A DNA stretch of 64,000 nt from Sphingobium sufflavum (GTDB lineage: Bacteria > Pseudomonadota > Alphaproteobacteria > Sphingomonadales > Sphingomonadaceae): NCBI RefSeq assembly GCF_021403115.1, contig NZ_JAJSSH010000005.1:62001-126000 (forward strand), in the 5' to 3' direction. How positions within the stretch are numbered: position 1 is the stretch's first letter; each line of letters begins with the position of its first letter. Shown here in pieces: positions 1 to 64,000 of this stretch. A model generated the notes under the pieces. The model was given only the letters and a program-made list of their open reading frames with translations, was not told the origin of the DNA and ran no database searches. The position numbers were made by a program, and so were the translations under genes.

Positions 1-447
1 ACGGATGCCTGGTCATTCGACGCGGATGAGCGGCTTGGCACAGAGGTTTTCGGTTCCGCCTCTCTTCTCGTCCGCGCAGAAAGGCTGGACGACATCCACC
101 ACCTCATCGCGGGGCTGGAGGGCCAGTTGACCATCGCCATCCACATGGCGGACTCGGACAGGGATGCGGTCGCCGCGATCCTCCCTCTGCTGGAGACGAA
201 GGCGGGGCGTATCCTCTTCAACGGCTTCGGTACGGGTGTCGAGGTGTCCCATGCGATGGTGCATGGGGGGCCATTCCCCGCCACCTCCGATGGGCGCAGC
301 ACCTCAGTCGGCAGCCTGGCGATCAAGCGTTTCCTGCGGCTGCTCTGCTATCAGGACATGCCCGTCGACCTTCTGCCCGAACCCTTGCGCGACGATAATC
401 CCCTGGCGCTGTGGCGCATGACGGATGGAGCGATGGGCCGGGCATAA
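1..447 (+). CDS. Aldehyde dehydrogenase (NADP+), C-terminal part
   Basis: The reading frame is open from the first base and ends in TAA, so only about the last 148 residues are present. The segment [14 protein letters not shown], then [39 protein letters not shown] and [16 protein letters not shown], is typical of the C-terminal third of the 2,5-dioxovalerate (alpha-ketoglutarate semialdehyde) dehydrogenase group. Members oxidise the semialdehyde to 2-oxoglutarate with NADP+ at the end of oxidative pentose or sugar-acid pathways in the cytoplasm. The catalytic Cys and the cofactor-binding fold lie upstream of the window, so exact substrate and operon cannot be judged. Family call is strong, substrate is inference. 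Confidence 0.9.
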
Positions 448-524
448 AACAAAGAGGAAGGGATGGCGGATCGTGCGGACGTCGCCATCCCTCCTCGTCA
501 ACGGGCAGACTTGAGAGAGAAGAC

Positions 525-761
525 ATGACACAGGAAAAACGGGATGCAATGCCGCCCAAGGGCTGTGACTATTTCGGCAAGGAAATAGTGGATCGCATGA
601 TCCATCATGTCGACAAACGGACGGATTCGTCGCTCACCCATCACCTCGGCATCAGCTACAACACCTGGCGAAAATTGCTGAATGGCGAGCCTGTCAGAAT
701 TTCACTGGCGAACAGGCTGAAAGCTCGCCTCGACCTTCTCGAACAACGGCAACGTCCCTGA
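525..761 (+). CDS. Small HTH-like hypothetical protein (78 aa)
   Basis: The gene starts at ATG 525 behind a purine-rich GAGAGAGAAG stretch, 77 bp after the aldehyde dehydrogenase stop. The central part, TDSSLTHHLGISYNTWRKLL followed by NGEPVRISLANRLKARL, looks like the recognition helices of an XRE/Cro-type helix-turn-helix: a helix, a GIS turn, then a helix with W and R/K. There is no signal peptide or membrane segment. I do not recognise a named family. It may be a compact DNA-binding protein linked to the preceding catabolic gene, but that is inference. An in-frame upstream ATG at 411 overlaps the dehydrogenase and is less likely to be the start. Confidence 0.6.
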   Translation: MTQEKRDAMPPKGCDYFGKEIVDRMIHHVDKRTDSSLTHHLGISYNTWRKLLNGEPVRISLANRLKARLDLLEQRQRP

Positions 762-1330
762 AAGCCCAAGGCGATGTTACCGAGCCGACATGCTATGAAG
801 CGAAATGACGCATCCATAACTTCGACCCCGCGTCGAAATCCCATATATCCGCTCGCAGCCGGGCAGGGCCGGCGGCCTTCATTCCCCCTGTCGTTCGACC
901 GATCGAGAATAAAGCGCGAACCCAGAAGCTTATCGATGGATGCCGATACCTCCAGTTAAGGTGCAACCATAGGTCGCGGTTACGACACAGCCGCAGTTCG
1001 CTCCCCATTGTGGTCCAAGGGAGGAGCAGCTTGATGTCATCAGCGATGCCGGGCTGCTCCAGTGGCTCAAATAGCCACGAAACAACGTCGATCGATCAGA
1101 GCCAGTATGCGACCATGGCCGGCACCCTTCCGCTTGAAGCCCGGCTCCTCGCTGCATCTTTCCGGGCTTGACGCGCCATGCCACTTTTTTGCATCGCTCA
1201 TCGGGGGTTCACCTCACGACCCTGCTTCTGCCACAATCCCCGTGCAGGTTGACCTATCGTTACCGGCACCCTAACTGCCGCGCGGACAGGGATTAGTCAG
1301 TCGGACATCTGCCCAAGGGCCGGTGCGGAC
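762..1330. other. Intergenic stretch, no gene recognised
   Basis: About 570 bp without a convincing coding frame on either strand. The short open frames here have no recognisable protein motif or ribosome binding site, and the codon composition changes abruptly. The 3' part must hold the promoter of the deacetylase cluster. A TTGACC at about 1248 is a weak candidate -35, without a clear -10. Confidence 0.5.
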
Positions 1331-2095
1331 ATGTGGAATCGGATGAACTACCAGCGGCGCAAGCTCCTTTTGTCGATCCATGATGTGGGTCCAGCCTTCG
1401 CAGACGAAGTCGGTCGCCATGCCGACCGGCTCGCCGCGGCGGGCGTCGCGCATCGCTATGCGATGCTCGTTGTCCCCAACCACTGGGGAAAGGCGCCACT
1501 GATGGGCAGCGATTTCGGCACGAAGCTGCGCGACTGGGCATCCGCCGGGGTGGAGATGTTCGTGCATGGCTGGTTCCACCGTGACGAGGCGCGCCATGAC
1601 GGCGCCGCCGATCGCTTCCGGGCCAAGCATATGACGGCGGGCGAAGGTGAATTCCTGGGCCTGACCCGTACGGAGGCCGCGCGCCGCATGGCCGATGGCC
1701 GCAAGCTGATCGAGGACATCATCGGCCGCCCGGTCACGGGCTTCATCGCCCCCGCCTGGCTCTATGGCGACGGCGCGCGCGAGGCGCTTCGCGACAATGA
1801 TTTCGCTTTGGCAGAGGATCATATGCGCGTCTGGTCCCCCCGCAGCAACGCCGTGCTGGCACGCGGCCCGGTTATCACCTGGGCCAGCCGCAGCCGCGCG
1901 CGCATCGCTTCCTCTCTGTTCGCCGCCGGGGCCTTGCGCTGGGCGCTGAAGCCTGCCTCGGTCGTCCGTGTCGCGGTGCATCCGGGCGATGTCCATGTCG
2001 ACGCGCTGAACCGCAGCATCGACCGCACCATCCGCACCTTTACCCGATCGCATCGCCCCGCGCGCTATGCCGACTTGCTGGAGCGCGCCGCATGA
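1331..2095 (+). CDS. Polysaccharide deacetylase-family protein (DUF2334-like)
   Basis: A 254-residue protein opening with LLLSIHDVGP, the N-terminal Asp/His motif seen in DUF2334/NodB-type deacetylase folds, followed by MFVHGWFHRDE (second metal-binding His region) and TGFIAPAWLYGD. These enzymes remove acetyl groups from sugar chains or glycolipids with a divalent metal. No signal peptide is evident, so it probably acts at the cytoplasmic side. The start could also be the second Met at 1343. Its stop overlaps the next gene by 4 bp (ATGA), so it opens a coupled cluster with a membrane protein, a DUF2141 protein and a glycosyltransferase. Substrate unknown. Confidence 0.8.
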   Translation: MWNRMNYQRRKLLLSIHDVGPAFADEVGRHADRLAAAGVAHRYAMLVVPNHWGKAPLMGSDFGTKLRDWASAGVEMFVHGWFHRDEARHDGAADRFRAKHMTAGEGEFLGLTRTEAARRMADGRKLIEDIIGRPVTGFIAPAWLYGDGAREALRDNDFALAEDHMRVWSPRSNAVLARGPVITWASRSRARIASSLFAAGALRWALKPASVVRVAVHPGDVHVDALNRSIDRTIRTFTRSHRPARYADLLERAA

Positions 2096-3012
2096 GCGCC
2101 GAGACACCTGCCCCCCTCACCCCGGACATCGACCCTGCACCGTTGCAGGTCGCGTCGCGCAACTGGACGCGCTTCCTCGGCCCTACCATCTCTCTGCTGG
2201 TGCTGGCCGCCGTCGTGTACCAACTGCGGTTCCTCGACATTGGCGCGCTGTGGAAGCTGCTGCCGACCAGCATCGCCTTCTGGGCGGCTTTCCTCGTCGC
2301 CTATATGATTACGCCGCTGGCCGACTGGACGATCTTCCGGCGACTGTGGAACCTGCCCGCGCGCGGGATCGCCGCGCTGATGCGCAAGATGGTCACGAAC
2401 GACCTGCTGCTCGGCTATCTGGGCGAGGTGTCCTTCTACGCCTGGGCGCGGCGCAATGCGTCGATCACGGCGGCCCCATTCGGCGCGATCAAGGATGTCG
2501 CCATCCTGTCCGCACTGGCGGGCAATCTGGTGACGCTGGTGCTGGTGCTGCTGTGCTGGCCCTTCATGGGATTCCTGCATCGCAATGTGCAGGACAACAG
2601 CATCGAATATAGCATCCTGTTCGTGCTGGGCCTGTCGCTGGTCATCACCTTCTTCCGCAACCGGCTCTTCTCGCTGCCCGCGCGCGAACTGTGGATCGTC
2701 ACCGGCATCCATATGGTCCGCATCCTCGTCAGCCTGATCCTGACGGCCTATATGTGGTACTGCCTGATGCCGGACATCGACCTGGTCTGGCTCCTGCTGC
2801 TCAACACCATGCGGCTGCTGCTGTCGCGCCTGCCTTTCGTCCCGAACAAGGATCTGGCGTTTGCCGCGCTGGCGGCCTTCTTTGTCGGGCATGACAATGT
2901 TCTGGTCACGGCGATGACGCTGATGGCCAGCATCTCGCTTGCCGCCCATCTTCTGGTCGGCGCTGTTTTGGGGGCAATGGATCTGGTCACGGAAGGACGA
3001 AACGAGACATGA
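2092..3012 (+). CDS. Multi-pass inner-membrane protein, unknown function
   Basis: A 306-residue protein with a polar N-terminus and then about seven or eight hydrophobic segments (for example near residues 32-48, 60-78, 143-163, 175-190, 206-225 and 275-295). The pattern recalls the lysylphosphatidylglycerol synthase/flippase-type membrane domain, but no soluble transferase domain follows. It overlaps the deacetylase upstream and the DUF2141 gene downstream by 4 bp each, so all are translationally coupled. A role in moving or displaying a glycolipid made by the neighbours is plausible but inferred. No catalytic motif is evident. Confidence 0.75.
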   Translation: MSAETPAPLTPDIDPAPLQVASRNWTRFLGPTISLLVLAAVVYQLRFLDIGALWKLLPTSIAFWAAFLVAYMITPLADWTIFRRLWNLPARGIAALMRKMVTNDLLLGYLGEVSFYAWARRNASITAAPFGAIKDVAILSALAGNLVTLVLVLLCWPFMGFLHRNVQDNSIEYSILFVLGLSLVITFFRNRLFSLPARELWIVTGIHMVRILVSLILTAYMWYCLMPDIDLVWLLLLNTMRLLLSRLPFVPNKDLAFAALAAFFVGHDNVLVTAMTLMASISLAAHLLVGAVLGAMDLVTEGRNET

Positions 3013-3509
3013 TGTCGTTACTGATGCTTGCCGCCACCATCGCCAGCTCGCCGGACCTCGGCAAGGCGGAAGGGCAGTGCCGCGCGAATGAGGCTGGCCC
3101 GGCCTTTCTGGTCGACGTGACCGGCCTGAAGGATCGCAAGGGCAATCTGAAGCTGGAACTCTATCCGGCCAACGATCAGGATTTCCTGGCAGACGACAAT
3201 ATCCTGCTGATGGCGGGCAAGGCGTTCCGCCGGGTCGAGATGGAGGTGCCCAAGTCCGGCGCTGTCCAGATGTGCATCCGCGCGCCCGCAGCGGGCACCT
3301 ATGCGCTCAGCCTGCTCCATGACCGCGATTCCAACCGCAAGATGGGCCTGTCGATCGACGGAATCGGCTTCCCCAGCAACCCCAAGCTGTGCTGGGGCCA
3401 GCCCAAGTCCGGCGATGCAAAGGCAGTAGTGGGCAATGGCCCGACGCGCGTGGCGGTAACAATGCAGTATCGCCGTAACCTCGTCTGCTTCGGCCCGGTC
3501 AAGAACTGA
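3009..3509 (+). CDS. DUF2141 domain-containing exported protein
   Basis: A 166-residue protein with a short hydrophobic N-terminus (MMSLLMLAATIASS) compatible with export, followed by a DUF2141 beta-sandwich: FLVDVTGLKDRKGNLKLEL, an Arg-rich edge, APAAGTYALSLLHDRDSN and KMGLSIDGIGFPSNPK. The GTYALSLLHDRDSNRK-x-GLSIDGIGFPSN block is the family signature. Function is unknown for the family; it is usually periplasmic and often near sugar or lipid genes. It overlaps the membrane protein upstream by 4 bp and is 11 bp before the glycosyltransferase. Three Cys residues outside the leader could form a disulfide. Confidence 0.85.
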   Translation: MMSLLMLAATIASSPDLGKAEGQCRANEAGPAFLVDVTGLKDRKGNLKLELYPANDQDFLADDNILLMAGKAFRRVEMEVPKSGAVQMCIRAPAAGTYALSLLHDRDSNRKMGLSIDGIGFPSNPKLCWGQPKSGDAKAVVGNGPTRVAVTMQYRRNLVCFGPVKN

Positions 3510-3520
3510 TCGGCCGGTCC

Positions 3521-4726
3521 ATGCGGCCCATGCGGATCGTCGATGTCTGTGCCTTCTACACACCCGCCGGCGGTGGGGTGAAAACCTATGTCGAGCAAAA
3601 GCTGCGCGCGGCCGAACGCTTCGGGCATGAGGTCATCATCCTCGCCCCCGGCGACACGACGGGCACGGTCAGCAGCAGCCGCCACGGCACGGTGGAGACG
3701 CTGGCCGGACCCCGCTTTCCGCTCGACCGGCGCTATGGCTATTTCAATGACGAGAAGGCCCTGCACGCCCGGCTCGACGCGCTGGCGCCGGATCTGGTCG
3801 AGGCCAGCTCACCATGGGGCAGCGCGGCGATGGTCGCCCGCTGGCAAAGCCCCACGCCCCGCGCCCTCATCATGCACGCCGACCCGCTGTCCGCCTATGC
3901 CTATCGCTGGTTCTCGCCGGTGGCGAGCGAGGCGATGATCGACCGGGGGTTCGACTGGTACTGGCGGCACCTGCGCCGTCTCGACAAGAAATTTGACATC
4001 ATCGTCAGCGCCAGCCCCGGCCTGTCCGGCCGCCTGACCGCGGGCGGCCTGCACCGCGTCGCCACCATTCCCATGGGCGTGACCGGCGGCGTCTTCTCCC
4101 CCACCATGCGTGACACGGGCCTGCGCGAGCGGCTGCTGGAGCGGTGTGAACTGGGGCCGGACGCGCTCCTCCTGCTCGGCGTCGGTCGCCATGCACCGGA
4201 AAAGCGGTGGCCCATGGTCATCGAGGCCGTTACCGCCGCCAGCTACGACCGGCCCATCGGCCTGGTCATCATCGGCGACGGGCGGCATCAGGCGCGCGTG
4301 GTGAAGGCCGTGGCGCACAACCCCCACATCCATCTGATGGCGCCCACCAGCGACCGCGCCATGCTCGCCCGCCTCTACGCCAGCGCCGACGCGCTGGTCC
4401 ATGGGTGCGAGGCAGAGACGTTCGGCATGTGCGCGGCGGAGTCATTGGCCAGCGGTACGCCGATCATCGTTCCCGACTCAGGCGGCTCCTCCGACCAGTG
4501 CGGAGAGGGGATGGGCGAACATTATAAATCGCGTGACGGGGCCTCCATGGCCGATGCGATCCGGCGCTTCTCCGACAATGGCCGGGGCTATTATATGCCC
4601 GCGACAAAGGCCGCCGCCGCGACTGTGCGGACGGAGGAGGATCATTTCCGTTCGCTGTTCGCCGCCTATGAGGAGATATTGTCACGCCCGGCACTGGCCG
4701 AACCGCCCCTCCCTGCCCATGTTTGA
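3521..4726 (+). CDS. Glycosyltransferase family 4 (GT-B)
   Basis: A 401-residue GT-B enzyme. The N-terminal half has RIVDVCAFYTPAGGGVKTYV, the glycine-rich acceptor-side loop. The C-terminal half has LGVGRHAPEKRW (donor-side loop) and CEAETFGMCAAESLASGTP, the E-x7-E motif that holds the nucleotide sugar. It transfers a sugar from an NDP- or GDP-donor to a lipid or glycan acceptor in the cytoplasm. Start may be 3521 or the second ATG at 3530, since neither has a strong Shine-Dalgarno. It ends the four-gene cluster, whose composition suggests assembly and trimming of a surface glycolipid or polysaccharide. Donor and acceptor are unknown. Confidence 0.88.
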   Translation: MRPMRIVDVCAFYTPAGGGVKTYVEQKLRAAERFGHEVIILAPGDTTGTVSSSRHGTVETLAGPRFPLDRRYGYFNDEKALHARLDALAPDLVEASSPWGSAAMVARWQSPTPRALIMHADPLSAYAYRWFSPVASEAMIDRGFDWYWRHLRRLDKKFDIIVSASPGLSGRLTAGGLHRVATIPMGVTGGVFSPTMRDTGLRERLLERCELGPDALLLLGVGRHAPEKRWPMVIEAVTAASYDRPIGLVIIGDGRHQARVVKAVAHNPHIHLMAPTSDRAMLARLYASADALVHGCEAETFGMCAAESLASGTPIIVPDSGGSSDQCGEGMGEHYKSRDGASMADAIRRFSDNGRGYYMPATKAAAATVRTEEDHFRSLFAAYEEILSRPALAEPPLPAHV

Positions 4727-4796
4727 TATGATGCCTGATATGCCGCCTGATCCGGGGCCTGACATCCCCGCCAAACCGTGACCAAGGAATAGCGCC

Positions 4797-5324
4797 ATGC
4801 GTATCCTCCCTGCCGCCCTTCTGCCCCTTGCCGCCCTTGTCGCGCTCAGCGGCTGCGAGAAGGCACCGCTCTATGTCGATCAGGCGGTCGTCCGCCTCTC
4901 GCCCAACGCGGAATCGCCGTCCGCCGGTTACTTCACCGTCCATGCAGGCGCCGACCCCGTCACCCTGCGCGCCGTGACGTCGGAAGCCGCCGTGCGCGTC
5001 GAGATGCATGACAGCGTCGTGAAAAACGGGCTGATGACCATGCAGCAGATCGACCATGTCGATATTCCCGCCAAGGGCGTGTTGCGGTTCGAGCCGGGCG
5101 GTCGCCACCTGATGCTGTGGCAGGTCGATCCCTCAGTGGCACAAAGCGGCAAGGTGACGCTGACCCTGCTCTTCTCCAACGGCGACCGCATATTGGTGGA
5201 CGCCGCCGTGCAGAAAACCGGCGAAGCCGCGCCCGCCCCGGCTTCTGCCCATTCGAACGGCATGCAGGGTCATGACATGATGAAAGACCATGACATGGCC
5301 AATATGGGCAATATGGCCCACTGA
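4797..5324 (+). CDS. PCu(A)C-type copper chaperone lipoprotein
   Basis: A 175-residue protein with a lipoprotein signal ending in the lipobox LSGC (Cys about residue 20), preceded by AAGGAA as ribosome binding site. The mature part carries the PCu(A)C copper signature: VRVEMHDSVVKNGLMTMQ and GGRHLMLW, giving the H(M)-x10-M ... H-x-M ligand set. Family members bind Cu(I) in the periplasm and deliver it to the CuA site of cytochrome oxidase. The C-terminal tail has a run of Met/His pairs (HDMMKDHDMANMGNMAH), a likely extra copper-collecting segment. It stands alone between the glycosyltransferase and a convergent aminotransferase. Confidence 0.9.
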   Translation: MRILPAALLPLAALVALSGCEKAPLYVDQAVVRLSPNAESPSAGYFTVHAGADPVTLRAVTSEAAVRVEMHDSVVKNGLMTMQQIDHVDIPAKGVLRFEPGGRHLMLWQVDPSVAQSGKVTLTLLFSNGDRILVDAAVQKTGEAAPAPASAHSNGMQGHDMMKDHDMANMGNMAH

Positions 5325-5408
5325 CCGGCGCGGCCCTGTTTCCGCACCGGCGGGAGCAGGGCTAGCTATGGCTTTAGAGGCGCGCCCGATTTCGCCGCCG
5401 CACAAGCA

Positions 5409-6575
5409 TCAGCCCGTACCGTCGCGGCCCACAGCCTCCCGACCGAGCGCCTCCCGAAACACCGCCAGCCGCTCCACCGCTGCATCCAGCACGGCGTCGC
5501 CCTTGACAAAGCAGAGCCGCAGATAGCCGGTACTCGCCCGGTCGGCGTAGAAAGCCGCGCAGGGGATAGACGCCACCCCCGCCTCCCGCACCATCCGCTC
5601 CGCCAGAGCGGCGTCCTCCACTGGCAGGCCCGACGCCGCCAGATCGACGGTGACGAACCATGTGCCGCTGGCGGGCAACAGCCGATAGCCCGCCCGCTCC
5701 ATCCCCGTCACGAACCGCGCCTTGGCCCCGGCATAGATCGCCCGGTGCGCCCGATGCCAGTCCTCGTCCAGCGCTAGCCCCTCCGCCACCGCCCATTGCA
5801 GCGGCGTCGCAGTCGTGAAGGTCAGGAACTGGTGCTGGGCCGCAATCGCATCGGCCAGCGGTGGCGCGGCGCAGGCCCAGCCGACCTTCCACCCGGTGAG
5901 CGAGAATATCTTGCCCGCCGACCCGATCTTCACCGTCCGCCGCCGCAGCGCCTCGACCTGCATCGGCGCGACATGGGCGCTGCCGTCCAGCAGCATCGCC
6001 TCCCACACCTCATCGCAGATCAGGATGAGGTCATGGCGCTCACACAGCGCCCCCACCACCGCCAGTGTTGCCCTGTCGAGCAAGGTGCCAGTCGGATTAT
6101 TCGGCGTGTTGAGCACGAGCACCCGCGTGCGTGGCCCGATCGCCGCCTCCAGCGCGGCGATGGACAGGCTCCAGTCCGGCGGCGTCAGTTCCACCAGCCG
6201 CGCGACGCCGCCCGCCCGCCGCACCAGCGGCAGATAGGCGTCATAGAGCGGCTGGACGAGGATCACCTCATCGCCCGGCTGCACGAGCGCCAGAAAGCTG
6301 GCCGCCAGCGCCTCCGTCGCGCCCGACGTGACCACGACCTCCTCCGGCTGGAGGTCCAGCCCCTGCGTGCGCGCATAATAGTCCGCAATGGCGTGGCGCA
6401 GGTCGGGCAGGCCCCGCATCGGCGGATATTGGTTCGACCGCTGGGTCACCGCCCGCGCCGCCGCCGCGATCAACTCCGGCGGCTCCGGGAAGTCAGGATA
6501 GCCCTGCCCCAGATTGATCGCGCCCAGTTCCTGCGCCAAGCGCGACATGCGTTCAAAGATCGTCGTCGCTGCCAT
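5409..6575 (-). CDS. PLP-dependent aminotransferase, class I/II
   Basis: A 388-residue fold-type I transaminase. ATG 6575 is chosen because GGAGAA lies upstream and the homologous core begins at once (INLGQGYPDFPEPPEL); a longer frame to 6638 lacks this support. VVTSGATEALAA binds the cofactor phosphate, VLNTPNNPTG contains the substrate-facing Asn, ICDEVWE the pyridine-binding Asp, and SAGKIFSLTGWKVGW the Schiff-base Lys near residue 222. The GKxFSLTGWKxGW form is typical of methionine/kynurenine-type aminotransferases (YbdL, KAT). It acts in the cytoplasm on a hydrophobic or sulfur amino acid; the exact substrate is not decided by sequence. Confidence 0.88.
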   Translation of the reverse strand: MAATTIFERMSRLAQELGAINLGQGYPDFPEPPELIAAAARAVTQRSNQYPPMRGLPDLRHAIADYYARTQGLDLQPEEVVVTSGATEALAASFLALVQPGDEVILVQPLYDAYLPLVRRAGGVARLVELTPPDWSLSIAALEAAIGPRTRVLVLNTPNNPTGTLLDRATLAVVGALCERHDLILICDEVWEAMLLDGSAHVAPMQVEALRRRTVKIGSAGKIFSLTGWKVGWACAAPPLADAIAAQHQFLTFTTATPLQWAVAEGLALDEDWHRAHRAIYAGAKARFVTGMERAGYRLLPASGTWFVTVDLAASGLPVEDAALAERMVREAGVASIPCAAFYADRASTGYLRLCFVKGDAVLDAAVERLAVFREALGREAVGRDGTG

Positions 6576-6662
6576 GATTCGCGGTTCTCCGGGCGGAATG
6601 GGCCGCCCGTGTCTTAATCGCGCCCGAGCCGTCGGCAAGTCTCGCCGACGGTCATCCCTGCA

Positions 6663-7946
6663 TCAGGGTCGCTCGACCGCGACAGGCAGGGCGACCCCAG
6701 TTCCCTCTCCATCCCGCGCCGTCGGAGCAGGCCGCTGCGGCAGGCGAATACGGGGGACCACCAGCATAACCCCCACGGCCAACACCGCAAAGCTCAGGAA
6801 GATCGCGTCATAATTGCCCGTCAGGTCGAAGATCAGGCCAAAGATCGGGGGCGTGGACAGCAACGCGCACAAGGTCACGAAGCTCATCAACCCGCCGACC
6901 CGGCCCGCCGCGCCCGCGCCATAGACGCGCGGAATGAACAGCCCCTGCGTCGGCACCATCAGGCCGCCGAACAGGCCGATCAAGCCCACGCCGGTCGCAA
7001 TCACCGCATAGCCCATGTCGGCGCGGGTGAGCAGGATCGCGCCGGTCGCAAACCCCGCCAGACTGACGAACAACAGTGTCCGCATGTTCAGCCGGTCCGA
7101 CACCACCGCGAAGGAAAATTTCGCCACGAATCCGCAAGCGGAATAGATGGAGATCAGCAACGCCGCGACGGTTGGCTTGATCCCCTCGTCCAGCGCCAGC
7201 GGCACCAGGTTCGTGACCATGCCCTTCATCCCCGACAGCACCACCGCGAACACCAGCGCCGCGCACCAGAAGGTCGGATCGGCCAACACCTGCCGACTCG
7301 TCAGGACCGGCTGTGCCGCCAGCGCCCGCACCGCCTCCGGGTCCGGCTCCACCCCATCGGGATGCAGCCCGCGTTCTGCCGGGGTGTTGATGACCAGCGC
7401 CACCGCCGGGAAGGTCATCAGGCCGATAATCAGGCCGAGCAGGCGAAAGGCGTCACGCCATGAGAAAAAGTCGAGCAGACCCTGAATCAGTGGCGGAAAG
7501 AAAAAGCCGCCCAGCGCCACCCCGGTGATCGCAATGCCGATCGCCGCCCCGCGCCGCCGGACGAACCAGCGGGAGATCAGCACCGACGCCGCCATCGGCC
7601 CGATCAGCACATTCGCCGGGGCCATGAACAAGCCATAGACGATCAGCACCTGCGTGAAACTGGTGGCAAAGGACAACGCCACGAATCCGACGGACAGCAG
7701 CCCCGCCCCCAAGAACATCATCCCGCGCAGCGACCGGCGGTCCATCTGGCTGCCCAGAATCGGTGACAGAGCGCCGCCAACCATCGACATGATTGTCATC
7801 GCCAACATCAGCACCATGCGACTGGGCTGGAACTCCTTTGCCAGCGGCACCGCGACCACGCTGTACACCGACGCGATCATTGCTCCCGCCGCCAGCAGGA
7901 CCAGACAGGCACCCACCTGACGCCAGCCTATGATAAACTTCCTCAC
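6663..7946 (-). CDS. MFS transporter (monocarboxylate/oxalate-formate antiporter type)
   Basis: A 427-residue carrier with twelve predicted membrane helices. The GTG at 7946 is preferred: AGGCAGGAGAGGA sits just upstream and the first helix (VGACLVLLAAGAMIASVYS) follows within 10 residues; the longer frame to 8012 adds a polar leader without homology. The loop LGSQMDRRSLRGMMFLGA between helices 2 and 3 matches the MFS G-x3-D-R-x2-R signature, and a shorter copy occurs in the second half (VVSDRLNMR). General shape fits the oxalate/formate or monocarboxylate group. Substrate is not assignable. It is 87 bp upstream of the aminotransferase on the same strand, so the two may be co-expressed. Confidence 0.85.
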   Translation of the reverse strand: MRKFIIGWRQVGACLVLLAAGAMIASVYSVVAVPLAKEFQPSRMVLMLAMTIMSMVGGALSPILGSQMDRRSLRGMMFLGAGLLSVGFVALSFATSFTQVLIVYGLFMAPANVLIGPMAASVLISRWFVRRRGAAIGIAITGVALGGFFFPPLIQGLLDFFSWRDAFRLLGLIIGLMTFPAVALVINTPAERGLHPDGVEPDPEAVRALAAQPVLTSRQVLADPTFWCAALVFAVVLSGMKGMVTNLVPLALDEGIKPTVAALLISIYSACGFVAKFSFAVVSDRLNMRTLLFVSLAGFATGAILLTRADMGYAVIATGVGLIGLFGGLMVPTQGLFIPRVYGAGAAGRVGGLMSFVTLCALLSTPPIFGLIFDLTGNYDAIFLSFAVLAVGVMLVVPRIRLPQRPAPTARDGEGTGVALPVAVERP

Positions 7947-8363
7947 GGGCCGTCCTCTCCTGCCTCTTATGAAAGCGGCCTTATGACCCGAATCCCCCTT
8001 TTGGAAAAGCATGTCATATTCGGGAACGATAATTAGTCGCTGGGCGATGAGTTGGGCGGTTTACCTACGGCACGAAACGGACAGCATTTCCTGCGTTGAG
8101 GAGCAGACAGTCCCTCTTGTCCTGCAACGACAGGGCATCCCGCAAGGGCATGAGTCTGCCCGTCACTCCACACCCGATCCAGCGCAACGGTGATGATTGC
8201 GTTGCCGACCTTCCAATGACCACCAAGACATTATCCGGAAACGAGAGAATCGAGCCTGTCCGGCCCATAGCCTCAGCCGTACCCAACAGACCCCAAACAG
8301 CACAAAAGCCGCTGACCATTCCGGTGCAGCGGCGAAAGCCATTTCATAGCATGAAAAAGGAAT
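7947..8363. other. Intergenic stretch between MFS gene and tRNA-Ala
   Basis: About 417 bp. It must contain the promoter of the MFS gene on the minus strand. Open frames crossing it (one runs through the tRNA) show no protein signature or ribosome binding site. No repeat or RNA structure was recognised. Confidence 0.45.
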
Positions 8364-8439
8364 TGGTGGAGCCTAGCGGGATCGAACCGCTGACCTCCTG
8401 CATGCCATGCAGGCGCTCTCCCAGCTGAGCTAAGGCCCC
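8364..8439 (-). tRNA. tRNA-Ala (anticodon GGC)
   Basis: On the minus strand the 76-nt sequence begins GGGGCCTTAGCTCAG and ends GGCTCCACCA, with CCA encoded. The acceptor stem pairs GGGGCCT with AGGCTCC (one G-T wobble). The anticodon arm is CCTGC-ATGGCAT-GCAGG, giving anticodon GGC, and the T arm reads AGCGG-TTCGATC-CCGCT. All standard invariant positions are present. Confidence 0.96.
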
Positions 8440-8501
8440 ATCCATTCGTGCCGGTCTGGGTAGACCCGGCGGGTGAGGCGCTGCCATTAGTCAGCAGCGC
8501 C

Positions 8502-8522
8502 GAGGCTGGCAAGCCTCTTTTT
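8502..8522 (+). terminator. Terminator-like hairpin on the plus strand
   Basis: GAGGCT-GGCA-AGCCTC followed by TTTTT reads as a compact intrinsic terminator on the plus strand, although both flanking genes (tRNA-Ala and the FYDLN gene) lie on the minus strand. A further inverted pair GGCGCTG/CAGCGCC at 8477-8500 precedes it. It could end a small plus-strand RNA, or be incidental. Confidence 0.4.
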
Positions 8523-8556
8523 CCGCCATTCGCAAAAAACTTTGCAAATGGCGGAA
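8521..8556 (-). terminator. Long hairpin after the FYDLN gene
   Basis: TTCCGCCATT pairs with AATGGCGGAA, and after a single mismatch GCAAA pairs with TTTGC around a 4-nt loop, giving a 15-bp interrupted stem. It begins 5 bp past the stop of the FYDLN gene, so it most likely terminates or stabilises that transcript, although no U-tract follows on the minus strand. Confidence 0.5.
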
Positions 8557-8560
8557 ATTC

Positions 8561-8875
8561 TCAGACGTCGTCGTCGCCCTGCGCGTCGGACGCATCCACG
8601 CCCAGGTCGTCGTCGCCGCCCAGGTCCACGTCATTGTCCGGCGATGCCTCTTCGTCATCGACGTCGATATCAATGTCCAGATCGTCATCAACCTTTTCGG
8701 CCGCGACCACCTTCTTCTCTTCATAGGGCATCGGCTGCTTGGACTTCAGGACCGGCTCCGGCGTCCACTGGTTGCCGCACTCGATGCACGTAACCGGCTC
8801 TTCCTTTTGCAGATCGTAGAAGCGCGTGGCGCACTTCGGGCAGGTCCGCTTAGTTCCCCATTCAGGCTTCACCAT
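8561..8875 (-). CDS. FYDLN-acid zinc-ribbon protein (TIGR02300 family)
   Basis: A 104-residue protein with a four-Cys zinc ribbon: CPKC near residue 12 and CIEC near residue 30, with the family hallmark FYDL after the first pair. From about residue 62 the protein is almost all Asp/Glu ([20 protein letters not shown]). The family is confined largely to alphaproteobacteria and has no known function; the strongly acidic tail suggests contact with basic partners. Start at ATG 8875 gives the usual [10 protein letters not shown] beginning. The gene is divergent from aroA, as is common in this lineage. Confidence 0.93.
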
Positions 8876-9053
8876 GTGCCGCCTTGTCCTTTCAGAAAAT
8901 CACATGCGGGCCACCGGGAACATCCCGGAAGCCGCGAAACGTGGCGCGCCTTGCCATAGCAGGCCCGCGCTGTCAAAAGCCGACGCGATTTTTTGCAAAA
9001 AGGACCGGCCATTCCACCGCCGGGCCGAACGACCGAAAGCCGGCAAAACCCCC

Positions 9054-10424
9054 ATGAGCGCGCCCCATTCCTCCTCGTCACCCGCACCGGGTCATTTTTC
9101 GCCCGCCCCGCCCCTGTCCGGCACCGTCACTGTGCCGGGGGACAAGAGCATCTCGCACCGTTCGCTGATGCTCGGCGCGCTGGCGGTCGGCGAAACCCGG
9201 ATCGCGGGATTGCTGGAGGGGGAGGATGTGCTGTCCACCGCCGCCGCCATGCGCGCGATGGGCGCGACCATCACCCGCGACGATGACGGCACATGGCGCG
9301 TCCGCGGCGTCGGCGTGGGCGGCCTGATGCAGCCGGTCGAGGCGCTCGACATGGGCAACAGCGGCACCTCCACCCGCCTGTTGATGGGCCTGATCGCCAG
9401 CCATGGCATCACCGCGACCTTCACCGGCGACGCCTCGCTCAGCAAGCGCCCCATGGGCCGCGTGACCGACCCGCTGTCGCTGATGGGCGCCGCGTTCATG
9501 GGCACGCCAGGGGCCAATGGCGCCCTGCGCCTGCCGCTCACCATGCGCGGCCTCTGCCCCGCCGTACCCATCGAATATCGCCTGCCCGTCGCGTCGGCGC
9601 AGGTGAAGTCCGCGATCCTGCTCGCCGGCCTCAACACCCCCGGCATCACCCGCGTCATCGAACCCGTCCCCACCCGCGACCATAGTGAACGGATGCTGCG
9701 CGGCTTCGGCGCCACGTTGGAGGTGGAGGTGCAGGACGACGGCACCCGCATCATCTCCCTGACCGGCGAGGCGGAACTAACCGCGCAGGACATCATCGTA
9801 CCCGGCGACCCCTCCTCCGCCGCCTTCCCGGTCGTGGCGGCGCTGCTCGTCCCCGGCTCGCATGTCACCGTCACCAATGTCGGCCTTAACCCGACCCGCG
9901 CGGGAATTTTCGAGGTGCTGAAGGCGATGGGTGGCGACCTCACCTACATCAACGAACGCGAAGTGGGCGGCGAGCCGGTGGCCGACATCGTCGTGCGCCA
10001 TTCGACGCTGACCGGCATCGACGTGCCGCCGGACATCGCGCCCAGCATGATTGACGAATTCCCTATCCTGTTCGTCGCCGCCGCGCTGGCGAAGGGCACG
10101 ACGCGGACCAGCGGGCTGGACGAGTTGCGCGTCAAGGAATCGGACCGGCTCACCCTGATGGCGCAGGGGCTTGCCCGCATCGGCGCGCGGGTGGAGGAGG
10201 TCGAGGACGGCCTCGTCATCCATGGCACCGGCGGCCTGCCTCTGGGTGGCGGCAATGAACCACCAGTCATCGCCGCCTCGCTGGATCATCGCATCGCCAT
10301 GAGCTTCGCCATCGCCGGGCTGGTGACGACGGGCGGTCTGACCGTGGACGACATGCGCCCGGTGGCGACCAGCTTCCCGACGTTCGAGCCGTTGCTGAGC
10401 AGCCTCGGCGTGGTTCGCGCATGA
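9054..10424 (+). CDS. aroA: 3-phosphoshikimate 1-carboxyvinyltransferase (EPSP synthase)
   Basis: A 456-residue enzyme of the shikimate pathway that joins phosphoenolpyruvate to shikimate 3-phosphate. [18 protein letters not shown] (Lys/Arg substrate site), [23 protein letters not shown], and the [24 protein letters not shown] pair are all present, as is [12 protein letters not shown] near the end. The KSISHR and GNSGTSTR forms with extended length fit the class II (CP4-like) type. ATG 9054 is chosen because homology starts shortly after; the open frame extends to 8826 without support. The stop overlaps the cmk start (ATGA). Confidence 0.96.
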
Positions 10425-11056
10425 TTATCGCCGTCGATGGTCCCACCGCATCGGGCAAGGGCACCCTCGCCCGCGCCCTGGCGGCCCATTATGGCCTGCC
10501 CTGCCTCGACACCGGCCTGCTCTACCGCGCGGTCGGCGCCCATTGCGCGGCGCTGGGCGGCGACCCGGACCGGGAGGAGGAAGCGTTGCGGGGGAGCACC
10601 TTCCCGGAGGCGTTGCTGGACGACCCCGCCCTGCGCACCGAAGCCGCCGGCGCGCTGGCCAGTCGCGTGTCGCGGCATCCGGCGGTGCGGCAGGCGTTGC
10701 TGGACCGGCAGCGCGCCTTTGCCGCCCAGCCGGGCGGCGCGATCCTCGACGGGCGCGACATCGGCACGGTGATCGTGCCCCATGCGGACGCCAAGCTGTT
10801 CGTCACCGGATCGCTGGAGGCGCGCGCGGGCCGCCGCCATGCGGAGATGGTCGCGCGGGGCGTCGACGTCACCCTCGCCGCCATCACCGCCGACCTCGCC
10901 GAACGGGACGCGCGCGATGCCGGGCGCGCCGCCGCGCCCCTCGTGCGCGCGGAGGATGCGGTCTTGCTAGACACCAGCAATCTCGGTATAGACGCAGCCG
11001 TCCGAGAGGCTATCGCGCTCGTGGACGCGCAGTTGGAACGTCACACAATATTGTGA
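10421..11056 (+). CDS. cmk: Cytidylate kinase
   Basis: A 211-residue nucleoside monophosphate kinase that phosphorylates CMP/dCMP. It starts with [20 protein letters not shown] (P-loop GPTASGKG), then [16 protein letters not shown] (nucleotide-binding DTGxxYR motif) and [20 protein letters not shown], all characteristic. The usual C-terminal RDxxD is present as [10 protein letters not shown]. It overlaps aroA by 4 bp and lies upstream of rpsA, the common cmk-rpsA order of proteobacteria. Confidence 0.95.
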
Positions 11057-11270
11057 CCAGGGTTGAGGCGCCGGTGATTCCGTGCGCCCTTTTCCGTTTC
11101 CGGCCCGTGCGACCCCGACCTCGCCAGCCTGGAAGATGTCGCTCGTGACATACGGTCCGGGCGGCGGTTTGGCCACGGTTCCGACGCTTCATCCCCGATG
11201 CGGCCCGGAATCGAAAAGACCGCCGGAGACAACCGGTCGGCCAGCAAAACATGTGAAGGAAGAACTCTAC

Positions 11271-12983
11271 ATGGCCTCTACGGCATTCCCCTCGCGCGAC
11301 GATTTCGCCGCGCTCCTCAATGATTCCCTCGGTGGCGCAGAAGGCGGCTTCGAAGGCCGCGTCGTTAAGGGCACCGTCACCGCCATCGAAAACGACATGG
11401 CCGTCATCGACGTTGGCCTGAAGAGCGAGGGCCGTGTTGCCCTGCGCGAATTCGCCGCCCCCGGCCAGAAGGCCGACCTGAAGGTTGGCGACGAAGTCGA
11501 AGTCTTCGTTGATCGCGTCGAGAACAGCCATGGTGAAGCGATGCTGTCGCGCGACCGCGCCCGCCGCGAAGCCGCATGGGACAAGCTGGAGTCGGAATTC
11601 GCCGAGAACAGCCGCGTCGAAGGCGTCATCTTCGGCCGCGTCAAGGGTGGCTTCACCGTCGACCTCGACGGCGCCGTGGCCTTCCTGCCCGGCTCGCAGG
11701 TCGACATCCGCCCTGTCCGCGACGTCACGCCGCTCATGGACATTCCGCAGCCCTTCCAGATCCTCAAGATGGATCGTCGTCGCGGCAACATCGTCGTTTC
11801 GCGTCGCGCCATCCTCGAAGAGACCCGCGCCGAGCAGCGTTCGGGCCTCATCCAGAATCTGGCCGAGGGTCAGATCATCGAGGGCGTGGTCAAGAACATC
11901 ACCGATTACGGTGCGTTCGTGGATCTGGGCGGCATCGACGGCCTGCTGCACGTCACCGACCTCAGCTACAAGCGCATCAACCACCCGTCGGAAATGATCA
12001 ACATCGGCGACACCGTCCGCGTTCAGATCATCCGCATCAACCGCGACACCCAGCGCATCAGCCTCGGCATGAAGCAGCTGGAGAGCGATCCGTGGGAAGG
12101 CGCATCGGCCAAGTATCCGATCGGCGCCAAGCTGTCGGGCCGCGTCACGAACATCACCGAATATGGTGCGTTCGTCGAGCTGGAGCCGGGCATCGAGGGT
12201 CTGGTTCACGTCTCCGAAATGTCCTGGACCAAGAAGAACGTCCACCCCGGCAAGATCGTTTCGACGAGCCAGGAAGTCGACGTCATGGTTCTGGAAGTCG
12301 ATGAGGACAAGCGCCGCATCAGCCTCGGCCTCAAGCAGGCCCAGAGCAATCCGTGGGAGAGCTTCGCAGATCGTCATCCCGTCGGTTCGACCGTCGAAGG
12401 TGAAGTCAAGAACGCGACCGAATTCGGTCTGTTCATCGGTCTGGACGGCGACGTCGACGGCATGGTCCACATGTCCGACATCGCATGGGGCATTTCCGGC
12501 GAGGACGCTCTGAACCTGCACCGCAAGGGCGAGAGCGTGACCGCCATCGTTCTCGACATCGACGTCGAGAAGGAGCGCATCAGCCTCGGCATGAAGCAGC
12601 TTGAAAAGGGCGCACCCACGGTTGGCGGCACGGCCGTTGCCGGCGGCACCGGCGGCCTCAACAAGAACGCCACCGTCACTGTCACTGTCCTCGAAGTCCG
12701 CGATGGCGGCCTGGAGGTTCAGGCTGGCGAAGGCGGCGTGACTGGCTTCATCAAGCGTAGCGACCTCGGCCGCGACCGCGACGAGCAGCGCCCCGACCGC
12801 TTCCAGCCCGGCCAGAAGTTCGATGCGCTCGTCATCGGCTTCGACCGCAGCAAGAAGCCCAACTTCTCCGTCAAGGCGCTCCAGATCGCCGAAGAGAAGC
12901 AGGCTGTTGCCCAATATGGTTCGTCCGACAGCGGCGCATCGCTGGGCGACATTCTGGGCGAGGCCCTGAAGGCCAAGAACTAA
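11271..12983 (+). CDS. rpsA: 30S ribosomal protein S1
   Basis: A 570-residue protein made of six S1/OB-fold repeats, visible as recurring GxVKxITxYGAFVxLGGIDGL-type blocks near residues 30, 110, 200, 285, 375 and 460. It binds mRNA leaders and brings them to the 30S subunit. ATG 11271 follows GAAGGAAGAA; the frame extends upstream but that part has no homology. A 214-bp leader separates it from cmk, suggesting its own promoter. A strong hairpin terminator follows the stop. Confidence 0.97.
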   Translation: MASTAFPSRDDFAALLNDSLGGAEGGFEGRVVKGTVTAIENDMAVIDVGLKSEGRVALREFAAPGQKADLKVGDEVEVFVDRVENSHGEAMLSRDRARREAAWDKLESEFAENSRVEGVIFGRVKGGFTVDLDGAVAFLPGSQVDIRPVRDVTPLMDIPQPFQILKMDRRRGNIVVSRRAILEETRAEQRSGLIQNLAEGQIIEGVVKNITDYGAFVDLGGIDGLLHVTDLSYKRINHPSEMINIGDTVRVQIIRINRDTQRISLGMKQLESDPWEGASAKYPIGAKLSGRVTNITEYGAFVELEPGIEGLVHVSEMSWTKKNVHPGKIVSTSQEVDVMVLEVDEDKRRISLGLKQAQSNPWESFADRHPVGSTVEGEVKNATEFGLFIGLDGDVDGMVHMSDIAWGISGEDALNLHRKGESVTAIVLDIDVEKERISLGMKQLEKGAPTVGGTAVAGGTGGLNKNATVTVTVLEVRDGGLEVQAGEGGVTGFIKRSDLGRDRDEQRPDRFQPGQKFDALVIGFDRSKKPNFSVKALQIAEEKQAVAQYGSSDSGASLGDILGEALKAKN

Positions 12984-13001
12984 GCTTTATGACTGTGTGA
13001 A

Positions 13002-13034
13002 GCCGTCCCGACACATGCTGTCGGGGCGGCTTTC
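13002..13034 (+). terminator. rpsA intrinsic terminator
   Basis: A 12-bp stem, GCCGTCCCGACA with TGTCGGGGCGGC (one T-G pair), around a 5-nt loop and followed by TTT, lies 18 bp past the rpsA stop. Confidence 0.8.
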
Positions 13035-13144
13035 GCCATGAGGGAGACGCCTGTCTCTTTTTGTGGCAGAAGGGCGAAATTCGGCCCGAATGATATGTGT
13101 AAATTCATACATTTACCGATTAGAACTTGGTATAGATTGACGCA

Positions 13145-13204
13145 CCGTCCAGGGGACGGGTTTGGCATTGGTTATGGTCGGCTGGGGGGTCAGCGATAAC
13201 CAAT
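13145..13204 (+). promoter_or_regulatory. Structured leader ahead of ihfB
   Basis: Two inverted repeats sit just before the ribosome binding site: CCGTCC-AGG-GGACGG (13145-13159) and ATTGGTTAT (13167-13175) with ATAACCAAT (13196-13204), whose loop contains an inner GCTG/CAGC pair. A TATAGAT-like -10 lies at about 13131, so both hairpins would fall in the mRNA leader. Control of ihfB expression by this structure is inference. Confidence 0.4.
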
Positions 13205-13225
13205 TTGGTTTAAGGGGTGGGAATA

Positions 13226-13510
13226 ATGATCCGGTCGGAACTGGTTCAAAAGCTTGCGCAGGAAAATCCCGATCTGTCGTTACCGACAATCGACAAGCTG
13301 GTGGACCTTGTCTTCAAATCCATAGTCGATCGACTCGCGTCCGGAGGACGTGTCGAACTGCGCGGTTTCGGCGCCTTCACGACACGTGCGCGCGATGCCC
13401 GCATCGGCCGCAATCCGCGCACCGGCGACGAGGTTTCCGTCCCCGCCAAGCGCGTGCCGCATTTCAAGCCCGGCAAGGAAATGCGCGAACGCCTCAACGC
13501 CGACAGTTGA
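13226..13510 (+). CDS. ihfB: Integration host factor, beta subunit
   Basis: A 94-residue HU/IHF-family DNA-bending protein: [17 protein letters not shown], then [20 protein letters not shown] and [20 protein letters not shown], with the conserved Pro that intercalates in the minor groove. The beta-chain N-terminus MIRSEL and [12 protein letters not shown] favour IhfB over HU. ATG 13226 has AAGGGG 9 nt upstream; a GTG at 13217 overlaps that site and is unlikely. It follows rpsA as in many proteobacteria. Confidence 0.94.
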
Positions 13511-13599
13511 GTCGAGCGCCGTCCGTCGATAATCCGGCCAATCCTGCACAGGGGGCTTGGTTTCGGGGGCATGTGTTTCTATACGATCCCGGCCCATGT

Positions 13600-13931
13600 G
13601 CGGGCGTGGCGAAATCGGTAGACGCAACGGACTTGAAAGACGCCAACTAACGAGTGCGCGCGCGGAAACGCGCGATGTAGAACTGCTCAAATTCGGGGAA
13701 ACCTTTGGCATGGCAATCCCGAGCCAAGCCCGGCGTCGTTTCGATGCCGGGAAGGTGTAGAGACTAGACGGGCAGCGCCTAAATCTGCGGGTTATCCTGC
13801 GGACAGGGCGAAGGGATAGTCCAGACCACGAACATGCCGGGATGCAAATCCGGCATGGCGGCGAAAGCCGTAGCGGTAAGAAAATCCGTCGGGCTTTGCC
13901 CGTGGGGGTTCAAGTCCCCCCGCCCGCACCA
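13600..13931 (+). tRNA. tRNA-Leu (anticodon UAA), interrupted by a group I intron
   Basis: The exons are 13600-13634 and 13881-13931, giving an 86-nt tRNA with encoded CCA. The acceptor stem is GCGGGCG/CGCCCGC. The spliced anticodon arm is ACGGA-CTTAAAA-TCCGT, anticodon TAA. The long variable arm GGGC-TTT-GCCC marks a class II tRNA, and the T arm is GGGGG-TTCAAGT-CCCCC. The interruption falls after U34, between the first and second anticodon bases, the same position as the classic cyanobacterial and plastid tRNA-Leu(UAA) intron. As the sole visible UUA decoder here it must be spliced to function. Ordinary tRNA scanners that expect a continuous gene could miss it. Confidence 0.93.
13635..13880 (+). 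ncRNA. Group I self-splicing intron in tRNA-Leu(UAA), 246 nt
   Basis: P1 forms between the 5' splice site ACUU|G and CGAGU at 13651-13655, with the required U-G wobble at the cut. A GAAA-capped stem of CGCGCG repeats follows (P2). The conserved core elements are in order: AAATTCGGGGAAACC (P, about 13689-13703), GGCAATCCCGAGCCAAGCC (Q, 13712-13730), GTGTAGAGACTAGACGG (R, about 13755-13771) and AAGGGATAGTCC (S, 13811-13822); ACTA in R pairs with TAGT in S to make P7. P9 is ATGCCGG/CCGGCAT. The intron ends in G (13880), as group I introns must. The P/Q/R wording resembles the cyanobacterial subgroup IC3 intron. No homing endonuclease frame is present. Confidence 0.92.
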
Positions 13932-14202
13932 TTTCCCGGACGAGCCGGGGCAGTTCCGCCGGACGCAGCGCTGCCCTGGCTATCCGGGGAGAGGGCCAAA
14001 TCTTCCTGGCGCTGGCCATGCCGACAATCGGCGTCGCCAATAACCAGCGCCCCAGTCGCACCGGGACCGAGAGAACGCAACCATGCGCCCCGTCCCTTCG
14101 CACCCTATCCCTGATGGAGAGAGCCGACCGGCCCGCACAGACAAGGCGGACCGATCATGCCATGCCACCTCCCACGGATTGAACCGCGATGATGATGTTC
14201 CG

Positions 14203-15300
14203 ATGCCCCGCCCTGTTCCGCTGATCCCGTCGCTGGGCCGCCACGTCACCGCGCGCACCGTGGACGAGGTGGAATGTGCGGTGTCCGTCCTGCTCGCCAT
14301 TCTCGTCGCGCATCTGCTGGGCGCCAGCCATATCAGCTGGGCTGCCTATGCCGGCTATATGGTCATGCGCGGCCATGTGATGGACACATTGTCGCGCGGC
14401 ATGCTGCGGATCAGCGGCACGTTGACCGGTGGGCTTCTGGCGCTCGCGCTCGCGCCCCTGCTCGTCGCCTCCATGCCCTTTGCCACGCTCGCGCTGTTCG
14501 TCGTGGGCGCGGGCAGCCTCTACGCGACATTGACGGCGCGGCGGGCCTATGGCTGGCTCTTCCTTGGCCTGACCTTCGCCATGGTGGCGCTCGACAAGAT
14601 GGAGCATCCGGAGGTCGCCTTCGATGCCTTCGTCCAGACCCGGCTGGTGGAAACCATGGCGGGCACTTTTGCCTGTATGGCGGTCAGCCTCCTCTCCGCC
14701 ATCACTCTGCGCCGTATCTGGCCTGCGCCCCGTGCGCCCAGCGAGCCATGGCTGGGCTGGCATGCCGACGCCTTTGCACTGGCGGTGCAGGGCGGTCTGG
14801 GGCTGGTCCTCCTCACGCTGATCGGCACATGGCTGTCTCTGCCCGCCCTCGCCCAGAGTGCGATCACCATCATGGCGGTGGTGCTGGTGCCCCTGAACCG
14901 CAATGGCGACCGCCGCGCGACGCCGGTGCGGGCGCGCATCCGCCACCGTTTCATCGGGTGCATCGCCGGGGCCATCGTGTCCGCCCCCATATTGGTCTTC
15001 GCCGCCGGGTCTCCCACCATCTTGATCCTCGGCACTGTCATCGGCGTAGTGCTGGGCCGCCATCTGGAGAATAGCGATCATCCGATGCGCTATGCGGGCA
15101 TGCAGTTTGCGCTGGCGATCCTCGTGATCCTCGTTCCCGACAGCTATGCCGATGCCGCGCTGGAACCGGGGCTGGAGCGGCTGCTGGGCATCGTCATCGG
15201 CATGGCGCTCCTGGAGCCGGTGATGCTGACATGGAACCTGTTCGCCCGGCGCGGCGGCAGCGCACAGGTTGCGGGTGGCGACCGGCAGAGCGACATCTGA
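14203..15300 (+). CDS. FUSC-family inner-membrane protein
   Basis: A 365-residue protein with two blocks of hydrophobic helices (about residues 25-145 and 195-330), the layout of the FUSC/aromatic-acid-exporter-like family (YccS, AaeB). The first helix block begins VDEVECAVSVLLAILVAHLL, and the second includes ITIMAVVLVPLNRNGDRR then a basic segment IRHRFIGCIAGA, as in the duplicated half of FUSC proteins. They are thought to export organic acids or similar solutes. The start is uncertain: ATG 14203 gives a typical length, while ATG 14083 has GAGAGA upstream but adds 40 polar residues of unlikely coding character. Single gene, probably its own promoter. Confidence 0.75.
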   Translation: MPRPVPLIPSLGRHVTARTVDEVECAVSVLLAILVAHLLGASHISWAAYAGYMVMRGHVMDTLSRGMLRISGTLTGGLLALALAPLLVASMPFATLALFVVGAGSLYATLTARRAYGWLFLGLTFAMVALDKMEHPEVAFDAFVQTRLVETMAGTFACMAVSLLSAITLRRIWPAPRAPSEPWLGWHADAFALAVQGGLGLVLLTLIGTWLSLPALAQSAITIMAVVLVPLNRNGDRRATPVRARIRHRFIGCIAGAIVSAPILVFAAGSPTILILGTVIGVVLGRHLENSDHPMRYAGMQFALAILVILVPDSYADAALEPGLERLLGIVIGMALLEPVMLTWNLFARRGGSAQVAGGDRQSDI

Positions 15301-15490
15301 TCGCCCGAAGCCGTTCTGCGGAATGGCTTGAGACGGTAGCCTAGCGCATCCCCTTCAGGGTGAGCACGATCTTTGAGAAGAATAGTGCGCGATCGGCCAG
15401 ATGGAGAGGGCGATCGACGATTCAGGCCACAGCCCGCATCTGCGGCCGCGGTAATCGGCCCCAGCGAATGGCGACCTAAAAATACGGCCA

Positions 15491-16199
15491 TCACAGGAAA
15501 CGTTGCGCGGCTACCGGCTCCGCCTTCCTCCCTCGCCCCCCCCTGATCGCCCCGGCTCCATGCCGCTCGACGAGAACAATCTGCGTATCGTCAAGGGCCG
15601 TGAGTGGAATCCGCTCCTCCCGCTCTCTCACGGCGCCATCCCGCGCGCCCAAAGTGATGCCGTCGATCGCGATCCGCCCGGAAGCGGCCACAAGATAGGC
15701 GCGGCGGCCCGCCAGATCATGCTCTATCCTGTTCCCCCGCCCGAACGGTTGCGCCCAGCACGCAGGCATCGGCGTCGATGGGCAGGCCACCCCGGCCCAC
15801 CCGTCCGCTTGCCACGGTCGCGAATCGCCCCGTCTGGTTCGCCTTTGGGAAAGCGGTTGAGGCCCAGCGAGGGCTGGCGTCGGGCGCGCGCATGTCTATC
15901 CACAGCTGGAACAGGCGGGTGGGTTTATCCTCCCTGTTGAATTCGCAATGGAAAATGCCGGTCCCCGCACGCATCACCTGCACATCCCCGGCGACGGTGC
16001 GTCCTTCATTGCCCAGGCTGTCCTTGTGCATGATCGCCCCCTCCAGCCATAGGTGATGATCTCCATGTCCCGATAGGGATGGAGCGGAAGGCCGCCACCG
16101 GATTAAAAATATCGTCGTTCCAGACCCGATGGGGACGATGGCCCGGTGCTTCGGGTTGCCCGCACCGCCGAGGTCCGAGAAAGGCCGAGGTTCGATCAT
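15491..16199 (-). pseudogene. Pirin-family gene remnant with several frameshifts
   Basis: Pirin pieces appear in the right order but in three minus-strand frames: MIEPRPFSDLGGA at the start (16199), RVWNDD around 16130, the HPYRDMEIITYG cupin segment around 16070 in another frame, EGAIMHKDSLGNEGRTVAGD and GTGIFHCEFNREDKPTRLFQ to about 15730, and then DLAGRRAYLVAASGRIAIDG in a third frame. Part of the N-terminal HGWL...FSFADY region is missing. The metal-binding cupin cannot be made from this sequence. The last in-frame stop is near 15491, past the usual end of pirin. Multiple lesions argue against a single sequencing error. Confidence 0.85.
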
Positions 16200-16330
16200 A
16201 TCGTCCAGCGCGTACGACTATGGCGCGCGCCTCTGTCGGTGACGCCCTATTAAATTGACTCATGGTCATGTTTTATGCGCACCGCAATCGGTGATCCGTA
16301 CCGAAATCCGATGCCCCTCTCCCAAACGAA

Positions 16331-16358
16331 AAAGCCCGGCCGCAACGGGCCGGGCTTT
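16331..16358 (-). terminator. clpX terminator
   Basis: AAAGCCCGGCC pairs perfectly with GGCCGGGCTTT around a 6-nt loop, 24 bp past the clpX stop, and is followed by T-rich sequence on the minus strand. The symmetric A/T flanks make it potentially bidirectional. Confidence 0.85.
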
Positions 16359-16382
16359 CCTGTTCCTATCGCGGGGAGCCGA

Positions 16383-17645
16383 TCAGGCGGCGTCGCTGGC
16401 CTTCTTGTCGGCGAAGACGCGGACCGGCTCCTTTTTGCCGTCCACCACTTCCCGGTCCACCACGACCTCGGCCACGCCACTCATCGAGGGCAGGTCGAAC
16501 ATGGTGTCGAGCAGGATCGCTTCCAGAATGGAGCGCAGGCCGCGCGCGCCGGTCTTGCGCTCGATCGCCTTCTTGGCGACCGCGACCAGTGCGTCGTCCG
16601 TGAAGCTCAGCTCCACATTCTCCATCTCGAACAGCTTGCGATACTGCTTCACCAGCGCATTCTTCGGCTCGGACAGGATCTGAACCAGCGCCGGAATGTC
16701 GAGGTCTTCCAGCGTCGCGATGACCGGCAGACGGCCCACAAACTCCGGGATCAGGCCGAACTTCAGGAGATCCTCCGGCTCGCTCTGCTTCAGAAGCTCA
16801 CCCGTGCGGCGCTCCTCCGGCGCGGCGACATGCGCGCCGAAACCGATGGACTTGCCCTCCAGACGATCGCCGATGATCTTCTCCAGCCCGGCGAACGCGC
16901 CGCCGCAGATGAAGAGGATGTTCGTCGTATCGACCTGCAGGAACTCCTGCTGCGGATGCTTGCGGCCACCCTGCGGCGGAACGGAGGCGGTGGTGCCCTC
17001 CATCAGCTTGAGCAGGGCCTGCTGCACGCCCTCGCCCGACACGTCGCGCGTGATCGACGGATTCTCCGCCTTGCGGCTGATCTTGTCGATCTCGTCGATA
17101 TACACGATACCGCGCTGCGCCTTCTCGACATTATAGTCGGACGCCTGGAGCAGCTTGAGGATGATGTTCTCCACATCCTCACCCACATAGCCGGCCTCGG
17201 TCAGGGTCGTCGCGTCGGCCATGGTGAAGGGCACGTCGAACGTCTTGGCCAGCGTCTGCGCGAGCAGGGTCTTGCCGCAGCCGGTCGGGCCGACCAGCAG
17301 GATGTTCGACTTGGCCAGCTCCACATCACCGGACTTGGTGCCATGGTTGAGGCGCTTGTAGTGATTGTGGACCGCGACGGAGAGGACGCGCTTCGCACGC
17401 ATCTGCCCGATCACATAATCGTTCAGCACGTCGCAGATTTCCTGCGGCGTCGGCACGCCGCCATCTCGCCGTCCGACGAGACCGCCCTTGGTCTCCTCGC
17501 GGATGATGTCGTTGCACAGCTCGACGCATTCATCGCAGATGAACACCGTCGGCCCTGCGATCAGCTTCCTGACCTCATGCTGCGACTTGCCGCAGAAGGA
17601 GCAGTACAGCGTGCTCTTCGAGTCGGAACCGGTAAGCTTCGTCAT
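16383..17645 (-). CDS. clpX: ATP-dependent Clp protease, ATPase subunit ClpX
   Basis: A 420-residue AAA+ unfoldase. The N-terminal zinc domain has [11 protein letters not shown] and CDECVELC. The Walker A is GPTGCGKT, Walker [10 protein letters not shown], and the sensor-2 Arg is in [11 protein letters not shown]. The ClpP-contact IGF loop is present as SIGFGA. It recognises tagged proteins and feeds them to ClpP in the cytoplasm. It lies 146 bp downstream of clpP on the same strand, the usual order. Length is normal. Confidence 0.98.
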
Positions 17646-17660
17646 TCATCGCCTTTCTTC

Positions 17661-17695
17661 GTCCGCTGCCCCGCCGCCGTGGCGGGGAGCGGACC
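17661..17695 (-). other. Hairpin in the clpP-clpX spacer
   Basis: GTCCGCT and CCCCGCC at 17661-17675 pair with GGCGGGG and AGCGGAC at 17681-17694, with a single bulged base, giving a 14-bp GC-rich stem just upstream of the clpX ribosome binding site (GAAAGG). No U-tract follows, so it looks like a processing or translation-control element and not a terminator. Confidence 0.5.
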
Positions 17696-17791
17696 GACTT
17701 GGCCAAGGTCATCCTAAACCGCGTCACATTCTTTTCACAAGGGTGCACTGCCTACGCAAGTCCCGTAAACAATTGCCCCTATCCCTGTCGA

Positions 17792-18427
17792 TCATGCGTC
17801 AGCGGGGGCTTCCGTCACGGGACGGCGATCGAAAACCTGATCGACCAGCCCGAAAGCCTTGGCTTCGTCAGCCTCCAGGAAGGTGTCGCGATCCATCGCC
17901 CGCTCCACCTCCTCCAGCGACTTGCCGGTGTATTTGACGTACAGATCGTTGAGGCGACGGCGAATCCGCAGGATTTCCTTGGCCTGAATCTCGATATCCG
18001 ACGCCATGCCCTGCGCGCCGCCCGATGGCTGGTGCACCATGATTCGCGCATTGGTCAGCGCGACGCGCATGCCCGGCTCACCGGCGGCGAGCAGGAAGCT
18101 GCCCATCGACGCGGCCTGACCGATGCAGACGGTGCCGACCTTGGGACGGATATATTGCATGGTATCGTGGATCGCCATGCCCGCCGTCACCACGCCGCCC
18201 GGCGAGTTGATGTACATCCAGATGTCCTTCTTCGGATTCTCCGACTCGAGGAACAGCAGCTGGGCGGTGATGACCGAGGCCATATGATCCTCGACCTGAC
18301 CGGTCACGAAGATGATGCGCTCGCGCAGCAACCGGGAATAGATATCGAAGCTGCGCTCGCCCCGATTCGACTGCTCGATCACGATGGGAACGAGAGCAGC
18401 CATGGGGTCGGTCATAATATCGTGCAT
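17792..18427 (-). CDS. clpP: ATP-dependent Clp protease, proteolytic subunit ClpP
   Basis: A 211-residue serine peptidase forming the barrel chamber served by ClpX. The catalytic Ser is in [16 protein letters not shown] (about S107), the His in [11 protein letters not shown] (about H132) and the Asp in the DRDTFL segment near residue 180. ATG 18427 is used; a second ATG at 18415 would give a slightly shorter propeptide. It is followed by clpX and preceded by a GT2 gene. A CTTGAA element lies about 57 bp upstream of the start. Confidence 0.97.
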
Positions 18428-18460
18428 GATCGTCTTTCGATTGTTGCCCTTGCCGGGCTT

Positions 18461-18489
18461 ACATCGGAGTTCTTGACGATCCCTTCAAG
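18461..18489 (-). promoter_or_regulatory. Candidate heat-shock (sigma-32) promoter of clpP
   Basis: On the minus strand, CTTGAA (18484-18489) is followed after exactly 17 nt by CGATGT (18461-18466). CTTGAA with this spacing fits the alphaproteobacterial RpoH pattern, while the -10 is a poor match. clp genes are commonly RpoH-controlled. Inference only. Confidence 0.35.
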
Positions 18490-18557
18490 TGGTTTGGAAT
18501 TTTCCGACGCCGCACAGACGTTCGGGGCGTCAGATTGTTCCAAATCCGCCCCGGCGA

Positions 18558-19526
18558 TCACCGCCCGGCCGCCGATGCCGAGGGGGCGGGATGAGCCAGA
18601 TAGGCCAGCCGCCGCATTTCCAGCCGCCCGCGCGTCACCGTATCGAGGATCAGGCCCGACATCAGGCTGAGGGCGGACAGGATCACCAGCCCCACGGTCA
18701 GCACCGCCGTCGGGAAACGCGGGACGAGTCCGGTGTGCAGATAGGTCAGCACCAGCGGCGCAGCGAGCAGCAGCGCCACCGCCAGCAACAGCCCCGAAAT
18801 CGCGCCAAAGAACCATAGCGGCCGTTCCGTGCGATAGAGCTGCACCATCATGCTCAGGATGCGCCAGCCGTCGCGATAGGTGCTCAGCTTCGATTCGGAC
18901 CCTTCCGGCCGCGCGGCATAGGCCGTCATCCGCTCGCCCACCGGCATCCGCAGTTCCAGCGCGTGGACGCTCATCTCCGTCTCGATCTCGAAACCGGCGG
19001 ACAGGACAGGAAAACTCTTCACGAACCGGCGCGAAAAGACGCGATAGCCGGACAATATGTCGGTGAAACTGCGGCCGAACAGGCGGCGCAGCAGGCCGGT
19101 CAACATGCGGTTGCCCAGCACATGACCCCGGCGATAGGCGGCATCGACCTCGGACCGGCGCGCGCCGACCACCATGTCGAGGTCGCCCTCCAGCATCTCC
19201 GCGATCATCGCGGGCGCGGCGGCGGCCTCATAGGTCGCGTCGCCATCGGCCATGACATAGATGTCGGCCTCCACGTCCGCGAACATGCGGCGCACGACGT
19301 GGCCCTTGCCCTGCTGGCGGACGGACCGCACGACCGCGCCAGCGGCCTTCGCCACCGCGCAGCTATCGTCGGAGCTGTTGTTGTCGAAAACATAAATGGT
19401 GGCGTCCGGCAGGGCGGCGGCGAAACCCGCCACCGTCTGCCCGATCGCCACCGATTCATTATAGCAGGGGAGCAGGACGGCGATGCGCGGTCCCGCGCCT
19501 GCCGTCCCGGAAATGGTTCCTGACAT
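18558..19526 (-). CDS. Glycosyltransferase family 2 (dolichyl-phosphate-mannose-synthase-like)
   Basis: A 322-residue GT-A enzyme: IAVLLPCYNESVAIGQTV (nucleotide-sugar site), VFDNNSSDDS, and VMADGDATYE, the DxD-type metal site. RSFTDILSGYRVFSRRFVKS is the DPM1-like acceptor motif. Two hydrophobic helices follow at about residues 240-262 and 277-297, anchoring it in the membrane. It probably moves a sugar from a nucleotide donor to a polyprenyl phosphate. It sits 23 bp after tig and 130 bp before clpP, an unusual insertion in that protein-quality-control block. Confidence 0.88.
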   Translation of the reverse strand: MSGTISGTAGAGPRIAVLLPCYNESVAIGQTVAGFAAALPDATIYVFDNNSSDDSCAVAKAAGAVVRSVRQQGKGHVVRRMFADVEADIYVMADGDATYEAAAAPAMIAEMLEGDLDMVVGARRSEVDAAYRRGHVLGNRMLTGLLRRLFGRSFTDILSGYRVFSRRFVKSFPVLSAGFEIETEMSVHALELRMPVGERMTAYAARPEGSESKLSTYRDGWRILSMMVQLYRTERPLWFFGAISGLLLAVALLLAAPLVLTYLHTGLVPRFPTAVLTVGLVILSALSLMSGLILDTVTRGRLEMRRLAYLAHPAPSASAAGR

Positions 19527-19549
19527 TATCCGCTACTATGATGCGCGGA

Positions 19550-21139
19550 TTATTCGGCGTCCGCCTTCTTCTTGGCGGGGGCCTTCTTGGGCTTGGGAGC
19601 CGCTTCGGCAGCGCCTTCCTCAGCCGGAGCGGCGGCAGCCTTCTTGGCCGGAGCCTTCTTGGGCTTGGCCGCAGCGTCGTCGGCCTTGGCTTCGCCCTCG
19701 GCTACAGGCTCCGCGTCCGCCTTCTTGGCCTTGGCCTTCGCCTTGGGCTTTTCGGCGGCATGGTCGTGGTGGTCATGGCCGCAGTTGGGGCCATGGACAT
19801 GACCGCCCTCTTCGCCCTCGATCTCCGACTCCAGTTCCTCGCGGCTCACGGCGCGATCGGTGATCGCGGCCTTGCCGAACAGGAAGTCGACGACCTTGTC
19901 CTCATACAGCGGCGCGCGCAGCTGGGCAGCGGCCATCGGCTCGTTGCGGACATATTCCACGAACTGCTGACGCTGGTTGGGCTGGTACCGCTGGGCTTCC
20001 TGCGCGATCAGGCGGTTCATTTCCTGCTCGCTGACTTCCACGCCATTGGCCTGGCCGATTTCCGACAACAGCAGGCCGAGGCGGACCCGGCGCACGGCGA
20101 TGCCGCGATAGTCTTCCTTCTCCGCTTCCATCTCGGCGAGGGCGGCGGCGGGATCTTCCTCATGACCGGCTTCATGCTGAAGCTGCGACCAGATCTGCTC
20201 GAACTCCGCCTCGACCATCGTCGGCGGCACGTCGAAGCTGTGCGCGTCGGCCAGCTGGTCGAGCAGCTTGCGCTTCATATGGGTGCGCGTCAGGCCGTTA
20301 TGCTCCTGCTCGATCTGGGCCTTAAGCAGCTCCTTGAGCTTCTCCAGGCTCTCCAGGCCGAGCGACTTGGCAAACTCATCGTCCGGCGCGCCAGCCGCCT
20401 TCACCTTCACCGCCTTGATGACGAGGTCGAAGGTCGCGGGCTTGCCGGCGAGGTTGGCCGCGCCATAATCTTCGGGGAAGGTGACGGCGATCTGCTTCTC
20501 GTCACCGACCTTCACGCCGACCAGCTGGTCCTCGAAGCCGGGGATCAGGCTGCCCGAACCGATCACGACGGGCATGTCCTGGCCGGTGCCGCCGTCGAAG
20601 GCGACGCCATCGGCGGTCTTGCCGACGAAATCGGTGATGACCTGGTCGCCCTCGGCCGCGGCATGGCCCTCGGCGCTGTCCTCGAAACGGGGATTGCCGC
20701 TGGCAATGCGCTCGACAGCCTCATCGACCTGCGAATCGGTGACTTCGACGGTCAGGCGTTCCAGCGTGATGCCGTCGGTCGAGGGGGCCTCGATCACGGG
20801 CAGCACTTCCAGCGCGACCTTCAGCTCGACATCCTTGCCCAGCGCGATCTCACCCACCGGCTCGACCGAAGGCTGCATCGCGGGGCGCAGCTTGTTGTCC
20901 ACAATCACCTGCTGAACGCCGGCCTGGATCGCCTTGTCCAGCGCCTCGCGCTGGAGCGATTCGCCGTGCATCTTGCGCACCAGATTGGCGGGCACCTTGC
21001 CGGGGCGGAAACCGGGCATCTTCATCTGGGGAGCCAGCGCCTTGACTTCGGCCTCGACGCGGGCGTCGATGTCCTGGGCGGTGACGGTCAGGGTATAGGC
21101 GCGCTTGAGGCCTTCGTTCAACGTCTCGACAATCTGCAT
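19550..21139 (-). CDS. tig: Trigger factor, with long basic and His-rich tail
   Basis: A 529-residue ribosome-associated chaperone. The ribosome-binding GFRPGKVP signature is near residue 40, the FKBP-type peptidyl-prolyl domain follows (GDQVITDFVGKTADGVAF to about residue 245), then the helical chaperone arms. ATG 21139 is chosen because MQIVETLNEGLKR is the family start; a longer frame runs through tRNA-Leu. The core ends near residue 440, about the normal length; the extra tail has HVHGPNCGHDHHDHA and then Ala/Lys/Pro repeats (KPKKAPAKKAAAA). The tail could bind metal or nucleic acid, which is inference. Confidence 0.95.
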   Translation of the reverse strand: MQIVETLNEGLKRAYTLTVTAQDIDARVEAEVKALAPQMKMPGFRPGKVPANLVRKMHGESLQREALDKAIQAGVQQVIVDNKLRPAMQPSVEPVGEIALGKDVELKVALEVLPVIEAPSTDGITLERLTVEVTDSQVDEAVERIASGNPRFEDSAEGHAAAEGDQVITDFVGKTADGVAFDGGTGQDMPVVIGSGSLIPGFEDQLVGVKVGDEKQIAVTFPEDYGAANLAGKPATFDLVIKAVKVKAAGAPDDEFAKSLGLESLEKLKELLKAQIEQEHNGLTRTHMKRKLLDQLADAHSFDVPPTMVEAEFEQIWSQLQHEAGHEEDPAAALAEMEAEKEDYRGIAVRRVRLGLLLSEIGQANGVEVSEQEMNRLIAQEAQRYQPNQRQQFVEYVRNEPMAAAQLRAPLYEDKVVDFLFGKAAITDRAVSREELESEIEGEEGGHVHGPNCGHDHHDHAAEKPKAKAKAKKADAEPVAEGEAKADDAAAKPKKAPAKKAAAAPAEEGAAEAAPKPKKAPAKKKADAE

Positions 21140-21203
21140 CTTTTTCGTTCCGAACTTCCAGAAAGGCTGAATTGCGTTGGCGCTGCACGAGGGCAGGCGA
21201 CAC

Positions 21204-21288
21204 TGGTGCGGGCGAAGGGACTCGAACCCCCACATCTTGCGATACCAGAACCTAAATCTGGCGCGTCTACCAGTTTCGCCACGCCCGC
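21204..21288 (-). tRNA. tRNA-Leu (anticodon UAG)
   Basis: The minus-strand 85-nt sequence starts GCGGGCGTGGCGAAAC and ends with encoded CCA. The anticodon arm is CCAGA-TTTAGGT-TCTGG, anticodon TAG, and a class II variable arm is present. The T arm is GTGGGGGTTCGAGTCCC-like. Unlike the UAA isoacceptor at 13.6 kb it has no intron. Confidence 0.95.
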
Positions 21289-21533
21289 ATCGGTCGCCGG
21301 TCGGCGCGTCCTATAGCAAGGCGAAACAAAGGGCAATCCCGGTGATGCGTAGCAGCCCGCCACAATATGGGAAGCATATCATGACCGCCTGATGACAGCC
21401 ATGGGACGGGTCAGCGCCGACGACATCGCTTCCCCCGCCATCATGCAGGCTGTCTCACCCCCACCCCGCACCACCGGAGCGAAGGAACCTTTACCGCCCG
21501 CACCCGATTGAGAGCAGGGACAAGGAGACAGAT

Positions 21534-21719
21534 ATGGCCAGCCAGCCCGAAATCCCGCCGCCCGACACCATTCAACCCCAATCCCCCCCGGAAACCCCGC
21601 CGATCGAGACGCCGGACGAGGCCCCCTATCGAGATCCGCCGGAGATCACGCCGGAGACGCCCAATGTGGACAATCCGGGGCGCGGACCGGACGAACTGCC
21701 GCCACCCCTGCCCGACTGA
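21534..21719 (+). CDS. Small proline-rich hypothetical protein (61 aa)
   Basis: ATG 21534 follows ACAAGGAGACAG, a good ribosome binding site. The peptide is about one third proline with many acidic residues: PPPDTIQPQSPPETPP, TPDEAPYRDPPEITP, then GRGPDELPPPLPD. No Cys, no hydrophobic segment. I believe similar small proteins occur across sphingomonads, but no function is known to me. The low-complexity, disordered composition is real evidence for translation only together with the Shine-Dalgarno. Confidence 0.65.
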   Translation: MASQPEIPPPDTIQPQSPPETPPIETPDEAPYRDPPEITPETPNVDNPGRGPDELPPPLPD

Positions 21720-21725
21720 TGTGAC

Positions 21726-21833
21726 CTGAAGCGTTTTCGAAGCAGAGGCAGGTGAAATCATCGGCCGCCTCGGAAAACGCGGAAAATCAAAAGATTAGAG
21801 CGCGGAGGCGATGCAATCGGGTCGGAACCTGCC
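21726..21833. repeat. Dispersed palindromic intergenic repeat, copy 1
   Basis: GCGTTTTCGAAGC at 21731 faces CTCGGAAAACGC near 21770, followed by AAAATCAAAA, TTAGAGCG and GATGCAATCGGGTCGG. The same order of blocks recurs at 43284 and, more decayed, at 40463. Confidence 0.6.
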
Positions 21834-22430
21834 CTAAAAGCGCGCGGATTCCATGATCGCCTCGGCCTGTGGCAGGCCGGTGGGGAAATAATGCAGTTCC
21901 GGGCCGTAGAAATTGCCCACGAACAATTGCTTGCCGACTACTGCCAGCCGGGCGACGCCGCGCCGCTTCAGTTCGTCGTTCGGCAGGCTGTAGCGATAGC
22001 GCACGACGACGCCTGCATGTCCGCCAAAACTGGCCGGTTCGCTGCTCTCCACGGCAAAATCGGTCAGGTTGTTCTGCACCCGAAAACTGCGTTCGAAAAA
22101 GTCGGTCAGGTCGGGAAGCAGCATGGTGCTGTCGAAACGCGGCATGGGATTCTGCTTCGCGCTCCGCTCCCGATACAGGGGCAGGCCGCTCGGAACCGCC
22201 GCGAAAAACTCCAGCCCGTTGAGACCAAAGCCGTCCTGCGTCCAGGCGACCCCCTGCTTGCCCGGTCGCGCGCCCGCCTGATTCCAGTCTGCCGTGGGCG
22301 TCACCACCATCGTGCCAACCTGCACGGGCTGCTTGGCCGCCAGCAACTTCCACCCCGCCGGCGCCGGTGTCGCCATCGCGAGAGAGAAAAGTCCCAGCAG
22401 GGCCGTGTAAAGTCCAGCACGCACCATCAA
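21834..22430 (-). CDS. Exported hypothetical protein
   Basis: A 198-residue protein with a signal peptide (MMVRAGLYTALLGLFSLAMA, cleavage near APAG). The mature part has no recognised domain; FGGHAGVVVRYRYSLPND and LFVGNFYGPELHYFPTG look like a small beta-rich fold, reminiscent of periplasmic DUF families. It overlaps the M48 peptidase gene upstream by 4 bp and is last in a three-gene exported operon. Confidence 0.75.
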   Translation of the reverse strand: MMVRAGLYTALLGLFSLAMATPAPAGWKLLAAKQPVQVGTMVVTPTADWNQAGARPGKQGVAWTQDGFGLNGLEFFAAVPSGLPLYRERSAKQNPMPRFDSTMLLPDLTDFFERSFRVQNNLTDFAVESSEPASFGGHAGVVVRYRYSLPNDELKRRGVARLAVVGKQLFVGNFYGPELHYFPTGLPQAEAIMESARF

Positions 22431-23626
22431 TTCTCCACCAAAAGCCGGATCGCGGCGGCATCGCCTGCATTCGGGCTGCGTTTCAGATATTCGGCAAGGG
22501 ACGCCTGCCCGTCTGTCCTGTCACCTAGTCGCATCGCGCACAGGCCCAGCCCCCGCCAGGTTTCCGGCGGCGCCAGCGGCTGGACCACAGCCTGCTGGAA
22601 GAATCCGCGCGCGGTCGCCAGGTCGCGGGGATTGCCCCGCAAACGGTACAGTTCCCCGCGCAGGAAATAGAGTTGCGCGTCCCAGCCCAGCGCATCCCCG
22701 CGCGACCGGATCACATAGTCGGCGCCCGCAAAGTCATTGCCCTTGATGAGGGGATCGAAAAGATCGCGCAGGTACGGCGCGGTCGCCTCCTTATAGGGGT
22801 CGCGGCGATCCTCCCCGACATCGCCCGCTTCGCCCTCCTGCTTTGCGAAGAAGGCGAACCGCTGCATTTCCGGCGGATGACTGTCGAGAAGGCCGGGCGT
22901 CAGATGCTTGATCTTGCGCAGGCCCCGCTCCTTGCGCAGGGCATCCTGTTCATCCACCAGCCGTTTCCAGATGCCGGATGCCCGCAGGCGATAGGGCGAT
23001 GCCCGCACCAACTGGGCCGACAGCGCATCCGCCTCGCTCTCCTGATCCCGGCCATAGCTGACGAAGCCGATGATCAGGCTGTTGCCTGTACTGGCGAAGC
23101 TGGTCCTCGAAACCGCTCCGGCAAGGCTGATCCACGCGAGCGCATCCGCCGTGCTCCGTCCCTTGCGAAACCGGCCTAAGGAATGCCGCCGCTCGAAATG
23201 GGCGAATTCATGCCCCAGCACCGCCGCCAGTTCCGCCTCGGAATGGACCCGCGCCAGCAGACCTGTATGCACGACCATCAGGCCGTTGGGCGCCATACTT
23301 GCGTTGAAGCTCTCGTCCCTGACGATATAGGTGCGCATCGCCCCGCATCGGTCGGCACCCACGGTCCGGCACAATATGCCATGGACATAGGCGGTCAGCG
23401 TCTCGTCGCGCAATATGGCGGGCGAATCCCGAAACCGCCGTTCATATTCGTCAAGCTGCATCCACAGGCCACGCTCATCCACGCCCTGCGGCTCATAGGC
23501 CCCGGCATAGGGCGGCCGTGTAAACTCCCCCGCCCCCGCAACAGCCCCCGCGCCAGAGGACATCATCGCCGCCAGACCAAGGCCGAACACCGACAGGGAC
23601 GCCATCCAGCGATGGCCCCGCGTCAT
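22427..23626 (-). CDS. M48-family zinc metallopeptidase with TPR-like tail
   Basis: A 399-residue protein with an N-terminal hydrophobic leader. The catalytic motif is GHEFAHFERRH (H139-E-x2-H143), the third zinc ligand is the Glu in DQESEADALS. After about residue 290 the sequence becomes helical with TPR-like repeats (LYFLRGELYRLRGNPRD, ETWRGLGLCAMRLGD). This layout matches periplasmic M48 proteases of the BepA type, which survey outer-membrane protein assembly. It overlaps both flanking genes by 4 bp. Substrate not known. Confidence 0.9.
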   Translation of the reverse strand: MTRGHRWMASLSVFGLGLAAMMSSGAGAVAGAGEFTRPPYAGAYEPQGVDERGLWMQLDEYERRFRDSPAILRDETLTAYVHGILCRTVGADRCGAMRTYIVRDESFNASMAPNGLMVVHTGLLARVHSEAELAAVLGHEFAHFERRHSLGRFRKGRSTADALAWISLAGAVSRTSFASTGNSLIIGFVSYGRDQESEADALSAQLVRASPYRLRASGIWKRLVDEQDALRKERGLRKIKHLTPGLLDSHPPEMQRFAFFAKQEGEAGDVGEDRRDPYKEATAPYLRDLFDPLIKGNDFAGADYVIRSRGDALGWDAQLYFLRGELYRLRGNPRDLATARGFFQQAVVQPLAPPETWRGLGLCAMRLGDRTDGQASLAEYLKRSPNAGDAAAIRLLVEN

Positions 23627-24369
23627 GGCGCGGCCGCCACCTGCACGCCCGGCTTCAGGCCGGGAAAATCCTCCAGCAACTGCCCGACACGCTTCTGCAT
23701 GCCCAGCGCATCACGAACATCACCGCCCATCTGGCCATCGGCGTTCAGCCAGACCAGATCGCCCGTCTCCAGATCGACCAGCCCGGCATAGCCCAGATGC
23801 ACGCCGGACTGCACACCCACGCCGACCAGCCCCGCCGCCAGAAACTGGAACATCTTGCGGCCCAGCGAGCCATATTGGTCCTCGGTCGTGATGAACAGGC
23901 CATAGCGGGCGCCGGTCAGTTCGGCGATCTGCTTGGTCTCCTTGCCCAGCGTCCATTCGAACGGCTTGTTCTTGCGGGTGGGCAGGCGGTTGCCGGGGAA
24001 AAACTGATAGACCATGACCGAATTGGCGACCGCGCTGAACAACGCCCGATGCGCCGCCACCGAATCCGCCGCCGCACCGACCAGATCGGGTTCCTCGACA
24101 ATCTCGTTCGCAAAGTCGCTCTGCCGACGCCGCAACTCGGTCACGAACAGGTCGCGCGCCTTGGCCGTCCAGTCGGCATTGGATTCAGGCGTGCCGCCGG
24201 TCCCCTGCTCACCAACCTGGATGGTCGGGCGAAAGAGCAGGATTTTCTGCCCCTTCAATGCTTCCGCCGAAAAATTCGGCCGGACGGCGCCCCGCTCCTG
24301 CGCGAACGCCATCGGACCGGTCAGGCCCGTCCAGGCGAGCAGGATTGCGATTGTGAGATTGCGTTTCAT
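23623..24369 (-). CDS. Exported hypothetical protein, first gene of M48 operon
   Basis: A 248-residue protein with a signal peptide (MKRNLTIAILLAWTGLTGPM, cleavage after AFA). ATG 24369 follows a G-rich site; the longer frame to 24429 is less likely. The mature part begins with KILLFRPTIQVGEQGTGG, then NADWTAKARDLFVTELRRR, RYGLFITTEDQYGS and YAGLVDLETGDLVWLNAD. The pattern of a strand-rich domain with a central GARYGLF segment resembles curli-assembly/GNA1162-type periplasmic folds, without a confident match. It is coupled to the M48 peptidase and a second exported protein. Confidence 0.75.
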   Translation of the reverse strand: MKRNLTIAILLAWTGLTGPMAFAQERGAVRPNFSAEALKGQKILLFRPTIQVGEQGTGGTPESNADWTAKARDLFVTELRRRQSDFANEIVEEPDLVGAAADSVAAHRALFSAVANSVMVYQFFPGNRLPTRKNKPFEWTLGKETKQIAELTGARYGLFITTEDQYGSLGRKMFQFLAAGLVGVGVQSGVHLGYAGLVDLETGDLVWLNADGQMGGDVRDALGMQKRVGQLLEDFPGLKPGVQVAAAP

Positions 24370-24460
24370 GATTCCCCCCTGGGAGGAGAAACCAAAACGC
24401 CAAAGCCTTCGCAAGCCTAGCCTTTTCAATTCACATCCGAAACGGATAAATCCCGTCGGA

Positions 24461-25963
24461 TCAACCCAGCGCCTTCTTCAGCAATTCATTGACCACGCCC
24501 GGATTGGCCTTGCCCTGCATCGCCTTCATCGTCTGGCCCACGAAGAAGCCGAACAGGGCTTCCTTGCCGCCGCGATACTGCTCGACCTTGTCCGCATTGT
24601 CGGACAGGATTTTCGCGATGACGGCGTCGATCGCGCCGGTGTCGCTGGTCTGCTTCAGGCCTTTTTCCTCGACGATCTTGGCCGCCGGCTCGCCGGTTTC
24701 CAGCATGATCTCGAATACCTGCTTCGAAATGGTGCCGGAAATCGTGCCGTCCGCGACCAGCGCCAGCAGTTCCGCGCCCTGCTGCGGCGAGACGGGGCTG
24801 TCGGCCAGTTCGCGGCCCAGCCGGTTCAGCGCGCCATACAGCTCCGACATCAGCCAGTTGGCCGACGCCTTGGCCACCGCCGCCTCGTCCTTCTTCTGGA
24901 TGGCCGCGCCCGCGGTCAGCAGCGCCTCGAACCAGCGCGCCGTGTCCGCCTCCGCCGTCAGCACCGCCGCATTATAGGCGGACAGGCCCAGCACCTGCTC
25001 ATAACGGGCGCGCTTGGCGTCCGGCAGTTCGGGCAGGCTGGCGCGACATTCCTCGACAAAGGCGTCGTCCAGTTCCAGCGGCAACAGGTCGGGGTCGGGG
25101 AAATAGCGATAGTCGTGCGCGTCCTCCTTGGACCGCATCGACCGCGTCTCGTTCCGGTCCGGGTCGTACAGGCGGGTTTCCTGCACGATCGTGCCGCCCG
25201 CCTCGATCACGTCGACCTGACGATTGGCCTCATGCTCCACCACGGCCATGACGAAGCGGACGGAGTTGACGTTCTTCGTCTCCGTGCGCGTGCCAAATTC
25301 CTCGCCGGGGCGACGGACGGAGACGTTCACGTCCGCCCGCATCGACCCCTGGTCCATATTGCCGTCGCACGACCCGACATAGCGCAGGATCGTCCGCAGC
25401 TTCGCCAGATAGGCGCCAGCCTCCGCCGGGGACCGCATGTCGGGCCGCGACACGATCTCCATCAGCGCCACGCCCGACCGGTTGAGGTCGACATAGGAGC
25501 TGGTCGGATGCTGGTCGTGCATCAGCTTGCCGGCATCCTGCTCGACATGGATACGCTCGACGCCGATGCGCTTGACGGCGCTGTCCGGCTTCTTGTCGTC
25601 CAGCGTGATCTCGATCTCGCCCTCACCCACCAGCGGGTGGTAGAGCTGGCTGATCTGGTAGCCCTGCGGCAGGTCGGCGTAGAAATAATTCTTGCGGTCG
25701 AAGCGCGACCATTTGTTGATCTGCGCGCCGATGGCGATGCCTGTGCGCACGGCCTGACGGATGCACTCGCGGTTGGGCACGGGCAACATGCCGGGCATGG
25801 CGGCGTCGACCAGGCTGACCTGGCTGTTGGGTTCCGCGCCAAAGGCGGTGGCCGCGCCGGAGAAGAGCTTCGACTGGCTCGTCACCTGGGCATGGACCTC
25901 CAGGCCGATCACGACCTCCCACTCACCGGTTGCGCCCTGGATGCGATAGCTTGATTCGGTCAC
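24461..25963 (-). CDS. gatB: Aspartyl/glutamyl-tRNA amidotransferase subunit B
   Basis: A 500-residue protein of the GatCAB complex that amidates Glu-tRNA-Gln and/or Asp-tRNA-Asn. GTG 25963 has GGAA 7 nt upstream and gives the family start [54 protein letters not shown] and the C-terminal GatB/YqeY domain ([10 protein letters not shown]) are all present. It is separated from gatC-gatA by two glycan-related genes, an unusual layout. Confidence 0.96.
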
Positions 25964-26168
25964 GTCAATTCCATGCGATTGAAGTTGTCGGCATTTCTGC
26001 ATCCCCTAGGGCCATATGACCCCGGCCCGCAACAGACATGTCGCCTGTCCCGTTCATGGACCATGGGGCCGCGCCGCCCTCCTCCACCCATCGTCACCCG
26101 ATTGTCATGCGCCCGACAGGCGTATAGGACGGGGATGAGCCAAAGTATCCGCCACCATTTGGGGAAGC

Positions 26169-27041
26169 ATGCAGGGAATTGCCGCGCGCACTGGGCGAAG
26201 CCTGATCGTCTTTACCTGGGATGGTGGATCGCTGGACCATATCGGTCTGGACGCGGACCCCCGTTTCGACATTCTGCTGTTCGACTTCACCGGCCGCGCG
26301 ACACCGCCGGACCGCGACTGGCCGTTCCTGTCCCACCGGACGGAGTGCAAGGGCGACGTGCTGCGCGTCGTCAGCCGCTACCTGCGCCAACAGGGGGGCA
26401 GCCCGGAATATGTCGCCCTGTTCGACCATGACATCCGCACCAGCATCGGCGGGATCAACCGGCTGCTGGACATAGCGCGGCGGGAGAAGCTGGACAGCTT
26501 TGCCCCCGCGCTCAGCCCGGACAGCTATTTCTCCTATCCCCGCTTCCTCGCCTGCCCGCAGAGCAGCGTGCGCAAGACCCGGTGGGTGGAGGTGATGATG
26601 CCCTTCTACCGCACCGAACTGTTCCTGGCGGCGGGGGATTTCTACGAACGGTCGATCACCGCCTATGGCATCGACAGCTTCGTGATGCCGATGTTCCAGA
26701 AGATATTGGGCATGGACAATGTGGCGATCATCGACCTCGTCACCGTCACCCATATGCATCCGGTGTCGAGTGGATCGCGCTGCTGCTCCAACGGCCTGAC
26801 CCCCTATCGCGAGCGGATATTGGCGCGGCGGCAATGCCTGTCCTGGCTGAAGGCGAACCGGCCCGACCTGATCGGGACGGCGTGGTTCTACGCCACCTTT
26901 GCGCCGCTGGATGGCCCGGCGCGATTCTGGCTGCTGCGACTCGGCTGGCCCTGGCATCAGGCGTGGCGACTCCTGCGGTCGCTGCCCTCCCCGCAACGGC
27001 GGACCCGCGCCCATGCGCTGCCGCCGGTAACCCCCTCCTGA
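26169..27041 (+). CDS. DUF707-like/glycosyltransferase-like hypothetical protein
   Basis: A 290-residue cytoplasmic protein. LFDHDIRTSIGGINRLLDIA is a DxD-like motif in an alpha/beta fold, and FDILLFDFTGR, SAYSYPRFLACPQ-like and HMHPVSSGSRCCS segments resemble the DUF707 group of putative nucleotide-sugar enzymes. No membrane helix. It lies between the gat genes, convergent to a GT4, suggesting a joint role in glycan synthesis. Family call is tentative. Confidence 0.55.
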   Translation: MQGIAARTGRSLIVFTWDGGSLDHIGLDADPRFDILLFDFTGRATPPDRDWPFLSHRTECKGDVLRVVSRYLRQQGGSPEYVALFDHDIRTSIGGINRLLDIARREKLDSFAPALSPDSYFSYPRFLACPQSSVRKTRWVEVMMPFYRTELFLAAGDFYERSITAYGIDSFVMPMFQKILGMDNVAIIDLVTVTHMHPVSSGSRCCSNGLTPYRERILARRQCLSWLKANRPDLIGTAWFYATFAPLDGPARFWLLRLGWPWHQAWRLLRSLPSPQRRTRAHALPPVTPS

Positions 27042-27048
27042 CCTGACC

Positions 27049-28224
27049 CTACCCCGCGTCGGCCTGCACGGGACCATGTACGGGGCCACGCGCGAGACCC
27101 CGTCCGAGACATTGCTCCACAAAGGCCAGGTAATCGCGCGCGATCTGTGGTGAGGAGAAGCGTTCCATCGACTGCGCGACCTGATCCGCCGGCGGCGCCA
27201 CCAATTCCCCCGCCACCATCGCGCGCAGGGCGTCCGCCACACCCGCGACATCGCCGGGCTGGAGCAACAAGCCCAGCTTGCCCCCCTCCAGCACCTCACA
27301 CGGGCCGCTGGGGCAATCGAATGTCGCGACGGGCACACCCGCCATCAGCGCCTCGGTCAGCACGATCGCGAACCCCTCGAACACCGACGTCAGCGCAAAG
27401 CCGCAGGCGCGGGCCAGATAGGGGCGCACATCCGGTTGGAACCCGCCAAAGATGACATCGTCGCCCAGCCCCAGCCGCTGCACCAGATCCCGCAGCCTGC
27501 CCTCCAGTTCCCCCTCGCCCAGGATCAGCAGCCGCGCACGACCCGCCAGCCCCGACCGGGCAAAGGCGCGAATCAGGGTCGCATGGTCCTTCTGCCGGGT
27601 CATCCGACCCGCCGTCATGACGACCGGCCGGTCGAACCATGCCTCATGCTCCACCGGCAGGGGCAGCGGCGGCTCCCGCTCCGGTATCGGGTTATAGACG
27701 AGATGGGTGCGGTCGGCGGGAATGGCGAAATGCGCCTGCACCTGTTCGCCCAGCGCCCTGGACACCACATGGCAGCCCAGCACGTCGCGATACAGCCAGC
27801 GTTCGGGACCATGGCCGAACCAGCGCCGGACCCAGAACCGATGCGCGCGGGGAATGTCGAGCGCAGCATGGACGCTCAGTGCCAGCGGGATCTCCGGCAC
27901 CCATTTGCGCGCCAGCCCCGCCATGATCTTGGCCGTGTGGACAAAGGCGATCAGCAGGTCGGGCCGCGCCCGGCGGCAATAGCGCACGATATGCGGACCG
28001 CACAGCATCTCGTTCGGCGCGCGCAGGTCCACCCGATATTGCCGGGCGATGGGATGATCGACCAGCGACCCCTCGTTCACCGCGACCAGCAGGTCGACGG
28101 CATATCCCGACCGGGCCAGCACATCGACCAGAAACAAGGCCACCCGTTCCGCACCGCCGCCGTTGAGGGAAGGCAGCAGGACGGCAATCCTGCGCGGTTG
28201 ATCGGGCGGGTCTGTCTCTACCAC
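27049..28224 (-). CDS. Glycosyltransferase family 4, coupled to gatA
   Basis: A 391-residue GT-B enzyme. [20 protein letters not shown] is the N-terminal glycine-rich loop, [20 protein letters not shown] the donor loop, and [17 protein letters not shown] the E-x7-E motif. The GTG at 28224 overlaps the gatA stop (GTGGTAG), so I chose it over the much longer frame that runs into gatA. The start overlap implies translational coupling. The acceptor is unknown; MSHQ-like capsular or LPS acceptors are possible. Its presence at the end of the gat operon is odd. Confidence 0.87.
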
Positions 28225-29699
28225 CAACGCTCCGGCCTTGCCGAGAAAGCGGCCCGCTCCTCGATCGCCAGCGCGGCGTTCAGCACGCCCTGCTCGTCCA
28301 GCGCCCGGCCGATGAGCTGGAGGCCCAGCGGCAGGCCCTGCGAATCCAGGCCAGCGGGCACCGACATGGCGGGCAGGCCAGCCAGGCTGGCGGGCACCGT
28401 GAACACGTCGTTGAGGTACATGGCCAGCGGATCGGCCTGCTTCTCGCCCAGCGCAAAGGCCGCACTCGGCGCGGTCGGGGTCAGCAGGATGTCGCACTCG
28501 GCAAAGGCCCGGTCGAAATCGCGGGCGATCAGCGCGCGCACCTTCTGCGCCTGCGTATAATAGGCGTCGTAGAAGCCCGCCGACAGCACATAGGTGCCGA
28601 TCATGATGCGGCGCTTGACCTCCGGCCCGAAACCGGCAGCGCGGGTCGCGGCATACATGTCCTGAAGACCGGCGCCATCCGGCAGGTCGCGCAGGCCATA
28701 GCGCACGCCATCATAGCGCGCGAGGTTGGAGGAGGCCTCCGCCGGCGCGATGATATAATAGGCGGGCAACGCATATTCGGTGTGCGGCAGGGAGACGTTG
28801 ACGATCTCCGCCCCGGCATCCTTCAGCCAGGCGATGCCCTGCTCCCACAGCGCGTCAATCTCCTGCGGCATACCGTCGACCCGATACTCCTTGGGAATAC
28901 CGATCTTCTTGCCTTTGAGATTGCCGGACAATCCCGCTTCCCACTGGGGCACTGGCAGGTCGAGCGAGGTCGAATCCTTGACGTCGAAACCGGACATGGC
29001 TTCCAGCAGGATCGCATTGTCGCGCACCGTGCGCGCCATCGGCCCCGCCTGATCCAGCGAGGAAGCGAAGGCGACCACGCCCCAGCGCGAGCAGCGGCCA
29101 TAGGTCGGCTTGATGCCCGCAATGCCCGTAAAGGCGGCGGGCTGGCGGATGGAACCGCCGGTGTCCGTACCGGTCGCCGCCGGGCACAGCCGCGCGGAAA
29201 TGGCCGACGAACTGCCACCCGACGAACCACCGGGCGCCAGCGTCGCATTGTCACCGGAACCGCGCTTCCACGGGGAAATCACATTGCCGAAGAAGCTCGT
29301 CTCGTTGGACGATCCCATCGCGAACTGGTCGAGGTTCAGCTTGCCCAGCATACCCGCCCCCGCATCCCACAATTTCTGGGAGACGGTCGATTCATAGGTC
29401 GGCACGAATCCTTCCAGCATGTGGCTCGCGGCGGTCGTCTGCACGCCCGCCGTGCAGAACAAATCCTTCATGCCGATCGGCACGCCCGACAAAGGCTTGA
29501 GGTCGCCCGCCGCCCGCGCGGCATCGGCGGCGTCGGCGGCGGCCAGCGCCTTTTCCGGCGTCTCCACGATGAAGGCGTTCAGCGCCTTCGCGGCGGCAAC
29601 ATTGGCGTTGAAGCCTTCCGCCACTTCGCGCGCGGTGAATTCGCCCGCACGGAAACCGTCACGGATTTCGGCGACGGTCAGGTTGGTCACATCGCTCAT
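28218..29699 (-). CDS. gatA: Aspartyl/glutamyl-tRNA amidotransferase subunit A
   Basis: A 493-residue amidase that releases ammonia from glutamine for GatB. The amidase signature is complete: [19 protein letters not shown] with the catalytic Lys, [20 protein letters not shown] with the Ser-cis-Ser pair, and [20 protein letters not shown] with the nucleophilic Ser. Its ATG is fused to the gatC stop (TAATG), so gatC-gatA are coupled, and its TAG stop overlaps the next glycosyltransferase. Length is normal. Confidence 0.97.
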
Positions 29700-29986
29700 T
29701 ATTCGATCACCTTGGGAACCGCGAAGAAGCCATGTTCGGCTTGCGGCGCATTGGCCAGCACCTTCTCCCGCACATTGCCGTCGGTCACGGCATCCTGGCG
29801 CAGGCGCAGGTGATTGGGAATGACGGCGGTCATCGGCTCCACGCCGCTGACATCCACATTCCCCAACTGCTCCACGAATCCGAGGATATTGTTGAGTTCC
29901 GGCACCAACGCCTCTGCCTCTCCGTCGGTAACGGCAAGGCGAGCCAGGCTGGCGATTTTCTTCACTGTTGCAAGGTCAACGCTCAT
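29699..29986 (-). CDS. gatC: Aspartyl/glutamyl-tRNA amidotransferase subunit C
   Basis: A 95-residue GatC. The start at ATG 29986 gives [20 protein letters not shown], the common beginning; earlier TTG/ATG codons add 12 residues without support. The core [21 protein letters not shown] and the C-terminal [16 protein letters not shown] are standard. It holds GatA and GatB together. The gatA ATG overlaps its stop. Confidence 0.95.
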
Positions 29987-30179
29987 GCCCAGCGCGCTAG
30001 CATCGGCGGGGGATTGCATCAAGGCACGTCGTCAGGCGCAGCGATATTCTCCGTCACCTGAGTGAGACGCCCCTTTGGCCAAGGGACGCTCCGGCCAAGG
30101 CCCCTCTGGTCAAGCAACACCGGGCGCGCTATCCGCCGCCATCGCCTTCGCTGGCCCGGCTCTTGCGGGAAGACACCCC

Positions 30180-31310
30180 TTGGCACGCAAATTCCTGTTC
30201 CTCTTCGCGGGGCTGATCGTCCTCGTCATTGTCGCCGCCTCCACCTATCGCCTGTGGGGCGACCGCCTGCTCCGCGTCGCGCTGGTGCCCGGCGCACCGT
30301 TCAGCGCGCCCGCGCCGCGCACCGCCGCCAGCTACACCGGCCCGGCGCTCTGGTATGACCATGGCACAACCGGCGCGGCCCAGCCCACGGGCGCCGACGT
30401 CTGGCCCGCCCGCCCGGCGGAGCGGCAGGCCGCGACCTTCTTTGTCCACCCGACCAGCTATATCGACCGCGGCCAATGGAACGCCCCCGATGGCGACAAG
30501 GGTGCGGACGACCTCGCCCGCACCTTCATCGGCGTGGACAAGGGCATCTTCGCCGCCGTCGGCCCGTTCTGGGCGCCCCGTTACCGGCAGGCGACCTTCG
30601 GCAGCTTCCTGACCGAAAAGCCCGAAGCGGAGCAGGCGCTGGACGCCGCCTATGGCGATGTCGCCGCCGCGTTCGACGCCTTCCTCGCCGCCAATCCCAC
30701 CGGGCCGATCATCCTCGCCGGGCATAGCCAGGGCGCGCGGCACCTGATGCGCCTGCTGGCGGACAAGGTCGCCGGAAAGCCGGTCGCGTCGCGCATCGTC
30801 GCCGCCTATCTGGTCGGCTGGCCCATCTCCACCACGGCGGACCTGCCCGCCCTCGGCCTGCCCGCCTGCACCCGCGCCGACCAGCCGGGCTGCATCCTGA
30901 GCTGGCAGAGTTTCGCCGCTCCCGCCGGCGCCGACTATATCCTCAAACCCTATGATGCCGGACGCGGCCTGACGGGACAGCCCCGGCGCGGATCGCCGAT
31001 GCTGTGCGTCAACCCGCTCACCGGCACGTCCGGCCCCGCCCCGGTCCCTGCCGCCGCCAATCAGGGCATGGCGAAGCGGGAGCAGACGAAGGACGGTAAG
31101 GACGGCGCGCTGACCCTCGTCCGCCCCGGCGTGGGCGCGACCTGCAGCGGGGCGCAGGACTGGCGCGGCCTCCTCCTCATCGACGGGGAACCGGACCTTG
31201 GCCCCTATGTCCTCCCCGGCAATAATTACCATGTCTATGACTATATGCTGTTCTGGGCCAATGTGCAGACGGACGCGGGGCGGAGGCTGGACGCATTTTG
31301 GAAACGCTGA
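30180..31310 (+). CDS. DUF3089 alpha/beta-hydrolase-like protein
   Basis: A 376-residue protein. The TTG at 30180 is chosen, since it gives the typical [20 protein letters not shown] membrane anchor; the ATG at 30090-region frame adds a non-homologous leader. The nucleophile elbow is [18 protein letters not shown] (GxSxG) and [17 protein letters not shown] is the DUF3089 signature. [17 protein letters not shown] near the end carries the likely catalytic His. Expected location is the periplasmic face of the inner membrane; substrate is unknown. It overlaps ruvX by 13 bp. Confidence 0.82.
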
Positions 31311-31792
31311 TCACCACGGATAAGGAGGCTTTTCGTCAGGCGCTGCCCAACGGCGGGCGGCTGGCGGGGCTGGATGTCGGCACAAAGACCATCGGCGTCG
31401 CTATCTGCGACGCGGAATGGATGATCGCGACGGGGTCGGAGACGATCGCCCGCACCAAATTCTCCAAGGACAAGGGCAAGCTGAAGGAGATATTGGCCGC
31501 CCAGTCGATCCGCGGTCTGGTGATCGGCCTGCCGCTCAACATGGACGGCACCGACAGCCCGCGCACCCAGTCCAGCCGCGCCTTCGCCCGCAATGTCGCG
31601 GACCTGAACCTGCCGATATTGCTGTGGGACGAACGCTGGTCCACGCAGGCCGTGACCCGCGCGATGATCGACGCGGACACCAGCCGCGCCCGCCGCGCCG
31701 TGCTGGTCGACAAGCTGGCGGCCAGCTATATCCTGCAAGGCGCCATCGACGGGCTGGGCATGGGCAGCCTCGGCGCCTTCGACCCGCTATAA
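31298..31792 (+). CDS. ruvX: Holliday junction resolvase-like protein RuvX (YqgF)
   Basis: A 164-residue RNase H-like nuclease. [18 protein letters not shown] has the first catalytic Asp, [20 protein letters not shown] the second motif, and [16 protein letters not shown] the Glu. YqgF proteins are implicated in 16S rRNA 5'-end maturation and possibly recombination. The start is a TTG at 31298 inside the DUF3089 gene. Length fits the family. Confidence 0.93.
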
Positions 31793-31895
31793 GCGACCGG
31801 GGTCGTCATGGGCGGGGGCCGTTCGCCCCGCGCTTGCACCGTCATTCCAATGCAGGCCGGAACCTCCCCCGGCCTGCACAAAACAGGGCCAGGAC

Positions 31896-31919
31896 CAGGG
31901 CGGGACATGCCCCGCCCTG
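31896..31919 (-). terminator. Convergent-region hairpin after the reductase gene
   Basis: CAGGGCGGG pairs with CCCGCCCTG around a 6-nt loop, 12 bp past the stop of the minus-strand reductase gene and 104 bp past ruvX. A TTTTG follows only about 12 bp further on the minus strand, so termination is plausible but not certain. Confidence 0.4.
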
Positions 31920-31930
31920 CCCTGTCCCCC

Positions 31931-32974
31931 TCAGAACAGCGGCGCGATGTTCGGCAGTTCGAAGTTGGTGCGGATGCCCGGCGCGGCGGCGACGACGGCC
32001 GGGATGGCGTTGACCGGGCGATGCGCGGTCAGGCCCGGCGTGAAGGCCGCATAATCCTCCAGCTTGACCGGGAAGGTCAGGCGCAGCTCCATCGGCGCGT
32101 CGCCCTCCACCTTCACGTTCCAGCCGGAATAGAGCATCTCGCCCCAGTCCTGATCCAGATCGGTGGTGCAATACCAGTGCGCGCGGAACCGCAGCAGCGG
32201 CTTGCCATCCTTGACGCCCGTGACCGTGATACGCAGGCCCGCGACGGTCCCCGCCTCGATCTTGCCCGCCGCAATCTCCACATCTTTGTTCGCGACCGCC
32301 GTGTCACCCTCGACGGTGATGTCGTCCAGCGTCAGGTTCATCGCCTCCGCCAGACCGATCAGCGATCCGCTGAAATCTTGCTTCACATGGGCCAGCATAT
32401 GCTGGTTGAACTGGCCGGGCGAGACGCCATAGCCCATCTGCTGGAAGATCATTTCCGGTGAATTGCGGCTTTCCATGTTCGCATATTCATTGATGGTCAG
32501 GCAGTCGAGCCGCCGTTGCTGCGCCAGCAGCGGCAGCGGCAGCGCGTCGGAGATGAAACCGGGGCTGCTGCCCGAACTGTGGATCGACGTGCCCCCCTCG
32601 ATACAGGCGGCCTGCACCTCGGCCCGCCGTTCCGGGTTCATCGCGGCGGGGTGCAGGAACTCCCCGCGCGGCGTCACGATATTCTTGCCGGACGCCAGCA
32701 GGCGGCAGACCTGATCGTAATCGGTGAAGGCGGGCATGTAGAGGACAGCGTCGGCGTCCAGCGCCATGATCGCCTCCACCTTGTCCGTCGCCTTCACGCC
32801 GGTAACGGGGCCGAGGCCGCACAGCTCCCCCGCATCCTTCCCCGCCTTCGCCGCAGAGGTCACATAGACGCCGACCAGATCATAGAGCGGATGCTCGATC
32901 ACCGCGCGCAGCGAGCGCGACCCGACATTGCCGGTCGCCCATTGAACGACACGATACCGCTTGTTCTCCGTCAT
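31931..32974 (-). CDS. Dihydrodipicolinate reductase-like / NAD(P)H-dependent amine dehydrogenase family protein
   Basis: A 347-residue protein with an N-terminal Rossmann fold: YRVVQWATGNVGSRSLRAVI followed by HPLYDLVGVYVTSAAKAGKD. The central SSGSSPGFISDALPLPLLAQ and NEYANMESRNSPEMIFQQMG segments match the diaminopentanoate dehydrogenase-like group, often annotated as dihydrodipicolinate reductase. The DapB catalytic His motif is absent, so it is unlikely to be DapB. Probably cytoplasmic oxidoreductase of unknown substrate. A hairpin follows its stop. Confidence 0.85.
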   Translation of the reverse strand: MTENKRYRVVQWATGNVGSRSLRAVIEHPLYDLVGVYVTSAAKAGKDAGELCGLGPVTGVKATDKVEAIMALDADAVLYMPAFTDYDQVCRLLASGKNIVTPRGEFLHPAAMNPERRAEVQAACIEGGTSIHSSGSSPGFISDALPLPLLAQQRRLDCLTINEYANMESRNSPEMIFQQMGYGVSPGQFNQHMLAHVKQDFSGSLIGLAEAMNLTLDDITVEGDTAVANKDVEIAAGKIEAGTVAGLRITVTGVKDGKPLLRFRAHWYCTTDLDQDWGEMLYSGWNVKVEGDAPMELRLTFPVKLEDYAAFTPGLTAHRPVNAIPAVVAAAPGIRTNFELPNIAPLF

Positions 32975-33122
32975 ACTCTCTCCCAGATCCGGTAATCGCC
33001 TTGCTGCGGCGGAGAATGTCGCAAGCGGCCCATGGCACTATCCCCGTGTGGGGACATGATCCACTTGACGCCCCGGCGATCCCCCTCCGCACCGGCGGCT
33101 GGCCCAAAGCGGGCGGCCAACG

Positions 33123-33155
33123 AAAAGGGGGAGGCGGCATCGCGCCACCTCCCCC
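33123..33155 (-). terminator. TonB-receptor gene terminator
   Basis: GGGGGAGG pairs with CCTCCCCC, with an inner GGC/GCC pair after one mismatch, 26 bp past the receptor stop. The minus strand then reads TTTTCG, a short U-tract. Confidence 0.75.
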
Positions 33156-33180
33156 TCCTGTCACCCCCGTCGAGGGCGCA

Positions 33181-35409
33181 TCAATATTTGAAGCCGACCT
33201 GCACGCCATAGGTGGCGGGCTGCGCCCAGACGCTGCCGATGCCGGTGGTCGCATAGTTGACCGCCGCCCGATACCGCCGATCGGTGACATTGTCGCCAAA
33301 CACAGCGACCGTGAAATGCTCGCTCGGATCGACCCATTCGGCGCGCAGGCTGAGCTGCTCATAACCCTTCTGCCGGAACTGCTGCGCCACGCCAAAGAAG
33401 AAGCCGGACGTGTAGTAGAGGTTGCCCGACAGGTTCAGGCGACCGCCACCCAGGTCGAGGCCATAGCTGGCCGCGACATTGCCCGTGAACTTGGGCGACC
33501 GCTGCATCTGGAAACCGCTGGCGTCGATCAGATTCTCGTTGATCGTGCTGGTGCCGCAGGGGCCACCCGCCGTGGTGCCGCAATAGATGTAGAAGGGCGC
33601 CTGCTGGAAATTCTTATATTTCGCATGCGTCCAGGCCGCACCGCCGGACAGGGTGAAGTCGGAGGTCATACGATAGCTGACCTGCCCCTCCAGACCATAG
33701 ATTTCCGAACTGGCGGCGTTGGTGATCTTGGCCGTGCCCGCCTGGAAGCTGGACACCTGAAGATCCTTATAGTCGTAATAGAAGCCGGACAGGTCGACCG
33801 AGACACGGCGGTCGCTGTATTTATAGCCCAGTTCATAGGCCGTGATCTTCTCCGGCCGGACGGGCTTGTAGCTATAGCCGCCGACGTTCAGCAGCCCTGC
33901 CTTATAGCCCATGCTGAACGAGCCATAGACGCTCGACCGCTCGTCGGGCTTGTAGCGGACGACGACGCGCGGCGTGACCCGCTCGTTGGTCAGGTCGGGC
34001 ACGTTTAACTGCGAATAGAGCGGCTGGGTCGTATAGGGGACGAAGGTGCCATTGGCATTTTCATAACCACCGGCCGTCAGGGCGCGCAGGAAATAGGCTT
34101 CCTTGACCTTGTCATGGCTGTAGCGCGCGCCTGCCGTCACGAACAGTTGCGGCGTCACTTCATAGGTGGCGTCGGCAAAGGCCGCGATCGATTCCGTCAC
34201 CGTGCTGGACGCGCCATTATAGGTCAGCGGCCCGCCGCCCAGAATGGCGCTGGTGTTCCAGGTGTCGCGGTTGCGGAAATAATAGGCGCCCGTCGTCCAT
34301 TGCAGGCGCGACCCCGACTTGGAACTCAACAGCAGTTCCTGCGTGAAGGTCCGGTTCTTGGCCACGATGTTGATGGAGAAATAGTTGAGCGCGGTCGCGT
34401 CCAGGTCCTGGAGATTGTCGACATTCTCGTCGCGATACTGGGTGTAGGAGGTCAGGTTCGCAAAGCCCAGGTCCGCCTTGATCGTACCTTGCACGATGTC
34501 CGCCTTGGTCCGGTTGTACAATCGGTCGGTAAAGGCCACCTTGTCCGGGTCGGTCGTGTAGAGCGACGGCGGCGTGAAGGTTTGCACGAAGGGCACGCCC
34601 TTCTCGACAAAGGCGTTGTGCATCAGCGCAGTCGGATCGTCGGATTCCGAATGGATGTAGCGCAGCAGGACGCTGACATTCTCGGACAGTTCGGCTTTCA
34701 GGCCGGTGCGGATCGACCAGCGTTCATACCCGCCGACCTTCTTGTCGCCATTGATGATGTTGGTCTGGAAACCGTCGCTGCGGCGATACAGGCCCTCCAC
34801 GTCGAAGGCCAGACCCTGCCCCAGCCCGGCGGTGCCATAGCCCTGCACCTCGACCGTGTTGAAATTGCCATAGGACGCCTTGAGCTGCGCGCCCGGCGTC
34901 TCGCTGGGTTCGGCGGTGGTGACGAGGATCGCGCCACCGGTCGTGTTGCGGCCGAACAATGTGCCCTGTGGCCCCTTCAGCACCTGAATATTCTGCACCT
35001 TCATCAACTGGAAATCGGTCGTCGCGGCGCTGGGGGTGAAGAAGCCGTCGACATAGGTCGCGACGTTGGGACCGCCGCCCGACGTGGTGATCGCCGTGCC
35101 TACGCCGCGAATGGTCGGCTGGGTAAACACGCCCGCCTTGTCGAAGCGCAGGGCGGGGACGACGCGGGCCAGATCGACCAGCTGCCGGACGCCCGCATTC
35201 TCCAGCGCGGTTTCGCCGACCGTGGTGATGGTGATCGGCACGTCGACCGATTTTTCCTCACGGCGCTGCGCGGTGACGACGATGTCGGCATTGTCGACGA
35301 CCAGATCGCCGGTCGCGGCGGCGGGCTGCGCCCAGGCCGGGGATGTGGCAGCAAGCCCGGCGGCCAGCGCGGCAATAGACGCAAAGCGACCGTAAGATGC
35401 TAAAGTCAT
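33181..35409 (-). CDS. TonB-dependent receptor
   Basis: A 742-residue outer-membrane protein with a signal peptide (ASIAALAAGLAATSPAWA) and then the TonB-box-like DADIVVTAQRREEKSVDV-type segment. The plug domain is at about residues 50-170 (VLKGPQGTLFGRNTTGGAIL), followed by a long beta-barrel of alternating strands ending in the aromatic GVQVGFKY. It transports a siderophore, vitamin or carbohydrate, using TonB energy. Ligand is unknown. A divergence-free 168-bp spacer separates it from an MFS_3 exporter upstream on the same strand, a pair seen in siderophore loci, but no biosynthesis genes are near. Confidence 0.93.
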   Translation of the reverse strand: MTLASYGRFASIAALAAGLAATSPAWAQPAAATGDLVVDNADIVVTAQRREEKSVDVPITITTVGETALENAGVRQLVDLARVVPALRFDKAGVFTQPTIRGVGTAITTSGGGPNVATYVDGFFTPSAATTDFQLMKVQNIQVLKGPQGTLFGRNTTGGAILVTTAEPSETPGAQLKASYGNFNTVEVQGYGTAGLGQGLAFDVEGLYRRSDGFQTNIINGDKKVGGYERWSIRTGLKAELSENVSVLLRYIHSESDDPTALMHNAFVEKGVPFVQTFTPPSLYTTDPDKVAFTDRLYNRTKADIVQGTIKADLGFANLTSYTQYRDENVDNLQDLDATALNYFSINIVAKNRTFTQELLLSSKSGSRLQWTTGAYYFRNRDTWNTSAILGGGPLTYNGASSTVTESIAAFADATYEVTPQLFVTAGARYSHDKVKEAYFLRALTAGGYENANGTFVPYTTQPLYSQLNVPDLTNERVTPRVVVRYKPDERSSVYGSFSMGYKAGLLNVGGYSYKPVRPEKITAYELGYKYSDRRVSVDLSGFYYDYKDLQVSSFQAGTAKITNAASSEIYGLEGQVSYRMTSDFTLSGGAAWTHAKYKNFQQAPFYIYCGTTAGGPCGTSTINENLIDASGFQMQRSPKFTGNVAASYGLDLGGGRLNLSGNLYYTSGFFFGVAQQFRQKGYEQLSLRAEWVDPSEHFTVAVFGDNVTDRRYRAAVNYATTGIGSVWAQPATYGVQVGFKY

Positions 35410-35577
35410 GGCAATCCTCCCACTATGATCGGTGACCGCCTCCTTATGATTGTGCGGTCGTTTCGCGCTCAGCCTATCGGAAAATCGCTCGCTTCCAACA
35501 GCAAAAACCGTGGGTCAGTCATTTTAGTGCCCCCCGTGGCTCCATTGCAACGGTGACGCGCGGGGCAGCACAGGGGG

Positions 35578-37254
35578 TCAGGGCGTGAAGATGCCGATGG
35601 TGTCCTGCCGGGGATCGGGCGTTTCCGCGCGCCAGCGCACAGAGCCGAACGGCCGGGCCAGTTGCCGCCGCACGCGCGGCGCCTCCCGGTCGTGGTGATA
35701 GGCATCGGCCTGCGCCTGCACCTCCCGGTCGGCATGGGTGTTGCGGTCGCGCAGGCGCAGATAGTCACCCCATGTCGGGCACTCGAACCGCTCCGTCCAC
35801 GCCCAGGGATTGCCGATGGCGCGCGACAACTGCCAGCTAAACCCGCCGTTGCGCTGGCGGATGCGCTGGACCTTCAGCATGACGCCATAGAATTCGCGCG
35901 CCTGCGCCGGGTCGACGTCATAATCGACCTCGATCACGATCGGGCCGGACCGCAGCGAAATGTCCAGCGCGACATCCGGTTCATAGCCGAACTCGACCAG
36001 TTCCAGGTCGCTGTCCTGGCTCTCCGTGTCGATCAGCGGCAGCGCGAAGCCGACCACGCCGGTCAGCAGCAGCGCGCCGCCCGACACGACCATGGCCACC
36101 TCCACGCTCCATGCGGACGCGAACTCGCCCCACAGGATCGCGCCGATAGCGATGCCACCGGTCAGGGCGGAGGTGAACAGCGACAACGCCCGCGCCGTGA
36201 CCCAGCGGGGGGCGGCCAGCTGCACCGCGACGTTCATCAGCGACACGGTCAGAATATTGACCCCGCCCGCAAAGAAAAAGGCGACCGCCGTGATCCAGAC
36301 ATTGGTGCTCAGCCCCATCGCCGCCAGCGCGCCCGCGGAAATCAGCGCGCTCCAGCGCAGCGCATTTTCGGTGCCCATGCCGTCGCGGATCGGCTGAATC
36401 GCCAGCGCGCCCACGACCGCGCCCACGCCGCTCGCCCCCAGCAACAGGCCATAAGTGCCCGCATTGCCGTGCAGCAGGTCGCGCGCGATCAGCGCACCCA
36501 GCGCGGAATAGGACGCCGTCGCCAGACCGAACAGCAGCGCCCGGCCCAGCACGCGGCGGATCGGCGGCGAGTGAAAGGCATAGCGCATACCGGACAGGAT
36601 CGCCCGGTCGATACGTTCGGGCGGCAGGCGGGATGGCACATGCGCCCGCTTCCACAACCAGAAGGTGATGAACAGCGGGATATAGCTGACCGTCGTCAGG
36701 TTGAACGCGGCCTTCGCGCCCCATGCCAGCACGATGACGCCGCCCAGCGCGGGACCGAAACTGCGCGCGATATTATAGCTGATCGAGCCCAGCGCGACGG
36801 CGGCGGGCAATTGCTCCGGCTCCACTTGTTCGCGGATCGACGATTGCCAGGATGGCGCGAAAATCGCCACGCCCGCGCCGATGATGACGCAGAACAGCAA
36901 CAGAACCCAGGGGGAGGTATAGCCCAGATAGGCCAGCACGGTCAGCACCGCCGCACCCGCGATGGAAAAGGCGAGGCCCGACATGGCGATTTTCCGCCGG
37001 TCGAACATGTCCGCGATGGCCCCCGCCGGCACCGCAAAGATCATCATCGGCACCATCAGCGCGGTCTGCACCGCCGCCACCATGCTGGCGGAGGTGGTGA
37101 GATGCGTCATCTCCCACGCCGCGCCCACGCCCAGGATCAACTGCGCCAGATTGGAGAAGAGGCTGGCGATCCAGATGTTGCGGAACACGGGCTGGCGCAA
37201 CGGCGCGAACGCGCCCGTCCCCCCTGCGCTGGCCGATCCGCTTGCGTCCGTCAC
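35578..37254 (-). CDS. MFS_3-type exporter with C-terminal monooxygenase-like domain
   Basis: A 558-residue carrier with about eleven or twelve helices up to residue 405. FDRRKIAMSGLAFSIAGA after helix 2 is the MFS loop motif and YNIARSFGPALGGVIVLAW is the family helix 5 pattern. The C-terminal 130 residues are soluble (GPIVIEVDYDVDPAQAREFY, RERFECPTWGDYLRLRD-like) and resemble the antibiotic-biosynthesis-monooxygenase-like tail of the EntS-related MFS_3 group. Exports small molecules such as siderophores or drugs. Adjacent to a TonB receptor. Confidence 0.85.
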   Translation of the reverse strand: MTDASGSASAGGTGAFAPLRQPVFRNIWIASLFSNLAQLILGVGAAWEMTHLTTSASMVAAVQTALMVPMMIFAVPAGAIADMFDRRKIAMSGLAFSIAGAAVLTVLAYLGYTSPWVLLLFCVIIGAGVAIFAPSWQSSIREQVEPEQLPAAVALGSISYNIARSFGPALGGVIVLAWGAKAAFNLTTVSYIPLFITFWLWKRAHVPSRLPPERIDRAILSGMRYAFHSPPIRRVLGRALLFGLATASYSALGALIARDLLHGNAGTYGLLLGASGVGAVVGALAIQPIRDGMGTENALRWSALISAGALAAMGLSTNVWITAVAFFFAGGVNILTVSLMNVAVQLAAPRWVTARALSLFTSALTGGIAIGAILWGEFASAWSVEVAMVVSGGALLLTGVVGFALPLIDTESQDSDLELVEFGYEPDVALDISLRSGPIVIEVDYDVDPAQAREFYGVMLKVQRIRQRNGGFSWQLSRAIGNPWAWTERFECPTWGDYLRLRDRNTHADREVQAQADAYHHDREAPRVRRQLARPFGSVRWRAETPDPRQDTIGIFTP

Positions 37255-37639
37255 TCGCCCGTCTCCCCGTTTACCATGTCACTTCCCCCATCGACCGCAG
37301 TGACGGCAGATGCGGCGTTAGGCAACCGTCTCGGCCCTTTCGCACGAAATATCGCCCGGATCGTTCCAATTGTTCCCGCATCCCACGGGCCAGCCGTTTC
37401 GCCAACCCATTCGACAGCCCATTCGACAGTATCGCGAAAATCGCCGGGGCGGCTATTGCCACCGGGCGATTGAAAGTCGCCGCGCGCTGATTACGTCCAT
37501 AGAACAATCGCGGGAGCGATACGATAGGCCCTTCGGTGGCATCGGCATCGCCCCCATGTCATAGCCCCCCATGTCATAGCCGTGGCATAGTGGCAAAGTT
37601 CAGTGAGTCCTGCGCAGGGACGACGCTAGGGAGATAGAG
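37255..37639. other. Divergent promoter region, MFS_3/thiolase
   Basis: About 385 bp between divergent genes. It must contain promoters for both. A 12-bp direct repeat CCATTCGACAGC-like occurs twice near 37403-37430, and a 15-bp tandem repeat lies at 37551. No coding frame is supported. Confidence 0.45.
37551..37580. repeat. 15-bp perfect tandem repeat before the thiolase gene
   Basis: CCCCCATGTCATAGC occurs twice head to tail at 37551-37565 and 37566-37580, with a partial third GTGGCATAG after it, 59 bp before the thiolase ATG. Such repeats may be a regulator site or simple slippage. Confidence 0.7.
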
Positions 37640-38893
37640 ATGGCCGACGCATTCATCATCGACGCCGTGCGGACACCGCGCAGCATCGGCAAAGTGGGCA
37701 AGGGCGCCCTGTCCGCCATGCTGCCGCAGCATCTCGCCGCGACCGTGCTGAAGGCGATCAAGGACCGCAACAATATCGACACCGCCGACGTGGACGATGT
37801 GATCTGGGGCGTCAGCGCGCAGTTCGGCGCGCAGGCCGGCGACATGGGCCGCATGGCCGCGCTCGACGCGGGCTATGACGTCAAGGCCAGCGGCATGACG
37901 CTCGACCGTTTCTGCGGCTCCGGCCTGACCGCCGTGAACCTCGCCGCCGCCAACATCATGGCGGGCATGGAGGATTTGGTGGTCGCGGGCGGCACGGAAA
38001 TGCTGTCCTACATCAACAGCTATGGCGCGGAACTGCGCGCGTCGGGCCTGCAAAAGGGCGGTCTGGGCAGCAACAATCCCCGCCTCCAGGCCAAATATCC
38101 GCAGAGCAACCAGGGCGTCGCCGCCGACGCGATCGCCGCCATCGCCGGGATCACGCGCGAGGACATCGACAAGCTGGGCGCGGAGAGCCAGCGCCGCGCC
38201 GGCATCGCCATCAAGGAAGGCCGGTTCGCCAAATCGACCGTGCCCGTCTATGACGAGGATGGCACGCTGCTCCTCGACCATGAGGAATTCCCCCGCCCCG
38301 GCACCACTATCGAGGCGCTGGCCCAGCTCAAGCCCGCGTTCGAGGCGATTGCCGACATGCCCGCCGATGCGGAGGGCAACACGTTCAAGGGTCTGGTCAA
38401 CAAGGTCTATCCCGATGTGGAGATCAAGGCGCTGCACCATGCGGGCACCTCGTCCGGCGTGGTGGATGGCGCTGCGGCGTTGCTGCTCGCCTCGGCAGAC
38501 TATGCCGACAAGCATGGCCTCAAGAAGCGCGCCCGTGTCGTCGCCACCGCCAACATGGGCGGCGACCCCACGCTGATGCTCGACGCCCCCGTCCCCGCCG
38601 CGCAGAAAGTGCTCAAGCGCGCGGGCCTGACCGTCGCGGACATTGACGTGTTCGAGGTGAACGAGGCCTTTGCCGTGGTGGTGGAGAAGTTCATCCGCGA
38701 ACTGGGCATCGACCGGGAGAAGATCAACATCAACGGCGGCGCCATCGCGCTGGGCCATCCCATCGGGGCCAGCGGTGCGGTGCTGATCGGCACCGCGCTG
38801 GACGAGCTGGAGCGCAGCGGTGGTCGCTACGCCCTCATCACCATGTGCGCGGCGGGCGGCATGGCCCCGGCGATCATCATCGAGCGCGTCTGA
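37640..38893 (+). CDS. Acetyl-CoA acetyltransferase (thiolase)
   Basis: A 417-residue thiolase. The acyl-accepting Cys is in LDRFCGSGLTAVNLAAANI (about C92), then GHPIGASGAVLIGTAL with the catalytic His, and MCAAGGMAPAIIIERV with the second Cys. ATG 37640 follows GGGAGA. Members condense or cleave acyl-CoA in beta-oxidation or ketone-body metabolism. The sequence style (FxRFCGSGL, no fused domain) is of the acetyl-CoA acetyltransferase group found with fatty acid or steroid degradation; no operon partner is adjacent, and the MarR gene lies 99 bp downstream. Confidence 0.94.
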   Translation: MADAFIIDAVRTPRSIGKVGKGALSAMLPQHLAATVLKAIKDRNNIDTADVDDVIWGVSAQFGAQAGDMGRMAALDAGYDVKASGMTLDRFCGSGLTAVNLAAANIMAGMEDLVVAGGTEMLSYINSYGAELRASGLQKGGLGSNNPRLQAKYPQSNQGVAADAIAAIAGITREDIDKLGAESQRRAGIAIKEGRFAKSTVPVYDEDGTLLLDHEEFPRPGTTIEALAQLKPAFEAIADMPADAEGNTFKGLVNKVYPDVEIKALHHAGTSSGVVDGAAALLLASADYADKHGLKKRARVVATANMGGDPTLMLDAPVPAAQKVLKRAGLTVADIDVFEVNEAFAVVVEKFIRELGIDREKININGGAIALGHPIGASGAVLIGTALDELERSGGRYALITMCAAGGMAPAIIIERV

Positions 38894-38992
38894 ACCGGCA
38901 TTTCTGCGGCGCTCGCCCTCATGCAGGGCGGGCGTCGCCGCTTCCCTTTCCCGCAATCCACGCTAAAGTCGGCTCTTTAACGGAGTGCGGGA

Positions 38993-39475
38993 ATGAAGCC
39001 GGTGACGCTGGACAAGGACGACGACCCTGATCGCAAACGCGACCTGTCGCGCAAGCTGACCGTCATCGCCCGCCATCTGCGCAACCGTTTCGACCAGAGC
39101 GTGACCAAGCTGGGCGTCACTCGCTCGCAATGGACCTTGATCGCGGTGGTCGCGAGCCGGCCCGGCCTGACCCAGCGCACCATCGCCGAAGTGCTGGAGA
39201 TTTCGGAGGCCGCCGCGGGCCGCCTCATCGACCGGCTCTGTGCGGAGGGCCTGCTGGAGCGCAAAGCCCGCAGCGACGACCGCCGCGCCTACAGCGTCTA
39301 TCTGACCGACGCCGCCGCCCCCTATCTGGAAACGCTGGGCGGCATCGCGCGGCGCAATGAGGAGGAGACATTCTCCGGCCTCAGCGAGGAGCAGCTCGAA
39401 CAGCTCGATACGCTGCTCGCCCTCGTCTACACCAATGTCGCGGCGCAACGGGATGCGTTGAAGACGCCGGTGTGA
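38993..39475 (+). CDS. MarR-family transcriptional regulator
   Basis: A 160-residue winged-helix protein. TRSQWTLIAVVASRPGLTQR begins the DNA-binding domain, ISEAAAGRLIDRLCAEGLLE the recognition helix, and RKARSDDRRAYSVYLTDAAA the wing with the conserved DDRR. MarR proteins act as dimers and respond to small phenolic or lipophilic ligands. It may regulate the thiolase upstream or itself; target is not visible. Confidence 0.9.
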   Translation: MKPVTLDKDDDPDRKRDLSRKLTVIARHLRNRFDQSVTKLGVTRSQWTLIAVVASRPGLTQRTIAEVLEISEAAAGRLIDRLCAEGLLERKARSDDRRAYSVYLTDAAAPYLETLGGIARRNEEETFSGLSEEQLEQLDTLLALVYTNVAAQRDALKTPV

Positions 39476-39609
39476 ACCGGGCATCCCTCGCCGTCACGGG
39501 GGAATACGAGCCGTCCCCGCCGTCCCCATGACGCCATCCTGCCCCGCCCCCGGCTGACCGCGCCTGTCTCCACCGCGGACCGGGGCAGTCGCTTATTTCG
39601 AGGTCTGCC

Positions 39610-40461
39610 GTGTCCGATCGCCTGAAAGTCCTGCTGCAATATCTGCTGCCCAAGCAGGCCCTGACCATCCTCGCCGGTCGTCTGGCCGGGGCGCGGGCGG
39701 GCGGTGCGACGACGGCGGTGATCCGCTGGTTCGTCGGCCGATATGGCGTGAACATGGATGAGGCCGCCGACCCCGACATCGCCAGCTACACCAGTTTCAA
39801 CGACTTCTTCACCCGTCCACTCCGGCCCGGCGTCCGCCCCCTCGCCCCGGCGGATTTCATCTGCCCGGTGGACGGCGCGATCAGCCAGTTTGGCGCGATC
39901 GACGATCATCATATCGTGCAGGCCAAGGGGCACCGCTTCACCACGACGCAGCTTGTCGGCGGCGATGCCGGTCTGGCGGCGCAGTTCCGCCACGGCAGCT
40001 TCGCCAACCTCTATCTGTCGCCCCGCGACTATCACCGGCTGCACATGCCCTGTGACGGCACGCTGACCCGCATGATCTATGTGCCCGGCGCGCTCTTCTC
40101 CGTGAACCCGGTGACCGCCCGCGGCGTCCCCAATCTGTTCGCGCGCAACGAGCGGGTGGTGTGCGTATTCGATTCACCAGAGCATGGCCCGTTCGTCATG
40201 GTGCTGGTCGGCGCCACCATCGTCGGCAGCATGGCCACCCCATGGCATGGCGTGGTCAATCCCCGCCGCACGGGCCGGATGGCCGAATGGACCTATGCCG
40301 ACGGGGCCGTCGCGCTGAAAAAGGGCGAGGAGATGGGCCGCTTCCTGCTGGGATCGACCGTCGTGATGCTGTTCGGGCCGGACGTCATCGCCTTCAACCC
40401 CGACTGGTCGCCGGAACGCTCCGTGCGCCTCGGCGAAGCGATGGGCGACCGTCCGGGTTGA
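39610..40461 (+). CDS. psd: Phosphatidylserine decarboxylase
   Basis: A 283-residue pro-enzyme of the short, GTG-started alphaproteobacterial form. The self-cleavage motif LGST is at residues 247-250 (FLLGSTVVMLFGP), and the catalytic HRLH and VDG segments (SPRDYHRLHMPCDG; CPVDGAISQFG) are present. It converts phosphatidylserine to phosphatidylethanolamine in the membrane after cleavage at Gly-Ser. N-terminal helix is short. GTG 39610; the stop is followed by a repeat and the convergent metH. Confidence 0.94.
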   Translation: MSDRLKVLLQYLLPKQALTILAGRLAGARAGGATTAVIRWFVGRYGVNMDEAADPDIASYTSFNDFFTRPLRPGVRPLAPADFICPVDGAISQFGAIDDHHIVQAKGHRFTTTQLVGGDAGLAAQFRHGSFANLYLSPRDYHRLHMPCDGTLTRMIYVPGALFSVNPVTARGVPNLFARNERVVCVFDSPEHGPFVMVLVGATIVGSMATPWHGVVNPRRTGRMAEWTYADGAVALKKGEEMGRFLLGSTVVMLFGPDVIAFNPDWSPERSVRLGEAMGDRPG

Positions 40462-40462
40462 C

Positions 40463-40520
40463 GTGTTTGAAAGCCGATGAAATCGGCTGCCGACCCGAAA
40501 AGCGCGGCAAATCAACAGGC
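40463..40520. repeat. Dispersed palindromic intergenic repeat, copy 2 (decayed)
   Basis: GTGTTTGAAAGCCGATGAAAT, CCCGAAAAGCGCGG and CAAATCAAC keep the spacing of the fuller copies at 21726 and 43284. AGCCGAT-GAA-ATCGGCT forms a short hairpin here, which could also serve psd as a terminator. Confidence 0.45.
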
Positions 40521-40621
40521 GGGGGCGTGTTGCCTGTTCCGGGAATCATCATCCCGCTCCGGACCAACCGGAACGCTCCAGCGGGCGAAGCCGCCAGCCC
40601 CTGCCGCCATCGCCCCACCGC

Positions 40622-43240
<2,619 letters not shown>

Positions 43241-43283
43241 GTCTGTTTTCCGTCACCCCGGCGCTGGCTGGGGTCTCCCGTTA

Positions 43284-43391
43284 CTAGAGCGTTTTCCAAG
43301 CCGGTGGAATCACCCGCTGACTCGGAAAACACGCCAAACCAAAAACGTAGAGCATCCGGTCCGATGCAATCGGATCGGGAACGGCTCTAGG
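43284..43391. repeat. Dispersed palindromic intergenic repeat, copy 3 (fullest)
   Basis: TAGAGCGTTTTCCAAGCC, then GACTCGGAAAACACGCC, CAAACCAAAAACGTAGAGC, and a second arm CCGATGCAATCGGATCGG ending with CGGCTCTAG. The outer ends CTAGAGC and GCTCTAG are inverted. The order resembles intergenic palindromes known from rhizobial genomes (GCGTTTTC ... GAAAACGC ... AAAACAAAAA ... TAGAGC). Confidence 0.65.
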
Positions 43392-43395
43392 TCGT

Positions 43396-43440
43396 CGCTT
43401 GAGGCCCGCGATCCCAGCCTTCGCTGGGATGACGGTCCAT
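43396..43440. repeat. Short REP-like hairpin next to metH N-half stop
   Basis: ATCCCAGC-CTTC-GCTGGGAT followed by GACGG is the widespread bacterial REP-like sequence type (reverse: CGTCATCCCAGCGAAGGC). It directly follows the gene stop at 43442 on the minus strand and may stabilise or terminate its message. Confidence 0.5.
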
Positions 43441-43441
43441 T

Positions 43442-44503
43442 TTACGCCCCGATTACCATCGGCTCTAGCCCCGCGAGCCGCGTCACCACCGGAATCTCCG
43501 GCACGATGCGCGGCGGCAGGTCCGCCAGCGCACGCGCCGTCGCGCCGATATGCGCGGGCGTGGTGCCGCAACATCCGCCGACCATATTGACCAGCCCTTC
43601 GCGCTGCCATTCCGCGATCAGGCTGGCGGTCTTCTCCGGCAGTTCGTCATATTGCCCCAGTTCATTGGGCAGACCCGCGTTGGGATAGGCCAGGATCAGC
43701 GTGTCCGCACTCTTGGAAAGCTCCGTGAGGTACGGCCGCAAAAGGTCTGCACCAAAAGCACAATTCACGCCGATGGTCAGCGGCTTGAGGTGGCGCAGCG
43801 TGTACCAGAAGGCGGTGATGGTGTGGCCGGACAGGTTGCGCCCGGACATGTCGGTGATGGTGAAGCTCAGCATCAGCGGTACGGACCGGCCCGCCGCTTC
43901 CTCCGCCTCCCGCGCGGCCATGCCCGCCGCCTTGGCGTTCAGCGTGTCGAAGCAGGTCTCGACTAGGATGAAATCCACCCCGCCCTCGATCAAGGCGTCG
44001 CATTGCTCGCGATACTGGGCTTTCAGCGTGTCGAAGTCGATCTCGCGAAAGCCGGGGTCGTTCACCTGCGGGCTGAGCGACAATGTCTTGTTCGTCGGGC
44101 CGATGGACCCCGCCACGAACCGGCGGCGACCGTCCTTCGCCTCCGCCGCCGTGCAACATTCGCGCGCCAGCCGGGCCGCCGCCAGGTTCAGCTCGCGCAC
44201 CAGATGCTCGCAGCCATAGTCGCTGAGCGCGATGCGGGTGGAGGAGAAGGTGTTCGTCTCGATCATGTCCGCGCCATTGTCGAGATAGGCGGTGTGGATC
44301 GCCTTCACCACGTCCGGCCGGGTCAGGCACAGCAGGTCGTTGTTGCCCTTCTGGTCATGATCGAGGTCGAGGGTGCCGCGATAATCCTCCTCCTTCAGGC
44401 CATAGCCCTGGATCGACGTGCCGTAGCCGCCGTCGAAGATCAGGATGCGGTCCTTCGCCGCGGCGCGCAGCGCGGTTTCGGCTTCCGATACGGGAAAGGT
44501 CAT
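43442..44503 (-). CDS. metH: Methionine synthase, homocysteine-binding part
   Basis: A 353-residue homocysteine S-methyltransferase domain. ILIFDGGYGTSIQGYGLKEE begins the barrel; the zinc ligands are Cys in IGVNCAFGA and the pair in VGGCCGTTPAHI. ATG 44503 overlaps the metF stop (ATGA), so the much longer frame through metF is discarded. It supplies domain 1 of MetH while the rest is encoded downstream, so the two peptides must associate. Third gene of the regulator-metF-metH operon. Confidence 0.95.
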   Translation of the reverse strand: MTFPVSEAETALRAAAKDRILIFDGGYGTSIQGYGLKEEDYRGTLDLDHDQKGNNDLLCLTRPDVVKAIHTAYLDNGADMIETNTFSSTRIALSDYGCEHLVRELNLAAARLARECCTAAEAKDGRRRFVAGSIGPTNKTLSLSPQVNDPGFREIDFDTLKAQYREQCDALIEGGVDFILVETCFDTLNAKAAGMAAREAEEAAGRSVPLMLSFTITDMSGRNLSGHTITAFWYTLRHLKPLTIGVNCAFGADLLRPYLTELSKSADTLILAYPNAGLPNELGQYDELPEKTASLIAEWQREGLVNMVGGCCGTTPAHIGATARALADLPPRIVPEIPVVTRLAGLEPMVIGA

Positions 44504-45411
44504 GCTGCTGTCTCCTGCACCGCGCCCACGGGCCTTTTGCCAAGGATATGGCAGACCGCATAGGCCAGTTCCGCCCGGTTGAGCGTATAGAAATGAAATT
44601 GGCGCACCCCGCCCGCATAGAGGCGGCGGCATTGTTCGGCCATCACCGTCGCGGCGACCAGCGCGCGCGATTCCGGGTGGTCGTCCAGCCCGTCGAACAG
44701 GCGCGGCAGCCAGGCCGGAATGGCGGTGCCGCCCAGCTTGGCCATCCGCATGACGCCCGCCAGGCTCATCACCGGCATCATGCCGGGCAGGATTTCCGTG
44801 TCGATCCCCGCCGCCGCGACCTCGTCGCGATAGCGCAGGAAGGTGTCCGGCTCGAAGAAAAATTGCGTGATCGCCCGGTCCGCGCCCGCGTCGATCTTGC
44901 GTTTCAGATTGTCGAGGTCGGCCGCCCTGTCCACCGAATCCGGGTGGCTTTCGGGATAGGCCGCGACCGAAATCTCGAACGGCGCCACATCCTTCAGGCC
45001 GCGCACCAACGCTTCCGCATTGGCGTAGCCGTCGGCGTGCGGCACATAGGGGCCACCTGTCGGCGTGTCGCCGCGCAGCGCGACGATATGGCGCACGCCC
45101 GCCGCCCAGTAAGCGCGGGCGACCGCGTCGATCTCCTCCCGCGACGCCTCGACGCAGGTCAGGTGCGCGGCGGCGGGGATGCTCGTCTCCCGCACGATCC
45201 GCTCCACCGTGGCATGGGTCCGCTCGCGCGTCGATCCGCCCGCGCCATAGGTCACGGAGACGAAGCGTGGTGCCAGCGGCGCCAGCGTCTCGATCGCGGA
45301 CCACAGCGTCGCCTCCATCTTCTCCGTCTTGGGCGGGAAGAATTCGAAGCTGATCTCGGCATCGCCGGGCAGGGTATCGAGCAGCGGTGTCTCCGCCGGC
45401 GTGATTGTCAT
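44500..45411 (-). CDS. metF: 5,10-methylenetetrahydrofolate reductase
   Basis: A 303-residue FAD enzyme that makes methyl-THF for MetH. ISFEFFPPKTEKMEATLWSA carries the catalytic Glu, RFVSVTYGAGGSTRERTHAT and IVALRGDTPTGG the flavin/folate sites, and FFFEPDTFLRYRD the lower barrel. Coupled by 4-bp overlaps to the ArsR-methyltransferase upstream and metH N-half downstream. Standard length. Confidence 0.96.
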   Translation of the reverse strand: MTITPAETPLLDTLPGDAEISFEFFPPKTEKMEATLWSAIETLAPLAPRFVSVTYGAGGSTRERTHATVERIVRETSIPAAAHLTCVEASREEIDAVARAYWAAGVRHIVALRGDTPTGGPYVPHADGYANAEALVRGLKDVAPFEISVAAYPESHPDSVDRAADLDNLKRKIDAGADRAITQFFFEPDTFLRYRDEVAAAGIDTEILPGMMPVMSLAGVMRMAKLGGTAIPAWLPRLFDGLDDHPESRALVAATVMAEQCRRLYAGGVRQFHFYTLNRAELAYAVCHILGKRPVGAVQETAA

Positions 45412-46382
45412 CGAGATGTTCCCAAGTTGCGAAGGGCGCGGACATTGCTCTCCTGCTGTCCGCCCTTCCAGATTTTCACCGTCAACGCATCGCCCGACAG
45501 GGTTTCCACCGCCGTCAGGGCGAGGCCGTTCTGCCGGAACCAGCCCGCCATCTGCTCGTCGGAGAAGCCCAGCCGCGCATGCGCCGCCTGGCTCCGCAAC
45601 TCCTCCCGGTCGTGCGCCGCGAAATCCGCGATCACCACCACGCCGTCCGCCGACAGCACGCGCGCCAGTTCCGCGATCACCGCTTCGGGCGCCTGCGCAT
45701 AATGCAGCACCTGATGCAGGATGATCGTGTCCGCCGACCCGTCATCCAGCGGCAGGGCGTTGAAGTCGCCGATGGTCAGCCGATATTTGCCGGGATCGTC
45801 GGTGGGCAGCTTGGCACGGGCCAGCCGCAGCATGTCCGGACTGCGGTCCACCGCGACCACCGCCGACGCCGCACCCCCGAACAGTTCGACCATGCGCCCC
45901 GTCCCCGTGCCCACGTCCAGCAGCCGCCCGATGGGCCGGTCGCCCAGCAGGCGCGCCATCGCGCCCTCCACCTCGGCCTCCGGCACATGCAGCGACCGGA
46001 TCGCATCCCACTCGCCGGCATGGTCGGCAAAATATTGCGACGCAGCAGCGGCCCGGTCGGCCCGCACCGCGGCCAGCCGGGCGCGATCCGCCGCGATCCA
46101 CAACTGCTCCTCGTCCTGCGGCGTGATCCGGTCGAACCAGTCCAGCATCGCCCGCGCCTCTTCGCCCTGCCCCGGCATCAGGAAGACCCAGCTCCCCTCC
46201 TTGCGCCGGTCGACCAGTTCGGCCTCCACCAAAATGCGGATATGGCGGGAAACGCGCGGCTGACTTTGCTCCATGACCTGCGCGACCTCGCCCACGGCCA
46301 GCTCCATCGTCCGCAGCAGATGGAATATCCGCAGGCGTGTCGGGTCCGCAAGAGCGCGGAAAATGTCGAGTGAGGCGGCCAT
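45408..46382 (-). CDS. ArsR-family regulator fused to SAM-dependent methyltransferase (SahR-like)
   Basis: A 324-residue two-domain protein. Residues 1-95 are an ArsR winged helix: DIFRALADPTRLRIFHLLRT, then QSQPRVSRHIRILVEAELVD (recognition helix). From about residue 140 comes a class I methyltransferase: LLDVGTGTGRMVELFGG (SAM motif I), VAVDRSPDMLRLARAKLP and ILHQVLHYAQAPEAVIAEL. ATG 46382 has GGGAGG upstream and starts the ArsR domain; the long frame to 46562 is discarded. Such fusions are reported as SahR regulators that sense S-adenosylhomocysteine in methionine-cycle operons; sensing here is inference. It is first in the operon with metF and metH, with a palindrome in its own leader. 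Confidence 0.9.
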   Translation of the reverse strand: MAASLDIFRALADPTRLRIFHLLRTMELAVGEVAQVMEQSQPRVSRHIRILVEAELVDRRKEGSWVFLMPGQGEEARAMLDWFDRITPQDEEQLWIAADRARLAAVRADRAAAASQYFADHAGEWDAIRSLHVPEAEVEGAMARLLGDRPIGRLLDVGTGTGRMVELFGGAASAVVAVDRSPDMLRLARAKLPTDDPGKYRLTIGDFNALPLDDGSADTIILHQVLHYAQAPEAVIAELARVLSADGVVVIADFAAHDREELRSQAAHARLGFSDEQMAGWFRQNGLALTAVETLSGDALTVKIWKGGQQESNVRALRNLGTSR

Positions 46383-46391
46383 GGCCTCCCT

Positions 46392-46411
46392 ATATAAAGA
46401 ATTCTTTATAT
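46392..46411. promoter_or_regulatory. 20-bp perfect palindrome, candidate operator of the ArsR-methyltransferase
   Basis: ATATAAAGAATTCTTTATAT is self-complementary over all 20 bases, in an otherwise GC-rich region, and lies 10 bp upstream of the regulator ATG. Its placement over the promoter/leader of an autoregulated ArsR-type gene and its AT-rich AAAG-n-CTTT form are typical of this regulator family. Only the binding itself is unproved. Confidence 0.75.
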
Positions 46412-46582
46412 CCGTCAATGGGCGCGCCCGGCCCGGCGACTCCACCACCGGTTTACGCTGCACTGCACTACAGGGATTGCACATATAGGGTGAACAGGGT
46501 ACGAATTCGCTCCGCAGGCTATCGGGGGGAGAGCGGTTCTCCAAACCGCCTGCTCTTATCAAACCTGTATAGGGGTTAGCTC

Positions 46583-46810
46583 ATGACCAAGACCATCACT
46601 CTGTCTCTCGTCCTTGCTGCGTCGCTCGGCCTGGCCGCCTGCTCCAAGACGGAGAACAGCAACGCCGCCAACGCGATCGACAACTCGGCCGCCAATGCAG
46701 AGGCCGCTGCCGACAACGCGCTGAACGCCGCCGGCAACCTGCTGGACAACAGCGCGAACGCGACGAGCAACGCCGTCAACAGCGTGAGCAACACCGCCAA
46801 CGCGATGTAA
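46583..46810 (+). CDS. Asn/Ala-rich small lipoprotein
   Basis: A 75-residue protein with signal MTKTITLSLVLAASLGLAAC (lipobox LAAC at residue 20) and AGGGG upstream of the ATG. The mature 55 residues are nearly all N, A, D, S in a regular pattern (NAANAIDNSAANAEAAADNA), with hydrophobic residues spaced as in a coiled coil. It ends in NTANAM without Lys. A Braun-lipoprotein-like role is conceivable, but the terminal Lys is absent and the function is unknown. A terminator follows. Confidence 0.75.
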   Translation: MTKTITLSLVLAASLGLAACSKTENSNAANAIDNSAANAEAAADNALNAAGNLLDNSANATSNAVNSVSNTANAM

Positions 46811-46838
46811 TCTTCCGATTGTTCGGAAGGTCGAAACG

Positions 46839-46868
46839 GGCTGCCGCGCCATGCGCGGCGGCCTTTTT
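46839..46868 (+). terminator. Terminator of the small lipoprotein gene
   Basis: GGCTGCCGCG pairs with CGCGGCGGCC (one T-G), with a 5-nt loop, followed by TTTTT, 28 bp past the stop. Confidence 0.88.
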
Positions 46869-46958
46869 CATGTCCGGGATGACTTGCCCGTGCGTCCCGC
46901 GTCATGCCGCCCCATTCGTCCTTGCGGGCGCCAGCCGCAACACTTCAACCCCGCCGGC

Positions 46959-47366
46959 TCAGCGAAACACCCATTGCCGGTTCAGCACGAACACGATGCC
47001 GGGCGTCACCACGCCCATCAGCGGTATGGGCGACCACACGGGATAGCGCAGCACCGCCACCATCAGCCACACCCACAGCGCATTGAGCGCGAGGCTGAGC
47101 AGCGACACCGCCACGAACCGCGCCATGCGCGCCATCGGGCCGCCGCCGCTCTCCTGCCCGCCGCCATCCTGCCCTTTGAACGTAATCGCCCCGTGAAGGA
47201 CATAGCCGGAGACGACCGCGCAGGCATAACCCGCCAGATTGGCGACCTGTGGATGCCAGCCCAGCCGGTCGGCCAGCGCCCAGTACACCGCCGCCTGAAA
47301 CGCGGTCACGGCCCCGCCCACGACGCCATAGCGCGCAATCTGCCAGACCATCGCCCGGTCGATCAT
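46959..47366 (-). CDS. GtrA-family membrane protein
   Basis: A 135-residue protein with four helices. IARYGVVGGAVTAFQAAVYW is the first helix with the family RYxxVGG motif; FVLNRQWVFR at the end is the conserved NRxWxF. GtrA proteins help carry lipid-linked glucose or similar across the membrane. ATG 47366 is used; a longer frame to 47621 has no homology. It is divergent from a large GT-C-like membrane protein, so they may make a joint glycan. Confidence 0.85.
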   Translation of the reverse strand: MIDRAMVWQIARYGVVGGAVTAFQAAVYWALADRLGWHPQVANLAGYACAVVSGYVLHGAITFKGQDGGGQESGGGPMARMARFVAVSLLSLALNALWVWLMVAVLRYPVWSPIPLMGVVTPGIVFVLNRQWVFR

Positions 47367-47648
47367 GCGCGCGCGCTCCCGTCCCGATGCCGCCCCGGCC
47401 ATCCGGCCAATCCACCAGCCTGTGCGCCTGCCGTCCCACCCCCCGCTTTGCCCGTTGCGGTTTTCCGCGACCGGACTAGAGCGGAGCGCGAACGGGCCAG
47501 CCCGGCCGCGCCACGTCCGGCGCGGCCACTCGCTGCCGGACAGGCCGGACGACCGGCCGAAAGATAGGACTGCGCGCATGCCATGTTGTGACTGTTCCCT
47601 GGGACAGCGGCTGATACCCATCCCGATGCGCCGGGTACAGGCCCAATC

Positions 47649-49601
47649 ATGACCATGGACCCGTCACCCCCCGCGCCCCACACCCCATCCGTCACCCTGC
47701 CCGCCGCCCCGCAAACGGGCGCGCGCTGGCGCAGGATTCAGGCGATCTATGCGGGCGCGGACCGGGAATGGAGCTGGTTCGTCTTCGTCGCATGGGCCAT
47801 CATCAGCGCCATCTACCTGTCCCGCTACGCGCCGCAGATGCATTGGATGTCGTTGGGCGATACCGACGACAATATGCGCTATCTGCAAGTGCGCGACTGG
47901 CTGAACGGGCAAAGCTGGTGGGATTTGCGCCAGCATCGCATGGACCCGCCGCACGGCGCGAACATCCATTGGAGCCGCATCGTCGATCTGCCCATCGCGG
48001 CGCTGATGCTGACGCTCAAGCCATTGTTCGGCGCGGTGCGGGGGGAACAACTCGCGCTCGGCATCGCGCCGCTGCTGCCGCTGTTTCCGCTGATGCTCGC
48101 CCTCGCCTTCGCCACGCGCCGCCTGTCCGACGGCGGCATCGGCTGGCTGGTCGCCGCCCTCCTGCCCCTCTCGGCGGAGATGGCGCTGGGAATGTATATG
48201 CCGATGCGGGTGGACCATCATGGCTGGCAACTGGCGCTGACCGCTATCACGCTGGCGGGGATCGTGGACGACCGGGCCGTGCGCGGCGGCATCGTCGCGG
48301 GGGTGGCCAGCGCGCTGTCCATCGCCATCGGCATGGAGATGATGGTTTATCTGGCGGCGGGCGGCGCGATCATCGTGCTGCGCTGGATCGTCGATGACGG
48401 CGCGGGGCGGCGCATGGTGCCCTATGCCATTGCCCTCGCGGGCACCACGGCGCTGGGCTATCTGCTCTTCGCCAGCGAGGCGAACCGGCTGCCGATGTGC
48501 GATGCGCTGTCGCCGGTCTGGACGACGCTGCTGGTGATGGCGGGGGCGCTGATGCTCCTGCTCGCCTTCGCGCCCCTGCCCCGCTGGCCGCTGCGCCTTG
48601 CCGCCGCCATGGTGGGGGGGGCGGGCCTCCTCCTCTTCGCCTGGTCGCTCTGGCCGCAATGCCTCACCGGCGCCTATCAATTGTCGCCGGAATTGCAGGC
48701 CAAATGGCTCGTCTATATTCGGGAGGCGAAACCGATAACCCAACAGGCGCGCAATGTCTGGCTGCCCCTGGTATCCTTGCCTTTTGTGGGTGGAATCAGT
48801 GCGTTAGTCGCCTGTTGGATTCTCCGGCGCGACAGGGACAGGCTCTGGGCCATAACAGCCTTTTGGTTGGTCATCCTGTTATCCACCGCCCTTCTTTTCT
48901 GGCAGATCCGCGCCGGTCCCGCCGCGCAATTGCTCGCCATCCCCCCCGCCGCCTGGGCCGCGGGCGCGCTGCTCAACCGGATCGTCCGGGGGCCTGCCCT
49001 GCATCGCCTCGGCGCGGCCCTCTTCGTCCTGCTCCTCGCCCTCCCCTTCTGCGCCTACCCCCTCTACCCCCACTTCGCTCCCTTCATCGGAAATTCGAAG
49101 GAACTGGCAAAGGAGAAGGCAAAGGCCGCCGCCAAGCCCAAGGGCAAGAAGAAAGCCAGCGCCACCGCCCTGTGCCGCACCCAGCCCGCGCTACAGGTGC
49201 TGGACCAGTTGCCGCCCGCGCTGATCTTCACCATGGTCGATCTTGGCCCGCGCATCCTCGCGACCACCCATCACAGCGTCGTCGCCGGTCCCTATCATCG
49301 CAATGAAAAGGCGATACTGGACGTCCACCATGCGATGGACGGCCAGGCGGACGGGTTCCGCCCCATCGCCGCCGCCCATGGTGCCCGCTACCTGCTGATT
49401 TGCCCCGGCTTTGCGGAGGGCACCATCTATCAGGCGCGCAGTCCGCGCGGCTTCTACGCCCAGATGATCCGCGGCAACGTCCCCGCATGGCTGGAGCCGG
49501 TGACTCTCAAGGCTGGCGAGGTGCTACCCTATTCCCTCTACCGCATCGACTATACCGTGCAGGCGAAAGCGCCTCAGGATCGCCGAGCGGCAAAGAACTG
49601 A
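47649..49601 (+). CDS. Large membrane protein, GT-C/STT3-like glycosyltransferase
   Basis: A 650-residue protein with about eleven or twelve helices in the first 480 residues. The first periplasmic loop has SLGDTDDNMRYLQVRDWLNG, an STT3-like acidic DxD motif, and a second MPMRVDHHGWQLALTAITLA. After residue 480 a soluble C-terminal domain follows, preceded by a Lys/Ala linker (KEKAKAAAKPKGKKKA). The shape fits GT-C glycosyltransferases that use polyprenyl-phosphate sugars. It is probably a surface-glycan enzyme. Its 3' end overlaps tadA by 28 bp convergently. Confidence 0.7.
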   Translation: MTMDPSPPAPHTPSVTLPAAPQTGARWRRIQAIYAGADREWSWFVFVAWAIISAIYLSRYAPQMHWMSLGDTDDNMRYLQVRDWLNGQSWWDLRQHRMDPPHGANIHWSRIVDLPIAALMLTLKPLFGAVRGEQLALGIAPLLPLFPLMLALAFATRRLSDGGIGWLVAALLPLSAEMALGMYMPMRVDHHGWQLALTAITLAGIVDDRAVRGGIVAGVASALSIAIGMEMMVYLAAGGAIIVLRWIVDDGAGRRMVPYAIALAGTTALGYLLFASEANRLPMCDALSPVWTTLLVMAGALMLLLAFAPLPRWPLRLAAAMVGGAGLLLFAWSLWPQCLTGAYQLSPELQAKWLVYIREAKPITQQARNVWLPLVSLPFVGGISALVACWILRRDRDRLWAITAFWLVILLSTALLFWQIRAGPAAQLLAIPPAAWAAGALLNRIVRGPALHRLGAALFVLLLALPFCAYPLYPHFAPFIGNSKELAKEKAKAAAKPKGKKKASATALCRTQPALQVLDQLPPALIFTMVDLGPRILATTHHSVVAGPYHRNEKAILDVHHAMDGQADGFRPIAAAHGARYLLICPGFAEGTIYQARSPRGFYAQMIRGNVPAWLEPVTLKAGEVLPYSLYRIDYTVQAKAPQDRRAAKN

Positions 49602-50035
49602 CGCAGCAGCGCCCCGGCCTCGCCTTCCCCGACACCGGGGAACAGGTCGGGGCGGTGGTGGCATTGGGGCTGGGTAAAGACGCGCGCGCCATGCTCCACG
49701 CCGCCGCCCTTGGGATCGGACGCGCCGTAATAAACGGCGTCGATCCGGGCGTGGGAAATGGCCCCCGCGCACATCGCGCACGGCTCCAGCGTCACCCACA
49801 GCACATGGCCGGTCAGGCGAAAGTCCCCCGCCGCCCGCGCTGCCGCCCGGATCGCCACGATCTCCGCATGGGCGGTGGGATCGCTATCCCGGCGGTTACG
49901 ATTCTGCCCCTCGCCCACGATCCGCCCGTCCAGCGTGACGACAGCGCCAATCGGAACTTCGCCCATGACCTCCGCCTCCCGCGCCAAATCCAGCGCGCGC
50001 CGCATGGGCAAGGGAAGCGGGAAAGGAGAGGCCAT
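49574..50035 (-). CDS. tadA: tRNA-adenosine(34) deaminase
   Basis: A 153-residue cytidine-deaminase-fold enzyme that makes inosine at the wobble position of tRNA-Arg(ACG). DPTAHAEIVAIRAAARA has the zinc His and catalytic Glu, LEPCAMCAGAISHARIDAVYY the two zinc Cys. The GEVPIGAVV start is conserved. Convergent overlap with the GT-C gene. Standard length. Confidence 0.94.
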   Translation of the reverse strand: MASPFPLPLPMRRALDLAREAEVMGEVPIGAVVTLDGRIVGEGQNRNRRDSDPTAHAEIVAIRAAARAAGDFRLTGHVLWVTLEPCAMCAGAISHARIDAVYYGASDPKGGGVEHGARVFTQPQCHHRPDLFPGVGEGEAGALLRQFFAARRS

Positions 50036-50091
50036 ATGACGCCCCTAGCGCAGGAGAGGCCGGGCATCAAAGGCCGTGGCAAGAGAAGCGG

Positions 50092-50364
50092 CTACTTCGC
50101 CGGCTTCTCCACGCTGATGGCGGGGACTTCGACGGTCTTCTGAGCCGTGCCCACATCGACCTTGGGTACCTCGACCGTCTCCGTTTTTGTGCCGACCTGC
50201 ACATTGGCGACGTCGGCGTCGAACTTCGGCATCTGACCGCCCTGCACCGAAACGGTCGGCAATTGCGCATCACGAGTCTGCTGCAAATTGACGAAGCCAA
50301 AAGCCCATGCCAGGCCAAAGACAATCACGACCAGCAGGACGATACTTCCCAGAACGCGGCCCAT
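50092..50364 (-). CDS. Small membrane-anchored hypothetical protein
   Basis: A 90-residue protein from ATG 50364, with AGGAGAG upstream. One N-terminal helix (GSIVLLVVIVFGLAWAFGFV) anchors it, the rest is periplasmic with a repeating pattern: VGTKTETVEVPKVDVG then AQKTVEVPAISVEKP. I recognise no family. The Val-Pro repeats suggest an extended structure. It lies divergent from rpmB and downstream-facing to tadA on the same strand. Confidence 0.7.
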   Translation of the reverse strand: MGRVLGSIVLLVVIVFGLAWAFGFVNLQQTRDAQLPTVSVQGGQMPKFDADVANVQVGTKTETVEVPKVDVGTAQKTVEVPAISVEKPAK

Positions 50365-50533
50365 TATCACTCTCCTGTAACGCCATGCCGAAAAGACATG
50401 ACGCAAACGAACTCTTTGCCGGAAAGTTGCCGATTCCTTTACCAGAAGCGCCCCGCCGGGTTGACGTCGGCGGCCATAAACGGTATCGGCGCCGCTTCCC
50501 GAGCTTCAGCACCATTACAGGGTACAACGAATC

Positions 50534-50827
50534 ATGTCGCGCATCTGCGAACTCACGGGCAAGTCCCGCCAGGTCGGCCACAATGTGTCCCATGCCAACA
50601 ACAAGACCAAGCGTGTCTTCCTGCCCAACCTGCAGAACGTCACGCTGCTGTCCGAAGCCCTTGAAAAGGGCGTGAAGCTGCGCGTTTCGACGAACGGCCT
50701 GCGGTCGGTCGAGCATGTCGGCGGTCTGGACAACTGGATCCTGAAGACCTCTGACGAGAAGCTCTCGCTGCGCGTTCGCCGCATCAAGCGCGAGATCGTC
50801 AAGAAGCAGGCTGCTGCCGCAGCCTGA
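50534..50827 (+). CDS. rpmB: 50S ribosomal protein L28
   Basis: A 97-residue protein. [20 protein letters not shown] and [15 protein letters not shown] are the N-terminal signature, and [14 protein letters not shown] is the conserved basic stretch, followed by an Ala tail. Strong terminator follows. Standard alphaproteobacterial length. Confidence 0.96.
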
Positions 50828-50848
50828 ACCGATTTTTCGGTTTGCATC

Positions 50849-50882
50849 AAAAAAGGGCGACCCGGATGGGTTCGCCCTTTTT
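50849..50882 (+). terminator. rpmB terminator
   Basis: AAAAAAGGGCG and CCC pair with GGG and CGCCCTTTTT across a 4-nt loop, 22 bp past the stop; a U-tract closes it. Confidence 0.87.
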
Positions 50883-50951
50883 GGTGTTGTTTCGGATACA
50901 TGATAGCCTCCCTTCGTTGCACAGATAAATGCACGAGAGGAGAGAGTCGCC

Positions 50952-52250
50952 ATGCATCACATCGCGATCATCGGTTCAGGCCCCGCCGGCTATTATACTG
51001 CAGAGGCTTGCCAGCAACTGTTCGGCGACTCTGTCCATGTCGACATCATCGACCGATCCCCGGCCCCCTTCGGCCTGATTCGCAACGGCGTCGCGCCCGA
51101 TCATCAAACGATCAAGGGCGTCTCCCATCGCTATGAGGCGATCGCGCTGAGCGATACTGTCCGCTTTTGCGGTCATGTGTCGGTGGGGCAGGATGTCACC
51201 ATCCCCGAATTGCTCGACATGTATGACGCGGTAGTCCTTGCGACCGGCGCGCCGAGCGACGCCTCCCTCGACATCCCCGGCGCGGACCTGCCGGGCGTGA
51301 TCGGCAGCGCAGCCTTCGTCGGCTGGTACAACGGCCATCCCGACCATGCGGGACTAACCCCTGACGTGGATGGCAAGGCGATCGCGGTCATCGGTAACGG
51401 CAATGTCGCGCTGGACGTCGCCCGTATCCTGGCCAAGAGCGCCAGGGAGTTCGAAGGGTCGGACATCGTGGCCCATGCCCGCGAAGCTCTGACCCACGCC
51501 CAGCCCCGGCGCATCACCATCGTCGGTCGACGCGGACCGCATCAGGTGACGATGACCAACAAGGAACTGGGCGAACTGGGCAAGCTGGATCGCGCCAGCC
51601 CGCTGGTGTCACCCGCCGACCTACCCCCCATCGAGGAGGACGCCGTACTCGACCCCAGCCACCGCAAGTCTGTGGCCCATCTGCGCGAATTCGCCCTGTC
51701 CCGCGCGACCAAGCCCATCACCATAGAATTTGATTTCTTCGCCATACCCGTCGCAGTGGAGGGCAATGGCAAGGCCGAACGGCTGATCGTGGAACGTTCG
51801 ACACTGGACGCGGACGGCCACGGCGTCGGCACGGGCGAACGCTACGCTATTCCTGCCGATCTTGTGGTCAGTTGCATCGGCTATCGCACCCCGCCGATAG
51901 CCGACGTTCCCTATGACGAGGGACTGGGCCGCTTCGCCAATCAGGACGGGCTGATCGCCCCCGGCCTCTATTGCGTCGGCTGGGCGCGGCGCGGGCCGAC
52001 CGGAACCATCGGCACAAACAAACCCGATGGCTTCATGATCGCGGAACGAATCGCGGCGGATATTCCCCAGGGCGCGGGCAAGGCCGGGCGTGCGGGGCTG
52101 GACAGGCTGCTGTCCGACCGGGGCGTCGATGTCGTCACCTTCCATGACTGGCAGAAGATCGACCAGGTCGAGATCGACCGTGCCCGCAATGGCGCCCCCC
52201 GCGAAAAGTTCGTCGATGTGGACTCCATGATAGCCGCGAAGAATGGCTGA
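50952..52250 (+). CDS. FAD-dependent NADP+ oxidoreductase (adrenodoxin/ferredoxin reductase type)
   Basis: A 432-residue flavoprotein. IAIIGSGPAGYYTAEACQQL binds FAD, IAVIGNGNVALDVARILAKS the NADP, and ITIVGRRGPHQVTMTNKELG follows as in FprA/adrenodoxin reductase. VSCIGYRTPPIADVPYD and YCVGWARRGPTGTIGTNKPD are the C-terminal family motifs. It passes electrons from NADPH to a ferredoxin. ATG 50952 follows AGGAGAGAG. No ferredoxin gene is adjacent. Confidence 0.93.
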   Translation: MHHIAIIGSGPAGYYTAEACQQLFGDSVHVDIIDRSPAPFGLIRNGVAPDHQTIKGVSHRYEAIALSDTVRFCGHVSVGQDVTIPELLDMYDAVVLATGAPSDASLDIPGADLPGVIGSAAFVGWYNGHPDHAGLTPDVDGKAIAVIGNGNVALDVARILAKSAREFEGSDIVAHAREALTHAQPRRITIVGRRGPHQVTMTNKELGELGKLDRASPLVSPADLPPIEEDAVLDPSHRKSVAHLREFALSRATKPITIEFDFFAIPVAVEGNGKAERLIVERSTLDADGHGVGTGERYAIPADLVVSCIGYRTPPIADVPYDEGLGRFANQDGLIAPGLYCVGWARRGPTGTIGTNKPDGFMIAERIAADIPQGAGKAGRAGLDRLLSDRGVDVVTFHDWQKIDQVEIDRARNGAPREKFVDVDSMIAAKNG

Positions 52251-52277
52251 CGCTCAGCAGGGGCGCCGAGGCCGCTT

Positions 52278-53801
52278 TCAGGCTGCCCGTAACTCCATCA
52301 ACAGGTCGCGCACCGCCTGATCCAGTTCGCTGGACCGGGCGGTCACAGCGGTCGCAATGACGGAGGTGTTGTTCATCGCCTCCCGCGCCTGAAGGATAAC
52401 CTCTTCCAGCGCATCCGCATCTATCGACGTCTGGCCAATATGCTCCGCCATCGCCTCGGTCGCGGCCGCGATATCGCCTGTCTGGCGGATCTGGCTGTCG
52501 ACCAGTTCTGCGATCCGCCGGGACGAATCGTCGATCGTACGCACTTTCAGCGTGGCGATGGAGATCGCCTGTGACACGCTCTGCGTGGCGAAGCGTATGC
52601 CACCCAGTTGCGCCTCAATCTGGCGGGTCGCCTCTCCGGTCTGGTTGGCGAGTTGCTTCATCTCCCCGGCGAGCACGACGAATCCCGACCCCTCGGCATA
52701 GCGTGCCGCCTCCAGCGCGGCATTAAAGGACAGCGTCCGGCTCTGCGCGGCGACGTTGGCGACGATGGCGAGGATCTGGCTTGCCGAATCCACCGTCGCA
52801 CCTAGCGCGGCAATCTCCGGCCCCAGCTTGCGCGTGGCGAGGTCGGCCTCGTTCGCCGCCGATCGCGCCAGCGAACTATGCCTACCTACCCCGCTGATCG
52901 CCGCCACCAGTCCGTCCGTATCCGCCGCCACTGTACGCGCGCCGCGCTCGGCATGACCTTGGGACTGGCGCATCTGGACGAAACGCACCTCCGTCGACTC
53001 CAGCATGGTCAGCAACTGCCCCCGGCTGCCGTCCAGCAAAGTTCCCATCCGCCGCAATTCCGTGACGATCAGGCCCAGCCGCGCCTCCAGCGCATCCGCC
53101 ACCAGCCGCCGCCGCTGCGTCGCCTCCTCCGCGTCGCGCACTGCCGCCATGGCGCTGCGATGCCGCTCGGCCTCTTGCTGCGCCAGGCTGAGCGCCGCCA
53201 TGGCACTTTCCGCATCGGCTCGCGCCGCATCGGCCTCCTCGCGCAACTGCACCTGTCGCTCCGCCTCCTCACCCTTGCCCTTGATCAGGCTGGACAGGCG
53301 GGAGACCAGCCACAACAAGGTCGCGCATTGCAACACCACGATCAATGCGTGGAGCAGGACACGCGGCACATTCGCACCACCCGAAAAGACCCAGCCCGGC
53401 GCAATGATGGTCAGTAGCAGGTGGTGCAGCGCCGTGACACCCGCCGCCGCCAGTATCGCCCGCCGGTCGCACAGCACCGTCAGCGCGGCCAGCGTGGCGA
53501 AGAAATACATATGCATGTCCATCTGCCAGCGATGGCCCTCGAACAGCAGCACGAACAGGCCGGGAAAGGCTGTCGCGGTCATTGCCAGCGCGACCCGCGT
53601 GGGCGCATCGATCCGCCGCCGGACAAACACCCATATGGCGGGCAGAATGGACAGCAGCGCCGCGATCATCGTGACCAGATGGCGGGATGGTGCATGGATC
53701 GCGCTCCCCGCGACCGCCAGCACGACCGTATTGGCCATGAACATGCCGACCAGCACGCGCGCGCCAGCATAACGCAGGGGCCTGAGATGCGATTCCTTCA
53801 C
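52278..53801 (-). CDS. Methyl-accepting chemotaxis-like protein, membrane-anchored
   Basis: A 507-residue protein. Residues 1-180 contain about six hydrophobic helices without a large periplasmic loop. A coiled coil rich in Ala/Glu/Arg follows (residues 185-280), then a chemoreceptor hairpin: QSRTLSFNAALEAARYAEGS and GFVVLAGEMKQLANQTGEAT are the conserved tip. It may sense a membrane or cytoplasmic cue. Its GTG start lies 3 bp after the stop of a small membrane protein gene, so they are coupled. No che genes are near. Confidence 0.85.
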   Translation of the reverse strand: MKESHLRPLRYAGARVLVGMFMANTVVLAVAGSAIHAPSRHLVTMIAALLSILPAIWVFVRRRIDAPTRVALAMTATAFPGLFVLLFEGHRWQMDMHMYFFATLAALTVLCDRRAILAAAGVTALHHLLLTIIAPGWVFSGGANVPRVLLHALIVVLQCATLLWLVSRLSSLIKGKGEEAERQVQLREEADAARADAESAMAALSLAQQEAERHRSAMAAVRDAEEATQRRRLVADALEARLGLIVTELRRMGTLLDGSRGQLLTMLESTEVRFVQMRQSQGHAERGARTVAADTDGLVAAISGVGRHSSLARSAANEADLATRKLGPEIAALGATVDSASQILAIVANVAAQSRTLSFNAALEAARYAEGSGFVVLAGEMKQLANQTGEATRQIEAQLGGIRFATQSVSQAISIATLKVRTIDDSSRRIAELVDSQIRQTGDIAAATEAMAEHIGQTSIDADALEEVILQAREAMNNTSVIATAVTARSSELDQAVRDLLMELRAA

Positions 53802-53804
53802 GCT

Positions 53805-54122
53805 TCAGCCCTTCGCCTTCGTTGCGGCCGAGCATCCGGCGACGACCGTTGGCAGAGCCAGCACGCCCAGTGGCGCCAACGCCCGCACGATGCGATCCCG
53901 CCGCCCCGTCACGACCAGCCCATCCTGCCCCCGCGCAGCCACGATCCGGCCATCGACTGCGATGACGGCATTGACCATGGCGGCAAGGGAGACTGTGCGC
54001 GGCGTGACCGTTCGCATCGCCCCTTCGGTCGGAGCGAGTACCGCCAGTGCGGGCAAGAGCAGGACGAGCAGGCCCTGCGCAACGACAGCAAAAGGGACGA
54101 AAGACGTAAGGGGCATGGCCAT
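53805..54122 (-). CDS. Hypothetical protein upstream of the chemoreceptor
   Basis: A 105-residue protein with a hydrophobic N-terminus (FVPFAVVAQGLLVLLLPALA) and a second hydrophobic patch near residue 85 (LAPLGVLALPTVVAGCSA). The middle VNAVIAVDGRIVAARGQDGL has the form of a short beta hairpin. No family recognised. Its stop is 3 bp before the chemoreceptor GTG, the only functional hint. Confidence 0.5.
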   Translation of the reverse strand: MAMPLTSFVPFAVVAQGLLVLLLPALAVLAPTEGAMRTVTPRTVSLAAMVNAVIAVDGRIVAARGQDGLVVTGRRDRIVRALAPLGVLALPTVVAGCSAATKAKG

Positions 54123-54384
54123 CGTCCAGTTCCTGGGATCAGTGTCCCAGACTAGGAAGGCGCGCTTAAACCCGCGTTAGGCAAAATCGGCGGCAAACAG
54201 GTGGAATTATCCCCGTTTTCCCGGCCAAACTCATGAAATTCTGTACTGCGCGGGCAAGATTACATCGTCCCGCGATTCGGAGCGGCATTTACGCTCCAGC
54301 CCCACTGTCCATCCTGGGCCCAGCCATGGACCGAAGAGAAACCGGCGGACCCTGATGCCGACATCCAAACGAACCGAATGGTAA

Positions 54385-54402
54385 GGGCGGCACAAGCCGC
54401 CC
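54385..54402 (-). terminator. Hairpin after dnaN
   Basis: GGGCGGC pairs with GCCGCCC around ACAA, 9 bp past the dnaN stop. The following sequence on the minus strand is only slightly T-rich. Confidence 0.4.
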
Positions 54403-54410
54403 CGCCCGAA

Positions 54411-55523
54411 TCAGACCCGCATCGGCATCAAGACATAGAGCGCGGGCGAATTGTCATTCTCCCGGATCAGCGTCGGTGCAGCGGCATCGGCCAGATGCAG
54501 TTCGACATTATCGCCCTCAATCTGGTTGAGGATGTCGAGAAGATACCGCGCATTGAAGCCGATCTCGAAACCATCGGCATCATAATCGCCCGACACTTCT
54601 TCCGCGGCGGTGCCATTCTCGGGGCTGGTCACGGACAGGGTGATCTTGTCCCGCTCCAGCGCCATCTTGACCGCACGGGTCTTGTCCGTCGCGATGGTCG
54701 CGACGCGGTCCACGCCTTCCTCGAAACTGCGCGGATCAATCTTGAGCAGCTTGTCGTTCCCCGTGGGGATTACGCGGCTGTAGTCGGGGAACGTCCCGTC
54801 GATCAGCTTCGAGGTGAGGATCGCATTGCCCAGGCCAAAACGGATCTTGGTCGGCGAGAGGTCGATGCGAACGCTGCCCTCCACCTCGTCCAGCAGCTTG
54901 CGCAGCTCGCCGATGCACTTACGCGGGATGATGATGTCGGGCATGCCCTCCGCGCCGTCCGGGCGGGGGAAGGTGACGCGCGCGAGGCGGTGGCCATCGG
55001 TCGCGGCGGCCTTCAGCGTCGGTTCCGGGTCTTCGGACACATGGAAGAAGATGCCGTTGAGATAATAGCGCGTCTCCTCCGTCGAAATGGCGAAGCGCGT
55101 CTTGTCGATGATCTGGATCAGCGTGGTTGCGGGCAGTTCGAACGCCGTGGGCAGCGCGCCCTCCGCGATCATCGGGAAATCGTCGCGCGGCAGCGTCTGA
55201 AGATTGAAGCGCGCACGCCCCGCCTGCACCAGCATCTTGCCCTCCGCCGCATCGAGCAGCACCTGGCTACCCTCCGGCAGCTTGCGGACGATGTCGTGGA
55301 AGGTATGCGCGGGCACGGTGATCGCCCCGGCCCGCTCGACGGTCGCCTGCACGCTCTCCACGATCTGGAGATCGAGGTCGGTCGCGGTCAAGCGGATGCT
55401 GCCATCGGCCGCAGCCTCGATCAGCACGTTCGACAGGATCGGGATCGTGTTGCGCCTCTCGACCACCGATTGCACATGGCCGAGGCTCTTCAACAGAGTC
55501 GCGCGTTCGATGGTGGCCTTCAT
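54411..55523 (-). CDS. dnaN: DNA polymerase III beta clamp
   Basis: A 370-residue sliding clamp of three homologous domains: MKATIERATLLKSLGHVQSV at the start, TLPRDDFPMIAEG at the domain 1/2 border, IDGTFPDYSRVIPTGNDKLL in domain 2/3, and NSPALYVLMPMRV at the end. The ring tethers the polymerase and other replication proteins. The chromosomal start region genes (dnaA, recF) are not adjacent, as is usual in this lineage. Confidence 0.96.
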   Translation of the reverse strand: MKATIERATLLKSLGHVQSVVERRNTIPILSNVLIEAAADGSIRLTATDLDLQIVESVQATVERAGAITVPAHTFHDIVRKLPEGSQVLLDAAEGKMLVQAGRARFNLQTLPRDDFPMIAEGALPTAFELPATTLIQIIDKTRFAISTEETRYYLNGIFFHVSEDPEPTLKAAATDGHRLARVTFPRPDGAEGMPDIIIPRKCIGELRKLLDEVEGSVRIDLSPTKIRFGLGNAILTSKLIDGTFPDYSRVIPTGNDKLLKIDPRSFEEGVDRVATIATDKTRAVKMALERDKITLSVTSPENGTAAEEVSGDYDADGFEIGFNARYLLDILNQIEGDNVELHLADAAAPTLIRENDNSPALYVLMPMRV

Positions 55524-55739
55524 CCCTGATCCCGCTCTTCTTTAAGGCTTGCCTGACGGGCTGGCCCGGTCGGGTGCCCGCGATGTCTGATAAGAAGCCT
55601 ATTCCTTACCGCAATCGTCGCGCGTAGCAAGGGGGAGAGCCATGCCAGACGGCCCTTAGCCACGCCGTGCTTGCAAAGATGTGCACGATGGGCTTTGCGT
55701 CGGGTCATGAAGGGCACATACTCCGTCCCATATAGGACC

Positions 55740-56225
55740 ATGGCCATACTTGCGGCTGTTCTGGCGACCGCGATGGCCGGTGGAACGCAGGCACGCGATT
55801 CGCTGGGTGTGTTCGAAAGCTGGGGAGCCTTTCGCGACCCGCAGACCCCCCGTTGCTTTGCCATCGCCCAGCCCGCCCGCGTGGGAACGGAGGGCCGCTG
55901 GAGTCCCTTCGCCGCCATCGGCTACTGGCCACGCGCCAATGTGCGGGGCCAGGTGCATATCCGCCTGAGCCGCGAAATCGCCGCCCGCTCCACCCTCTCA
56001 CTCACCATCGGAGAGCGCCGCTTTGCCCTGACCGGCGGTGGCGCGGACGCATGGGCCCCCAATCGCCAGGTGGATGCCGCGATCGTCGCGGCCATGCGGT
56101 CCGCCACAAGCATGAGCATCGCAGCGCAGGCCAGGACGGGCGCAGGCTTTGCGGATACCTATCGGCTGCGCGGTGCCGCCACCGCGATTGACGCCGCGGC
56201 GCTGGGATGCGGCCGATTGCGCTGA
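55740..56225 (+). CDS. Exported hypothetical protein
   Basis: A 161-residue protein from ATG 55740 with a signal peptide (MAILAAVLATAMAGGTQA). The mature part, SLGVFESWGAFRDPQTPRCF and HIRLSREIAARSTLSLTIGE, ending in LRGAATAIDAAALGCGRLR, recalls the IalB-type periplasmic fold with two Cys that could pair. Position before rlmN with a DUF4893 gene between. Function unknown; the family call is weak. Confidence 0.75.
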   Translation: MAILAAVLATAMAGGTQARDSLGVFESWGAFRDPQTPRCFAIAQPARVGTEGRWSPFAAIGYWPRANVRGQVHIRLSREIAARSTLSLTIGERRFALTGGGADAWAPNRQVDAAIVAAMRSATSMSIAAQARTGAGFADTYRLRGAATAIDAAALGCGRLR

Positions 56226-56271
56226 ACCGCCCACCGCCTTCGGACCAGCGCGTTTTGCGCCCGTCGTTTAC

Positions 56272-56324
56272 CTTTCATTAACCTGTTGCACCGCATCAAC
56301 GGGTTAACCTATTGTCAATGAAAG
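56272..56324. other. Inverted repeats ahead of the DUF4893 gene
   Basis: CTTTCATT (56272-56279) matches AATGAAAG (56317-56324), with an inner TTAACC/GGTTAA pair, ending 9 bp before the next start. It could be a regulatory site or a leader hairpin. Confidence 0.35.
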
Positions 56325-56333
56325 TTAATACTG

Positions 56334-57077
56334 ATGCAACGATTGCTCACCATCGCCGCCACCGCGATGGCCCTGTCCGGTTGCACGCCCGTGTCGAAAC
56401 CCCGCTCCGCCGCTGTTTCACTGGTGGAGGAACCGGGCTGGCGGGCGCTTGTCTCTACGCAGGACGAACAGCGCATCACCCACCTTCCCGACGAATGGCG
56501 ACGGCTGCTGGCATCGGTGCCCGTAAGCTACCGGCGCGCGGTGGAGCGCGAAGGAGCCCTTCTCTCGCCCGATGCTGGCCGCGATCATCCAACACCACCG
56601 CCCGGCTCCTATCGCTGCCGCCTCGTCAAATTGACCCCACCCGCCACCGCTGGCGTCCGGCGGCGTGAGGCGCCGGTCAGGAGCTTCCCGGACTTCTTCT
56701 GCTACATCCGGGGTGAGAAGGACAATGAGCTGTCCTTTACCAAGCAGACCGGCACGGAACTGCCGCGCGGCTGGCTGCATCGCGACGGCGAACACCGCCT
56801 GATTCTGGTCGGCGCAAGGCAACGGGAGGTCGGCGGCGGCGCCCTCGCCTATGGCGACGAGCCGGCCCGCAATGTGGTCGGCGTGGTGGACCGGATTGGT
56901 CCGTTCCGCTGGCGGCTGGCGATCGCGGGCCGCGATGCTCAGGCCGGTCTGGACATCTACGAACTCACCCCCGTCCCCAGCGACCAGCAGGTGGAGGAGC
57001 CGCGTCCGGCCGCCCCTTCCGTCCCTGCCCCGGCCACCACGACATCCGGCGCTGTTGGCAGGCGCCCAAAGACCTGA
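56334..57077 (+). CDS. DUF4893-family lipoprotein
   Basis: A 247-residue protein with a lipobox LSGC (signal MQRLLTIAATAMALSGC). The mature protein has the DUF4893 core: HLPDEWRRLLASVPVSYRRA, then GSYRCRLVKL, FFCYIRGEKDNELSFTKQTG and ELPRGWLHRDGEHRLILVGA, and a Pro/Ala tail. Family function is unknown; location is the periplasm or outer membrane. 78 bp before rlmN. Confidence 0.82.
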   Translation: MQRLLTIAATAMALSGCTPVSKPRSAAVSLVEEPGWRALVSTQDEQRITHLPDEWRRLLASVPVSYRRAVEREGALLSPDAGRDHPTPPPGSYRCRLVKLTPPATAGVRRREAPVRSFPDFFCYIRGEKDNELSFTKQTGTELPRGWLHRDGEHRLILVGARQREVGGGALAYGDEPARNVVGVVDRIGPFRWRLAIAGRDAQAGLDIYELTPVPSDQQVEEPRPAAPSVPAPATTTSGAVGRRPKT

Positions 57078-57155
57078 TCGCCCCGGAAATAGCCGCACCG
57101 CGCACCCGCCAGCCCGCTCTGGCGTTTTTGGGCCAATTCCCCTATAGGCCCGGCC

Positions 57156-58397
57156 ATGCAGATACCCGGACTTATCGACCCCGTGCCCGTCCCGCGGGCG
57201 ATCACGCCGCGCGAGGATGGCCGTGTGGACCTTCTCGGCCTCTCCGCCCTCCAGATCAGGGCAGAGCTGGAGGAGAAAGGGCTGGACATCAAGCAGGCGA
57301 AACTGCGCTCCAAGCAGCTCTTCCACTGGCTCTATCACCGCGGCGAAACGGATTTCGCGGCGATGACCGACCTCGGCAAGACATTGCGCCCCTGGCTGTC
57401 GGAGAAGTTCGTGGTTGGGCGGCCGCATGTGGTGGAGGCGCAGGTCTCCAGCGACGGCACACGCAAATGGCTGCTCCGTTCCGACGACGGGCAAGATTAT
57501 GAAATGGTGTTCATCCCCGACGCCGACCGGGGAACGCTTTGCGTCTCGTCGCAGGTCGGCTGCACACTCAACTGCCGCTTCTGCCACACCGGCACGATGC
57601 GCCTTGTCCGCAACCTGACGCCCGGCGAAATCGTCGGGCAGGTCATGCTGGCCCGAGACGCGCTGGGCGAGTGGCCCAAGGGCACCATGGCGGCCGATGC
57701 TAGTGTTGAGGACGAGGACATCGACGCCCCGCAATATAGCCCGGACGGCCGCATGCTGACCAACATCGTGATGATGGGCATGGGCGAGCCGCTGTATAAT
57801 TTCGACAATGTGCGCGATGCGTTGAAGGTGGTGATGGATGGCGCCGGCCTCGCCCTCTCCCGCCGCCGCATCACTCTGTCGACCAGCGGCGTGGTGCCGA
57901 TGATGGAGCGCGCCGCGCAGGAAATCGGCGTCAACCTCGCCGTCTCGCTGCATGCGGTGACCAAAGAAGTGCGCGACGAGATCGTGCCCATCAACCGCAA
58001 ATATGGCATCGAGGAACTGCTCCAGGCTTGTGCGGACTATCCCCGCGCCAACAATGCCCGCCGCATCACCTTTGAATATGTTATGCTGAAGGACAAGAAT
58101 GACAGCGACGAGGATGCCCGCGAACTGGTGCGCCTGATCCGCCATTACAAACTGCCCGCCAAGGTGAACCTGATCCCGTTCAACCCCTGGCCCGGCGCCA
58201 ATTATGAATGTTCGACGCCGGAGCGGGTGAAGCGTTTCTCCGAGATTATCTTCGAATCCGGCATCTCCGCCCCCGTCCGCACCCCACGCGGGCGCGACAT
58301 CATGGCGGCGTGCGGACAGCTCAAATCTGCGAGCGAGAAGAAGAGCCGCGCCGAGCTGGACCGGCTGGCGGAGGAAAAGCAGGCGGCGCTTGGCTGA
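57156..58397 (+). CDS. rlmN: 23S rRNA (adenine2503-C2)/tRNA (adenine37-C2) methyltransferase
   Basis: A 413-residue radical SAM enzyme. The [4Fe-4S] cysteines are in [20 protein letters not shown] (CxxxCxxC), [14 protein letters not shown] is the SAM site, and [20 protein letters not shown] and [20 protein letters not shown] contain the methyl-carrying Cys. It methylates A2503 in 23S rRNA and A37 in tRNA. Its end overlaps the TSUP gene by 8 bp. Confidence 0.96.
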
Positions 58398-59151
58398 TTT
58401 CGTTGCCGGAGCGGTCATTGCGGCTGTCGCGGGCGTCATCGGCGGCGCGATGAACGCGCTGGCGGGCGGCGGCACCTTCGCTACCCTGCCCGCCCTCATC
58501 GCGCTGGGGCTGCCCGCCAACATCGCCAATGCGACATCCAATTTCGCGCTGCTGCCCGGAGCCTGCTCCAGCGCCTTCGTCTATCGCGACGAACTGCGGC
58601 CGCTCGGCGGGGTGAAGGTCGGCTGGCTGGCCTTCATCACCTTCCTCGGCGGACTGGTCGGCGGCATATTGCTGGTCGTCACGCCGACGCGCGCCTTCGA
58701 TCTCATCATCCCCTGGCTGTTGCTGTTCGCGCTGGTCGTCATGCTGTTCGGGCAACGGGCCAGCCTGTGGCTGCGTTCGCGAGTGAGCATCGGCGCCCGG
58801 ACGCTGATCGGCGCGCAGGTGCTTCTGGGCATCTATGGCGGCTATTTCGGCGGCGGGGTCGGCCTCATCACGACGGCCCTTTACGGCCTGCTGGCGGGGA
58901 TCAGCGTGCGGGAGATGTTCGCGCCGCGCACCCTGATGCTGGCGATGGCCAATCTGGCGGCGGCGCTCATCTTCCTGTGGTTCGCGATGATCGACTGGCG
59001 TGCGTTCCTGCCGATGATGGTCGGCGCGGTCGTCGGCGGCTGGCTCGGCGCCCATGTCGGCAAGAAACTACCCGCGCGCGCGGTGCGGCTCTGGACCCTG
59101 TGCGTGACGGCGGCGACGACGACGGTGTTCTTCGCAAGGGCCTATGGGTAG
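58390..59151 (+). CDS. TSUP-family transporter (TauE/SafE type)
   Basis: A 253-residue membrane protein with about eight helices. The duplicated helices begin [20 protein letters not shown] and [20 protein letters not shown]; the GGYFGGGxG motif is family-specific. TSUP carriers move sulfite, sulfonates or similar organic anions. TTG start at 58390 overlaps rlmN, so coupled. Substrate unknown. Confidence 0.85.
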
Positions 59152-59154
59152 GAT

Positions 59155-59463
59155 TCAGCCTTTCAGGCTATTCCAATGCCGCTCCTCGTAGGCAATGGAC
59201 GCCTCCACCAGTTGCTCCCATAGATCGGCAATGGAATCGGCAGGCAGATCACGCTCCTTTGCAAGAGCACGGGCATTGGCGACAACCTGCGCTTTGCGCG
59301 GCTCGTCCCGCACCTGCCCCCGCTCCGGCTTAATCCGGGCTGCGGCACGCATATAGGCAAAGCGCACCTCCAGCAGTTCGATCAATGCGCGGTCGGTCGC
59401 GTCGACCCCGCGCCGGACATCGGCCATGGTCTGACAGTCATAGGGGAGAGGCATATCGTCCAT
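59155..59463 (-). CDS. Chorismate mutase (AroQ class)
   Basis: A 102-residue all-helical protein. VRRGVDATDRALIELLEVRF (Arg-Asp in helix 1) and the MRAAARIKPERGQVRDEPRK segment form the chorismate site, and DLWEQLVEASIAYEERHWNS closes it. It turns chorismate into prephenate for Phe/Tyr. The form resembles the PchB/free-standing AroQ type, so isochorismate-pyruvate lyase activity cannot be excluded. Convergent with TSUP, 3 bp apart. Confidence 0.87.
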   Translation of the reverse strand: MDDMPLPYDCQTMADVRRGVDATDRALIELLEVRFAYMRAAARIKPERGQVRDEPRKAQVVANARALAKERDLPADSIADLWEQLVEASIAYEERHWNSLKG

Positions 59464-59646
59464 GGTTCGCCCCTAGGCCCGCGCGGCGGCGCTGTCGAGG
59501 GCTTGACTCCTGCCGCCGTGCCGCTAATAGCCGCCGCTTCGCAATTGGCCCCACATCCCGGTGAAGTGGTGGCCCGGCTCCTGCATGTCAGGGGTCGAGC
59601 GGTTCCGGGTTAACGTCGGCAACGACACGCAATTGAAAGACAGATC

Positions 59647-60261
59647 ATGACGAAGCGTACCAGCTCCAAGTATAAACTCGACCGCCGCATGGGCGAGAAT
59701 ATCTGGGGCCGTCCCAAGTCCCCGGTGAACAAGCGCGAGTATGGCCCCGGCCAGCACGGTCAGCGCCGCAAGAGCAAGGCGACCGATTACGGTATCCAGC
59801 TGCGCGCCAAGCAGAAGCTCAAGGGCTATTATGGCGACGTGACCGAGAAGCAGTTCAAGAAGAACTATTTCGAAGCCAGCCGCATCAAGGGCGACACCGG
59901 CCAGAACCTGATCGGCCTGCTGGAGCGCCGCCTCGACGCGGTCGTCTATCGCGCCAAGTTCGCGCCGACCATCTTCTCGGCTCGCCAGATCGTTTCGCAC
60001 GGCCACATCTATGTAAACGGCGTGAAATGCAACATCGCGTCGCGTCTGGTGAAGCCGGGCGACGAGATCACGCTGGGCAAGAAGGCGCAGGAAATGGCGC
60101 TGGTCATGGAGGCACAGAGCCTGCCGGAGCGTGACATCCCCGACTACATCTCGGTCGATGGCGCTGCAAAGGTCGTCTATGTCCGCATCCCGACGTTGGA
60201 CGAAGTGCCCTATCCGGTGAAGATGGAACCGAATCTGGTCGTCGAATTCTATTCGCGCTGA
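59647..60261 (+). CDS. rpsD: 30S ribosomal protein S4
   Basis: A 204-residue primary rRNA-binding protein: [20 protein letters not shown] at the start, then the S4 domain [20 protein letters not shown] and [20 protein letters not shown], ending in [14 protein letters not shown]. Typical alphaproteobacterial length. Terminator downstream. Confidence 0.97.
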
Positions 60262-60282
60262 TCCTTCGGGTTTCGATCGAAC

Positions 60283-60317
60283 AAAAAGAGGCGGTCCGGT
60301 TTCGGGCCGCCTTTTTT
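60283..60317 (+). terminator. rpsD terminator
   Basis: GGCGGTCCG pairs with CGGGCCGCC (one T-G), loop GTTT, followed by six T, 22 bp past the stop. Confidence 0.88.
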
Positions 60318-60632
60318 GTTGTTCGCGCCGCTTTTCCAACGCTCTGGTCTTTCGATGCCGCATTTTCCAAGCTGTGGGCCGTGAACGGTCCATTGCGCGT
60401 GATGACTTTTCCCTGAAACGCCCCTGCAAGCGCAGCGAGCTAAGGGCGGGCGAAGTAAGTCAATCCACTGCGCCGCTCCATGGATTGCTTCACTGCGCTA
60501 GCAATGACGAGGCGAGTCCAGCTAACGCACAGGCTCCGGGAAAGGCGCCAGACCTGCCCTTTGCGTATTCCGCCTGACAGGCACAGTCCGGTGCACCAGC
60601 CGGGGCATCGGCACGGCACCGTCCCCCCAAGC
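60318..60632. other. Intergenic stretch with REP-like element
   Basis: About 315 bp after the rpsD terminator without a supported gene. Its main content is the short repeat at 60476-60512. The rest shows nothing recognisable. Confidence 0.45.
60476..60512. repeat. REP-like sequence of the GTCATTGCGAG type
   Basis: CCATGGATTGCTTCACTGCG followed by CTAGCAATGACGA is the reverse of the widespread CGTCATTGCGAGCGnAGCGA... AGCAATCCA intergenic element, slightly decayed here. Confidence 0.6.
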
Positions 60633-61052
60633 CTATTGCGGCTGGTGGAACCCCATGCAGACATCCACCGAAATGATGCGATCCGCCTCGTCAAATTCAT
60701 AGATGGAGACGGAACGGAGCGTGCTTTCCTGCCCATCGCTGGCAACGGATCGCTCATCCAGATCGAGATAGACGACAGGCCCGGCCTCGGTCGCGCGGAA
60801 CAGGTGCTTTTCATAGACGGTGCTGTGCCCATTCCACTGGTCCAGCATCGCACGATAGGTCGGCCAGTCCATTTCCCGGTCACGCTCATTGCCGCGCCGC
60901 ACGAAGCGTTCCGTGTCGATCATCGGCAGCAGGGCGTCCCAGCCCTCCTCCGTCTCGCCATTCACGATCTGGGCCAGCGTGTCGCCAAAGGCGACCGCCC
61001 GCTTTGCCCGGACGCCCGTAATCTCGTCTCGCTTCGTCCAATGCCCTGCCAT
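60633..61052 (-). CDS. NTF2-like (SnoaL-type) protein
   Basis: A 139-residue protein from ATG 61052 (AAGAGG 8 nt upstream; a GTG 9 bp further up is possible). The single cone-shaped NTF2 fold is suggested by KRAVAFGDTLAQIVNGETEE, TYRAMLDQWNGHSTVYEKHL and VSIYEFDEADRIISVDVCMG. Such proteins are ketosteroid-isomerase-like enzymes or ligand binders. No catalytic residues can be named. Single gene. Confidence 0.72.
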   Translation of the reverse strand: MAGHWTKRDEITGVRAKRAVAFGDTLAQIVNGETEEGWDALLPMIDTERFVRRGNERDREMDWPTYRAMLDQWNGHSTVYEKHLFRATEAGPVVYLDLDERSVASDGQESTLRSVSIYEFDEADRIISVDVCMGFHQPQ

Positions 61053-61212
61053 TGCCTGCACCTCTTCCCATGGTCTGTTTGGTCGGGATAGTTCACCGCG
61101 CCGCGCGCCGGGGCAAGCCCCTTTGTGCCGCCCACCCTATTCCGTAAGGGGAGCGATGACGCGGACCCCGCGTTGGTGCAGGATGGCGGCGCAAGCGAAG
61201 GAGCCATTGCCC

Positions 61213-61644
61213 ATGACCCGCCCACTCCAATCCCTCTCCGTCATCACGCTGGGCATCGACGATCTTGCCCGGTCGAAGCATTTCTACGCCACCGGGTTCG
61301 AATGGTCGCCAGTGTTCGACAATGGGGAAATCGCCTTCTACCAGATGAACGGTTTCGTGCTGGGCACATGACTGAAAAGCGCGCTGGCGGCGGACATGAA
61401 CGCGCCCGCCCCGCTGCCGTCCGGCGGCTTTGCGCTGGCGCATAATGTTGGCGATGCGGCGGCGGTCGAACCGTTGATGGACAGGCTGGTGGCGGCGGGC
61501 GGACGGCTTCTGCGCCCCGCCGACGATCCACCCCATGGCGGGCGGCGCGGCTATGTCGCCGATCCCGATGGCCATGGCTGGGAAATCGCGTTCAATCCGG
61601 CATGGCCCATCGACGCACAGGGGCATGTGCGCTTCGCCCCCTGA
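61213..61644 (+). pseudogene. VOC-family gene with an in-frame stop
   Basis: The N-terminal half LSVITLGIDDLARSKHFYAT and EIAFYQMNGFVLGT stops at a TGA (61369-61371). The same frame continues at once with LKSALAADMNAPAPLPSGGF, HNVGDAAAVEPLMDRLVAAG and GYVADPDGHGWEIAFNPAWP, a full VOC domain. The family usually has Trp after LGT, so one G to A change (TGG to TGA) explains it. Both halves keep normal codons, so the change is recent or a sequencing error, and 143 residues would be normal. Confidence 0.88.
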
Positions 61645-61697
61645 AAAGCGCCCTTCCCCGCTTGCGGTCGGGACCATATCGCCATAGCCTGCGCGCC

Positions 61698-63374
61698 ATG
61701 CACCCGCTGTCCTGCCTGAGCGCCACGCTCCTCGCGTCCCTTGCCCTCTCCACTCTTTCGGCAGCACCCCAATCCGCCGCGCCGCAACTGCCGCCCACCG
61801 CCCAGTCCCGGCCCATTTCGGTCGCCACGCTGAAAAGCGTCACGCGAACCCTGTCCTCCGATGCGTTCGAGGGGCGCGCGCCGACCACCGCGGCGGAACA
61901 GAAGACCGTCGCCTATATCATCGACCAGATGAAGCGTGCGGGCCTGAAACCGGGCAACAGGGGCCAGTGGACGCAGCCGGTTCCGCTGGTGGAGCTGACC
62001 CAGAGCAACATCAGCCCGCTGACCGTCACCGGCGGCAAAAAGCCGCTCAGCTTCGCCTATAAGACGGACATGGTGGCGGGCAGCTATCGCGTCGAGCCGC
62101 ACACCGCCCTGACCGACAGCGAGATGGTCTTCGTCGGCTTTGGCATCAACGCCCCCGAAAAGGGCTGGAACGATTATGCGGGCGTCGATGTGCGTGGCAA
62201 GACGGTGGTCATGCTGGTCAACGACCCCGATTATGACATGCAGGGGCTGGACGGCCCCTTCGACGGCCGGGCAATGACCTATTATGGCCGCTGGACCTAC
62301 AAGTTCGAGGAAGCGGCGCGGCAGGGCGCGGCCGCCGCCCTCATCATCCACGACACCTATCCCGCCGCCTATCCGTGGAGCGTCGTTGTCTCCTCCTGGA
62401 CCGGTCCGCAACTGGAACTGGACGCGCCCGACGGCCACAGAGACCAGACGCAGGTCAACGGCTGGATCACCGGCCCGTCCGCCCGCGCATTGTTCGACGC
62501 GGCGGGCAAGCCGATGGACAAGTTGATCGCCGCCGCCAAGCAGCCGGGATTCAAGGCGGTGCCGCTCGGCGTGAAGGCCAGCCTGAGTTTCGACAGCGCG
62601 ATCCGGCGGCAGGCGTCGCAGAATGTCATCGGCATCCTGCCCGGCAAGAGCGCGCCGGACGAGCATGTCCTCTACACCGCCCATTGGGACCATCTGGGCC
62701 GGTGCGAGCCGGTGGACGGCGACGACATCTGCAACGGCGCGGTGGACAATGCCAGCGGCATGGCGGGCCTGATCGCGCTGGCCCGCACCCATGCCCGCGC
62801 GGGTCCGGCGCGGCGCAGCATCGTGTTCCTGGCGGTGACGGCGGAGGAGTCCGGCCTGCTCGGTTCGCGCCATTATGCGGAAAATCCCGTGTTCCCGCTG
62901 GGCACCACGGCGGGCGGCGTGAACATGGACGGCCTCAACATCCATGGCCGCACGCGCGACGTGACACTGGTCGGCGGCGGCAAGTCGGACCTGGAGGCGT
63001 GGCTGGTTCGCGCCGCCACGGCGCAGGGCCGGGCGGTGAAGCCGGAGCCGACGCCCGAAAAGGGCAGCTATTACCGTTCCGACCATTTCAGCTTTGCCCG
63101 GCTGGGCGTGCCGATGGTCTATGCGGAGAGCGGCGACGATCTGGTCAAGGGCGGGGTGACGTCGGGCCGGGCGGCGGCTGACGATTATACGGCCAACCGA
63201 TACCATAAGCCCGCCGACGAATATGATCCGGCATGGGACTGGTCCGGCGCGTTGCAGGATCTGGACATCAATTACCGGGTCGGGCGAGAACTGGCCAACA
63301 GCACGTTATGGCCCAACTGGTATCCCACCGCCGAATTCCGCGCGATCCGGGACAGGAGCCGGGCGAAACCCTGA
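61698..63374 (+). CDS. M28-family zinc aminopeptidase, exported
   Basis: A 558-residue protein from ATG 61698 with signal MHPLSCLSATLLASLALSTL. Catalytic metal ligands appear in LYTAHWDHLGRC (His), NGAVDNASGMAGLIALA (bridging Asp), TAEESGLLGSRHYAENP (Glu pair), GGVNMDGLNIHG (Asp) and SYYRSDHFSFARLGVP (His). A PA domain lies between about residues 150 and 260. It removes N-terminal residues from peptides in the periplasm. Typical length and layout. Confidence 0.93.
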   Translation: MHPLSCLSATLLASLALSTLSAAPQSAAPQLPPTAQSRPISVATLKSVTRTLSSDAFEGRAPTTAAEQKTVAYIIDQMKRAGLKPGNRGQWTQPVPLVELTQSNISPLTVTGGKKPLSFAYKTDMVAGSYRVEPHTALTDSEMVFVGFGINAPEKGWNDYAGVDVRGKTVVMLVNDPDYDMQGLDGPFDGRAMTYYGRWTYKFEEAARQGAAAALIIHDTYPAAYPWSVVVSSWTGPQLELDAPDGHRDQTQVNGWITGPSARALFDAAGKPMDKLIAAAKQPGFKAVPLGVKASLSFDSAIRRQASQNVIGILPGKSAPDEHVLYTAHWDHLGRCEPVDGDDICNGAVDNASGMAGLIALARTHARAGPARRSIVFLAVTAEESGLLGSRHYAENPVFPLGTTAGGVNMDGLNIHGRTRDVTLVGGGKSDLEAWLVRAATAQGRAVKPEPTPEKGSYYRSDHFSFARLGVPMVYAESGDDLVKGGVTSGRAAADDYTANRYHKPADEYDPAWDWSGALQDLDINYRVGRELANSTLWPNWYPTAEFRAIRDRSRAKP

Positions 63375-63463
63375 CCCGGCCTATGGTGCGTCCTGCTTCA
63401 TAACGGCCCGGAGTGGCCAAGCCGCATTGCCTCCCCCCGCCAGCCGTGCAAAAGCCAGCCATC

Positions 63464-64000
63464 ATGCCCGCACCCTTCCTGACATTGTTGCGCTGGCCGT
63501 TGTGGATCGCGGCGGTGGGGACAGGCGCGAAATCCTTTGCGGACAATCCCTTGCTGGGATCGCGGCGGTTGAACCGGTGGGGCCTGCACCGGCTGCGCGT
63601 GCGGGCCGCCGGGGCGATGACGCGGTGGCGGCGCGGGCGGCTAGCCGCCGGACTGTCGCGGGAGGATCGCGCGGCGTTCGAGCGGCAGGGCTATGTCGAG
63701 TGGCCGAACGTGCTGCCCGCCGACGCGTTCGAGCGGATGCGCGACGCCATATTGGGGCAGGCCTGGCCCGCCCGCGATATGGCGCAGGGGCATACCATCA
63801 CCCGCCGCATCCATGTCGACCCCGCCATGCTGCGCGCCGCGCCGGACCTCGCCGCGCTGCTGCGCCATCCGCGCTGGCGGGGCCTGCTGCGCTATGTCGC
63901 CGGATCGAAGGCGGAGCCGCTTTATTATATTCAGACCATCCTGACCCATCATGAGGGCCTGACGCATCATCAGGACTTCCCCCATGATGGCGGCACCGGC
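63464..64000 (+). CDS. Partial protein, possible phytanoyl-CoA dioxygenase-like
   Basis: The frame is open from ATG 63464 to the window end (179 codons) and continues outside. It starts with a hydrophobic stretch FLTLLRWPLWIAAVGTGAKS. GYVEWPNVLPADAFERMRDA resembles the N-terminal PhyH pattern, and ILTHHEGLTHHQDFPHD at the end contains HxD, the first iron ligand pair of 2-oxoglutarate dioxygenases. The second His and Arg lie outside the window. Family call is tentative. Confidence 0.6.
   Translation, partial: MPAPFLTLLRWPLWIAAVGTGAKSFADNPLLGSRRLNRWGLHRLRVRAAGAMTRWRRGRLAAGLSREDRAAFERQGYVEWPNVLPADAFERMRDAILGQAWPARDMAQGHTITRRIHVDPAMLRAAPDLAALLRHPRWRGLLRYVAGSKAEPLYYIQTILTHHEGLTHHQDFPHDGGTG

Follow-up and report, generated by a model that had tools for sequence, protein, structure and literature searches.

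A group I intron divides the tRNA-Leu(UAA) gene of Sphingobium sufflavum, a probable replacement gene with integrase-linked relatives

Organization of the split tRNA-Leu(UAA) gene

The stretch of Sphingobium sufflavum DNA analysed here (64,000 nt; hereafter, the window) contains a tRNA-Leu(UAA) gene that is split by a group I intron at position 34/35 of the tRNA, an identification we regard as virtually certain. The whole gene spans 332 nt (13600-13931, forward strand) and encodes a mature tRNA of 86 nt. Its 5' exon (13600-13634) ends with CTT at U34, as located by ARAGORN with its intron option and by alignment with five congeners. It is followed by an intron of 246 nt (13635-13880) and by the 3' exon (13881-13931; ARAGORN with the intron option), which runs from A35 to the encoded CCA. 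A first-pass annotation of the same DNA had described a group I intron of 246 nt that separates U34 from A35. Its coordinates proved exact in the sequence and in ARAGORN with introns allowed, and Rfam model RF00028 (Intron_gpI) matches there. In default mode, ARAGORN made no call over 13600-13931; with introns allowed it reported tRNA-Leu(taa) with a 246-nt intron, and the exons joined without the intron formed a normal cloverleaf. The covariance search with RF00028 scored the window intron at 47.6 bits (E = 8.8e-11 for the genome). Since this is slightly below the curated cut-off of 50 bits, a scan at the Rfam gathering threshold misses it; scores in two congeners (L002 and L003) were 50.6 and 50.7 bits. 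The earlier suspicion that annotation would easily pass over this gene was thus well founded, as both default ARAGORN and the gathering threshold miss it, and default tRNA annotation can overlook an essential tRNA gene.

The intron displays the hallmarks of group I, namely a P3-P7 core, a U.G pair at the 5' splice site and a terminal G. P1 (13631-13655) pairs exon ACTT (13631-13634) with guide GAGT (13652-13655) and sets U34 in a wobble with G at the 5' splice site. P3 (13683-13775) is formed by CTGCTC (13683-13688) and GGGCAG (13770-13775), and P7, the guanosine-binding helix (13762-13821), by GACTA (13762-13766) and TAGTC (13817-13821). P8 (13776-13810) joins CGCC (13776-13779) to GGCG (13807-13810) and carries an extension hairpin; P9 (13833-13840/13850-13857) and the GAAA hairpin P9b (13858-13862/13867-13871) complete the structure at 13833-13871. 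All of these elements are on the forward strand.

Pairing was followed across 118 tRNA-Leu(UAA) introns, a set from which L149, L153, L185, L224, L226 and all non-Leu rows were left out. With the helices drawn on the window sequence, which favours the window, and with P6 as drawn having one base in common with P4, 80-100% of cells were paired from P1 to P9b: 100% in P3, P6, P7 and P8, 99.8% in P1, 92% in P9b and 80% in P9, the weakest helix. When partners were shifted by one column as a control, 20-67% of cells paired. Compensatory pairs were numerous in P2 (6/6), P6a (9/10), P8 (3/4), the P8 extension (8/8), P9 (8/8) and P9b (5/5). Few were found in P3 (1/6), P4 (1/7), P7 (1/5), P1 (0/4) and P6 (0/3), helices that are nearly invariant. 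The U-G of P1, the terminal G, the P7 pairing and the core, all read from the sequence on the first pass, are present in the window, and P1, P3 and P7 are kept in its relatives.

The only UAA tRNA detected in the genome

The window genome (4.43 Mb) is assembled in 37 contigs. The window lies on contig 33, and the tRNA is 75 kb from the nearest contig end. All 43 tRNA matches of the genome were typed; the remaining tRNA-Leu anticodons were CAA, UAG, CAG and GAG. A second intact tRNA-Leu(UAA), which had been named at the outset as the finding that would make this gene a dead copy, was sought among the 43 typed matches and not found. Since tRNA-Ile(GAU) and tRNA-Ala(UGC) are missing from the tRNA list of this 37-contig assembly, some repeats must be unassembled. 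Self-splicing of the intron, which is predicted from its structure, must be needed for the reading of UUA. UUA is rare (one of 380 leucine codons in ten window genes, chosen by eye), as might suit a gene whose intron no longer splices while another tRNA serves UUA. However, no other UAA tRNA was present among those detected and the core and exon pairings are intact, so that a dead copy is barely credible.

Probable replacement of the resident gene at the ihfB locus

A gene for an ihfB-like DNA-binding protein (13217-13510, forward strand; PF00216) lies to the left of the split tRNA and is the conserved neighbour that marks the native tRNA-Leu(UAA) locus. In all 29 Sphingobium loci that were fetched and typed, an intronless tRNA-Leu(UAA) sits downstream of ihfB, as the split gene does in the window. 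The mature tRNA of the window is 79.3% identical to 28 of these 29 intronless congeners and 83.0% identical to the other. In BLAST alignments the value was 83% for those intronless genes; in most other genomes the best match without interruption reached 78-83%, and in G450, which was not typed, it was 76% over part of the gene. Identity was 95-98% to six other intron-bearing genomes of the genus, 96.5% to an integrase-linked cassette in Sphingomonadales (L152), 93% to a gammaproteobacterium (L162) and 91.9% to Sphingobium cupriresistens (L096). Since the locus is the same but all 29 intronless genes are only 79-83% identical, the whole gene would have been replaced; comparison of the sequences makes it very probable that the resident gene was exchanged as a unit and was not inherited vertically with an intron added.

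The left flank of the window tRNA is native. To the right, the 1.4 kb downstream of the tRNA, beginning with 13932-14082, matched none of 28 native downstream flanks. A FUSC-type transporter gene (14083-15300, forward strand; PF13515), with no match in the native loci fetched, stands in place of the native right neighbour. That neighbour, seen in L240 and L251, is a CPA2-type antiporter (named from its sequence); in the window genome the antiporter is on another contig (G000:C5:42269), and a native 3' half of the tRNA was sought beside it and not found. Matches to the 28 native flanks were likewise lacking downstream of all six intron-bearing loci without an integrative element (the window, G025, G005, G031, G032 and G468).

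The resident tRNA might instead have gained the intron alone, by homing or reverse splicing, or have descended vertically, with nothing else moved, and a locus and left flank identical to those of the intronless gene would fit such a history. However, the exons differ by 17-21% from the 29 intronless congeners and by 2-5% from the six intron-bearing genomes, the right flank is foreign, and the intron, at 246 nt, is too short to encode a homing endonuclease. We regard this course of events as improbable. The choice between vertical and lateral origin, which the first-pass annotation had left to further work, is thus answered by exon identities and flanks in favour of lateral origin, through whole-gene replacement.

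Occurrence of the intron

Taken by itself, the intron is unremarkable and belongs to a familiar type. A 22-nt core pattern was found in at least 119 stretches (at least 120 cores) of named genomes, by their titles mostly Alphaproteobacteria and Acidobacteria. ARAGORN alone was tried for typing these introns and rejected, as it misplaced intron ends and gave 'Ser', 'Phe' and 'Stop' calls; the search that replaced it required the stems, a 7-nt loop, a U before the intron and a G after it. By these strict tRNA rules, which miss loci cut by contig ends, 89 of the 120 cores listed were in tRNA-Leu(UAA) at 34/35. The number rises to 91 with L055 (low score) and L124 (labelled Pro by the strict search, Leu(UAA) by eye). 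The other cores listed comprised 15 in tRNA-Arg(CCU) at 36/37, one in tRNA-Thr and 13 that were cut by contig ends or unresolved. In the class sample, 49 of 385 genomes matched our tRNA-plus-intron model at 75 bits or more, a threshold of our own (uninterrupted tRNAs, with matches of ~100 bases, score up to 59).

An intron-bearing copy is present in 8 of the 61 Sphingobium genomes. G461 has a divergent one, with exons 68.5% identical to those of the window, beside an intact native gene. At locus L277 of that genome (G461:C104:1-9245; tRNA at 4680-4990), the adjoining frames resemble conjugation proteins by eye. Segment 13776-13871 of the window (P8-P9) also gave a sub-threshold match to LOOT RNA (RF03000; 31.1 bits against a cut-off of 46.4), and LOOT RNA possibly corresponds to the 3' portion of group I introns; searches of genomes with RF03000 gave no match, even in the controls.

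Islands that split the native tRNA gene

In the congener G004, the native tRNA-Leu(UAA), which has no intron, is interrupted in its anticodon loop by an island of 24 kb and is not rebuilt. Positions 1-42 of the tRNA are at C73:52114-52155 and positions 27-86 at C73:28118-28177; joined, the halves make an intact 86-nt tRNA-Leu(UAA). The island encodes MobA/MobL, a TraG-type protein and a second integrase, and its downstream flank matches the native flank in 21 of 28 congeners. At its ihfB end is a 415-residue tyrosine recombinase that matches PF00589 weakly (20 bits; cut-off 27) and in which the recombinase motifs are conserved by eye, and a complete intron-bearing tRNA-Leu(UAA) is located 52 bp beyond this integrase. 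Since no other intact tRNA-Leu(UAA) was found among the matches listed for G004 (the match on C71 is a CAA gene), the bacterium seems dependent on the island's copy. A native tRNA that is split and unrebuilt, together with a cognate tRNA on the element, is the mark of tRNA-dependent integration; all of this is seen in G004 and not in the window.

A similar arrangement occurs in another alphaproteobacterium, G069, where the ends are 27.5 kb apart and, joined, give an 87-nt tRNA-Leu(UAA). After its left junction comes a tRNA-like 3' half in which ARAGORN calls no tRNA. Second island ends were sought by pattern in 60 kb of G160 and, in G444, over the 17 kb that remain before the contig ends, and none were found.

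An integrase-tRNA cassette in relatives

Full-length relatives of the G004 integrase are 48-85% identical to it. At 27 of 143 loci, an integrase relative is encoded immediately upstream of the intron-bearing tRNA; it has 300 residues or more at 21 of them and is partial at six. This count requires the same strand and leaves out L149 and L153, which are on the same contigs as L002 and L003. An earlier count of 28 of 145 had used the G004 integrase as sole query and had included L148, where the integrase pieces are on the opposite strand. All 27 linked loci are Leu(UAA). No same-strand upstream integrase was present at the 17 Arg/Thr intron loci, at nine viral loci, or within ~1.5 kb at the 29 intronless Sphingobium loci, and an HMM of the integrases (E = 1e-3) added no further same-strand case. 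Among cellular Leu loci with at least 1.3 kb of upstream sequence, 75 of 97 are without such an integrase.

Nineteen cellular loci combine a full integrase with 1.3 kb or more of upstream sequence, and 18 of them show the order [tRNA-Leu 5' half]-[integrase]-[intron-bearing tRNA]; at L177 the integrase is broken and a 25-nt piece of a 5' half is present. In these 18, an uninterrupted 5' half through CTTAAAA was recognized by pattern in 14 and by eye in four (L110, L133, L135 and L172). At all 14 pattern-found loci the similarity to the tRNA stops no more than 3 nt from CTTAAAA, so that the gene was not rebuilt there. Reduced integrase pieces adjoin the tRNA at L085, L162 and L227, each with more than 2 kb of upstream sequence, as expected of elements that decayed around a now-essential tRNA. 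On the Bradyrhizobium plasmid of L227 (NZ_CP094524.1; L227:3519-4290), trb conjugation genes adjoin the intron-bearing tRNA-Leu(UAA) and the reduced integrase just upstream of it. Upstream of the integrase at L110 and at the L172/L288 locus, a tRNA-like 3' half, in which ARAGORN finds no tRNA, follows the core; it may be what is left of a restoring attachment site, which would place these elements midway between those that restore the tRNA and those that replace it.

We also searched from the integrase side: a model built from 12 integrases gave matches with E-values of at most 1e-40 in 19 of 385 class genomes, in 10 of 398 phylum genomes (the samples overlap) and in three viral contigs. Seven loci of this integrase family have a tRNA-Leu(UAA)-like 5' half (L286, L287, L288, L290, L296 and L321) or a piece of one (L307). 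An intron-bearing tRNA follows downstream at six of them (in L290, at 2.05 kb, it is the gene of L174; L296 is cut by a contig end), and none was present in the available downstream sequence of L321. None of the seven showed an intronless replacement. Only three of them (L290, L296 and L321) are additions, since L286-L288 had gone into the model and L307 is the same locus as L177. Neither set is unbiased: the intron core was the route to most integrase-linked loci, and L286-L288 belong to the search model. More distant integrase relatives mostly adjoin an intact tRNA, often tRNA-Met, and at L297, L305, L319 and L322 an uninterrupted tRNA lies downstream of a related integrase. At L311/L319 the interrupted tRNA-Leu(CAA) has core GGACTCAAAA and the downstream gene has GGATTCAAAA, differing at position 32; there, the mismatch may take the place of the intron.

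Related introns in phages, viral contigs and plasmids

In Gordonia phage Daredevil (NC_048021.1), the integrase gene adjoins a tRNA-Lys(UUU) that an intron of the same family interrupts (L285:3379-3690). The split tRNA scores 145.8 bits with our tRNA-plus-intron model and is not reported by RF00028. An uninterrupted anticodon-arm core lies between the integrase and the split tRNA, and the 3' exon matches the tRNA-Lys of Fionnbharth-type phages at 87.5% identity across 40 nt; the accessible text of PMC10865867 reports that tRNA-Lys as the replacement. That text describes Daredevil as integrating at tRNA-Lys-TTT without rebuilding it, as encoding no tRNA of its own and as forming clear plaques. 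The clear plaques stay unaccounted for by the split tRNA; the intron may not splice in the host, or lysogeny may fail otherwise.

Introns of this lineage are also found on viral contigs and in large phages, Agrobacterium phage Atu_ph07 among them, within tRNA-Leu(UAA) (L193, L207, L208, L213, L221, L325 and L326) or tRNA-Lys(UUU) (L199, L214, L216 and L220, three of the four identical). A motif scan of nine viral contigs with intron-bearing tRNAs revealed no recombinase-like frame, and a cyanobacterial-type pattern run on viral contigs had no match. In pelagiphage HTVC120P (L323:3001-3078) and an uncultured marine phage (L324:3001-3074), the intron core is between two capsid-annotated pieces. 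The phage introns known in 2014 were all in protein genes, according to the accessible part of a review of that year (PMC3984707).

An unannotated intron-split tRNA-Leu(UAA) was observed on plasmid NC_004464.2 (L223:5001-5299) and in L224-L226. It adjoins an aac(3)-II-type resistance gene in all four records and an AAA ATPase gene, which we take to be tmrB-like, in three of the four. The window gene matches 1278 of 72,556 plasmid records (1249 over at least 80%), four of the top rows being a different, Bradyrhizobium form; the plasmid form matches 635 of 5426 E. coli genomes. A query modelled on the Anabaena intron had no match among plasmids. The plasmid split tRNA may point to the source of the module. 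Among the papers available to the search, none contained both tmrB and 'group I intron'.

Intron tree and origin of the window gene

A tree of 129 introns was built by a quick method; 60 of its 125 inner branches are open and the long phage rows are unsure, so only starred clades were used. Left out of it are L149, L153, L185, L214, L220, L224, L225 and L226, which share contigs with other rows or nearly duplicate them, as well as L124, weak tRNA calls and every Arg locus except seven; the tree contains no cyanobacterial rows. Integrase-linked rows are scattered through the tree, with at least 20 changes of state. The Sphingobium introns form two supported sets: the window with G032 and G468 (SH-aLRT 97), and G004 with three element-less relatives (SH-aLRT 96). 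Element-borne and domesticated copies are joined in the second set; for the set with the window, a link to an element would hold by analogy.

No integrase of this family was found in the window (G004 integrase query, E = 1e-3) or in its genome (integrase model, E = 1e-40), and a half-tRNA was sought in the window genome and not found; the direct sisters of the window gene, G032 and G468, are also without an integrase. Since the window has no integrase, descent of its gene from an element cassette is something we infer, and we consider it probable. The gene might also have arrived with no element ever at the site, through homologous recombination with the chromosome of some other bacterium that bears the intron, or with a tRNA gene of a plasmid or phage. 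This would account for the lack of an integrase remnant, and donors are at hand in the intron-bearing tRNA-Leu(UAA) genes of plasmids, phages and viral contigs. However, the non-native right flank and the native right neighbour on another contig are as expected for one remaining insertion end, and the element-linked G004 groups with element-less copies at 96% SH-aLRT. We think delivery by such recombination unlikely.

A proposed role for the intron in shielding the attachment core

The overall explanation we favour, to which we assign a probability of about 60%, is that the window gene descends from an element-borne replacement tRNA whose intron shields the attachment core. The target of the element's tyrosine integrase would be a core of ~10-12 bp (GGACTTAAAA) within the anticodon arm of the host's tRNA-Leu(UAA), and recombination there would leave the gene unrebuilt, while a complete tRNA-Leu(UAA), supplied by the element just downstream of the integrase, would keep the cell alive. 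The intron between U34 and A35 would cut GGACTTAAAA in the DNA into GGACTT and AAAA, so that the integrase could not use the replacement, and splicing would restore the replacement tRNA at the level of RNA. Without the intron, the replacement would bear the same core and could itself become a target. In the window, the integrase would then have been lost, perhaps through recombination between the tRNA 5' half and the 5' exon of the replacement, to leave a domesticated gene.

Whether the intron shields the replacement gene from integration is a proposal to which we give slightly less than even odds, with both splicing and integrase activity predicted from sequence. The intron could be a passenger, incidental from the donor tRNA of elements that replace a tRNA, with no shielding role. 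Uninterrupted tRNAs lie downstream of related integrases, and published phages use uninterrupted replacements, as far as the accessible text goes (PMC10865867); therefore, the intron is not required for the strategy. Introns of the lineage also occur in tRNA-Arg(CCU), in viral tRNA-Lys and between phage capsid gene pieces, as passengers might. Against this, none of the seven loci of the integrase family that show a 5' half or a piece of one had an intronless replacement, the intron lies inside the shared core in all 14 pattern-found loci, and Daredevil repeats the same plan with a different tRNA and an actinobacterial host. We consider a passenger intron less likely than not. Shielding of the attachment core by the intron, if correct here, may extend further: we tentatively suggest that group I introns in bacterial anticodon loops are attachment-site shields and that many orphan chromosomal tRNA introns are leftovers of elements.

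Relation to known systems and significance

Proteobacterial tRNA introns are known from tRNA-Ile of Azoarcus, tRNA-Arg(CCU) of Agrobacterium and tRNA-Leu(UAA) of a gammaproteobacterium. Like the window intron, they are small group I introns that lie in the anticodon loop and lack an endonuclease. The cyanobacterial trnL intron presumably has the same 34/35 site and a similar IC3-like core. The accessible text of PMC4033280 lists tRNA introns in alpha- and betaproteobacteria, and no integrative-element link is seen there, unlike the case of the relatives of the window gene. As far as the accessible texts go (PMC4476775, PMC4033280), the tRNA is also common to the window intron and the cyanobacterial/plastid trnL(UAA) group I intron; the window intron differs in its occurrence in Sphingobium, at a locus with a probable history of integrase-linked gene replacement.

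The closest likeness in strategy is to tRNA-dependent lysogeny, in which, in the accessible text, the element brings a cognate tRNA (Guerrero-Bustamante and Hatfull, 2024; PMC10865867). Both involve a tyrosine integrase and a short core in the anticodon region of a host tRNA that is left unrebuilt. However, the replacement here bears a group I intron that cuts the core, the hosts are alphaproteobacteria and acidobacteria, and the G004 island has mobilisation genes; in the accessible text of PMC10865867, the word 'intron' appears solely in a reference title. The tRNA-restoring genomic islands of Islander (PMC4383910, accessible text) share the anticodon-centred attachment in a tRNA gene, but restore their target from a carried fragment, whereas a whole replacement gene is carried here. 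For archaeal tRNA introns, mobile elements have been proposed as the means of movement, as here (PMC8371274, accessible text); those introns differ from the group I introns considered here, and the same text reports integration also into intron-containing tRNA genes. None of the titles or abstract openings listed in our literature search connects tRNA-Leu introns to integrases.

It is an old question why bacterial group I introns occupy tRNA anticodon loops and how they spread without endonucleases. An intron tied to an integrase that targets the same loop would have both a testable function, in that the site would be hidden in DNA while the tRNA is kept, and a vehicle. If this is true, tRNA-dependent lysogeny would extend beyond actinobacteriophages, and the reading of phage Daredevil could change.
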